A DNA stretch of 40,091 nucleotides from Acidimicrobiia bacterium (GTDB lineage Bacteria > Actinomycetota > Acidimicrobiia > Spongiisociales > Spongiisociaceae), in contig VXRE01000153.1 of assembly GCA_009838635.1 (NCBI GenBank), forward strand, positions 42,153 through 82,243. The letters are read 5' to 3'. The notes below the pieces were generated by a model. It saw nothing but the letters and a program-made list of their open reading frames with translations. It was not told the origin of the DNA and made no database searches. Below, in pieces: positions 1 to 40,091 of this stretch. A program made the position numbers and the translations under genes. The first letter of the stretch is position 1, and the number at the start of each line of letters is the position of its first letter.

Positions 1-100
1 CCCCCCCCCCCCCCCTCCCCGCGCCTTTCTCCTCCCTTCCCTCCCCCCAACCTCCCCGGGTGGGGGCCCCCCCCCCCCCCCCCCGGCCGCGCCCGGGGGC
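1..100. other. Low-complexity C-rich window end, probable assembly artefact
   Basis: The first 100 bases are almost all C and G, with homopolymer runs of up to about 20 C. I see no gene in them. The composition is unlike the coding sequence that follows, and a similar G-rich stretch closes the window. Both look like poorly resolved contig ends rather than biology. Confidence 0.6.
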
Positions 101-109
101 GCCCAGGAG

Positions 110-295
110 CTAGAAGGGAAGCGGCTGGCGGCGGCGTTCGGCTCGTGCGAACCCGGCTATCCACAGCGCAGCCACGAGGATCAGCCCGCCACCGAAGGCC
201 GCCTGTCCCCACGTGCGCCAGATGAGAGCGAAGAAGAGCAGCACGATCCCCAATCCCATCGGCACCAGCGCTATCCATTTGACCAGCTTCAACAT
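110..295 (-). CDS. Small two-helix membrane protein, unknown function
   Basis: This 61-residue protein starts at an ATG inside the longer track ORF. The start is chosen because the hydrophobic segments begin right after it and a GGAGG-like stretch lies upstream. It has two predicted membrane helices, about residues 7-27 and 34-51, and a basic C-terminus (RAERRRQPLPF). It follows the MOSC gene on the same strand after a 31-base gap and may be the last gene of the minus-strand operon running from 4776. No family is recognised. It lies next to the low-quality window end, so the C-terminus could be affected by sequence errors. Confidence 0.5.
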   Translation of the reverse strand: MLKLVKWIALVPMGLGIVLLFFALIWRTWGQAAFGGGLILVAALWIAGFARAERRRQPLPF

Positions 296-326
296 CTCCG
301 GCCTCCATTCCGGTCGGGTCGGATTC

Positions 327-971
327 TCATGCGCCCACCTTTCGGAGGAGGAGATCACCGGTCCGCACCGTCGCGTAGCTCGGGATCCGGCTCGCGCCCA
401 TTGAGTATCCCCGCATCCCGGCCCCGAGGAACCTCCGGGCCCGTACCACCCGGCGAACCGACGTCCCCTCATCTCCGAGCAGGAACTTGCTGAAAGGCAC
501 GCACGAGTCGAGCACACTTGGAGGGTCCAGCTCCACATCGCCACCGGAAGTCCGGATCACGAACCCACCGGCCACATCCTGGTGGCGCAACCGCTCGGCC
601 GTGTCGACGATGATGTTCTCCCCTGCCACACCCGGGGGCACCCACCCGAACTCGTTCTCGATCAGCTTGTAATGCCTGCTGAATCCGATGCTGAGTATCC
701 GATCGGGGCGATGTGCTCGGGTCTCGGCGGGATGGGCCGCGTGGTGCCGGTCAAGAACCCAGCCACCGTCGACCTCGGCAATGATGCCGGCCCGGCCCAC
801 CTTCAGTTCTTCCACCCGTACCAGCGATGTGGTTCGGTAGACCTGGCCGTCCGGGGTGTCCCCGATGAGCTTTTCCTTCTGGATCTGGAGAAGCGAGATC
901 AGCCCGACCATGACCAGGCGTGAGGTGGAGGGAGTCGGCTTCGACGGCGAAGCCCTGCTCAACCGGCTCAA
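327..971 (-). CDS. MOSC domain-containing protein
   Basis: This 214-residue protein resembles MOSC domains, the sulfur-carrier beta-barrel fold of molybdenum cofactor sulfurases and YiiM/YuaD-type proteins. Support comes from the GVAGENIIVD motif near residue 113, the preceding IGFSRHY segment, and a conserved-type cysteine in DSCVPFSKFL. It is shorter than two-domain MOSC proteins and has no separate N-terminal beta-barrel. I chose the TTG start at 971 because TTGA overlaps the stop of the upstream dehydrogenase and a GGAGG lies about 8 bases upstream. An ATG at 911 is the alternative. The overlap implies translational coupling with the opine-type dehydrogenase. The sulfur acceptor is unknown; in this operon it may serve a molybdo- or sulfur-dependent step, which is inference. 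Confidence 0.75.
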   Translation of the reverse strand: MSRLSRASPSKPTPSTSRLVMVGLISLLQIQKEKLIGDTPDGQVYRTTSLVRVEELKVGRAGIIAEVDGGWVLDRHHAAHPAETRAHRPDRILSIGFSRHYKLIENEFGWVPPGVAGENIIVDTAERLRHQDVAGGFVIRTSGGDVELDPPSVLDSCVPFSKFLLGDEGTSVRRVVRARRFLGAGMRGYSMGASRIPSYATVRTGDLLLRKVGA

Positions 972-2038
972 GCTACCGCCTCCAGGATCTGCTCGGGGGT
1001 CAGGTTGTCGATGCCCATATCCTCGAGGGAGCGGCCCTCGCTGCGGTAGTCCCTGCCGGTAGCCGCACCCGCGAGGGTGATAACCGAGTCGATCACGGGA
1101 GTGTGAACACCCGCCAGCCGGGCCATCCGGGTCATCGGCACCAGGCCGAGCGGCACGTCCTCGGTCACGTAGCGTCCGCGCATCCCTCCCGGGACGCCGA
1201 TGCCCCGCATCACGTTGGAGGCCAGTTGCCGCTCCGTATCCATCGGGTCGGATCCGACGATACCGTAGGAGCGCTCCAGCCAGGCGGGATGGCTCCGGAA
1301 GGGGATACCCAACGCGCCGGCGATCTCCATCCTCTCAGCATCAAGGGCCTCCATGGCCTGGACCACCGAGGGCGTCATCCCGTCGGCGTAGAAGTCGAAG
1401 TCGCCCCCGTCCATCGGTCCGGCGTTGAGCACCGCCACCACAGGGTGGGCCACAGGGTTTATGTTGTCGAAGCTGGTCTCGAGCACGGACGTGGCCGCCT
1501 CGACGTTGGGGAAGACGGGTTGGAGCACCCCGAGGACTTCGGGTGTCCCCGAGGCTCCGAGGGCCGCCGCGGAAAAGGCCCGCTTGACCCCGCCGATATG
1601 GACCGTTCCGGGCTCGACGACCCGGCAGGCATAAGCCAGGGTGTTGGTCTCGGCCAGCCGGACACCGGCCGGAACTCCGAGATCCGACCAGGTCTTTCGC
1701 ACCTCGAGGGCTCCGCCGAAGCCGCCCGGATGGAGAACCACCGTCTCATCACCTTGCAGCACCCCGGCCAGTTCCGAGGCGATGTAGCGGTGAGCGAAGC
1801 CGGGGACCGACACGAGTATCAGGTCGGCGCCCGAGACGGCTCTCGCCATGTCGGTGGTAGCCAGCTCGATGGGACCGGTCTCCTCCACCGCCCCGCCTGC
1901 CCGGATCTCGCCCAAGGACGCCAGAGGCTCGACAACCTCCGGGAATCGGTCGTACAGCCTCACGGAGTGACCTGCCCGACCGCAGCGCGCGGCGGTGGAC
2001 TGGCCACCGTTGCCCGCTCCCAGGATCGCTATCCGCAC
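968..2038 (-). CDS. NAD/NADP octopine/nopaline dehydrogenase family protein
   Basis: This 356-residue protein has an N-terminal Rossmann nucleotide-binding motif GAGNGG at residues 7-12. A VVLHPGGFGG segment follows near residue 100, then a C-terminal opine-dehydrogenase domain containing DNINPVAHP, whose histidine matches the usual catalytic position. Family members reductively condense, or oxidatively split, an amino acid and a 2-oxoacid using NAD(P)H. The GTG start overlaps the end of the MmgE/PrpD fusion gene by 10 bases, so both are in one operon behind operator site A. Its presence suggests that a secondary amine or imine of carboxylic acids is handled here. The exact substrate is unknown. 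Confidence 0.85.
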   Translation of the reverse strand: MRIAILGAGNGGQSTAARCGRAGHSVRLYDRFPEVVEPLASLGEIRAGGAVEETGPIELATTDMARAVSGADLILVSVPGFAHRYIASELAGVLQGDETVVLHPGGFGGALEVRKTWSDLGVPAGVRLAETNTLAYACRVVEPGTVHIGGVKRAFSAAALGASGTPEVLGVLQPVFPNVEAATSVLETSFDNINPVAHPVVAVLNAGPMDGGDFDFYADGMTPSVVQAMEALDAERMEIAGALGIPFRSHPAWLERSYGIVGSDPMDTERQLASNVMRGIGVPGGMRGRYVTEDVPLGLVPMTRMARLAGVHTPVIDSVITLAGAATGRDYRSEGRSLEDMGIDNLTPEQILEAVA

Positions 2039-4776
2039 AGGTCCACCATCACTTCCAGGAGGGTCGAAGCGTCTCTCACCGTCTCGAGTGTCCCGACCAG
2101 ACGGATCGCCTCGTCAACCTTGCTGCGGTTACCGCCCCCTGCCGAATCTAGCAACAGGGTCCGTCTGTCGGGGAGGTGGAGCGGGAGAACGGAGCGGTCT
2201 CCTTCGAGGCTCTCGGTGTGGCCCGAAGCCATGGTCACCGTGACCCGGGCGAACCATGGGTCCCTTCCCGGCTCGTACCGGAGAGCGACACCGTCCGCCG
2301 GCTCCGCGCCCTCCGGGGCCCCGTTGGCCCCGTGGTCCTCTTCGCGGGGACCGCCTGCCAACATCTGCGCAAGGGCGCGGCGCAGGGCTGCGGCTTGGGA
2401 TACTTGGTGCTCTGAGCCTCGGAGGCGGGTTCGGGCGACGTGGTCCCAGCGTCTGCGGGTCTCGGGCAGCAGCACTTCCACCTCAACCGGCTCCCCGGCA
2501 TCGCCGGCCAGCCTCGCGCCCAGCCGGGAGGCCAGCTCCACCGGGACAAGATGGTTGGGATCAAGGCCATGGCGGCTGACCACGGCCCGTTCCAGCCCGA
2601 ACCTGGTCCCCAGTCCTGACAGCGACCGATCCAGATCTGTCGGAACCGTCCCGAGCGTCGATCTGTACAACCCGAACTCTCCCTCGATCATGAGATCGGC
2701 CGCCGGGAATCCCGCCTCGGCGAGGATGGCGGCGTACACGCCGTTGCGTGCCAACTGCGCATTGACGAGCGCCTCTTCCTCGACGCCCTCGATCAATCCC
2801 ATCGTCAGGTGGCAGGCCTGCCCGATGGCATCCGCCGTCCGCTCCTCGTCGAGCCCGAGCAGGCGGGCCGCTGTGCAGGCCACGGCCACGGGACCGAACA
2901 CGCAGTCGGCCCGGCGGGCGGTCGCGGCGCCCCAAGCCCATGTTCCGGCGGACAGCGCCAGGCCGGCGTCGTACCCCACCGCGATCGCCACCAGGAACTC
3001 CTGCCCGGATACCGCCCGGTCCTCGCTCAGCCCTAGCGCCGCCGGAATGATCAACGCCCCCGGACGCATCCCTCCGGCCATGCTGTCCTGCCGGCCCCGC
3101 GTCTGCATGCTCAGCGAGTTGGCGAACACCGCGTCGAGCAGGCGGAGCGAAGGCTTCCGGCCGATGGCGGAATAGTCGCCCGGTGGCCTGCCCGGGCAGG
3201 CGCCTTTGGGCGGCCGGTCCGCCAATGCCAACCCGAGGTGGTGGACGAGCAGATCCTTGCCGCGCTCGAGCACCGCCGGAGGGAAGTCCTCGTACCTGGC
3301 TCCGCTCACGTAGGAGGCGATCCGCCGGGACGCGGTCGAGCCGGGTTCCCGATCGAGACCCGGAGAGATCGCCGGTGTCGTATCAGGTCGGTCGGCGAAC
3401 CGGTCGAGCACTGTCCACAGCTCGGAGGCATGGCGGGACTCCTCGAGCCGCTCCACCGAGGCCACGAAGCCCTCGATCGCAGACGGGGAGGCTGCGGGAA
3501 GGAGGTCGGTCAACCACTCCCGGTAGTCCATCGGCGGGGTCGGGGTCGCGTGATGACCCTCCCGCACGTGCTCGTGGCCGTCGGTGGTCACAACCGTGAG
3601 GCGGGCCGAGCGCAGGGGTAGCCCCTCCACGAAGTCCATTGATGTCCGGGCGAGCAGGTCCACGAAGCCCGCCGGCATGTCCTCGCGGTAACGGGCCGGT
3701 TTCAGCTTGCCGTCCCACAACCAGGCGGCCGCCAGGAATCGGGGAGAGGCGTAGCGGGTGATGTACCGGCGTTCACCGTCCCGGTAGCGGCGGAAGTTCC
3801 GGTCGAAGTCCTCCTCGCGGGGCCGCCGTTCCTCGGGGAGGGCGAGCCGGATCGAGGCCACGTCCTCCACGGTCACCCCCGTGCTGCGGATGAGGTTGTC
3901 CATCAGCTCCACGGGCACCACATTGAAGCCACTGCACGCGTAACGCTTGCGGAACGCGTGCGCGAGCCCGTAGTCGCTTCCCAACCCGTCCATGGCTGCG
4001 ACCACCTCTCCGGGAACGGCCCCGAGGTAGGTCTCGTACAGCCCGTACGGGCCGTCCAGAACGCTCGGAGTGGAACGGTGTCCGTCCGCGGCCAGCAAGG
4101 TCGCCATGACGCCGTTGCGGGTCACATGGGGATACAGGATGCCGGCGAAGGGAGTTCCCTCGATGAGGCCGACCGCGCCGTTGGCGGCCAGCCCCAGCGC
4201 GTGCGCGGATCTGCGCGGTCCGAGGCCCAGCAGGCGGGACGCCACCGCCGCCACACCGAGCGGACCCACCACGCAACCGGACCGGCGCGGCGTACTCACC
4301 CCCCAGGTCCAGCCACCGCGTGCGGTCGCGACCAGGACGTCGTAGCCGGCCACCACCGCGGCCAGAAAGTCCCGGCCGCTGACGGTCCTGGTTTCCGGCA
4401 ATGCCAGGGCCGTGGGGTATACCAGCACCCCCGGATGGGTGCCGCCGAGAGCCGCGTCGTCGAGCGCGTCCGCACCCATGAGGAGGGAGTTGGCGAAGAC
4501 CGCATCGAGCAGGCCGTACCGGCCGGGTGTTCCGAGAATGCGGTGCCGCCCTCCCTCACCGGAAATCCTACGAGCCACCGCGCGGGCCCGCCGGGGACGC
4601 GGGTAGTCCACGGCAGCGAGGGCCAGACCGACATGGTGGACGAGGTGGTCCTTGGCCAGCCCGACGATCTCCGATGGGATCGTCTCGAACGCGAGGCCGG
4701 AGACGTGTTCGGCCAGCCGGTGGATCAGGGGAGTGCGGTCCTCTTCATCCCGCGCATCGGCGGTCGCCATCGACAT
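2029..4776 (-). CDS. Tandem fusion of two MmgE/PrpD-family domains
   Basis: This 915-residue protein is about twice the usual MmgE/PrpD length. Residues ~10-455 form a complete domain (LAEHVSGLAFETIPSEIV, GGTHPGVLVYPTALAL, FNVVPVELMDNL). Residues ~470-915 form a second domain (ASYVSGARYEDFPPAVL, VFANSLSMQ). MmgE/PrpD proteins are dehydratases, epimerases or decarboxylases of di- and tricarboxylates such as 2-methylcitrate, cis-aconitate and iminodisuccinate. The second half is shortened after its first helices and in its C-terminal part. The conserved histidine of THPG is arginine there (GGMRPG), so it may be catalytically dead. The ATG at 4776 is chosen because site A sits directly upstream; an in-frame ATG at 4770 is possible. 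The track ORF extends further only by reading through the promoter. Confidence 0.88.
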   Translation of the reverse strand: MSMATADARDEEDRTPLIHRLAEHVSGLAFETIPSEIVGLAKDHLVHHVGLALAAVDYPRPRRARAVARRISGEGGRHRILGTPGRYGLLDAVFANSLLMGADALDDAALGGTHPGVLVYPTALALPETRTVSGRDFLAAVVAGYDVLVATARGGWTWGVSTPRRSGCVVGPLGVAAVASRLLGLGPRRSAHALGLAANGAVGLIEGTPFAGILYPHVTRNGVMATLLAADGHRSTPSVLDGPYGLYETYLGAVPGEVVAAMDGLGSDYGLAHAFRKRYACSGFNVVPVELMDNLIRSTGVTVEDVASIRLALPEERRPREEDFDRNFRRYRDGERRYITRYASPRFLAAAWLWDGKLKPARYREDMPAGFVDLLARTSMDFVEGLPLRSARLTVVTTDGHEHVREGHHATPTPPMDYREWLTDLLPAASPSAIEGFVASVERLEESRHASELWTVLDRFADRPDTTPAISPGLDREPGSTASRRIASYVSGARYEDFPPAVLERGKDLLVHHLGLALADRPPKGACPGRPPGDYSAIGRKPSLRLLDAVFANSLSMQTRGRQDSMAGGMRPGALIIPAALGLSEDRAVSGQEFLVAIAVGYDAGLALSAGTWAWGAATARRADCVFGPVAVACTAARLLGLDEERTADAIGQACHLTMGLIEGVEEEALVNAQLARNGVYAAILAEAGFPAADLMIEGEFGLYRSTLGTVPTDLDRSLSGLGTRFGLERAVVSRHGLDPNHLVPVELASRLGARLAGDAGEPVEVEVLLPETRRRWDHVARTRLRGSEHQVSQAAALRRALAQMLAGGPREEDHGANGAPEGAEPADGVALRYEPGRDPWFARVTVTMASGHTESLEGDRSVLPLHLPDRRTLLLDSAGGGNRSKVDEAIRLVGTLETVRDASTLLEVMVDLCG

Positions 4777-4792
4777 CGGACTACGATATCGG
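4770..4792. promoter_or_regulatory. Operator site A of the island-wide 23-bp dyad
   Basis: The core ATCGGACTACGATATCGG matches the shared dyad (TATCG, 5-bp spacer, CGATA, outer CGG). It lies between two divergent MmgE/PrpD genes and runs into the first codons of the minus-strand fusion gene. Read on the minus strand, the hexamer TATCGT fits an actinobacterial -10 (TAnnnT) and ends 6 bases before the ATG at 4776, which would give a leaderless transcript. A protein bound here would control both directions. Confidence 0.75.
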
Positions 4793-4827
4793 TTACCGAG
4801 ATCAGGTTCAAGGGAGACCAAACCCGC

Positions 4828-6174
4828 ATGACCGACAGCGGCCCGTCCATCAGCGAGCGGCTGGCTCGCTACATCCGCTCGCTGCGGTTCGAGGACCTTC
4901 CCACCGAGATCGTGGAGCGCGTCAAGGATCACCTCGTCCATCACGTCGCCCTAGGGCTCGAGGGCCGGAACAGCGAGTACGGGCATTACGCACGGCGGAC
5001 GGCGGCGCGGTTGAGCGAGGCCGGCGGGCGCTTCTCCGCCATCGGCGAGAGGCCGTCGCTCGAGTTGCTCGATGCGGTGTTTGTCAACTGCCTGTACATG
5101 CACCAGAGCGGGCAGGACGACTCGGAGTCGGGCGGCACCCATCCCGGCGTGCTCGTATATCCCACAGCTCTCAACCTGGCGCAGGACCGTACCGTGAGCG
5201 GCAGGGAACTCCTCACGGCCTGCGCCATCGGCTACGACGTGGCGATGGTCCTCAGCGCCGGAACCTGGGCCTGGACTGCTCCCGCGCCGCGGAGACCCAA
5301 TGCGATCTTCGGTCCGGTTGCGGTGGCCGCCACCTCCGCCCGGCTGCTGGGCCTATCCGAGTCACGAACGGTCAATGCGCTGGGCCTAGCCTGCCACGGC
5401 GCGCTGGGCCTGATCGAAGGCACCCGGTTCATCTGGGTGGTGTACCCGTGGGAGTGCCAGGCCGGGGTGTTCGCAGCAGTACTGGCCGAGTCGGGCTTCC
5501 CGGCCGCGCCGAGCATGATCGAAGGAGACTTCGGCCTCTACCAGACCCTCCTCCAGGAGATCCCGGCCGAGATCGACGAGAACCTCGCCACCCTGGGATC
5601 CCGTTTCCGCATCACAGAAGCCCGGGTCAAGCAATACCGGGCCAGCAACCTGAACGCCGGCATCCTCGACACCACCAAGCGGGTGAGCGAGACGATGGAC
5701 CTGAGGCCGGAGCATGTCGAGTCGATCCTCATCGAACTCCCCGAGAGCAGGCGCCTGCGAGAGAAGCGCATGGAGGAGAACTTCTCCAAGTACACGGATA
5801 TCGTCTCGCGGATCGGCTCCCTACCCTTCCTCATGGCCCGGCTGATCCAGGACCGCGAACTGGACCACCGGACGTACCTCGACCCCATCTCGGATGACTT
5901 GCAGTCCCTGCTCGATTCGATCACCCTGAGCTTTGTCGACGAGGCGGTTCCCAAGTACTACGCGAGGGTCACCATACGGACCAGCGCCGGAGCGGTCGAG
6001 ACATTCGAACACGGCCGCGACGGCGTGCGTTATCCGAAGGTGGACCGGGAGGCATGGATGGCCAAGTGCGTGGGAGACGATCCGCCCATCGATGTAGGGC
6101 GCTTCCTCCGACTTGTCGACGAACTGGAGACACTGCCCGATGCGTCCGTGCTGCTTGACGCCATCGAGCATTGA
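4828..6174 (+). CDS. MmgE/PrpD family protein
   Basis: This 448-residue protein has the usual length for MmgE/PrpD, an all-helical N-terminal domain followed by a smaller alpha/beta domain. Diagnostic segments are the N-terminal LARYIRSLRFEDLPTEIVER, the acid and histidine signature QDDSESGGTHPG near residue 100, GYDVAMVLSAGTWAW, and FGPVAVAATSARLLGL. It is related to both halves of the divergent fusion gene and keeps the THPG histidine that the fusion's second half has lost. The ATG at 4828 follows AAGGGAG; the longer track ORF runs through the promoter and operator. It is the first gene of a plus-strand operon reaching to about 8596. The likely reaction is dehydration or epimerisation of a polycarboxylate; the substrate is unknown. 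Confidence 0.9.
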   Translation: MTDSGPSISERLARYIRSLRFEDLPTEIVERVKDHLVHHVALGLEGRNSEYGHYARRTAARLSEAGGRFSAIGERPSLELLDAVFVNCLYMHQSGQDDSESGGTHPGVLVYPTALNLAQDRTVSGRELLTACAIGYDVAMVLSAGTWAWTAPAPRRPNAIFGPVAVAATSARLLGLSESRTVNALGLACHGALGLIEGTRFIWVVYPWECQAGVFAAVLAESGFPAAPSMIEGDFGLYQTLLQEIPAEIDENLATLGSRFRITEARVKQYRASNLNAGILDTTKRVSETMDLRPEHVESILIELPESRRLREKRMEENFSKYTDIVSRIGSLPFLMARLIQDRELDHRTYLDPISDDLQSLLDSITLSFVDEAVPKYYARVTIRTSAGAVETFEHGRDGVRYPKVDREAWMAKCVGDDPPIDVGRFLRLVDELETLPDASVLLDAIEH

Positions 6175-6238
6175 TGAGGTGGCGCACGGGCGTGGGATGG
6201 TTCGCATGACTCGAACGGAGATCTGAAAGGAGTACCGG

Positions 6239-6664
6239 ATGGATCGACCGGAACTGTTCATCGTTCACTGGCTTCACGTGTTCCTGGCCATCTACTGGTT
6301 CGGGGCGATCCTGTTCTCGCGCGTGAGCCTCTTTCCTGCGCTGCGCAGGCTGGGGCCCGAGTCCCTCGAGGAGGTACGCGGCGCCATGAAGGCGGGACAC
6401 GGCACCAAGATCACCTACACCGCAGCGATTGGAACGGTCACACTCGGATGGATCCGGGGATTCATCGACGGAGGGCTGGACGATCTGGGGAGCCTCTACG
6501 GGCAGCTGTACCTGACCGCGGGAATCCTCGGAATTCTGATGGTGGTCTACCTGGTCGGCCCTCTCTACGACAGGCCGGTCCTGAACATCATGTACGTCTG
6601 GGCCTTCCCGGTCATGTTCACCATGATGGTCATGATGAGGTTCGCCGGACTCTTCGGATGGTGA
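6239..6664 (+). CDS. Small four-helix membrane protein, CopD/DUF2269-like
   Basis: This 141-residue integral membrane protein has about four helices. It begins with FIVHWLHVFLAIYWFGAIL and ends with the methionine-rich FPVMFTMMVMMRF. The pattern of histidine and tryptophan in helix 1 resembles CopD/DUF2269-type membrane proteins, some of which relate to copper or haem, but I cannot assign a function. AAAGGAG lies 8 bases before the ATG. A clear paralogue sits at 16407 with the same HWLHV opening and FPVIFTMMVLMRF ending, also in the regulon. Here it lies between the MmgE/PrpD and racemase genes of the operon. Duplication inside one regulon suggests a role in membrane redox or transport linked to the pathway. 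Confidence 0.7.
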   Translation: MDRPELFIVHWLHVFLAIYWFGAILFSRVSLFPALRRLGPESLEEVRGAMKAGHGTKITYTAAIGTVTLGWIRGFIDGGLDDLGSLYGQLYLTAGILGILMVVYLVGPLYDRPVLNIMYVWAFPVMFTMMVMMRFAGLFGW

Positions 6665-6713
6665 CCGGCGCTTCCCTGTGATGACGACGTATGCCCGGCA
6701 GGACTCGACGACC

Positions 6714-7439
6714 ATGACGCAAGGCGGAAGGACCGTCTACGGTCTGGCGCTCGGCATCATCATGCTCGACACCAAGTTCCCCCGGCTCCGGGGCGACGTC
6801 GGGAACGCCCGGACCTGGCCCTTCCCCGTCTCCTACCGGATCGTCGAGGGCGCACTCCCCGAGCGGATGGCCCAGGCCGATCCCGACCCCGACCTGCTCT
6901 CTCCCTTCGTCGAAGCGGCCCGGGCGCTGGAAGCGGAGGGCGCGCGGGCGATATGCACCAGTTGCGGGTTTCTGGCCGTGAACCAGCCCGAACTTGCCGC
7001 CGCGGTGGAGATACCGGTCTTCTCGTCCCCGCTCCTCCAGGTTCCGATGGCGGCCACTTCCGCGGGAGGCAGGAAGGTCGTGATCCTGACGGCCCGGACC
7101 GTGCTCACCGAAGCGCATTACCGGGGCGCCGGCTGGTCATCGGAGGACGTGGCGGTGGTGCAGATGGCGCCGCCCGAGGACAGCCACTTCTATGCCACCT
7201 TCGTGGGCAACTCCCCCGAGGCGGACATCGATCTTCTCGAGCGGGACGTGGCCGACCTGGCCCGGAGGGTGGTGGCGGAACATCCGGACGCCGGCGCCAT
7301 CGTCATGGAGTGCGCCAACTTCCCGCCCTTCGGCCAGATGGTGAGGACGATCACGGGACTGCCGGTGTTCGACCTGTACACGATGGGGATGCACGCCTAC
7401 CTGGTGGGGTCCGGCACCGACTTCCCGCGAACTCTCTAG
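6714..7439 (+). CDS. Asp/Glu racemase superfamily protein, copy 1
   Basis: This 241-residue protein belongs to the Asp/Glu/hydantoin racemase, maleate isomerase and arylmalonate decarboxylase superfamily. These enzymes use two facing cysteines for cofactor-free proton transfer or C-C isomerisation. Both are visible, in CTSCGFL (about residue 82) and in VMECANF (about residue 201). The start is set at MTQGGRTVYG because the two paralogues at 25123 and 27675 begin at the same place and have nearly the same length; upstream GTG 6678 and ATG 6681 are alternatives. It is the third gene of the operon starting at 4828. The substrate is unknown; the company of MmgE/PrpD suggests a dicarboxylate such as a maleate- or aspartate-like acid. 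Confidence 0.85.
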   Translation: MTQGGRTVYGLALGIIMLDTKFPRLRGDVGNARTWPFPVSYRIVEGALPERMAQADPDPDLLSPFVEAARALEAEGARAICTSCGFLAVNQPELAAAVEIPVFSSPLLQVPMAATSAGGRKVVILTARTVLTEAHYRGAGWSSEDVAVVQMAPPEDSHFYATFVGNSPEADIDLLERDVADLARRVVAEHPDAGAIVMECANFPPFGQMVRTITGLPVFDLYTMGMHAYLVGSGTDFPRTL

Positions 7440-7443
7440 CCGG

Positions 7444-8043
7444 GTGAATACACCTACCGAGAGACCGGACGGACCCGCGCCGCTACGTCTCGGCATCGGT
7501 GCCATCGGCGTGATCTTCTTCCGGATGGGGCTGGTGGCGTTCGGAGGGCTCCTCCTCCTGCTCGTTCTGATCGAGCGCGAGCTGGTGGACAGGCGGCCCG
7601 CGCTCACCAAGCGGCAGATCACCGAGGCCGTGACCTACACCCGCTTGCTCCCGGGCTCCGGGGGTCCTCTCGTGGTCTCCTACCTCGGCTACGTGCTGCG
7701 GGGAGTGGGCGGATCGGGGGTCGCCACCCTGATGTACCTCCTCCCCGGGATACTCGTGATGACCGGGCTGGCAGTGGGCTTCGTGGCGCTCTCCACCCTT
7801 CCGCTGCTGGCCCCCGCCATCGAGGGCCTCCTGGCAGCCGTGGTAGGCATCCAGTCGGTGTATCTCTACCGCTTCGCCCGGAAGGCGATTGTCGATGCGG
7901 TCACCGCCACCATCCTCGTAGCGGGACTGGGCGCGACGTTCCTCCTGGGTGTCAGCGCGCCCCTCATCGTGCTGCTGGCCGGGGTGGTGGGGGTGTTCCT
8001 TTTCACGAAGGGGCTCGGATCCGAGGTTGCGGATGCCGGCTGA
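7444..8043 (+). CDS. CHR-family (chromate transporter type) protein, N-half partner
   Basis: This 199-residue membrane protein has the length of one CHR domain. It shows the family's opening FFRMGLVAFGG, a central LLPGSGGPLVVSYLGY and LLPGILVM, and about five to six hydrophobic helices. Single-domain CHR proteins usually work as adjacent pairs, and here the second member overlaps the 3' end. It starts at GTG four bases after the racemase stop. The family is known for chromate efflux by ChrA, but many members have no tested substrate. Its place in a carboxylate-type operon suggests it may move an organic anion instead, which is inference. Confidence 0.82.
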   Translation: MNTPTERPDGPAPLRLGIGAIGVIFFRMGLVAFGGLLLLLVLIERELVDRRPALTKRQITEAVTYTRLLPGSGGPLVVSYLGYVLRGVGGSGVATLMYLLPGILVMTGLAVGFVALSTLPLLAPAIEGLLAAVVGIQSVYLYRFARKAIVDAVTATILVAGLGATFLLGVSAPLIVLLAGVVGVFLFTKGLGSEVADAG

Positions 8044-8596
8044 ACTCTTCGACCTGTTCTGGCAGTTCATGCTGTTCAGCCTTCTCGCCTTCGGTGGAGG
8101 GGGGACGGTCCTGGGGCTGGTCGATCGGGTAGCCGTGGCGGACAAGGGATGGATCACGCCGGCCGAGTTCTCGGCGGCCGTCGGCTTTACCTTCATCACG
8201 CCGGGGCCGATCCTCGTGCTGGCGCCTTTCGTCGGCTACCTGGTGGCCGGTGCGGCAGGCGCAGTGGTGGCCACCCTTGGCGTGTTCCTGGCCCCTTGGG
8301 CACTGGCCATGGGATCGGCCCACCGGCTACGCCGCTACCTCCAGCATCCCCGTCTCAGGGCCTTCGGCAAGGGCGCCGGGCCGGCCATCGTCGGCCTCTT
8401 CAGCCTCGCCGTGCTCACCATCGCCAGGTCCAGCCTCTCCAACCTGGCGCTGGTTGCGGTGGCGCTGATCGCCGGCACGCTGATGGCCCGAACGAAACTC
8501 CACCCCATAATCATCCTGGCCGGAGGGGCGTTGGCGGGCCTGGTACTTGGTATCCCCGCCCTTGAGGGCGCGCTACCCGAGATCCGGATTCCGTAA
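8033..8596 (+). CDS. CHR-family (chromate transporter type) protein, C-half partner
   Basis: This 187-residue membrane protein pairs with the preceding gene, overlapping it by 11 bases. It shows LLAFGGGGTVLGLVDR near the start, the family-type FTFITPGPILVLAPFVGY and repeated hydrophobic helices. The ATG at 8033 is chosen inside the longer track ORF because the upstream part is the shadow of the partner gene. The two short proteins would form the antiparallel pair that the single-chain protein at 13445 carries in one polypeptide. It is the last gene of the plus operon and is followed by a convergent FAD oxidoreductase gene 42 bases on. Confidence 0.8.
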   Translation: MPAELFDLFWQFMLFSLLAFGGGGTVLGLVDRVAVADKGWITPAEFSAAVGFTFITPGPILVLAPFVGYLVAGAAGAVVATLGVFLAPWALAMGSAHRLRRYLQHPRLRAFGKGAGPAIVGLFSLAVLTIARSSLSNLALVAVALIAGTLMARTKLHPIIILAGGALAGLVLGIPALEGALPEIRIP

Positions 8597-8638
8597 CCGG
8601 ATCCGACCCTTCATACCGGGAGGGCGGGCGCCGGAGTC

Positions 8639-9904
8639 CTACCTGCGTTCGAGGATGCGGAAACGGGTAGGCCGGAAGGGTGCCGGATCCAGGGAGGGTT
8701 CCTCGTTCGAGACCATCTGCCCGATGATCTCGCCGGTGATGGCCGCCAGGGTGAACCCGATGTGGCCGTGGCCGTAGGCAAGGTAGACATTGGTGTGGCG
8801 GGGCGCCCGGCCGATGACCGGAAGGGAGTCGGGGTGCGACGGCCGGTAGCTCATCCAACTCTCCGCGCCGTGGGTCCGCAACTCGGGGAACACCAGCCTG
8901 GTGGCGTCGACGAGGCGGTCCGCCCGCCGGAAGTCGGGTGGCGCTTCCAGGCCGGCCAACTCGTCCGTCCCGGCCAGGCGGAGGCCGCCGGGAAGCGGGG
9001 TCATGGCGAAGTGGTGGTCCATCGAGATGATGGGGAAGGGGAGGTCCACACCCGGATCAGGCAGGTCGACCCCGTAGCCGCGCTCGGTGTCCAGGGGAGT
9101 GGTGAAACCGAGCATCCTGGTGAGGTGCTTGGACCAGGCGCCGGCCGCGATCACCACCAGGTCGGCCGCGACCTTCTCCTCAGCGGTCTCCACCACCGTT
9201 ACCCGATCGTCCGACTGCGCGAACCCGCTGACTTCGGCGGACAGGCGGCGGCCGCCCTCCGAGACCAAGAGATCGGTCAGGGCCGCGCAGAGCAGCCGGG
9301 GGTCGGCCCACGGGCCTCTGGGAATGTAGACACCGTGCCGGAAGCGGCCCTCCAAGATCGGGGCCAACCCGGCAACACCCTCCGCATCCAGGATCCTCAT
9401 GTCGATGCCGCGCCTCCGCCTGGTCTCGATCGCGAAGGCCGCCTTGGCGAACACTGCGTCGGTGCCGTAACCGAGCAGGTGCCCGCCGTCGATCACAACC
9501 CCCTCGGAAGCGCCGGCCGGCAGCACGTCTTCCCAGGCCCTGAGCGCCTGCTTGACCAGTCCGGCGATCGCGACGGAAGCCCGCTCGACCTGAGCGGGCC
9601 GTCCGGACGCGAGAAAGCGCAACAGCCAGGGCAGCATCCGCGGCAGGTAGCGCCACCGGATGGCCAGGGGTGAGTGGGGATCGGTCAACATCCTGGGCAC
9701 CGAACGGATGACCCCCGGAGTGGAGGTGGGAAGGCAGTTCCCGACCGAGAACAGCCCGGCGTTGTGACCCGATGCGCCGTTGCCGGGGGCACTGCGGTCC
9801 ACGACCGTCACCTCGTAGCCACGCCGGAGCAGGTGCATCGCGCAGCAGAGGCCGACGGTTCCTCCGCCTACCACGACAGCGCGCGCCTCATGCGCGGACG
9901 ACAC
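8639..9904 (-). CDS. DadA-like FAD-dependent D-amino acid dehydrogenase/oxidase family protein
   Basis: This 421-residue protein has the N-terminal ADP-binding motif VVGGGTVGLCCAMHLLRRGY and then VVDRS. A second FAD-contact segment VVIAAGAWSKHL follows. The C-terminal pattern YRPSHPDSLPVIGR followed by YGHGHIGFTLAAITGEII is typical of DadA and related glycine/D-amino acid oxidases. It would oxidise an amine or amino acid to an imine or 2-oxoacid, passing electrons to FAD. The GTG start at 9904 is preferred because GGAGG lies 7 bases upstream; the track ORF runs on through the promoter into the divergent gene. Operator site B overlaps this ribosome binding site. The substrate is not determinable. 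Confidence 0.87.
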   Translation of the reverse strand: MSSAHEARAVVVGGGTVGLCCAMHLLRRGYEVTVVDRSAPGNGASGHNAGLFSVGNCLPTSTPGVIRSVPRMLTDPHSPLAIRWRYLPRMLPWLLRFLASGRPAQVERASVAIAGLVKQALRAWEDVLPAGASEGVVIDGGHLLGYGTDAVFAKAAFAIETRRRRGIDMRILDAEGVAGLAPILEGRFRHGVYIPRGPWADPRLLCAALTDLLVSEGGRRLSAEVSGFAQSDDRVTVVETAEEKVAADLVVIAAGAWSKHLTRMLGFTTPLDTERGYGVDLPDPGVDLPFPIISMDHHFAMTPLPGGLRLAGTDELAGLEAPPDFRRADRLVDATRLVFPELRTHGAESWMSYRPSHPDSLPVIGRAPRHTNVYLAYGHGHIGFTLAAITGEIIGQMVSNEEPSLDPAPFRPTRFRILERR

Positions 9905-9914
9905 CTTCAGACCT

Positions 9915-9937
9915 CCGATATTGGGATGCGATATCGA
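9915..9937. promoter_or_regulatory. Operator site B of the island-wide dyad
   Basis: The core GATATTGGGATGCGATATCG fits the shared dyad with one changed base in the left arm. It lies between the divergent DadA-like gene and the first CCG-domain gene. Its left end covers the GGAGG that serves the minus-strand gene. Confidence 0.72.
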
Positions 9938-9988
9938 ACTTCGAGCATTATGGTACGCCGGACCGGGAGGAGCCAGAGCGGAGGGTCT

Positions 9989-11131
9989 ATGGGGTCCGGG
10001 TTCTCCCCCAAGGAGTTCTACGGCGGCATGATGAACAGCCTGGCCATGCAGGTGGCCAGGGACGAGGTGGCCTGGGTGGATCGCCACCGGACGCCCGATG
10101 CTCCGGTGGACACGCTGCTGGCGTTCGGATGCGCCGTCCAGCACACGCCTCATCTGATGCGCGCCGCGGTGAAGGTCTTCGAGGTGCTGGGGATCGAGCA
10201 CCAAGCCGTGGTCGGACGCCAGTTCTGCTGCGGGCGTCCCTTGCAGCGAACCGGCAGGGTGAGGGCGGCGGACAGCGTCGTGGCGACCTCCTATGCGCGC
10301 TTCGCCTCCTACCGACCGCAGACGATGGTGCAGTGGTGCGGGGCATGCATGATCACCTACATCGACGTGGCCAGCCGGCGCATGACCACGCCGTTCGAGG
10401 TAATCCACGTCTCCACGTACATGGCCCGCTTGCTGCGCGCGCGAGCAGGCGACATCCCTTGGAAGAACACGGATCGGCTACCCGTCCTGGTCCACCGCCA
10501 TGACCAGCCCAAGGTCCCCAACGACCGCGCCTACGAACATGGCGGCCGGCCCGGCCGCGAGTTGGTCAGCGGCGCCACTATCGACGCGGTCGACGAGATC
10601 TTGTCATACATCCCGGGTGTCGAGAACCTGGGGATTGTCGAACCGCCCTCGACTGGTGCGCCCTGCGATCTCAAGAAGATCAACGACCGTTTCGTGGGCC
10701 TGGGCGATATCAGTTCCGACGCCCATCGGGAGATCCTCCGGGATCTGGGGAAGCAGGCCGAACGCACCGGGGCGGAGATCGTGGTCACCCCCTATCACGC
10801 CTGCCAGAAGCAGTGGTCCAAGCTGGCCAGCCACCGGCTGGGGGTCCGTCATTGGATGTCCGTCCTCGCCGACGCTCTCGGTGTGGGAGTCGAGGACCGC
10901 TACCAGACCTACTGGCGGCTGGCCGATACCGACGCCATCGTGGAGGCGGCCCACCCGGCCTGGGGCTCGTGGGGGATCAGCCGCGAGGATGCCTACGACC
11001 ACGCTCGCACCCACTTCACGGCCGCTTTCTCGGAGAGCATCCACGACTGCGAGTGCGGCGGCTCCGGCTGCGGCGCCCCCTCCCCCGAGTTGGTCTGGCC
11101 CGGTACGGCCGAGGTGCGCCAACCGTCCTAG
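9989..11131 (+). CDS. CCG-domain (HdrB-like) cysteine-rich protein, copy 1
   Basis: This 380-residue protein carries one classical CCG cysteine motif: C48, C80-C81, then C117 and C120 (spacing C-x31-CC-x35-CxxC). CCG domains in HdrB, GlpC and LutA/LldE-type proteins bind an Fe-S cluster used in electron transfer or disulfide/CoM chemistry. A second, less complete set of cysteines follows (GAPCDL, YHACQKQ), and the C-terminus has a compact DCECGGSGCG cluster. The ATG at 9989 is supported by GGAGG five bases upstream and by alignment with the paralogue at 18205 (KEFYGGMMNS against KGYYTAMAES). No HdrA or HdrC partner is encoded nearby. The electron partner and substrate are unknown. Confidence 0.85.
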   Translation: MGSGFSPKEFYGGMMNSLAMQVARDEVAWVDRHRTPDAPVDTLLAFGCAVQHTPHLMRAAVKVFEVLGIEHQAVVGRQFCCGRPLQRTGRVRAADSVVATSYARFASYRPQTMVQWCGACMITYIDVASRRMTTPFEVIHVSTYMARLLRARAGDIPWKNTDRLPVLVHRHDQPKVPNDRAYEHGGRPGRELVSGATIDAVDEILSYIPGVENLGIVEPPSTGAPCDLKKINDRFVGLGDISSDAHREILRDLGKQAERTGAEIVVTPYHACQKQWSKLASHRLGVRHWMSVLADALGVGVEDRYQTYWRLADTDAIVEAAHPAWGSWGISREDAYDHARTHFTAAFSESIHDCECGGSGCGAPSPELVWPGTAEVRQPS

Positions 11132-11186
11132 GGGATCCTCCTACAGGCCGACGGCGATCATGGATAAGCGGCCGTTCCGGCTCGGG

Positions 11187-12407
11187 TCAGACGAGGTCGA
11201 GGACGGGGAGTTCCATACCGGCCTCGAGGGTGGCTGTCCAGGACGTACCGCAGTCCGCGCCGAGAGCAGCCGCGGCGGCGCCGGTACCGGCGACGGCCTC
11301 GGCGCAGTTCCCCTCGCAGGGGCACCGCTGCACCTGTGACGCGTACTCGGGCATGAAGTGGTGCTTCACGACATGGCGGGCGTCCTTCTCATCCATCCCC
11401 CATGACTCCCAATGGCGGCGGGTCTGCTGGAGCACCTTCTCGGGATCTCCGAGCTTCCAGAGCGTCTGGAAGCGATCGGGAATCCTGATCCCCAGTGCCT
11501 CGGCCAGCAACGACTGGTAGTGCAGGACCGGCAGACGGTTGGTCCCGAACTTGCACCACTCGCGGTGGCACATGTGGTGATGGGTCACGATCGCGTCCGC
11601 TCCCACCGCGTCCGCCTGGTCCTGGAGGTCCTGGCAGACCTCCAGGTACTGCTCGGGGGTGATGTCGTTGAGGACGCTGGGTTCTCCCGGGCCCTTGGTC
11701 GCGCAGGGCTGGCCGAGAGCAGGGCTCTCCACGATGCCCACGTACTCGATCCCGGGGATCAACTCGAGAGTTCGGATAGTCGCCGACTTGGCTGCCTCCT
11801 TGGTGGGATGGACCTCGGCGCCCTCCGCGTGCACCATCACCCGCCGGGGTATTGACTTGCGCCACGGAACGTCATCGCCCATCTCGATCAGCCGGTCGAC
11901 CAGGTAGTCCGTTATGTGGATCACCTCGAAGGGTGCCTCACCCCGCTCCTCTGCGACGACCCGCACGTGGTAGTTGAACTCGATCAGGCACGAGCCGCAG
12001 CACTGAACGTTGACCTCGGGCTGCCACGAGGCGAACCGGTCGATGGCGCGCGCCGCCATGGTGTCGCCAACCTGACCTTTCCCGAAACGCTGGAAGGGTC
12101 GGCCGCAGCAGTACTTGTTGCCGGCTGTCGCCACGAAGTCGACCCCTAGAGCTTCGAATAAAGCGACCTGGGTGAGCATCAGGTGGGGGGTGTTCTGCAC
12201 ACCGCAACTCAGGTTGAGCACCACCTCCGCAGGCTGGTCCGGCTTCGCGTAACGCTCCAGCCATGTCATCTCGTCCCGCGAGATCTGGAGGCGCTCCGAG
12301 TAGAGGTGATCCCGATAGAACTGGGTGAAGCTGAACTCGCTCGCCCTCGAGAGATCGAAGTCCTCGCCCGCTGCGTTCTTCGAGATCATCCGGTCGTCAA
12401 CCGCCAT
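11187..12407 (-). CDS. CCG-domain (HdrB-like) cysteine-rich protein, copy 2
   Basis: This 406-residue paralogue of the gene at 9989 has C68, C100-C101, then C137 and C140, again with C-x31-CC-x35-CxxC spacing. Its middle shows HHHMCHREWCKFG. Its C-terminal cluster differs from its relatives (RCPCEGNC), followed by an alanine-rich tail with one more cysteine that the others lack. The ATG at 12407 has AAGGAAGG upstream. It is the last gene of the minus-strand operon chrA, FhuF-like, CCG copy 2, which starts behind operator site C. It converges on copy 1 with a 55-base gap. Probably an Fe-S protein of the same pathway acting with a different partner; this is inference. Confidence 0.85.
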   Translation of the reverse strand: MAVDDRMISKNAAGEDFDLSRASEFSFTQFYRDHLYSERLQISRDEMTWLERYAKPDQPAEVVLNLSCGVQNTPHLMLTQVALFEALGVDFVATAGNKYCCGRPFQRFGKGQVGDTMAARAIDRFASWQPEVNVQCCGSCLIEFNYHVRVVAEERGEAPFEVIHITDYLVDRLIEMGDDVPWRKSIPRRVMVHAEGAEVHPTKEAAKSATIRTLELIPGIEYVGIVESPALGQPCATKGPGEPSVLNDITPEQYLEVCQDLQDQADAVGADAIVTHHHMCHREWCKFGTNRLPVLHYQSLLAEALGIRIPDRFQTLWKLGDPEKVLQQTRRHWESWGMDEKDARHVVKHHFMPEYASQVQRCPCEGNCAEAVAGTGAAAAALGADCGTSWTATLEAGMELPVLDLV

Positions 12408-12446
12408 CAGTCCCTTCCTTCTCCTCGTCCCTCTGCAATCTAGCGT

Positions 12447-13445
12447 TCAGTCGCCATGGAGGGCTTGGCCAGGCCTTTTCGACCTGGTGATCCGTTCCAA
12501 TCCCCGCCGGATGGACTGCCTCTCGGCCGGTCCTCCGCCGGTTCCCATGCGGACCCCGAAGCGTTCCTGTACCAGCGCGAGGCGCTCGTCGAGGGTGAGC
12601 AGCGGGCAGTTCTGGCACAGGCGGCCCAGGCGGTCTTCCAACCGGTAGGTCAGGCAACACGCCAACCTGCGGTGGATACCGTGCGGGTAGCGGGGATCGG
12701 GAACCGGGTCCCACACCACCAAGCCGCGCAGGGGATTCTCCCCCGGGACCTGCGGCAGGGAAGGGGCTTTCATCAGGGCTTGGCGGTCCTCCACGTACGG
12801 TCGGCCGGCCCCCGCGAGGTACTCGTCGGCGGAGTCCGAGATCATCCCCAACCATTCGGCAGCGTTGGTCCAGAGCAGCCGCCTCGACACGCGGGTGATA
12901 CGCCGGACCGTCTCGAACAACGGAGCGAGATGCGTCCCGTACAGGGTCCGCCAAACGTGAGCGCGCGCCTCCGCCAGAGTCGTGACGCTGGGGGCCGTCA
13001 CCCGCCACGGCGTGGAACGCTCCGGGGTCACCACGGCGCCCTCCCCGAGGTGGTCCAGTACCAGAGTGAACGGAAGCCCCAGCCTGGTACGCAACCGGCA
13101 GTTCCGGGGCGACATGTCGAGCGCTACCCCATGGGCCAGCGCGGTGTAGGCAGCCACCGAGAGGCAGGCCGTGTAGTGGCGGGTGACGCGTGACACGGCC
13201 ACTCTCAGGTCGAGATCGACCTCGGTTTCGGGGGTGTCGGGCGCCGGTGGGTCCTGGAACAGGAACTCGGGTCGCACGGTGTGGGACGCGGCGATCGCTC
13301 CCCTCATGAAGTCGGGATCGAAGTAGAGGTCGGCAGGAACCGTCTCGGTCGGCTCGTCCGCCTCGAATCCGTAGCGTCCCTGGAACCAACGCCCGAGTTG
13401 GCCGATCCCGTCCGCCAGGGATCGCCTCCAGGACTCGGACGGCAT
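12447..13445 (-). CDS. FhuF-like [2Fe-2S] ferric-reductase family protein
   Basis: This 332-residue protein resembles the IucA/IucC-FhuF group. A long helical body contains RLLWTNAAEWLG. The C-terminus has a cysteine group CC at 263-264, then C277 and C280 (CC-x12-C-x2-C) followed by PLLTLDERL. FhuF binds a [2Fe-2S] cluster through a similar C-terminal CC-x10-C-x2-C and reduces ferric siderophores. The spacing here is two residues longer. The ATG at 13445 overlaps the chrA stop (TGATG), indicating coupling; the longer track start lies inside chrA. The operon context with a CHR transporter and a CCG protein suggests an electron-transfer rather than siderophore role, which is inference. The family call is moderate. 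Confidence 0.65.
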   Translation of the reverse strand: MPSESWRRSLADGIGQLGRWFQGRYGFEADEPTETVPADLYFDPDFMRGAIAASHTVRPEFLFQDPPAPDTPETEVDLDLRVAVSRVTRHYTACLSVAAYTALAHGVALDMSPRNCRLRTRLGLPFTLVLDHLGEGAVVTPERSTPWRVTAPSVTTLAEARAHVWRTLYGTHLAPLFETVRRITRVSRRLLWTNAAEWLGMISDSADEYLAGAGRPYVEDRQALMKAPSLPQVPGENPLRGLVVWDPVPDPRYPHGIHRRLACCLTYRLEDRLGRLCQNCPLLTLDERLALVQERFGVRMGTGGGPAERQSIRRGLERITRSKRPGQALHGD

Positions 13446-14713
13446 CAGAAGGTCGCTAGGAGACCACCGCCGGCCGCGGTCAGGATGACCACCAGCCATG
13501 GGGGGAGCTTCCAGAAGGCTAGGAGCCCCAGGGCGACCAGGGCCAGGCCGAAGTCCTCCGGGGTGAGGATGGCGCTCGACCAGAGAGGGTCGTAGAGGGC
13601 GGCTAGCAGGATCCCCACCACGGCGGCGTTGACCCCACGTAGCACCGCCTGCACCTCGGCGCGGGCGCGGAGCGCGCCGAACGACGGGAGCGTCGCGACC
13701 ACGATCAGGAAGGAGGGCAGGAAGATGGCCAGGAGAGCCAGCAGCGCGCCCCCGACCCCGTTCGGCGCCGTCCCCAGGGAAGCCCCGAGATAGGCCGAGA
13801 ACGTGAAGATCGGCCCCGGCACCGCCTGAGCCGCGCCGAAGCCGGCGATGAAGGTGTCCTCGTCAACCCAGCCGGGCCCCACCACTTCGCTCTCGAGAAG
13901 GGGCAGCACCACCGGGCCTCCGCCGAACACCAGCGCCCCGGAACCGTAGAAGGCGTCGGCTGTCGCGATGGCCTGCTCATCGGAGGCGGCCCGGGCCACC
14001 GGCAGCAGGGCCAGCAGGGCGAAGAACAGGACCGCGCTGATCACCGCGGCCCGGCGTCCGGACCCGAGTTGGTACGAACGGGGGGCGGTGGCCTCACGGC
14101 GCAGGAAGAACCAGCCCACGATCCCCCCCAGGATGATCACGATCACGATGGTGGTGCGGGCCGACGAGGGGAAGGCGATCACCGCCAGCGTGGCCACGAC
14201 CGCGATCGAGCTGCGGAACCGGTCCGGGGCCAGCTGCCGCCACAGCTTCCATACCGCGAGTCCGACCACCGGTACCGCCACCACGACCAGCCCGTGTATC
14301 CATCCGGCCGCCTGCTCTGTGAGCTCGGAGGCCGTCAGGCCGAGCACGGTCATGATCACAGCCGAAGGAAGGGTGAACCCGAGGAAGGCCGCGAAACCGC
14401 CCCACAACCCACCGCGTGCCATGCCGATCGCCATGCCGAGCTTGCTGCTTCCCGCCCCAGGAAAGGCCTGCGAAAGGGCGACCAGATCGGCGAAGGTCTC
14501 CTCGTCCACCCACCGGCGCCGCTGGACGTACTCGTCCTGGAAGTAGCCGATGTGGGCGATGGGCCCGCCGAAGGAAGTCAGCCCGAGGCGTAGAGCGACC
14601 CAGAATATCTCGATTACCGATCCCCGCTCGGGGTTGAAGGTTCCGGAACCGGCTCCCGCGTCCTGGTTGCTCGGCTTGCTATCGTCCGTCACCGGTTTCC
14701 TCTGACCATGCAT
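13445..14713 (-). CDS. chrA: CHR-family (chromate transporter type) two-domain protein
   Basis: This 422-residue full-length CHR protein has two homologous halves. The first carries RLGLTSFGGPIAHIGYFQDEYVQRRRWVDEE-type sequence and ALSQAFPGAGSSKLGMAIG. The second carries GALVFGGGPVVLPLLE, WVDEDTFIAGFGAAQAVPGPIFTFSAYLG. These repeated FGGP and PGP motifs define the family, with roughly ten or more helices. ChrA exports chromate by proton antiport. Here the gene leads a minus-strand operon with a FhuF-like and a CCG protein under operator site C, so chromate may not be the substrate. No Shine-Dalgarno sequence precedes the ATG at 14713 and site C starts only 7 bases away, so the transcript may be leaderless or nearly so. 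Confidence 0.9.
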   Translation of the reverse strand: MHGQRKPVTDDSKPSNQDAGAGSGTFNPERGSVIEIFWVALRLGLTSFGGPIAHIGYFQDEYVQRRRWVDEETFADLVALSQAFPGAGSSKLGMAIGMARGGLWGGFAAFLGFTLPSAVIMTVLGLTASELTEQAAGWIHGLVVVAVPVVGLAVWKLWRQLAPDRFRSSIAVVATLAVIAFPSSARTTIVIVIILGGIVGWFFLRREATAPRSYQLGSGRRAAVISAVLFFALLALLPVARAASDEQAIATADAFYGSGALVFGGGPVVLPLLESEVVGPGWVDEDTFIAGFGAAQAVPGPIFTFSAYLGASLGTAPNGVGGALLALLAIFLPSFLIVVATLPSFGALRARAEVQAVLRGVNAAVVGILLAALYDPLWSSAILTPEDFGLALVALGLLAFWKLPPWLVVILTAAGGGLLATF

Positions 14714-14719
14714 CGCGTG

Positions 14720-14742
14720 CCAATATCGGGCTACGATACCAG
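14720..14742. promoter_or_regulatory. Operator site C of the island-wide dyad
   Basis: The core AATATCGGGCTACGATACC shares 17 consecutive bases with site D. It lies 7 bases upstream of the chrA start on the minus strand and about 100 bases before the padR start on the plus strand. Read on the minus strand, TATCGT could be the -10 of the chrA operon, so binding would block the promoter directly. Confidence 0.78.
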
Positions 14743-14761
14743 GGGGCGTCGAGCGATCACC

Positions 14762-14782
14762 CGAGCTCGGAGTCCGAACTCG
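14762..14782. promoter_or_regulatory. Imperfect inverted repeat upstream of padR
   Basis: CGAGCTCGG and CCGAACTCG flank a 3-base centre and pair with one mismatch. The element lies 62 bases before the padR ATG and is different from the island dyad. It could be a PadR self-control site or simply a hairpin; the sequence does not decide. Confidence 0.35.
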
Positions 14783-14843
14783 AACCGTCAGCCCGGAGCT
14801 GCCCGTTCGCGTGCCAAGCGAGTAGTAACGAACAGGTGCCCAA

Positions 14844-15221
14844 ATGATTAAGACCGACCGTATCGATGGTCATCCCACATTCGAAGGCCACAGCAAGCTA
14901 TTTCGCGACATCCTGCTGGGCTTCGTGAGGGTGCACGTGCTCGACTGTGCGAGCAGGGGTCCCGTGTACGGAGTAGCGCTCAACGACGAGCTGGCGACCC
15001 ACGGCTACAACCTGTCGCCAGGAACCCTCTACCCGCTCCTCCACGGACTGGAGGAGATCGGGTTCCTCGAACGCTCTCCCGAGGTGGTCGGCGGCAAGGT
15101 GCGGAAGTACTACTCGCTGACAGATCGCGGACAGCAGGCGCTGGAGGACCTGCGCCCCAAGATCCGCGAGCTCGTATCCGATGTCCTGGACGGCGAGGCT
15201 GTTGCCGCCGGATCCCGGTAG
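14844..15221 (+). CDS. PadR-family transcriptional regulator
   Basis: This 125-residue winged-helix protein is of PadR type. It has the recognition-helix region LSPGTLYPLLHGLEE starting at residue 57, the wing KVRKYYSLTDRGQQAL at residues 85-100, and a short C-terminal dimerisation helix. PadR proteins are usually repressors released by small aromatic or hydrophobic ligands. It is the only transcription factor found in the window and sits beside operator site C and an LLM oxidoreductase gene. This makes it the leading candidate to bind the eight-copy dyad, although that dyad is unlike the ATGT-N8-ACAT sites known for some PadR members. A weak AGGTG precedes the ATG. Confidence 0.93.
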   Translation: MIKTDRIDGHPTFEGHSKLFRDILLGFVRVHVLDCASRGPVYGVALNDELATHGYNLSPGTLYPLLHGLEEIGFLERSPEVVGGKVRKYYSLTDRGQQALEDLRPKIRELVSDVLDGEAVAAGSR

Positions 15222-15283
15222 GCGGCCCGGATCGGCGCCACGCCGGGCAGGAGGATGATGCTTCCGGATAACACCATGTCCGG

Positions 15284-16210
15284 ATGAGGATCGGGCTCAT
15301 GGCCTCGATCTCGGTTCCCGGGGAACCGACGCTCGAGAACGTGATCTCCACCATCGCCCGAGCCGAGGCAGCCGGCTTCGACACCGCATGGACGTCGGGT
15401 CGGATGGACGCCCTCACCCAGCTGGCTGTCGCCGGAGCAAGCACGACCCGAGTCGAGTTGGGAACGGCCATCGTGCCCACCTATCCCCGGCATCCCCAGG
15501 CGCTGGCCCAGCAGGCGTTGACGGTGCAGATCGGTTGCGCCGGAAGGCTGGCGCTTGGCGTGGGCGTGAGCCACGACACCTCGATGTCCTCCCTCGGCTT
15601 CGACTGGTCGGCACCGGTGCGTCACGCCCGCGAGTACCTCACCTGCCTCTCAGGGTTGCTGTCAGGTGCGGAGGTGACCTTCTCCGGGGCTGACTACTCC
15701 CTCTCGAAGGTGTCGCTGCCGCTCGCCACGCTTACGGCCGGCCCGCCTGTCCTCATGGCCGCGTTGGGTCCGAAGATGCTGCGAGTCGCCGGATCGCTGG
15801 CGGACGGGACCGTCCTCTGGCTCAGCGGTGCTCGCTACGTAAGAACGGTGGCGGTCCCCGAGATCGCGGCTGCGGCGGAGGGAGCGGGAAAGCCCCTGCC
15901 CAGGGTGGTGGCGGGAGCTCCGGTGTGGGTGACCGACGACAGGACATCCGCGTACGAGCACGCCGAGCGAGCTTTGGCGGGCATCGGGAGCAGGCCGGTC
16001 TATCGGGCGGTGCTGGACCTCAACGAGTCTTCGAGCCCGGCGCAGGTGGCGCTGATCGGTGACGAGGCCGCAGTTGGTGGACGCCTGGACGAGTTGGCCG
16101 AGGCAGGGGCCGCGGACTTCGCAGCCCAGATCCTCGCCTCCTCGCCCGAGGAGTACGACCGGACCCATGCCTTCCTGGCCGGTTATGCCCGGAGAAACGA
16201 CGTGTCATAG
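15284..16210 (+). CDS. LLM-class flavin (F420-dependent-like) oxidoreductase
   Basis: This 308-residue TIM-barrel protein belongs to the luciferase-like monooxygenase class. It starts MRIGLMASISVPGEPTLENV, has RAEAAGFDTAWTSG near residue 30, VELGTAIVPTYPRHP, RLALGVGVSHD and a later LAGIGSRPVYRAVLDL segment. The short opening strand, the absence of a large insertion and the actinobacterial setting fit F420-dependent relatives, but FMN use cannot be excluded. It follows padR after 62 bases in the same direction and is probably cotranscribed. The role in the island could be reduction or oxidation of a carbonyl or imine, which is inference. Confidence 0.85.
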   Translation: MRIGLMASISVPGEPTLENVISTIARAEAAGFDTAWTSGRMDALTQLAVAGASTTRVELGTAIVPTYPRHPQALAQQALTVQIGCAGRLALGVGVSHDTSMSSLGFDWSAPVRHAREYLTCLSGLLSGAEVTFSGADYSLSKVSLPLATLTAGPPVLMAALGPKMLRVAGSLADGTVLWLSGARYVRTVAVPEIAAAAEGAGKPLPRVVAGAPVWVTDDRTSAYEHAERALAGIGSRPVYRAVLDLNESSSPAQVALIGDEAAVGGRLDELAEAGAADFAAQILASSPEEYDRTHAFLAGYARRNDVS

Positions 16211-16343
16211 ACCGGTGATACGAGCCCCGGGGATGACGGGCGGCCCGTTGATGTTGGTCCCGATCCGGGGATCTAGAGCCGGCATGATCAGGGAATTCCC
16301 GGGCACGCGCTCGATTTGCAAGCCTTCCTACCGATTCCGGCTA

Positions 16344-16366
16344 CCGATATCGGGCTACGATACCGG
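16344..16366. promoter_or_regulatory. Operator site D of the island-wide dyad (best match)
   Basis: The core GATATCGGGCTACGATACC has arms CCG-TATCG and CGATA-CGG, each outer base paired, around GGCTA; only one pair inside the arms is mismatched. The left half is itself a perfect 10-bp palindrome, CCGATATCGG. It lies 40 bases upstream of the small membrane protein gene at 16407 within a gap of 196 bases. The rest of that gap holds only the ribosome binding site and no other feature I recognise. Confidence 0.82.
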
Positions 16367-16406
16367 CTGGGCGTTTTGTGCGCCGGTATGAGTGGGGAGG
16401 CCGGTA

Positions 16407-16820
16407 ATGGCTTGGGACGTGTTCATAGTTCATTGGCTTCATGTGGCCTTCGGAATCTTCTGGGCGGGCTCGATCGCCTTCACCCGGGTCACCCTGTTCC
16501 CCGCCCTCGCCACCCTCCCGAAGGAGCAGGCGGAGGCGGCTCGCGGTTCGCTATTGACCGCCAAGGCCCGCCAGATCACGTTGATCACTGCGGGCGGGAC
16601 GGTCGTCACGGGAATCCTGCGCGGGCTGATGACCGGCGTGCTCGACCAACTCAACACCTCGTACGGGTGGATCTTCATCCTGTCGGGGGTACTGGGAATA
16701 CTCATGTTCGTATTCCTCCTCAACCGCGTGCCCACGCCCGCCTTCCTGAGGACTGTCTACGTTGCCGCCTTCCCGGTGATCTTCACCATGATGGTCCTCA
16801 TGCGCTTCGGCGGCTTCTAG
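16407..16820 (+). CDS. Small four-helix membrane protein, CopD/DUF2269-like, copy 2
   Basis: This 137-residue membrane protein is a paralogue of the one at 6239. Both share FIVHWLHV at the start, an LFPAL segment after helix 1, a central glycine-rich helix pair and a FPVIFTMMVLMRF end. The ATG at 16407 (MAWDVF) is preferred over the track start five residues earlier because GGGGAGG lies six bases before it and the length then matches copy 1. It stands alone behind operator site D and ends 14 bases before the convergent MFS gene. The function is unknown; a membrane redox or small-molecule role is possible. Confidence 0.72.
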   Translation: MAWDVFIVHWLHVAFGIFWAGSIAFTRVTLFPALATLPKEQAEAARGSLLTAKARQITLITAGGTVVTGILRGLMTGVLDQLNTSYGWIFILSGVLGILMFVFLLNRVPTPAFLRTVYVAAFPVIFTMMVLMRFGGF

Positions 16821-16834
16821 TCGTCTTGAGACCA

Positions 16835-18076
16835 CTAGGCCGCTGGTGGCCGGTCGGGCGTTTCCTCCTCCTCCCGGCCGGCCACCAGGCACAGGCCGAG
16901 GGCGACGGCGGGCGCCGCCAGGAAGCCGATGGACAGAGGGAGCACCGTACCGTCGTACGCCCGATCGATGAGCGAGCCGATCAGCGCTCCACCCCCGGTA
17001 GAGACAGCCCCGATGATCGAACCCGCTGTCCCGGCCTGGTCAGCCATCGGGTCCAGGGCGAGGCTGTTCAGGTTGGTGATGACCAGGCCATGCATGGCTG
17101 CGATCACCGAAAGGCACACCAGGAAGAACGCTAGGGCAGGCGTGCCACCCGCCCCCCAGGTCCCGATCGCCAACACGGCGGCGGTCCCCAGGTAGATCAC
17201 GAGGGTCCCCACCACCACTCGCCGGGTTGTCAGGGTCTCGACCAGCTTGGCGTTGGCGATCATCGCAACCGCCATCATCGCCGTTATGCCGCCGTAGATC
17301 CACGGGAACAGATGACCCCGGCCGTATGCGTCGGAGAAGACGAGTTCGGAGGTCGCTATGTAGGAGAAGAAGGCGCCGAAGCTGAGCGTCATGGCCAAGG
17401 TGTAAGAGACGGCCTTGCGGTTACGCAGGACCCGGAATACGGAGGGACCCAGGCGGAAGGCCGACGACCCGGCCGATGTCGTTGCCGGCCGCGTCTCTCG
17501 CAGGCGGGTGGTCCACAGCGCGACCACGGCCGCGAGCCCCAGGGCCAGCCCGTAGACACCTCGCCAGGAAGCAATACCCACGACGGTGGCGCCCGCTACC
17601 GGAGCGAGGATGGGAACGATGGTGAAGACTGCGAACACCGACGACATGATCCTCGCCATACGGTCACCGTCGTAGAGGTCGCGCACTATCGCCAGCGCCA
17701 CGATGCGGGGGCCGGCGGCCCCCACGCCCCATAGTGCCTGGGTTGCCAGGAGCAGGGATACCGAGCCGACGGCTACGGCGAGCACCGATCCGGCGGCGCC
17801 GGCCGCGTAGACCGAGAAACCCAGCCGGAGTGCCGGTTTCCTGCCGAATCTGTCGGACAGGGGCCCGTAGACCAGCGTTCCGACGGACAGGCCGAGGATG
17901 TAGGCGGTGATCGCCCGGGCGAGGCGGTTCGAGTCTTCGGCCAGTCCGAGGACCTGGCGCATCTCTTCGAACGCGGGCAGGATGAGGCCCACCCCGAGCG
18001 CTGAGAGGGCCATGGCGAAGGACAGGAGCAGAATCAGCTCCGCCTCGCGCATCCGTGCGGGTCGGGTGGCGGTCAC
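16835..18076 (-). CDS. MFS transporter, Bcr/CflA drug-resistance type
   Basis: This 413-residue major facilitator protein has about twelve helices. It has the motif-A loop GPLSDRFGRKPAL between helices 2 and 3, the TAYILGLSVGTLVYGPLSDR pattern typical of Bcr/CflA exporters, and ALWGVGAAGPRIVALAIVRDLY. It ends in a charged tail EEEETPDRPP. The GTG at 18076 is supported by GGAGG six bases upstream. It is divergent from the third CCG-domain gene and shares the intergenic region carrying operator site E. It probably exports a pathway intermediate or toxic analogue by proton antiport; the substrate is unknown. Confidence 0.88.
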   Translation of the reverse strand: MTATRPARMREAELILLLSFAMALSALGVGLILPAFEEMRQVLGLAEDSNRLARAITAYILGLSVGTLVYGPLSDRFGRKPALRLGFSVYAAGAAGSVLAVAVGSVSLLLATQALWGVGAAGPRIVALAIVRDLYDGDRMARIMSSVFAVFTIVPILAPVAGATVVGIASWRGVYGLALGLAAVVALWTTRLRETRPATTSAGSSAFRLGPSVFRVLRNRKAVSYTLAMTLSFGAFFSYIATSELVFSDAYGRGHLFPWIYGGITAMMAVAMIANAKLVETLTTRRVVVGTLVIYLGTAAVLAIGTWGAGGTPALAFFLVCLSVIAAMHGLVITNLNSLALDPMADQAGTAGSIIGAVSTGGGALIGSLIDRAYDGTVLPLSIGFLAAPAVALGLCLVAGREEEETPDRPPAA

Positions 18077-18144
18077 AAGCCCTCCAGGCGGGTCCGTGGC
18101 CTGGGGCGAGAAACCTCGGCCAGGCCTAATTGATCGTTTCCCAG

Positions 18145-18167
18145 GCGAGATCGGATACCGATATCGG
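18145..18167. promoter_or_regulatory. Operator site E of the island-wide dyad
   Basis: The core GAGATCGGATACCGATATCGG fits the dyad, with CCGATATCGG as a perfect palindrome in the right half. It lies between the MFS gene and CCG copy 3. The AT-rich GATAATATAA that follows directly looks like a -10 region for the plus-strand gene, so the site would overlap the promoter spacer. Confidence 0.77.
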
Positions 18168-18174
18168 ATAATAT
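18167..18174 (+). promoter_or_regulatory. Probable -10 element for CCG copy 3
   Basis: GATAATAT is the most AT-rich short stretch in this intergenic region. It sits about 30 bases before the GTG at 18205 and is followed by a GGAG ribosome binding site. GATAAT and TAATAT both fit an actinobacterial -10. No clear -35 is seen. Confidence 0.45.
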
Positions 18175-18204
18175 AAAGAGCAGCGTGGCGGACGGAGACA
18201 CCTC

Positions 18205-19302
18205 GTGATCGACAAGACGAAGTTCGACGTAAAGGGCTACTACACGGCCATGGCCGAGAGCAAGTCGCTCCTAATCGCCCGCGACGACCTCAAGTGGACC
18301 GAAAGATGGGTCGAGCCCGACCGTCCCTACGACGCCCTGCTCGCCTACGGGTGCGCGGTCCAGCACACCCCGCATCTCATGCAGGAGGCCGCCAACGTCC
18401 TCGACTTGCTGGGCGTCGACTACTTCGCGGTTACCGGCCGCCAGTTCTGTTGCGGCCGTCCGTTCGAGAAGATGGGCAAGGACGGTGCGGCCGCCGACCG
18501 CATATCCGACAAGTCCTACCGGCGCTTCATGTCGTACCGTCCGAAGGTGGCGGTCCAGTGGTGCGGCGCGTGCATGCGCCAGTACCTCGACACCATCAGC
18601 TCGCAGCAGGATCCTCCGTTCGCGGTGGTGCATATCACCAAGTTCCTGGCCGATCTGCTCCAAGCGCGGGGCGACGATGTCCCGTGGGTGCGAGACGTGA
18701 GAACGCGGGTGCTCTTGGAGGCCCACCACGACCATGCGCAGGCCGACATCGACACCGCCGCGATCCTGCGGATCTTCGAGATGGTCCCGGGTGTCGAATT
18801 CGCCGGTTTCGTCGAGCCTCCGTCCGCCGGAACACCGTGCGACCTCGAAGGCCCCAAGGCCGTGGGCGTCCTCAACAAAGCCGACACCGAGACCTTCCAG
18901 GGCGCCATCAAGGAGCTGGAGGACCAGTTGGAGGCCGCCCGGGCCGACACCCTCGTCACCCCCTACCACAAGTGCCAGATGGAATGGTCGAAGCTCTCCA
19001 CCAAGAAGATGGCCATCCGCGAGTGGATATCGCTGGTTGCCGAGGCGATGGGGGTGGGGGTGCAGGACCGTTACACGATGTACTGGCACCTGGGCGACCC
19101 CGAGAAGATCGCCGAGGAGGCCCGGCCGCAGTGGGAAACCTGGGGTTGGACCGCGGAGCAAGCCATCGAGGCCGCTCGCCGGCATTTCGTTCCCGAGTAC
19201 GCAATAGACGTGCACCATTGCGACTGCGGAGGCAGCGGCTGCGGCAGCGAGGGCGCTGAGCTGCTCTGGCCGGGCCTGATCGACGTGGCCGCCCTGGTCT
19301 GA
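18205..19302 (+). CDS. CCG-domain (HdrB-like) cysteine-rich protein, copy 3
   Basis: This 365-residue protein is closest in sequence to copy 1 at 9989. It has C50, C82-C83, then C120 and C123 in CCG spacing, the YGCAVQHTPHLM opening, TGRQFCCGRP, a partial second set (GTPCDL, YHKCQMEW) and the C-terminal CDCGGSGCG cluster. The GTG at 18205 has GGAG seven bases upstream. It is alone on its strand, divergent from the MFS exporter and convergent with the ThDP enzyme. It is likely an Fe-S electron carrier or thiol-redox enzyme of the pathway. Three copies in one regulon suggest different partners or substrates. Confidence 0.86.
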   Translation: MIDKTKFDVKGYYTAMAESKSLLIARDDLKWTERWVEPDRPYDALLAYGCAVQHTPHLMQEAANVLDLLGVDYFAVTGRQFCCGRPFEKMGKDGAAADRISDKSYRRFMSYRPKVAVQWCGACMRQYLDTISSQQDPPFAVVHITKFLADLLQARGDDVPWVRDVRTRVLLEAHHDHAQADIDTAAILRIFEMVPGVEFAGFVEPPSAGTPCDLEGPKAVGVLNKADTETFQGAIKELEDQLEAARADTLVTPYHKCQMEWSKLSTKKMAIREWISLVAEAMGVGVQDRYTMYWHLGDPEKIAEEARPQWETWGWTAEQAIEAARRHFVPEYAIDVHHCDCGGSGCGSEGAELLWPGLIDVAALV

Positions 19303-19329
19303 CAGGATCGCCACAACGAAGCCCTGTGC

Positions 19330-21039
19330 CTAGTCGGCGCCTTCTGTCGACGTACCACCATCGGGACGGTCCAGAACCACGTCGACAACGTAGGGTGTCG
19401 AGGCTTCCATTCCCCGTTTCATAGCCGGTCCCAGGTCTCGCGGCGTGTCCACCCTCTCCGCCGGAATCCCCAACGAAGCGGCCAGCGCCACGAAGTCGAC
19501 GTCCGGGCCTTGGATGTCGAGGCCGGGCAGATCCGACCCGGCTTCGCTCCAGGGTCCGCCCATGCGGTTCACTATCAGTTCGAGAACCCGGTATCCACCA
19601 TTGTTCAGGATTACGACGAGCACCGGCAAGTTCCGGTTCGCCAGGTTCCATAGCGCGTGCGGGTAGTAGAGGAACGACCCGTCTCCCACCGCCACCACGA
19701 CCTTCCGATCGGTCCGTGCCACCTGTAAGCCTGCCGCGGCCCCGACCGAGTACCCGAGGGATATCCCGTTGGCGCCGAAGTAGGAGAGCGGGTCGGGAAA
19801 CTCGAGGGTGTTCACGAACGAGGGCCGGTTCGAAATCGTCTCGTCCACGAGGATCCCGCCGGGCGGCATGTTGTCACGGATGGCCGCGGCGACCCCGACG
19901 GCGGTCGGCCTGCCGGTGGCAGCCTCTTCCTGGGTCTTTCGGTCCCAATCCGAGCGCCGCCTCGTTGCCTCATCGTGCAGCCCTCGGGCCCTACGGGCAG
20001 CGGCTGCCCGATCGAGCGGAGTTTCCTCGAGAGCAGTGCGCAGGCGCCGCAGGTTCGCTCCCACGTCGCCGAGCAGGGCTGCCGAGGCGGGGTGGTTCTT
20101 ACCGATCTCGCTCGGGCTGTCGTCCAGTACCACCGTCTTCACATGAAACGGGATCAAGGGGCCACCCTCGTCGTAACGGGAGACCGGCGCCGCCGAGGTA
20201 ACCCCGCACAGGAGTGCCACATCGGCTCGGGCGAAGTTGGCTCGCATGCCGGCCGCCAGGTTGGGCATGGGCCCTAGATACAGGGGGTGCCGGGAGGGGA
20301 AGTTCCAGAGTGTTGCATAACCCTCTGTGTACACACGGGCGCCGAGAGCCTCGGCAATGGCGACCAGTTCATCCCAGCCGTGGGCGAGGCCCACTCCGTC
20401 GCCGGCCACGATCATCGGCTGCTCGGCGGATGCCAGCACCCGGACGGCTACCTGGATTGCCTGGTCGCTCGCAATCGAACGTGTCGGCTCGGTGACCCGC
20501 GCCGGCCCGAAGCCGTCATGCTTCTCGAGCAGAACGTCCGGCGGTATCGATACGAAGACCGGCGCGAACGGGGGGGTGGCAAGTTCCTTGAAGGCCTTGT
20601 GCATGACCATGGGAAGCTCTTCGAGGAAGCGAACGTCGTACGACCATTTGGTGAACTGCCCGACCATGGAGAGAAGGTCCGAGCTGAGTATCGGGTCCTG
20701 GACCCGTAAGCCCGTGTGGTGCTGGCCTGCGGTCACCAGGAGCGGGACCCGGGCCCGGTGGGCGTTGTAGAGGTTGCCGAGGCCGTGGGCGACGCCAGGC
20801 GTAACATGGAGGTTCACGACCCCGACCTTGCCCGATGCCCGTGCGTAGCCGGTGGCTTGGGCCACCGCAACGTCCTCGTGGAGGGACAGGACATACTCGA
20901 TGGACGGGTAGTCGTTGCACCCGTCGACGAGGGGGAGCTCGGTGGTGCCCGGATTACCGAAGATGTAATGAACATCGTGGCTGACCAGGTATTCGAAGAA
21001 GATGTCCCGTCCGAGGGGCGTGAGCCCGGAACCCGTCAC
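19330..21039 (-). CDS. Thiamine-diphosphate enzyme, benzoylformate decarboxylase-like
   Basis: This 569-residue protein has the three-domain layout of ThDP 2-oxoacid enzymes. The N-terminal PYR domain has FGNPGTTELPLVDG, as in benzoylformate decarboxylase, and the activating glutamate E55 in LHEDVAVAQATGYARASG. A central domain follows, then the C-terminal PP domain with the metal motif GDGSFLYYPHALWNLANR ending in ILNNGGYR. It may decarboxylate a 2-oxoacid to an aldehyde; acetolactate-type carboligation is less likely from the GNPGTTE opening. The GTG at 21039 has AAGGAGA upstream. It is divergent from an acyl-CoA dehydrogenase across operator site F. The substrate is unknown. Confidence 0.87.
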   Translation of the reverse strand: MTGSGLTPLGRDIFFEYLVSHDVHYIFGNPGTTELPLVDGCNDYPSIEYVLSLHEDVAVAQATGYARASGKVGVVNLHVTPGVAHGLGNLYNAHRARVPLLVTAGQHHTGLRVQDPILSSDLLSMVGQFTKWSYDVRFLEELPMVMHKAFKELATPPFAPVFVSIPPDVLLEKHDGFGPARVTEPTRSIASDQAIQVAVRVLASAEQPMIVAGDGVGLAHGWDELVAIAEALGARVYTEGYATLWNFPSRHPLYLGPMPNLAAGMRANFARADVALLCGVTSAAPVSRYDEGGPLIPFHVKTVVLDDSPSEIGKNHPASAALLGDVGANLRRLRTALEETPLDRAAAARRARGLHDEATRRRSDWDRKTQEEAATGRPTAVGVAAAIRDNMPPGGILVDETISNRPSFVNTLEFPDPLSYFGANGISLGYSVGAAAGLQVARTDRKVVVAVGDGSFLYYPHALWNLANRNLPVLVVILNNGGYRVLELIVNRMGGPWSEAGSDLPGLDIQGPDVDFVALAASLGIPAERVDTPRDLGPAMKRGMEASTPYVVDVVLDRPDGGTSTEGAD

Positions 21040-21066
21040 CGGAGAAAGTCTCCTTGAACTCGCGAA

Positions 21067-21089
21067 CCGATATCGGGATACGTTACCGA
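21067..21089. promoter_or_regulatory. Operator site F of the island-wide dyad
   Basis: The core GATATCGGGATACGTTACC fits the dyad with one change in the right arm (CGTTA for CGATA), and its left half is the perfect palindrome CCGATATCGG. It is centred in the 112-base gap between the ThDP enzyme and acyl-CoA dehydrogenase genes. Confidence 0.76.
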
Positions 21090-21151
21090 TGCGGCTAACG
21101 TTGTGTCAATCGATGCCAGCGGTATGACTGCCGCCGAACCGTGGGGTGGAC

Positions 21152-22336
21152 ATGGAATTACCGGCTCGACAGAGCCCTCTCGCCCTGACCGAAGAGCAAC
21201 GCCAACTCCGCTCCCTGGCAGCTGACCTGGCGCGTGATGTGTACGCGCCCCGCGCCCAGGAATGGGACGCGGCCGGCATCCACCTCCCCCGCGAAGAGCG
21301 GAAGCGCCTCGGCGAACTCGGACTCCTCGGGATCACCCTTCCCGAGGAGTACGGCGGGATGGGCCGGCCTTTGATCGACGCCCTCATCGTCATCGAAGAG
21401 TTGGCCAAGGCAACCCAGGTGGCCGCCTGGCCGGTCTTCGAAGCCACCACCGGTCCCGCCCGCGTGATAGATATGTTCGGAACTGCCGAGCAGAAGCGCC
21501 GCTGGCTTCCGGCGGTTTGCAGCGGCGAGAGCACCGTAGCGGTCTCGATCTCCGAGCCGGATGCCGGCTCGGCCGCCACCGACATGTCCACCCGGGCGCG
21601 GGTGGACGGCGACGAGATCGTGATCGACGGCATGAAGCGATGGTGCTCGGGGGCCGGATTCTCGGAGCAGTATCTGGTCTACGTGCGCCTCGGGGAGGAA
21701 CTTGGCTCGCGGGGGATCGGCGCTGTGGTCGTCGACGGGGACACCCCCGGTCTTGAGTTCGGACCGCAGGAACGCCTGATGGGCTTCCGCGGCATCGGTT
21801 CGGCCGACATGTTCTTCAACGAGGTGCGGATTCCCCGTGAGAACCTGCTGGTGGGCAAAGGCGGCTTCTCGCAGCTGTTCACCGCGTTCTCCATCGAGCG
21901 GCTCGGCAACGCCACGATGGCCCTCGCTATCGGCCAGACAGCCCTGGACCGCTCCGCCCGCTACGTACAGGAACGTCGCCAGTTCGGACGCCCGATAGCA
22001 GAGTTCCAGCTGGTTCAGGCAACCATCGCCGACATGGTCATGCAGGTGGAGGCGGCGCGCCTGCTCATTCATAGGGCTGCTATCTCGGCCGGGCGGGGAT
22101 CACCACCGGCCCTGGAGGCGTCGGTGGCCAAGTGCTTCGCCAACGAGATGGCCAAGCGGGTCTCGGATCTAGGCATCCAGCTGCACGGCGGCTACGGCTA
22201 CTCCGTGGAGTTCGACATGGAGCGGCTCCACCGCGACGCTCACGGCTGGGCGCTGGCAGGGGGTACGACCAACATCCAGCGGGTGCGGATCGCCTCGGAA
22301 TACCTGGGACGACGCTTCGGCCAACGCAGGAATTGA
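21152..22336 (+). CDS. Acyl-CoA dehydrogenase family protein
   Basis: This 394-residue flavoprotein has the standard acyl-CoA dehydrogenase layout. The N-terminal helical domain shows LPEEYGGMG, the middle beta-domain shows VAVSISEPDAGSAATD, and the C-terminal helices show YVQERRQFGRPIAEFQ and LHGGYGYSVEF. The usual catalytic glutamate in the EGT motif is glycine here (LAGGTTNIQ). A glutamate in FSIERLGNATMALAIG sits where isovaleryl-CoA dehydrogenase carries its base, so the enzyme is probably active with that arrangement. The ATG at 21152 is used; an in-frame GTG at 21146 is equally possible. Divergent from the ThDP gene, it could act on the acyl-CoA formed after decarboxylation; no CoA ligase is seen. 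Confidence 0.92.
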   Translation: MELPARQSPLALTEEQRQLRSLAADLARDVYAPRAQEWDAAGIHLPREERKRLGELGLLGITLPEEYGGMGRPLIDALIVIEELAKATQVAAWPVFEATTGPARVIDMFGTAEQKRRWLPAVCSGESTVAVSISEPDAGSAATDMSTRARVDGDEIVIDGMKRWCSGAGFSEQYLVYVRLGEELGSRGIGAVVVDGDTPGLEFGPQERLMGFRGIGSADMFFNEVRIPRENLLVGKGGFSQLFTAFSIERLGNATMALAIGQTALDRSARYVQERRQFGRPIAEFQLVQATIADMVMQVEAARLLIHRAAISAGRGSPPALEASVAKCFANEMAKRVSDLGIQLHGGYGYSVEFDMERLHRDAHGWALAGGTTNIQRVRIASEYLGRRFGQRRN

Positions 22337-22358
22337 CTCCTATAGAAGAGTAGCTCCG

Positions 22359-22386
22359 GTGGTCAGTGGTCAGTGGTCAGTGGTGA
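22359..22386. repeat. Tandem 7-bp repeat, four units
   Basis: GTGGTCA is repeated three times in a row, followed by GTGGTGA. The repeat lies in the 116-base gap between the end of the acyl-CoA dehydrogenase gene and the convergent aminotransferase gene. It has no coding role that I can see and could be a slippage-prone spacer. The rest of the gap shows no clear terminator. Confidence 0.8.
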
Positions 22387-22452
22387 AACCTGGAAACCCC
22401 AAGGTGGCGACCGGAACTGGCCGCTGGGGATTGGACACCGGCCACTGGAACA

Positions 22453-23655
22453 TCAGGGCCTACCCGTCGGGGGGTGGAGGAGAGCGCCCCCGGCGGCTTC
22501 GACGCGGTCCATGGCCTCATCTAGGCGGGCATCGGGAACGGTTAGGGAGAACCTCACGTAGCCCTCGCCGTACCGCCCGTAGCCGATCCCCGGGATGGCA
22601 ACCACCGCGGTCTCTTCCAGCAGTCGGGTGAAGAACCTCATACTGCTGGTCCCGTCGGGTAGGGGTGCCCACACGTAGAAGGTCCCTTGGGGCGGCTCCA
22701 CGGCCAGGCCTATCCGGCGGAGGGCCGTTACGACCCGGTCGCGGCGGCGCCGGTATGTGTCCATCTGGGTGCTCAGTATGTGGTCGGGGGTCTCGAGGGC
22801 GGCGATCGATGCCTTCTGGACTGCGCCGAAGAGTCCCGCGTCGGTGTTGAGTTTCATGCTCCGCACCGCGCCGACGACGTCGGGGTTCCCCACCACCATC
22901 CCGCTACGCCAGCCGGTCATGTTGTATGACTTGGACAGGCTGTTGAACTCGACTGCGACGTCCTTCGCGCCGTCGACCGTGAGGACGCTGGCGGCCGGCT
23001 CGCCACCGAACGTGATGTCGGCGTAGGGGTTGTCGCTCACCAGGATCGTGTTGGTCCGCTGAGCGAAGTCGACCGCCATTTCGTAGAACTCGACCGGCGC
23101 CACCACCGCGGTCGGATTGTTCGGATAGGACATCCAGATGGCCCTTGCCCGGGCCGCGACGTCTCGGGGGATCGAGTCGAAGTCGATCAGGAACCCGTTC
23201 TCGGCAAGTAGCGGAACCTTCCGTACCTCGGCGCCCGCCAGGATGGCGGCGGCTTCATAGGCGGGAAAGGCCGGATCGGGAACCAATACCAGGTCACCCG
23301 GGTCGAGGGCGCCCAAGCAGAAGTGGAGGTTGCCCTCCTTGCTGCCCATCAACGGCAGCACCTCGGTTTCGGGATCGACATGAACATCGAACCGGCGCTT
23401 GTACCAGGCGGAGATGGCGGCGCGGAACTCCGGCAAGCCGCGCGCCAGGCCGAGGGGATACTGGTGGTTCACCGGATCCTGCGCCGCGTCACGGAGTGCA
23501 GCCACCACGTGGGACGGGGTCGGGGTGTCGGGGTCGCCCTTCCCCATGTCTATCACGTCCCGTCCGGCGCGGCGGGCCTCCGCCACAAGGCGGTGTATCT
23601 CGACGTAGACATACGGGGGTAGGGCGTCGAGGCGCTGAGATCTGGCCAGGTCCAT
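22453..23655 (-). CDS. Class I/II PLP aminotransferase, LL-diaminopimelate aminotransferase-like
   Basis: This 400-residue fold-type I aminotransferase opens with SQRLDALPPYVYVEIHRLV, typical of the DapL/aspartate aminotransferase group. It has the glycine-rich GKGDPDTPTP, the cofactor-contact segment SYPNNPTAVV, the aspartate and tyrosine in DNPYADITFGG, and the Schiff-base lysine in SLSKSYNMTGWRSG. The C-terminal RFSLTVPD holds the carboxylate-binding arginine. The ATG at 23655 gives the normal family N-terminus; the track start at 23715 would lie inside operator site G. It would interconvert an amino acid and a 2-oxoacid, feeding or draining the ThDP step. The natural substrate is uncertain. 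Confidence 0.88.
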   Translation of the reverse strand: MDLARSQRLDALPPYVYVEIHRLVAEARRAGRDVIDMGKGDPDTPTPSHVVAALRDAAQDPVNHQYPLGLARGLPEFRAAISAWYKRRFDVHVDPETEVLPLMGSKEGNLHFCLGALDPGDLVLVPDPAFPAYEAAAILAGAEVRKVPLLAENGFLIDFDSIPRDVAARARAIWMSYPNNPTAVVAPVEFYEMAVDFAQRTNTILVSDNPYADITFGGEPAASVLTVDGAKDVAVEFNSLSKSYNMTGWRSGMVVGNPDVVGAVRSMKLNTDAGLFGAVQKASIAALETPDHILSTQMDTYRRRRDRVVTALRRIGLAVEPPQGTFYVWAPLPDGTSSMRFFTRLLEETAVVAIPGIGYGRYGEGYVRFSLTVPDARLDEAMDRVEAAGGALLHPPTGRP

Positions 23656-23702
23656 CGGTATGTCCCGGGGAGGCGGTCCTCGAGCGAGGCTAGCATCGAG
23701 AC

Positions 23703-23725
23703 CCGATATCGACATGTGAGATCAG
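23703..23725. promoter_or_regulatory. Operator site G of the island-wide dyad
   Basis: The left arm CCGATATCG is intact and the right arm is weaker (TGAGATCAG). It lies between the aminotransferase and the third MmgE/PrpD gene and ends 12 bases before the ATG at 23738. It is the most degenerate of the eight copies. Confidence 0.62.
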
Positions 23726-23737
23726 GTGGTAGGGGCG

Positions 23738-25153
23738 ATGGGGACCGGCGCGCCGGGCCGAGGCCAACCGGAGAGAAGCGGCCGCGACTTCACACCGGTG
23801 CCCTACCCCACCCAGACCGAGCGGCTCGCCGCCCATGTGGTCGGGCTCCGCTACGAGGCCATTCCCCGGCCGGCCGTGGACAAGATGAAGGAGCACATCG
23901 TTCATCACCTCGGGCTCGCCCTGCGGGGTCTGAGCACTCAGGAGGGCCGGCAGGCGGTCAGGATCGCCGAGTCGTTCGGCCACGAGGGGTCTGCCACGAT
24001 CATCGGTAGGCGAGACCGGACGGCTCCGATGGAGGCCGCCTTCGCCAACACGACCCTGATGCGCTCCGACTTCCTCGACGACGTGCTGTTCCCCGCCGGT
24101 GTTCACGCCGCCCTCGTGACCCTCCCCCCGGCGCTCGCGGTCGCAGAGGAACGGCGCCGATCCGGCAAGGAGTTGCTCACCGCCCTCATCGCGGCCTACG
24201 ACGTGATCGGCAAGCTGGGAAGTCCCGCCGGGATGGCCTCGGCCAGGGCGCCGAGAAGGCCGACCATCCCCTTCGGGCCGTTCGGGGGCGCCGCGGCCGT
24301 GGCCCGCCTGCTCGGACTGTCAGAACACCGGACCGCGCACGCGCTCGGCTACGCGGCGCATTCCGGCATGGGTCTGAGCGAGGGCGATTTCGTGACCCAC
24401 TACTACGGCCTAGTGGCCCGCAACGGGCTGATGGCGGCTGTGGCCGCCGACCATGGCGGCCAAGCGGCTTTGGCTGTGATGGAGGGGCGGTTCGGGTTCT
24501 GGAACACGTTCTTCACGGGAGTACCGGCCTCCCTGGACGATTCGCTCGACACCCTCGGCACGGACTTCGAGATCATGAACGCCACCACCAAGCGTTACCC
24601 CGGTACGGGGCTGAACATCGTGCCGATCGAATTGGCCACCAGGCTGGTCCACGACCACGCCTTGGCTGCCGCGAACACCCGCTCCGTGACGCTGTTCCTA
24701 CCCGTGGAGCGGAAGCACTTCGTCACCGGTCACATGCATCCACCCTTCCAGAGCGAGGCGGCGGCCCGCAGCTCGTCGGTGCTGGCCATCGCCACCGTCC
24801 TCGCGACCGGACGGTTGGACCCCGACCTGGTCATGGATTACACCCGCCCTGGTCTGTTAGAGCTGTGCGACCGGATCAGCGTGGTGCTCGAGGAGGGCCA
24901 TCCCATCCGCTACGCGCGGGTCGAAATCGACACCAGTGACGGACGGCGTCTGGTAGCAGAGGGACACGACCATGCCTTCGATCCGGCCGATTGGCTCGAC
25001 TGGCTGTCGGTGGGCGGAACCGATGTCCTTGGATGGGATGCGCTCACCGGCCTGGTGACGGCGATGGAGCGCCTCGAGGACATCGACAACGTGGCCGATC
25101 TCACCGCCTTGCTCAGGCCACGCTACCGAGACCCGGTTCCCACCACGGACTGA
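23738..25153 (+). CDS. MmgE/PrpD family protein, copy 3
   Basis: This 471-residue protein has the MmgE/PrpD pattern. It contains LAAHVVGLRYEAIPRPAVDKMKEHIVHHLGLAL, FGPFGGAAAVARLLGLSEHRTAHALGYAAH, and a modified active-site region FLDDVLFPAGVHAAL, where GVH replaces the THPG of its relatives at 2029 and 4828. The later GLNIVPIELATRL matches FNVVPVELMDNL in the fusion protein. The ATG at 23738 is used with AGGTGG upstream; a GTG at 23726 abutting site G is the alternative. The 3' end overlaps the convergent racemase gene by 31 bases. The changed motif suggests a different substrate or reaction from the other copies. Confidence 0.88.
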   Translation: MGTGAPGRGQPERSGRDFTPVPYPTQTERLAAHVVGLRYEAIPRPAVDKMKEHIVHHLGLALRGLSTQEGRQAVRIAESFGHEGSATIIGRRDRTAPMEAAFANTTLMRSDFLDDVLFPAGVHAALVTLPPALAVAEERRRSGKELLTALIAAYDVIGKLGSPAGMASARAPRRPTIPFGPFGGAAAVARLLGLSEHRTAHALGYAAHSGMGLSEGDFVTHYYGLVARNGLMAAVAADHGGQAALAVMEGRFGFWNTFFTGVPASLDDSLDTLGTDFEIMNATTKRYPGTGLNIVPIELATRLVHDHALAAANTRSVTLFLPVERKHFVTGHMHPPFQSEAAARSSSVLAIATVLATGRLDPDLVMDYTRPGLLELCDRISVVLEEGHPIRYARVEIDTSDGRRLVAEGHDHAFDPADWLDWLSVGGTDVLGWDALTGLVTAMERLEDIDNVADLTALLRPRYRDPVPTTD

Positions 25154-25848
25154 TGGACCGAGGTAACCAGGGAGTAAAGGTCGAAGATCGGCCGTCCGGT
25201 TGCTTGCCTCATGGCCTTTCCCCAAGGGACGAAGTTGGTGCACTCGAGCACGACTGCGCCCACTTCCGGATGCTCGCCCACCTGGCGGCGTGCCAACGTC
25301 ACCAGTTCGGCCTCCAGGACGCCGGCATCGGCAACCACGGCTTGGTCGATGTATACCTGCGGGAAGACCGCATCATCCGGCATCGAACTGACCACGATCT
25401 CGTACTCCTCGGGCGACCATCCCATCCCGAGGAAGTGGCGATCCGTCAAATGCGGGCGTTCGGTGAGGATCCCCACCTTGCGACCCGGCCCCACCAGCCG
25501 GGCCGCCAAGGGCACCTGGAGTAACGCCGAGGTGAGCATGGGTACGCCGACTTGGGCCTGCATCTCTTGTTGGAAGACCGACAAGAACCCGCAACTGGTC
25601 GTGATCGCCCGCACACCCATCGCCTCCAACTCCTGAGCCCCCTCGATGAATGGAGCCAGGAGGGTCGGATCGGGTTCCGAGCCCATGATCCGGCTGGTGT
25701 CCGCGCCCTGCACGACCTTGTAAAGCACCGGGAACGGCCAGGTCAGGGCGTTCCCTACGTCACCCGGCGGTCGGGGACAGGTGGTGTCGAGCATGAGGAT
25801 CCCGATGTCATGCCCGTAGACGGTGCGGCCGCCCTTCACGATCGCCAT
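25123..25848 (-). CDS. Asp/Glu racemase superfamily protein, copy 2
   Basis: This 241-residue paralogue of the proteins at 6714 and 27675 starts MAIVKGGRTVYG and carries both expected catalytic cysteines, in TTSCGFL and VLECTNF. It also shares GDVGNALTWPFPV, a substrate-region signature of this subgroup. GGAGGTAGACG precedes the ATG, a strong ribosome binding site. It is divergent from the aconitase X operon across operator site H, and its 3' end overlaps the MmgE/PrpD gene. Possible reactions are racemisation, cis-trans isomerisation or decarboxylation of a small dicarboxylate; none can be chosen from sequence. Confidence 0.86.
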   Translation of the reverse strand: MAIVKGGRTVYGHDIGILMLDTTCPRPPGDVGNALTWPFPVLYKVVQGADTSRIMGSEPDPTLLAPFIEGAQELEAMGVRAITTSCGFLSVFQQEMQAQVGVPMLTSALLQVPLAARLVGPGRKVGILTERPHLTDRHFLGMGWSPEEYEIVVSSMPDDAVFPQVYIDQAVVADAGVLEAELVTLARRQVGEHPEVGAVVLECTNFVPWGKAMRQATGRPIFDLYSLVTSVHQSVVGTGSR

Positions 25849-25904
25849 CGTCTACCTCCGGTCACCGGTCCGGCCCCTCCGATTCGAGAGCCCGAGCCTA
25901 TCAA

Positions 25905-25927
25905 CCAATTACGGATCCCGATATCAT
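25905..25927. promoter_or_regulatory. Operator site H of the island-wide dyad
   Basis: On the minus strand the core GATATCGGGATCCGTAAT fits the dyad, with an intact left arm and a weaker right arm (CGTAA). It lies 37 bases before the GTG of aconitase X and 57 bases before the ATG of racemase copy 2, so it can serve both. Confidence 0.66.
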
Positions 25928-25963
25928 GATCCGAGTTCGAGTTCCTAGACCAGGGCGGCCTGG

Positions 25964-27244
25964 GTGAAGCTGACATACGAAGACCTACAGATGCTGGACG
26001 GAAAGCAGGGAGAAGCCCGGCGCCGGGCGATGGAGGGACTCGTCCAGTTGGGGGAGGCCTTCGGAGCCGAGGACATGGTCTCGATCGGATACGCCCACGT
26101 GCATCCGGGCATGGCCATGTACGCGCAGGACGTCGAGTTGCTCGAGGAGTTGGTGGACCTGGGAGCACAGGTGGTGGTTCCGACCACCGCCAACGTCACC
26201 AACGTCGACACGGAGAACTGGCGGCAGACGGGAGCTCCCGAATCGCTGGCCCGGGTCCACATGCGAGGGGTACGAGCCCACAAGGCACTCGGGTGCGTGA
26301 GCGCGATGACCTGCACTCCCTACTGGGCCGGGCACTGGCCGACCTGGAACATGCACATGACCTCGATCGAGTCGGGGGTGACGGTGTTCTGTAACTCGGT
26401 GCTGGGCGCCAGGTCGAACCGGGACGGCTTCTTCAGCGTCTACGCAGCCCTGACCGGTCGCTACCCCCGCTTCGGCTACCACCTCGACGAGAACCGGGTC
26501 GGCACCCACCTGGTGACGGTCGAGGCGTCGCTGCACAACACCACCGACTTCAGCTGCCTGGGCTACCACCTGGGGCCGCTGGTGGGTACCGGCGTTCCGG
26601 TGTTCACCGGCTTCGCGAGACCCCCTACGCTCGACGAACTGGACGCTTTGGGAGCCGGTCTCGCCACAACCGGCGGGGTCTCCATGTTCATCGTCCCCGG
26701 GATCACACCCCCTTACAACTCGACAGACCAAGCGATGGCGGGCGCGCCCGCGCCGGTGGAGCTTCGTGTCGGGGGTTCCGACATCGACCGGGTGTACGGA
26801 TCATTCGCTTCGGCTCCTCCCGGGTCCCGGGTCGACTTCGTCCACATCGGCTGCCCGCATGCCTCCTTCCAGGAGATGAAGGAGTACGCCGCTCTGCTCT
26901 CCGGGCGAACGGTCCACCCCGACGTCGAGATGTGGATCACGACGAGCGGCGCTGTCAAGGCCTTGAGCGCCCGGGAAGGCCTGATCAGCACGCTCACGGA
27001 CGCCGGCGCCAGAGTCATCACGGACACGTGCCCGATGTCGTGCCACTTCGCGTTGACCACCTCGCCGGACCCCGGGATCGTGCTTCCCGAGCCGCGTATC
27101 CGCCGGATGGTCGTGGACTCCGCCAAGCAGGCCAAGTACACCCGCGACATGATCAGGTGCCAGACCCTGCTGACCACGACGGCCGCCGCGGTCGCGACCG
27201 CCACCTCCGGGCGGTTGGTGGCGAGAGGAGGCTCCCCGGGATGA
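25964..27244 (+). CDS. Aconitase X catalytic (large) subunit
   Basis: This 426-residue protein is the large subunit of aconitase X (AcnX). It begins KLTYEDLQMLDGKQGEARRRAMEGLVQLGEAFGA, a signature of the family, and includes IGYAHVHPG, MTCTPYW, VTVFCNSVLGARSNRDG and a late cysteine segment DTCPMSCHF. Cysteines in these motifs are expected to hold an Fe-S cluster. Known AcnX enzymes dehydrate cis-3-hydroxy-L-proline in bacteria or phosphomevalonate in archaea. The GTG at 25964 follows no strong ribosome binding site. The stop overlaps the small-subunit ATG (ATGA). It leads a six-gene coupled operon with a racemase and three Ldh2 proteins. The substrate here is unproven. Confidence 0.93.
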   Translation: MKLTYEDLQMLDGKQGEARRRAMEGLVQLGEAFGAEDMVSIGYAHVHPGMAMYAQDVELLEELVDLGAQVVVPTTANVTNVDTENWRQTGAPESLARVHMRGVRAHKALGCVSAMTCTPYWAGHWPTWNMHMTSIESGVTVFCNSVLGARSNRDGFFSVYAALTGRYPRFGYHLDENRVGTHLVTVEASLHNTTDFSCLGYHLGPLVGTGVPVFTGFARPPTLDELDALGAGLATTGGVSMFIVPGITPPYNSTDQAMAGAPAPVELRVGGSDIDRVYGSFASAPPGSRVDFVHIGCPHASFQEMKEYAALLSGRTVHPDVEMWITTSGAVKALSAREGLISTLTDAGARVITDTCPMSCHFALTTSPDPGIVLPEPRIRRMVVDSAKQAKYTRDMIRCQTLLTTTAAAVATATSGRLVARGGSPG

Positions 27245-27678
27245 GCGATCGGTACCGCATCGCGGCCCGAGGCGTGGTCCGCGGCAAGGCTTCGGGACCG
27301 GCCCTCGTCTCGAGTGAGGGCATCTCCTTCCTGGGGGACCTCGACATCGGGACGGGCCGGGTCGTGAACCGGACGCACCAGATCGAGGGGCACCGAGTGG
27401 CCGGGACCGTTCTGGTCCTCCCGCACAGCGTGGGCTCGGCCGGGGCATGGCGCTTCCTGTACCAGATGCAGGTTCACGGGACCCACCCGGTCGCGATCGT
27501 CCAGAACTCACTGCCCGACTCCTCGCTGGTTCAGGGCGCCATCCTGGGCGGGATACCGATCGTCTGCGAGCCCGAGGTAGACGTGACGACCTCGATCCGT
27601 TCGGGGGACATGGTCGACGTGGATGGAGACGCGGGAATGGTGACCGTGCGGCCAGCAGTCTCGGCGGACGGTCCATGA
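27241..27678 (+). CDS. Aconitase X swivel (small, DUF126) subunit
   Basis: This 145-residue protein matches the AcnX swivel domain. It shows KASGPALVSSEGISFLGDLD, the VLPHSVGSAGAWRFLYQM motif whose serine is expected in the active site, and GGIPIVCEPEVD. It joins with the large subunit to form the dehydratase; in many bacteria the two are fused, so this is the split form. It overlaps its neighbours with ATGA on both sides, indicating coupled translation and a fixed stoichiometry. Confidence 0.93.
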   Translation: MSDRYRIAARGVVRGKASGPALVSSEGISFLGDLDIGTGRVVNRTHQIEGHRVAGTVLVLPHSVGSAGAWRFLYQMQVHGTHPVAIVQNSLPDSSLVQGAILGGIPIVCEPEVDVTTSIRSGDMVDVDGDAGMVTVRPAVSADGP

Positions 27679-28403
27679 TCGCCGGGGGACGTACCGTATA
27701 CGGGCTCGAGCTCGGCGTGCTGATGCTGGATACCGTGTTCCCGCGGCTGGTCGGCGACGTGGGCAACGCCGGCACGTGGCCGTTCCCGGTCCGGTACCGG
27801 ATCGTCCCGGGGGCGACCGCCCGCCGAGTCGTACAGCAGCCGGACGATGCTCTGCTCGACCTGTTCATCGACGGCGCCAGGAGCCTGGAACGGGACGGCG
27901 TGCGCATGATCACCACCAGCTGCGGCTTCCTGGCCCTCTACCAGAAGGAGGTGGCGGCCGCCGTCTCCGTCCCGTTCCTGTCATCTTCCCTGCTCCAGGT
28001 GCCCCACGCCTCCCGGCTCGTGGGACCCGATAGGAAGGTCGGGATCCTCACGATGAGCCGCGACGACCTGACCGAGGCCCACTACGAGGGGGTGGGATGG
28101 TCCTCGACCGACCATCCGGTGGCGGTGTCCTCCTTCGCCCCCGGCGCAGCGTTCTGGGAGACCTATCTGGTAGGCCGGGAGACGGTCGATCCGCAAGAAC
28201 TCGAGACGGAATTGCTCGAACTCGGCAACGACCTGCTCGCCCGTTCTCCGGACGTGGGCGCGCTGGTGCTCGAGTGCACCAACTTCGCTCCGTTCGCCCC
28301 CGTCCTCCGCCAGGAGCTCGGCGTGCCCGTGTTCGACTTGGCAACGCTGGTGTTCCAGACCCACATGGCCATATCGGGCGCCGATTTCGAGGGACTCGGT
28401 TGA
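27675..28403 (+). CDS. Asp/Glu racemase superfamily protein, copy 3
   Basis: This 242-residue protein starts MIAGGRTVYGLELGVLMLDT, parallel to its two paralogues, and keeps both cysteines in TTSCGFL and VLECTNF. The start is fixed by the ATGA overlap with the swivel subunit, and its stop overlaps the TTG of the next gene. It shares GDVGNAGTWPFPV with the others. Being translationally coupled to aconitase X suggests it acts on the substrate or product of that dehydratase, for example by preparing the right stereoisomer; this is inference. Confidence 0.88.
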   Translation: MIAGGRTVYGLELGVLMLDTVFPRLVGDVGNAGTWPFPVRYRIVPGATARRVVQQPDDALLDLFIDGARSLERDGVRMITTSCGFLALYQKEVAAAVSVPFLSSSLLQVPHASRLVGPDRKVGILTMSRDDLTEAHYEGVGWSSTDHPVAVSSFAPGAAFWETYLVGRETVDPQELETELLELGNDLLARSPDVGALVLECTNFAPFAPVLRQELGVPVFDLATLVFQTHMAISGADFEGLG

Positions 28404-29473
28404 GCGACTCTGCCGGCGCGACCCCTCAGGGGGCCATCCTCGTGGCGGCTTCCCATCTCAAGGACTTCACCGTCCGGGTGTTCCGGGCACTGGGCATGCC
28501 GGAGGGCGATGCCGGGCTGATGGGTGACCACATCACGTGGGCTCACGCTCATGGTCACGCCTGGCTGGGCGCACCCAAGATCATCCAGTACGGAACGAGG
28601 ATCAGGACCGGTGCGTCGTCGCCGATCGACAGGACGGCCGTCGTGTCGGAGACCGGCGCCTTCACGCTGCTCGACGCCCGCGACGCCTTCAGCCAGATCG
28701 CCGGCGTCCGGGCCATGGAACTCGCCATCCGCAAAGCCGGGGAGATCGGCGCTGCGGTCTCGGTGGTGCGCAATACGACTTCCGCAGGATCCCTCGGGTA
28801 CTTCGCCCTTCTCGCAGCCGAGCGCGGCATGATCGGCATGGCCAACAACAACGCACCCGCTCTGATGCCGCCGTGGGGGGGAACCACCAAGCTGATAGGC
28901 AACCAGGCCTTCGCGGTCGCCAGCCCGGCCGGCCGCCACGACCCAGTGCTCCTCGACATGGCCCTGTCCGAGATGACCCTCGTCCGCTACCACGAGTACG
29001 AGGAGCGAGGGGAGCAACTGCCCGAAGGCGTCGCGCTCGATGCGACGGGCCGTCCCACCACCGACCCCACCGAGGCTTTGGCGGGGATGATGGTTCCGAT
29101 GGGTGGGCACAGAGGCTACGGGCTGGCGGTGATGTGGGAGGTGCTCACCGGGGTCCTCTCGGGCTCGCTGCGCTTCCTCGACGAAGTCACCATGCCGGGC
29201 GTGTTCGACCGCCCGCAGGCGGTGAGCATGTTCTTTCTCGCCATTAGCCCGGAGATGTCGATGCCCTACGAGGAGTTCGTCGATCGGGTCGACAGCCTGG
29301 TGGACAGGGTGCATTCGTCACCGCCGGCGCCGGGCGTCGAGCGGGTCTACGTGCCGGGCGAGCGGAGCGCGCGAGTCGCCAGGGACCGTATGCGGGACGG
29401 AATCCCCATGCCGCCATCCCTGGTGGCCGACCTCGCCGGCTTCGGCGCCGAGATAGGAGTCCCATGGGAATGA
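28400..29473 (+). CDS. Ldh2-family (malate/L-lactate dehydrogenase type) oxidoreductase, copy 1
   Basis: This 357-residue protein belongs to the Ldh2/MDH2/YlbC family, which includes malate, ureidoglycolate and lactate dehydrogenases and delta-1-pyrroline-2-carboxylate reductases using NAD(P)H. It shows SAGSLGYFALLAAERGMIG, WGGTTKLIGNQAFAVASP, and the C-terminal PMGGHRGYGLAVMWEVLTGVLSG. The TTG at 28400 overlaps the previous stop (TTGA) and is preceded by GAGGG; a GTG at 28441 is possible. The usual AHG at the active-site histidine appears as WLG here, so catalysis may be altered. It is the first of three tandem paralogues. Confidence 0.86.
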   Translation: MSDSAGATPQGAILVAASHLKDFTVRVFRALGMPEGDAGLMGDHITWAHAHGHAWLGAPKIIQYGTRIRTGASSPIDRTAVVSETGAFTLLDARDAFSQIAGVRAMELAIRKAGEIGAAVSVVRNTTSAGSLGYFALLAAERGMIGMANNNAPALMPPWGGTTKLIGNQAFAVASPAGRHDPVLLDMALSEMTLVRYHEYEERGEQLPEGVALDATGRPTTDPTEALAGMMVPMGGHRGYGLAVMWEVLTGVLSGSLRFLDEVTMPGVFDRPQAVSMFFLAISPEMSMPYEEFVDRVDSLVDRVHSSPPAPGVERVYVPGERSARVARDRMRDGIPMPPSLVADLAGFGAEIGVPWE

Positions 29474-30522
29474 ACCCAACCGTCCGCCTCTCCCGAGAGC
29501 AGATCCGCAGCGTGGCGTTTCCGCTGCTCCGAGCGATCGGGATGCCGCCCGAAGATGCCGCCATCACCGCCGACGCGATGGTATGGAACGAGCTGCGCGG
29601 CGCGCCGGGGCATGGCCTCGGCCGGATCTTCCAGATCCTGGAGAGGTCCCGGGCCGGAGGGCTGAACCTGGCTGTGGACTGGACACCGTTGCGGGAGACA
29701 AGCGGAACCGCCTTGCTCGACGCCTGCGACGGGTGGGGGGTGGTCGCAGGAACCAGAGCCATGGGGATCGCGGTGGACAAGGCCCGTGATGCCGGAGTGG
29801 GCGCCGTGGTGGTACGCAACAGCGATGTCACCTCGGCGATGGGCTACTACCCCTACGTAGCGGTCATGGCCGGGATGGTCGGCCTCGCTATCACCAACTC
29901 GGTCCCGCTCATGCCCCCATGGGGAGGAACCGAGGTACTTCTCGGCAACCAGGCCTTCGCTATCGGGGCGCCGACGCGCGACCATCCGCCGCTGATCTTC
30001 GACTCGTCCTCCAGCGCCTACAACATGGGGAAGATGCGTAGCGCCGCGGCCCACGGCGAGAAGCTGCCACCGGGCGTGGCTCTCGACGACACGGGAGAGG
30101 AAACGGACGACGCGGCGGCCGCTCTCGAGGCGTTGCGCCTCCTACCCATGGGCGGCCACCGGGGCGGGGGCCTGGCCATCATGTGGGAGGTTCTGACCGG
30201 GATCCTCGCCGGCCGCCGTTCAACCACCGAGGTCGTCGGCATGCAGGAACTGGACAGGACGGCGGGGGTGAGCCTGTACGTCCAGGCGGTGGACCCCAAG
30301 GCCTTCCTGTCCTACGAAGAGTTCCTGGCCCGAGTCGACCGTCTCATCGACCAGATCCACTCCAACCCGCCTCGCTCGGGTGTCGACCGGGTGAGAGTGC
30401 CGGGCGAGAGCAAGGCCGGCTTCGAATCCGAGTACCGGGCGCGAGGCGTACCGGTCCCTGCCGACCTCTTGGAACGGCTGCGGGCACTCTGCGGAGACTT
30501 CGGCCTGGCATGGCCGTTGTGA
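29464..30522 (+). CDS. Ldh2-family oxidoreductase, copy 2
   Basis: This 352-residue paralogue overlaps copy 1 by 10 bases. It opens RLSREQIRSVAFPLLRAIGMPPEDAAITADAMVW and shows LRGAPGHGLGRI with the expected catalytic histidine, VVRNSDVTSAMGYYP, PPWGGTEVLLGNQAFAIGAP and MGGHRGGGLAIMWEVLTG. Unlike copy 1 it keeps the histidine-glycine pair of the family. It probably reduces an imine or 2-oxo acid, or oxidises a 2-hydroxy acid, with NAD(P)H. Next to aconitase X this fits a delta-1-pyrroline-2-carboxylate reductase role, but other 2-oxo or imino acids are equally possible. Confidence 0.9.
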   Translation: MGMNPTVRLSREQIRSVAFPLLRAIGMPPEDAAITADAMVWNELRGAPGHGLGRIFQILERSRAGGLNLAVDWTPLRETSGTALLDACDGWGVVAGTRAMGIAVDKARDAGVGAVVVRNSDVTSAMGYYPYVAVMAGMVGLAITNSVPLMPPWGGTEVLLGNQAFAIGAPTRDHPPLIFDSSSSAYNMGKMRSAAAHGEKLPPGVALDDTGEETDDAAAALEALRLLPMGGHRGGGLAIMWEVLTGILAGRRSTTEVVGMQELDRTAGVSLYVQAVDPKAFLSYEEFLARVDRLIDQIHSNPPRSGVDRVRVPGESKAGFESEYRARGVPVPADLLERLRALCGDFGLAWPL

Positions 30523-31604
30523 GCACACGAGACCGGTCTTCCGCCGCACAGGAGACGGGCGTCGTCGAAGCGAGCGACCTGCGAGCCTTCACCGCCGCGG
30601 TCCTGGCGGCCCACAGCATGCCGGCTGCCGACGCCGCCCTCACGGCCGACGCCATGGTCTGGGCCGACCTGAGGGGAAGGTATGCGCACGGGGCCAGCAG
30701 CAAGCTGCCCCAGTGCGTGGCTCGTATCCGGGCCGGAGGGACGTCCCCTTCCGCCAACCTACCGGTACTCGGGGAGACCGGCGCCACCTTCGTGCTCGAC
30801 GGACGCAACGCATGGGGCCAGGTAGCGGCCTCGAGAGCGATGATGCGCGCCGTGGCCAAGGCTCGCTCGGTCGGCTTCGCCGTTGGTGTGGTCCGGGATT
30901 GCAGTTCCGCGGCCGCCATGGGCTATTACCCCCTGCTGGCGGTGGCGGAAGGCATGATCGGGATGGCCTTCACCAACGGACCCCCGCTCATCCCTCCCAC
31001 GGGCGGGACCACCAAGCTGCTGGGGAATCAGGCACACGCCATAGGCTGCCCGGCCGACCGCCACTACCCGATCGTGTACGACGCGGCGACCAGCGCCATG
31101 TCCACCTCGGAGATGGATCTCGTCCATGACCGCGGCGAACTCCTGCCACCAGGCGTCCTCTTCACCGCGGACGGACGGCCGACAAGAGATCCCTCGATCT
31201 GGGTGGACGGCCTGCTCGCTCCGGCGGGGGGACACCGAGGCTACGGGCTGTCACTCATGCTCGAGATACTCACCGGCGTCCTGGCCGGAGGCGCGAGGTT
31301 CGCGCCGGACGTGGGCCATCCGTTCCTGGGCGGGGAGCCCCAAGGCGTCGCCCTGTTCGTGGCGGCGATCGATCCGGAGCACTCGATCGGACACGAGGAG
31401 TTGACACGACGGGCCGACTCGCTGATCGAACGGCTGCATGCCTCAGAGGCCGCTCCCGGCACCGAGAGGATCTACGTACCGGGCGAGCGGAGCTTCATTC
31501 TGGCTGAGCAGCGGGAGCGGGACGGCATCCCGATGCCGACCGAGAGGCTGGAGGACCTCCGCCGGGTCGGTTCGGGCCTAGACATTTCGCTGACCTGGCG
31601 CTAG
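30510..31604 (+). CDS. Ldh2-family oxidoreductase, copy 3
   Basis: This 364-residue protein has a longer N-terminus than copy 2. It shows VEASDLRAFTAAVLAAHSMPAADAALTADAMVW, the catalytic-type LRGRYAHGASSK, VVRDCSSAAAMGYYP, TGGTTKLLGNQAHAIGCP and AGGHRGYGLSLMLEILTG. The ATG at 30510 is used; a GTG at 30519 would give a GTGA overlap with copy 2 and is a good alternative. The last bases overlap the convergent gene by 4. It ends the six-gene operon and marks the right edge of the catabolic island. Confidence 0.9.
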   Translation: MAVVSTRDRSSAAQETGVVEASDLRAFTAAVLAAHSMPAADAALTADAMVWADLRGRYAHGASSKLPQCVARIRAGGTSPSANLPVLGETGATFVLDGRNAWGQVAASRAMMRAVAKARSVGFAVGVVRDCSSAAAMGYYPLLAVAEGMIGMAFTNGPPLIPPTGGTTKLLGNQAHAIGCPADRHYPIVYDAATSAMSTSEMDLVHDRGELLPPGVLFTADGRPTRDPSIWVDGLLAPAGGHRGYGLSLMLEILTGVLAGGARFAPDVGHPFLGGEPQGVALFVAAIDPEHSIGHEELTRRADSLIERLHASEAAPGTERIYVPGERSFILAEQRERDGIPMPTERLEDLRRVGSGLDISLTWR

Positions 31605-32299
31605 CCCGATGGCATCTCGTCCCGGTTAACCGACCGGATCAGGTCTAAGACGGCGCGCATGTCGAGGACCGCCACCACGTTCGTGTCCACTGTGGGGTCC
31701 CGATCATCCTCCGGTGACAGGATCCCCACCGCTCCCTTCGTCTCGATGGGTTGGCGGCCGAGGGTCACACCGATCACCACCGGCTCATCACCGTCCGGGG
31801 TGGCACACAGCACCGGACCCCCGACCATGCCAGGGTTGAACGAACCATCGAGGTAGAAGACCGGTCCGTCCTCCACCGACACCGCGGCCACCGTACCCGC
31901 GAGGACGAACGGGACGTTGGCAGCCGTGCCGAGACCCCGGACTCCCCGTGGGAACCCGAGCGAGAAGACCCTCTGTGAAACCCCAGGCAGCCAGTCAGGT
32001 CCCGCCATGCCGAGAGTCGGTACGAAGTTGGTGGACGTGACGGCGCAGACGGCTGCCCGGCCCGCTCCAACCTCTCCCAGATGCTCCACCTGAAGCATGC
32101 GGTTGGCCTGCTCGAACGTCACCAGCAGGCGTTGAGTGCTGATCCCGACCACTTCGGCTGCCGTTACCAGGAAGGGGGCATCACCCACCTCGATGACGAA
32201 GCCGCTGGCTTGCCCGCTCGGGCTGGTGGTTCTTACCACCCGTGCGACGAGCTGCCCGAGTGGAGAATCACCACGATCCTGCGGCCCGCGATCCGTCAA
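31601..32299 (-). CDS. Trypsin-fold protein lacking catalytic residues
   Basis: This 232-residue protein has the outline of a small trypsin-like (HtrA-type) domain without a PDZ domain or clear signal peptide. It shows ASGFVIEVGDAPFLVTAAEVV, VFSLGFPRG and GSFNPGMVGGPVL. In active members the first motif ends in AAHVV and the last reads GNSGGP or GDSGGP. Here the histidine is glutamate and the serine position is valine, so it is probably not a protease. The track start is TTG at 32299 with no strong ribosome binding site, so the N-terminus is uncertain. It may be a scaffold or regulator; no partner is evident. Confidence 0.65.
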   Translation of the reverse strand: MTDRGPQDRGDSPLGQLVARVVRTTSPSGQASGFVIEVGDAPFLVTAAEVVGISTQRLLVTFEQANRMLQVEHLGEVGAGRAAVCAVTSTNFVPTLGMAGPDWLPGVSQRVFSLGFPRGVRGLGTAANVPFVLAGTVAAVSVEDGPVFYLDGSFNPGMVGGPVLCATPDGDEPVVIGVTLGRQPIETKGAVGILSPEDDRDPTVDTNVVAVLDMRAVLDLIRSVNRDEMPSG

Positions 32300-32335
32300 C
32301 GTAACTGCTGCCCGCTCCGGTGCCGCAGGATGGGC

Positions 32336-32998
32336 TCAAGCCTTGCGCGCAAGGAGGATCCCATCGCCGATCGGTAGGAGCGACACCTCGACCCGGGTGT
32401 CCCGGGCGGCCTTGCCGTTCATTTCACGGATCACGGACGTTATGTCATCGGTCCGCTCCGGGTCCGCTACCCGGCCTCCCCAGAGGGCGTTGTCGACGAG
32501 CACGAGACCCCCACTCCTCAGGAGCTGCAAGCAGCGGTCGTAGTAGCGGGGGTAGTTGCCCTTGTCGGCGTCGATGAAGGCGAAGTCGAAGGTCCCGGTT
32601 TCACCTCCGCTGATCAGCCCGTCGAGCGTGTCGACAGCGGGCCCTATCCGGAGGTCGATCTTGGCGGCCACTCCGGCCCTTTCCCAATAGCGCCGGGCGA
32701 TGTCGGTGTACTCGACGCTGACGTCGCAAGCCACCAGCCGTCCGTCATCCGGGAGCGCCCGGGCGACGGACAGGCTGCTGTACCCGGTGAAGACCCCCAC
32801 CTCTATGGCCCGGGTCGCTCCGATCAGCTTCACCAGCATCGCCATCAACTGGCCCTGATCAGCGGAGATCTGCATGCCCCCCTCCGACATCCGCGCGGTC
32901 TCCTCCCGCAGGTCGGAAAGCAGCGGATCGTCCCGGAGAGTGGTCGACAGGATGTACTCGTAGAGCCCCGGATCGATAAACGCGTTGCTACTGCTCAT
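32336..32998 (-). CDS. Class I SAM-dependent O-methyltransferase (CCoAOMT/catechol type)
   Basis: This 220-residue protein belongs to the O-methyltransferase family 3. It has the SAM-binding motif AIEVGVFTGYSSLSVARALP, the acidic VACDVS, the metal-binding and catalytic DFAFIDADKGNYPRYYDRCLQLL, and GGLVLVDNALWGG. Its short N-terminus (NAFIDPGLYEYIL) matches bacterial members that methylate catechols or related phenols with a divalent metal. The ATG at 32998 is chosen since homologous sequence begins there; an upstream in-frame start at 33028 is weaker. It is followed 36 bases later by the trypsin-fold gene on the same strand. Confidence 0.92.
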   Translation of the reverse strand: MSSSNAFIDPGLYEYILSTTLRDDPLLSDLREETARMSEGGMQISADQGQLMAMLVKLIGATRAIEVGVFTGYSSLSVARALPDDGRLVACDVSVEYTDIARRYWERAGVAAKIDLRIGPAVDTLDGLISGGETGTFDFAFIDADKGNYPRYYDRCLQLLRSGGLVLVDNALWGGRVADPERTDDITSVIREMNGKAARDTRVEVSLLPIGDGILLARKA

Positions 32999-33126
32999 GG
33001 ATGGAGCCGCCTTTCCACGGATGATCACGGGAGGCTGATCGAGGTGGTCTTAGCGCTAGCCCGGTCGGTCAGCGCCGTTCCGGCGATCACTGATGAGTAT
33101 ACGTCGGAGTGTCCCGGAGCTGACCA

Positions 33127-33845
33127 CTAGCTCCCGGCCTTCCAGACGAAGCGGGGATGGGCGCCGTGGGGCGGCCAGTAGCTGTCCTTGCGGTAGGCCC
33201 AATATTCGAAGGGGTTGTCGTAGTAGGCGAAGGTCTCCACCACCGATCGCCAGTTGCGCCGGTCCATCACCAGCCCCACCAGCAGCCCGGCCGCGCCCGC
33301 CAGGACCAGCCAGGCGCCGTATCCGAGGACGTAGAGGGGACCGAAGGATCGGTTCTGGAGGACATGCGTTCCCTCGTGTACATCGATCAGGCGCCTTCGC
33401 CGTACCACCTGCGGTGAGTCTCCGCACAGGCCGGTTTCCCCCCCACCGGCTGAGACCACGTTGCCGAAGGTGATGGCGAACCGGGACCGGAAGGTGAACC
33501 CGCCCTCGTACACATGCCGGTTGGTGCGGTGGCTCATGCCGTCGAAGTACGAGGACGGGTAGAGGGCGTTGACCAGGTGCAGCACCACCCCGCCCGCCAC
33601 GCTGATCAACCCCCAGGTCGAGTCCAGCGCCCAGCACACCCAGCCGTGCGGCCGCCGCCACTGGTAGATGCCCTTCGCGCCGCTGATCGCCCCGTTCAGC
33701 CCGGCCGCGCCCACCGCAGCACCCGCCACCGCGGCCGGGACCAATCGGAGGGCCGCGATGAACAGCCAGGCCAGCACCGCCCCGCCGACCCCGACCCCGA
33801 CAGCTTCCACGGCCGAGACCAGGGGCCGTCGACCACCGGGCTCGT

Positions 33846-33849
<4 letters not shown>
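33127..33849 (-). CDS. Membrane protein with HExxH motif, unknown family
   Basis: This 240-residue protein has hydrophobic helices near residues 13-50, 75-95 and 168-190, and a zincin-like HEGTH in DVHEGTHVLQNRSFGPLYVLGY. That matches HExxH and could bind zinc as in metallopeptidases, although no third ligand was identified with confidence. It continues with FAYYDNPFEYWAYRKDSYWP. The GTG at 33849 overlaps the CPBP gene stop (GTGA), so the two are translated together; the longer track ORF reads through the neighbour in the wrong frame. The function is unknown; a peptidase acting with or on the CPBP partner is possible. Confidence 0.7.
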
Positions 33850-34646
<797 letters not shown>

Positions 34647-34740
34647 TGGAGAGCCGTGTGGCTATCGTTAGGGAGGGCTGCTGAGCAGTCCATCCGGGGC
34701 CAGTTGCCCCGCGCATGGTTCTCGGCTGGCGAGGCCCTCG

Positions 34741-34797
34741 TAATACTTCGATAACTACTGTTCTACTATTCTATTAGCTATTGAGAGAGAGGGTTCA
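34741..34797 (+). promoter_or_regulatory. AT-rich promoter and leader of the NYN-domain gene
   Basis: The 57 bases before 34798 are far richer in A and T than the rest of the window, with TATTCTATTAGCTATT close to the start and GAGAGAGAGGG as ribosome binding site. TATTCT or TAGCTA could be the -10. The rest of the 151-base gap back to the divergent CPBP gene shows no other recognisable feature. Confidence 0.5.
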
Positions 34798-35472
34798 ATG
34801 ACGCTACCTACTTATGCCGGCTTCGTGAACGCCGGGTTCCTGAGGGCCGAGGGCGCCCGAGCCCTTGATGAGAATCCCCGCAACGTGCGGATGGACAGCG
34901 AGGCCGTCGTCTCCTGGTTCCAGGACCTGACCTTCGACCGGGGGGCACGGTTCCTCCGGGCCTACTGGTACGACGCCCGGTTCGACAGCGGCCACGAGTT
35001 GGCGGATGGCCAGCGCCGCTTCTTCTCGGCCCTCGGCCAGACCCCGGGCATCCAACTCCGTCTCGGTCACATCGTTGAGTACCGGCCGTGGTTCGAGCAG
35101 GGAATCCGTGATGCCCTGACCCGCACTGCGGTTGCCCTCAACCTCGATCCGGACCGGGTGATGGACGAGTTTGACCAGCAGTGGACCTTCCGGCCCGAAC
35201 GTCGCCAGCGTGGGGTCGACACCATGCTGTGCTCCGACATCGTCCGGCTGTCCGGCCGCGGGGCATTCGACACGGCCGTGATCTTCTCCGGTGATCGGGA
35301 TCTGGCGGAAGCCTTGCGATCAGCCCAGGAGGTCGGAATCCGGGTGGTGATCGCCACGCCGGATCGACACAGCGTATCCCGCGAGATGAACGATCTCGCC
35401 GATGAGATACTCGAGCTGACCGAGGACGATCTCAGCTTGATGCTCCCGGAGAGGCTTCCCAGTTTGACGTAA
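34798..35472 (+). CDS. NYN domain (LabA/PIN-like) protein
   Basis: This 224-residue protein resembles NYN domains, PIN-like nucleases acting on RNA. It has the N-terminal strand YAGFVNAGFL, a central RGVDTMLCSDIVRL and the acidic FSGDRDLAEALRSAQEVGIRVVI, a typical order of acidic positions for NYN/LabA members. The first aspartate of the usual DxxN motif is replaced (GFVNAG keeps the asparagine), so activity may differ. It is followed by IATPDRHSVSREMNDLADEILEL. It has its own AT-rich promoter and precedes the helicase gene by 105 bases, possibly in one transcript. Confidence 0.8.
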   Translation: MTLPTYAGFVNAGFLRAEGARALDENPRNVRMDSEAVVSWFQDLTFDRGARFLRAYWYDARFDSGHELADGQRRFFSALGQTPGIQLRLGHIVEYRPWFEQGIRDALTRTAVALNLDPDRVMDEFDQQWTFRPERRQRGVDTMLCSDIVRLSGRGAFDTAVIFSGDRDLAEALRSAQEVGIRVVIATPDRHSVSREMNDLADEILELTEDDLSLMLPERLPSLT

Positions 35473-35577
35473 CGTCCGTTCCAAGGGGGTTGAAACTCCG
35501 GCGCCGCGTACCGATAGTCAGGTAGTGGCCGGCGCCGAGTAGCCGGCCCATCCCGGCTGCGAGGAGGATCGAGACCG

Positions 35578-37854
35578 ATGGCAAGTACTGACTTCCGGGA
35601 CCTGGTCTCGGGTTGGGAGAAGAGCGACCGCTTTCCCGGGGACCTGGTCCATGCCCGGATCTTCCCTGCCCGTCCGCCCCGCTTCGGGGATCTCGATCCT
35701 CCGCTCGATCCAACGCTCGCCGAACGGCTCGCCGGCAAGGGCATCGAGCGTCTCTACGGCCACCAGGCCCGGGCCATACACTCGATCAGGGGCGGTACCC
35801 ACACGGTCGTGGTCTCCGGCACCGCATCGGGTAAGACGTTGTGCTACCAGGTTCCGATTGCGGAACGAGCACTCGAGGATCGCACCAGCACCGCCCTGCT
35901 CATCTTCCCGACCAAGGCATTGGCGCAGGACCAGCTCGGTTCGATTCAGGCCCTGAGCCTCCCGCAGATGACGGTGTCCGCCTACGACGGCGACCTCCCA
36001 CGCGAGCAGCGCTCCCGGGTCCGGAGGCGCGCCAACGTCGTGCTGACCAACCCGGACATGCTGCATTACGGGATCCTTCCGAACCACGGCCTGTGGAAGG
36101 ACTTCCTGTCCCGCCTCGGTCACGTGGTAGTCGACGAGATGCACTACCTGCGAGGGATGTTCGGCAGCCACACCGCCAATGTCATCCGGCGCCTACGCCG
36201 CCTCGCCGCTCACTACGGCGCCGATCCGACCTTCGTGCTGACCTCCGCCACCATCGGCAATCCCGTGGATCTGGCCGAACGCCTTTGCGGCGTGGAGGTT
36301 TCGCTGGTGGACAGCGACGACTCCGCTGCCGGGGAACGGATGGTGGCGATATGGAACCCGCCGCTCAATGAGGAGTCGAGCGGTCGCCGATCTTCCATCG
36401 CAGAGACGACGGATCTGTACGTCGACCTGGTGCGCCGCGGCATCCACACCATCGCCTTCGGTCGCAGCCGGCGCGCCACCGAGTTGATCCACGTCAACGC
36501 CGCCCGCCGTCTCGGCGCCGCAGCCGACCGGATTTCTCCCTACCGGGCCGGCTACACGGCCCGGGACCGGCGGGACATCGAGGCCCGGCTCTTCTCGGGA
36601 GAGCTGGTCGGCATCTCCGCCACCAATGCCCTCGAGCTGGGTGTCGACATCGGGGGTCTCGATGCGGCCCTGTTGTGCACGTTCCCCGGCACCATTTCCT
36701 CGTTCCGGCAGCAGGCCGGGAGGGCCGGCCGGGAACAGGAGATGGCGTTGGTGGTCCTGGTGGCCGGAGAGGATGCTCTGGACCAGTACTTCGTCCACCA
36801 TCCCGAAGAGCTCTTCGGCCGGACACCCGAAGCCGCGGTCGTGAACCCGACCAACCCGAACGTCATGGATTACCACCTGAGCTGCGCTGCCCACGAGTTG
36901 CCTCTCGGCTGGCAGGATCGGCCCCTCTTCGGAGATGACCTCTGGGAGTCGGGGGCCCGCCTGGTCGGGGAGGGGGATCTGCGTCTCGAGGACCGCCGGC
37001 TGCTCTGGACCGGCCGGAGATCGCCCGCCCATGGCCGGAGCATCAGGTCATCCGACTCCCGCTCGTTCTCCATCTACGACCTCGGGACCCGCCGGGTGAT
37101 AGGTGAAGTGGACTGGGAACGGGCCTTCTCGGACGCGCATGAGGGGGCCGTCTACCTGCACAAGGGCCGGACCTACCTGGTGGAGGAACTGGATGTGGCG
37201 GGGCTGGAGGTCCGTGCCCGGAGCGCCCGGGTCGAGTACTACACCGAGCCGCACGTCCAGAAGGATCTCGATGTGATGGGGGTCTCCGACCGGGCTGGCG
37301 TTGGGGCGATGGGCAGTTTCCTCGGTCCCGTGCGGGTGTCGGCTCACGTGCTGGGCTACCGCCGCAAGTACCGGATCAGAGAGGGGCGCGACGACCGGCG
37401 AACCATCCCGTTGGACCTGCCTCCGACGCAGATCGAGACCGAGGCCTTCTGGTTCACCGTGCCAGGATCGGTCATGGACCGGGCCGGAATCGACCGGCGA
37501 GAGGCGCCCGGGTCGCTTCACGCTGCGGAGCACACCATGATCGCCATGCTCCCGCTGTTCGCGATCTGCGATCGCTCCGACATAGGTGGCCTCTCGATCA
37601 CTCGCCACCCGCAGACGGGCGAGGCCACCATCTTTGTCCATGAGGGCTACCGGGGTGGCTCCGGCATCGCTCCGGTGGCGTACCTGGCTGCCGAGGAATT
37701 GGTGAAGGCCACGGTGGCGGCACTCGCGCGGTGCCGATGCGTCTCCGGGTGCCCGTCCTGTGTCCAGTCGCCCAAGTGCGGCAACTTCAACGAACCTCTG
37801 TCCAAGGGCGGAGCACATCGCCTCCTGATGGCGGCCCTCAACGCCGAGGGGTAG
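35578..37854 (+). CDS. DEAD/DEAH-box helicase with DUF1998 C-terminus, MrfA-like
   Basis: This 758-residue superfamily 2 helicase has a Walker A GTASGKT at residues 81-87, TKALAQDQ (Ia), DEMH at 186-189, SATIGNP (motif III), IAFGRSRRATEL (IV), ATNALELGVDIGGLD (V) and QQAGRAGR (VI). Its C-terminus carries a four-cysteine cluster (CRCVSGCPSCVQSPKC, residues ~719-734) like DUF1998/MZB domains. This layout is that of MrfA/YprA and Hrq1-related helicases, which repair mitomycin-type DNA damage in Bacillus with the exonuclease MrfB. No MrfB-like gene is seen here. GAGGAGG precedes the ATG. A terminator-like hairpin follows. Confidence 0.94.
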   Translation: MASTDFRDLVSGWEKSDRFPGDLVHARIFPARPPRFGDLDPPLDPTLAERLAGKGIERLYGHQARAIHSIRGGTHTVVVSGTASGKTLCYQVPIAERALEDRTSTALLIFPTKALAQDQLGSIQALSLPQMTVSAYDGDLPREQRSRVRRRANVVLTNPDMLHYGILPNHGLWKDFLSRLGHVVVDEMHYLRGMFGSHTANVIRRLRRLAAHYGADPTFVLTSATIGNPVDLAERLCGVEVSLVDSDDSAAGERMVAIWNPPLNEESSGRRSSIAETTDLYVDLVRRGIHTIAFGRSRRATELIHVNAARRLGAAADRISPYRAGYTARDRRDIEARLFSGELVGISATNALELGVDIGGLDAALLCTFPGTISSFRQQAGRAGREQEMALVVLVAGEDALDQYFVHHPEELFGRTPEAAVVNPTNPNVMDYHLSCAAHELPLGWQDRPLFGDDLWESGARLVGEGDLRLEDRRLLWTGRRSPAHGRSIRSSDSRSFSIYDLGTRRVIGEVDWERAFSDAHEGAVYLHKGRTYLVEELDVAGLEVRARSARVEYYTEPHVQKDLDVMGVSDRAGVGAMGSFLGPVRVSAHVLGYRRKYRIREGRDDRRTIPLDLPPTQIETEAFWFTVPGSVMDRAGIDRREAPGSLHAAEHTMIAMLPLFAICDRSDIGGLSITRHPQTGEATIFVHEGYRGGSGIAPVAYLAAEELVKATVAALARCRCVSGCPSCVQSPKCGNFNEPLSKGGAHRLLMAALNAEG

Positions 37855-37881
37855 CTAACAGGAACCGGCGGTCTGGACGCG

Positions 37882-37911
37882 AGAAACCCGAGGACCGAGT
37901 CCTCTGGTTTC
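37882..37911 (+). terminator. Hairpin terminator after the helicase gene
   Basis: AGAAACC pairs with GGTTTCT and GAGGAC with GTCCTC around a 3-base loop, with a single mismatched pair between them. It starts 27 bases after the helicase stop. A full U-tract is lacking, but the stem is strong. Confidence 0.65.
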
Positions 37912-37927
37912 TTCAGGAAGATGTCCG

Positions 37928-37955
37928 CCTGGACGGAGTTACCGCTCCGTCCAGG
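37928..37955 (-). terminator. Hairpin terminator after the His-rich gene
   Basis: CCTGGACGGAG and CTCCGTCCAGG form a perfect 11-bp inverted repeat around a 6-base loop. It lies 15 bases past the end of the minus-strand His-rich gene and faces the hairpin of the helicase gene, as expected between convergent transcripts. Confidence 0.65.
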
Positions 37956-37970
37956 CCACCGGCCTACTAC

Positions 37971-38189
37971 TCAGTGACCGTGGTGCTCGTGCGTGTCGCA
38001 CTCGTGGGGGTCGTGGACGTGGCCTTCCTCGTCACCGTGGTGCTCGTGCGTGTCGCACTCGTGCTCATCATGCTCGTGCTCATCGGCATGGTGCTCGTGC
38101 GTGTCGCACTCGTGGGGGTCGTGGACGTGGCCTTCCTCGTCACCGTGGTGCTCGTGCGTGTCGCACTCGTGCGTGTCGTGGGCACCCAT
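37971..38189 (-). CDS. Small His-rich repeat protein, probable metal-binding
   Basis: This 72-residue protein is almost wholly built of His, Asp, Glu and Cys (repeated DPHECDTHEHH and GDEEGHVH units), with four HECDTHEHH-type copies. Such sequences bind zinc, nickel or cobalt. It has no signal peptide or membrane helix, so it should be cytosolic. The ATG at 38189 has AAAGGAG seven bases upstream, which decides the frame against the longer 114-residue track ORF in another frame. It lies downstream of a ZnuB-like permease on the same strand, so a metal store or chaperone for imported zinc is plausible. The DNA holds two identical 83-base copies. Confidence 0.75.
   Translation of the reverse strand: MGAHDTHECDTHEHHGDEEGHVHDPHECDTHEHHADEHEHDEHECDTHEHHGDEEGHVHDPHECDTHEHHGH
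37981..38063. repeat. 83-bp direct repeat, copy 1
   Basis: This stretch inside the His-rich gene is identical base for base to 38089-38171, at a period of 108 bases (36 codons). Identity at synonymous positions implies recent duplication or gene conversion. Confidence 0.9.
38089..38171. repeat. 83-bp direct repeat, copy 2
   Basis: Second perfect copy of the 83-base unit at 37981, in the same reading frame of the His-rich gene. Confidence 0.9.
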
Positions 38190-38409
38190 CCGGGGCTCCT
38201 TTCGTGCTGACGGATCTCCGCCGGGTCCGACCCTTTACCATCAGGACCGGAGCCGACCAAGACTACGAAGGACCAAGGATAGCAGGCGCCGGTCTGGCCC
38301 CGATTCTGCATACATGAGGGTCGGTGCGGGTGGTTGGAGCGGGAGTTCCGGGGTGCCTGACCTGGATCATCGCTATTCGATGGCTCTGTCGCGGTATGAG
38401 GATCCAGGG

Positions 38410-39258
38410 CTATTTGCCGGTCGCGTTATCCGCACTCGACGCGATCCTCTCCCGGAGGTTGGTGACCGCCAGCACCAGGAAGAACAGGACCACCGGGAGG
38501 ACCGCCATGGTTGCCGACCCGGACGTGTTGGCGTGGTAGCTGATCACCAGCCCTCCGGCCACGCTGAAAACCCCGATAACGGCGCTCGTGACCATCATGG
38601 CCGGAACACGGCGCACCAGGAGAGCGGCCGTCGCGGGAGGCCCGACCAGCAGGCCGAACGCCAGCAAGGTTCCGACGGTGCGGTAGGAGCCGACGATGGA
38701 GAGGGTGACCAACGTCAGCAGCGCGGCGTTGGTGAGAGACGGGCGTAGCCCCAGCAGGCTGGCCTTGGTCTCGTTGAAGGACAGCACGAGGAAGGGTCGG
38801 TATAGGGCTACCGAGACCAGGACCACGACCGCGGTCACGATTACCAGGACCTGGATGTCCGCCGCCTGCACGCCCAGAGTGTCGCCGAACAGGATCGCCG
38901 CGATCCCGCCGCTGTAGGAAGGGGAGCGGGAGATGAAGATCACGCCCAGACCCAGCATTCCCACGAACAGCAGCCCGATGCCGGTGTCCTCGGAGAAGAC
39001 GGTCTGGCGGTGGACCAGGTTGATACCGGCGATCATGACCACCGCCGCCAGACCGGCCCCTATGAACACGTTGAAGTCGAGGAGGATGGCCAGCGTGATG
39101 CCCGGTATCACCCCGTGGATCAGGGCGTCACCCAAGAAGCTCATACCCCGGATCACCACCCAGGTCCCGACCACGGCGCCGGCGATGGCGGCCAGCGCGC
39201 CCCCCAGCATCGCGCGCTGCTGGAAAGCGAACACAAAGGGCTCGGTAAACCATTCCAA
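38410..39258 (-). CDS. Metal ABC transporter permease, ABC-3 family (ZnuB/AztB-like)
   Basis: This 282-residue membrane protein is an ABC-3 family permease for zinc or manganese uptake. It shows AMLGGALAAIAGAVVGTWVVIRGMSFLGDALIHGVIPGITLA, where the GDALIHGVIPG segment is the coupling-helix signature of the family, and SYRTVGTLLAFGLLVGPPATAALL in a later helix. About eight helices are visible. The TTG at 39258 is the only start in frame after an upstream stop; a GAGG lies about 12 bases before it. It follows the binding-protein gene by 194 bases on the same strand. No ATPase gene intervenes. The 220 bases between it and the His-rich gene hold no other gene I can support. Confidence 0.9.
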   Translation of the reverse strand: MEWFTEPFVFAFQQRAMLGGALAAIAGAVVGTWVVIRGMSFLGDALIHGVIPGITLAILLDFNVFIGAGLAAVVMIAGINLVHRQTVFSEDTGIGLLFVGMLGLGVIFISRSPSYSGGIAAILFGDTLGVQAADIQVLVIVTAVVVLVSVALYRPFLVLSFNETKASLLGLRPSLTNAALLTLVTLSIVGSYRTVGTLLAFGLLVGPPATAALLVRRVPAMMVTSAVIGVFSVAGGLVISYHANTSGSATMAVLPVVLFFLVLAVTNLRERIASSADNATGK

Positions 39259-39452
39259 TGGTTGTCAGACCTCACTCGGTGCGGGGCGCGACGGATGTCG
39301 ACCGTCCAACAGAACGCTGAGAGGTTACCCCGAACGGAGAGGGCCTCGAGGTAGCCGGCGAATCCTGAGTCAGGTGGCTGCCACCGGTGAACTCTCAGGT
39401 CCTTCTCAGCGCCGCGCACCGTAAGCGGCGGCTCTCTCGTAGCAACCCGTCT
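39259..39452. other. 194-base gap between binding protein and permease genes
   Basis: No gene is supported here. The track ORF at 39153-39419 is mostly a shadow of the permease. The expected ABC ATPase gene is absent, and I see no clear terminator or promoter. Confidence 0.5.
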
Positions 39453-40091
39453 TTAGGAAAGCGCGTCGGCGATCCTCATGGCGTTGCTTCTGAGCATTCC
39501 GACGATGTTGTCGGTCTCCGTTCCCGGCTCACCCAAAGATCCGGTGTGGAGCGTCACAACCGACACGTCGGTGCCGGCCTCGGCCGCAACCGCCTCCGCC
39601 AGAGCGGTGGAGTCGATGGTCTCGGCGAAGATCACCTTCACGCCTTCTTCCACGATCTCCTCGACCAACGCGGCGAGCTCCGCCGAACTGGGATCGGCCA
39701 GTGTTGAGCCGCCCGGAATGACCACGCCGATGACCTCGAACTCGTAACGATCAGCGAAGTAGCCGAGCGAGTCGTGGTTCGTGATCAGCACGCGGTTCTC
39801 GTGTGGGATCGGTGCGAGGATGTCCTGGATCTCTGCGTCCAGATCGGTCAGGGTGGCTGCGTAGGCCTCCGCCCGGGACATCCAGTCACCCGACGGGTCG
39901 ATCTCCGTTAGCGCCTCAGCGATCAGGAGAGCGGCCTTGGCGACTCGCAGCGGGTCCAGCCAGAAGTGGGGGTCCCCGCCGGTGTGGTCGTGGGCGTGTC
40001 CTCCATCGTCGGCGTGGTAGTCGTCCAAGGCGTGGGCGTGGGGGACGCCCGGGGAGGGGGGCGCGGCGGCGGATGGTGGGGGGTGGTGGAC
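39453..40091 (-). CDS. Metal ABC transporter substrate-binding protein (ZnuA/AztC-like), 5' partial
   Basis: The visible C-terminal part of about 212 residues belongs to the ZnuA/cluster 9 family. A His- and Asp-rich loop (HADDGGHAHDH) is followed by GDPHFWLDPLRVAKAALLIAEAL, then LITNHDSLGYFADRYEF, VIFAETIDSTALAEAVAAEAG and VVTLHTGSLGEPG. Histidines in DPHFWLDP and TNHDSLGYF and the acidic residue in FAETI are the expected zinc ligands. The reading frame stays open to the window end, so the signal peptide and N-terminus are missing; the last ~60 bases are low-complexity and may contain errors. It delivers zinc or manganese to the permease next door. Confidence 0.88.
   Translation of the reverse strand, partial: VHHPPPSAAAPPSPGVPHAHALDDYHADDGGHAHDHTGGDPHFWLDPLRVAKAALLIAEALTEIDPSGDWMSRAEAYAATLTDLDAEIQDILAPIPHENRVLITNHDSLGYFADRYEFEVIGVVIPGGSTLADPSSAELAALVEEIVEEGVKVIFAETIDSTALAEAVAAEAGTDVSVVTLHTGSLGEPGTETDNIVGMLRSNAMRIADALS

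Follow-up and report, generated by a model that had tools for sequence, protein, structure and literature searches.

Does the sequence immediately upstream of an MmgE/PrpD fusion gene in this uncultured lineage of Acidimicrobiia (Actinobacteria) serve at once as a repressor's operator and as the core of a leaderless promoter, and, if so, which protein would bind it? The gene lies in a 40,091-nt stretch of DNA (the window, to which all coordinates refer unless contig C78 is named), which is part of contig C78 of a 2.9 Mb genome. Our reading, to which we give a probability of about 0.8, is that the sequence, called box A, is the operator of a PadR-family regulator encoded at 14844–15221 and is superimposed on a leaderless promoter, with PadR blocking expression and a ligand releasing it.

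A predicted leaderless promoter at site A

The fusion gene (2029–4776, minus strand) encodes a protein of 915 aa, in which two stretches match the MmgE/PrpD N-terminal domain (Pfam PF03972, 4.9e-67). Read along the minus strand from 4811 to 4774, the region has the order TTGAAC-N17-TATCGT-N6-ATG. The -35 element (TTGAAC, 4806–4811) was assigned from the sequence and from relatives, and the -10 hexamer (TATCGT, 4783–4788) from these two sources as well as from a comparison of the promoters at padR loci. A 6-nt gap, AGTCCG (4782–4777), separates the hexamer from the ATG (4774–4776), which was placed with a four-genome alignment and whose A at 4776 is the predicted transcription start. The earlier note had claimed that TATCGT lies exactly six bases ahead of this ATG on the minus strand, and re-reading gives the same spacing (4788–4783 for the hexamer, 4776–4774 for the ATG). 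While the note thus had the -10 and the gap, it overlooked the -35 element and the regulator, as well as the 13-bp periodicity of the operator arms and the third of these arms, in which the start codon lies. There is no Shine-Dalgarno sequence ahead of the fusion-gene ATG (the preceding sequence is AACCGATATCGTAGTCCG), and CGA directly 5´ of TATCGT gives the hexamer the CGN-TANNNT form. A divergent gene, assigned to MmgE/PrpD with Pfam (4828–6174, plus strand), has box A in common with the fusion gene and carries AAGGGAG (4810–4816) ahead of its ATG.

The bare string TATCGT-N6-ATG has two matches in the genome, compared to five for a reversed control, and since it is not enriched the string alone proves nothing and other evidence is required. 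Across 718 kb of this genome, in which 495 genes were called heuristically, we surveyed TAnnnT hexamers ahead of start codons. At gaps of 6 to 10 nt before ATG there were 11, 12, 14, 13 and 7 cases, respectively, versus approximately two per gap elsewhere, and a weaker peak was also seen before GTG. The spacing agrees with that of published leaderless promoters in Actinobacteria (PMC3160421, PMC3898074). The sharpness of the peak before ATG indicates that leaderless genes are common in this genome, in a phylum in which 19.2% of genes are leaderless on average (PMC3160421), and the 6-nt gap at site A falls within this peak. No general -35 element was found in the leaderless promoters of the genome: TTGA at 17 bp was present in only one of 76 candidates, which makes the -35 at site A an exception.

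Conservation of the layout and of the start codon

Orthologous regions were compared from two genomes of the same genus (G007 and G012) and one of another genus (G003), giving four genomes and two genera in all. In the alignment, TTGANC-N17-TATCGT-N6-ATG is kept without exception, with the -35 element reading TTGAAC in G007, TTGATC in G012 and TTGACC in G003. The layout is still intact in G003 next to a 25-nt insertion directly upstream of the promoter. The G003 sequence also has an in-frame stop upstream, with no start codon between the stop and the site A ATG, and in G012 the second ATG is changed to ATA, with no other start ahead of the conserved domain. Together, the stop in G003 and the lost ATG in G012 fix the ATG at 4776, by comparison, as the only usable start. 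A GTG at 4944 was also considered as the start of the fusion gene and was ruled out by its overlap with the divergent gene and by the G003 stop. The conserved layout and the TAnnnT peak in the genome support well the earlier proposal that the promoter is leaderless and its -10 part of the operator, and the sequences indicate that the fusion-gene mRNA probably has no leader.

The predicted operator is an array of three arms

Rather than forming a simple dyad, the predicted operator consists of CGATATCG-like arms repeated every 13 bp, mostly three per box; the resulting 34-bp array is equivalent to two overlapping inverted repeats. Box A (4771–4804) has a tri-arm score of 18/20. One arm, CGAGATCA (4797–4804), lies within the spacer between -35 and -10, the middle arm, CGATATCG (4784–4791), contains most of the -10, and the arm CGACATCG (4771–4778) contains the start codon. 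The arms are thus arranged around the -10 hexamer, such that the predicted regulator site covers the -10/+1 region. Approximately 12 intergenic arrays were found on contig C78. Among 638 kb sampled from other contigs of the genome, a single match reached 15/20 and none scored higher, compared to 18 for box A.

A PadR-family regulator as the likely partner of the boxes

The window encodes a 125-aa PadR-family winged-helix regulator (padR, 14844–15221, plus strand; Rv3488-like), the predicted cognate repressor. Its match to PF03551 (3.9e-18) reaches 65.6 bits against a 27-bit Pfam cut-off. Among the Rv3488-type PadRs (PDB 5zhc, 5zhv, 5zi8 and 7wh4), Rv3488 itself is the closest solved homologue (5zhc, 1.6e-20), though the window protein, at 91.2 bits, falls below the 140-bit cut-off of the NCBIfam Rv3488 family equivalog (NF053635). 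The PadR of genome G050, which has the same box beside its gene, scores 142.1 bits and is above this cut-off. The window padR gene starts ~100 bp from another box, box C, and has no evident promoter.

Among 15 genomes of the family, boxes with three or fewer mismatches were found only in G000, G003, G007 and G012, and a padR gene of at least 90% identity was found only in the same four. In a fifth family genome, G002, padR is split and a box remains beside it. At this locus (L074; contig C66, 63514–63880), padR is spread over two frames with one adjoining box, and there are few others in the 60 kb read; from the sequence, the G002 regulon looks like it is decaying.

Class- and phylum-wide searches provided 36 homologous padR loci. 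The three-arm box was present at 30 of these, with scores of 15–20 versus a shuffle maximum of 15, and in nearly all of the 30 it is located directly ahead of padR or of the operon to which padR apparently belongs. For more distant PadRs, box scores were 12–15, no better than chance. This co-occurrence and proximity are strong, if indirect, evidence that PadR binds the box, and the PadR at 14844–15221 is likely the regulator of the boxes. In a literature search largely restricted to papers outside subscription, we found no description of this PadR box; the comparison would link a widespread PadR subfamily to an operator that had no assigned regulator.

It is improbable that the boxes belong to a regulator encoded elsewhere or that PadR activates instead of repressing. 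The sign of regulation does not come with a sequence assignment, which leaves room for such readings, but the same box accompanies padR at 30 of the 36 homologous loci while distant PadRs do no better than chance, and the boxes lie over the -10/+1 region, a position from which a bound protein usually keeps the polymerase out.

Operator arms as -10 elements

The relation between box and promoter was examined at the 30 box-bearing padR loci, where a -35 element was scored if it carried TTG, matched at four or more of six positions and stood 16–18 bp from a TAnnnT. At 13 of the 30, arm 1 has a TAnnnT oriented towards padR with such a -35 upstream. The five internal controls (the opposite strand of arm 1, and either strand of arms 2 and 3) gave no -35/-10 pairs, and 2000 shuffles of the flanks gave a mean of 0.57 pairs and a maximum of 4. 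The internal controls thus argue for operator arms serving as -10 elements in many genera. The arm that holds the -10 is the middle arm at site A versus arm 1 in most relatives. At six loci (L078, L125, L127, L132, L145 and L153), a TAnnnT begins at box position +29, in arm 3, 6–9 nt before an ATG. This suggests that these padR genes are leaderless with a -10 in arm 3, though some of the cases in AT-rich loci will be coincidental.

Two other sites on the contig show the same superposition. The box at C78 39706 has its -10 inside the box (TTGACA-N18-TATCGT), and the window box at 21055–21088, conserved in four genomes, has a minus-strand -10 within arm 1. The promoter of the latter, TTGACA (21109–21104)-N18-TAACGT (21085–21080), leads to a TPP-enzyme gene (19330–21039) with a leader and an SD-like AAGGAG. 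At C78 28427, 34829 and 52068, however, the conserved TAnnnT falls beyond the box; at 34829, a relative with 2 nt inserted has a shifted box and an unmoved promoter. The earlier suggestion that the operator carries the -10 therefore applies to 13 of 30 padR loci, C78 39706 and window 21055 and does not extend to these three sites. In addition, the T that completes TATCGT is also found in boxes where this hexamer is not the promoter, indicating that the operator supplies the hexamer and was not specially bent at site A.

These observations bear on another explanation, in which the PadR operator is real, TATCGT is a by-product of CGATATCG followed by T, and the fusion gene has a different upstream promoter and a leader. 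The presence of TATCGT in the boxes at C78 28427 and 34829, where the conserved TAnnnT is elsewhere, and the lack of enrichment of the bare TATCGT-N6-ATG string are consistent with this explanation. We nevertheless consider it unlikely, given that TTGANC is kept exactly 17 bp away in all four genomes, one of them with 25 nt inserted directly upstream, and given the lack of a Shine-Dalgarno-like stretch ahead of the ATG and a 6-nt gap inside the leaderless peak of the genome.

A broader proposal is that, for Rv3488-type PadRs across Actinobacteria, the 13-bp-phased three-arm operator is a self-contained promoter and translation-start module. Its arms would provide the -10 and, where the mRNA is leaderless, the first transcribed base and the start codon as well, with one set of bases specifying both the promoter and the binding of the repressor. 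We regard the odds for this generalization as about even.

A model for site A and its relation to known systems

The superposition of operator and promoter suggests how the fusion gene could be controlled. With one arm of box A in the -35/-10 spacer, the middle arm forming the -10 and the third arm carrying the transcription start and the ATG, PadR bound to the array would cover the -10, the start site and the start codon, excluding RNA polymerase and keeping the catabolic gene silent. A ligand would free PadR and permit transcription from the A of the ATG, and ribosomes could then load straight onto the 5´ AUG of the released leaderless transcript. Sequence comparison provides the array and its conservation, the promoter, the start codon and the association of the box with padR; in this model, what we infer is that PadR binds and represses, that a ligand acts on it, and where exactly transcription begins.

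It is very unlikely that the promoter in box A instead reads the plus strand into the divergent MmgE/PrpD gene with the minus-strand signals being incidental. TACGAT (4782–4787) does fit TAnnnT and would leave a leader of ~34 nt with AAGGGAG before the ATG at 4828, but there is no -35 at 16–18 bp on the plus strand, the minus-strand -35 is conserved in four genomes, and the fusion gene would be left without any promoter. Both strands of box A could nonetheless be used, by analogy with the divergent cg0042/cg0043 pair of C. glutamicum (PMC2823685).

Leaderless mRNAs from regulated promoters with nearby or overlapping operators include phage lambda cI transcribed from PRM and tetR of Tn1721, whose regulators are unrelated and whose operators have a different architecture. 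Closer to box A, the Zur operator overlaps the leaderless core promoters of C. glutamicum cg0042, cg0043 and cg2911 (PMC2823685). In that system, as proposed here, an actinobacterial repressor has its operator over the core promoter, transcription starts at the A of the ATG and one operator serves a divergent pair. Zur, however, is a Fur-family zinc regulator with a 21-bp motif, whereas the PadR box has three arms phased at 13 bp, is 34 bp long and takes in the start codon too. Site A likewise resembles the leaderless promoters of M. tuberculosis and other Actinobacteria, which lack a Shine-Dalgarno sequence and have a TANNNT centred 7–12 bp before the start, frequently in the CGNTANNNT form described for mycobacterial promoters, where CGN often stands ahead of TANNNT (PMC3898074, PMC3160421). 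It differs from the M. tuberculosis promoters, which have no conserved -35 motif, in having TTGANC at 17 bp and in lying within an operator. Operators overlapping leaderless promoters are thus already known, and what is new here is the PadR box, its phylum-wide link to promoters and the regulon. The use of operator arms as -10 elements makes it possible to test, in a phylum with many leaderless mRNAs, whether regulatory and core-promoter sequences evolve as a single unit.

Other boxes and genes in the window

Only one of the ~12 regulon sites is leaderless in the manner of site A. Box C (14708–14741), identified by its three-arm score between chrA (minus strand) and padR (plus strand), had been described as similarly close to the chrA start. 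The likeness is only loose: TATCGT (14738–14733) is 19 nt ahead of the first in-frame ATG (14713), there is no conserved -35, and a conserved GTG farther along is preceded by an SD-like AGAGGA/AGGGGA of its own. Site C was therefore rejected as a second leaderless case.

The remaining boxes in the window are found ahead of a DAO gene and a divergent ORF (9916–9936, two arms, with a conserved TACCAT outside the box), upstream of a gene for a small predicted membrane protein (16332–16365, gene on the plus strand), upstream of a cysteine-rich-domain (CCG) gene (18146–18166, gene on the plus strand, with a conserved TAATAT just 3´ of the box), between aminotransferase (minus) and MmgE/PrpD (plus) genes (23691–23724), and between Asp/Glu racemase (minus) and aconitase X (plus) genes (25906–25939). 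Genes adjoining boxes encode an oligopeptide-type ABC transporter, several MmgE/PrpD proteins, racemases, aconitase X, a D-amino-acid-type oxidoreductase, a TPP enzyme and transporters. From this gene content, the ~12-site regulon, in a catabolic and transport island, would serve to import and degrade a carboxylic or amino-acid-like compound.

We also noted a further box-like pair, CCATATCG-N5-CGATTTCG (28369–28389), found in G007 too, which overlaps the end of an Asp/Glu racemase gene just 5´ of the first of three malate/L-lactate dehydrogenase (Ldh_2) paralogues in a row (28097–31604). Two related small proteins without a Pfam match are encoded at 6239–6664 and 16392–16820, with 75% identity over 75 nt, and in a repeat-rich region at 37981–38172 an 84-nt stretch is present twice at 100% identity, 108 nt apart.
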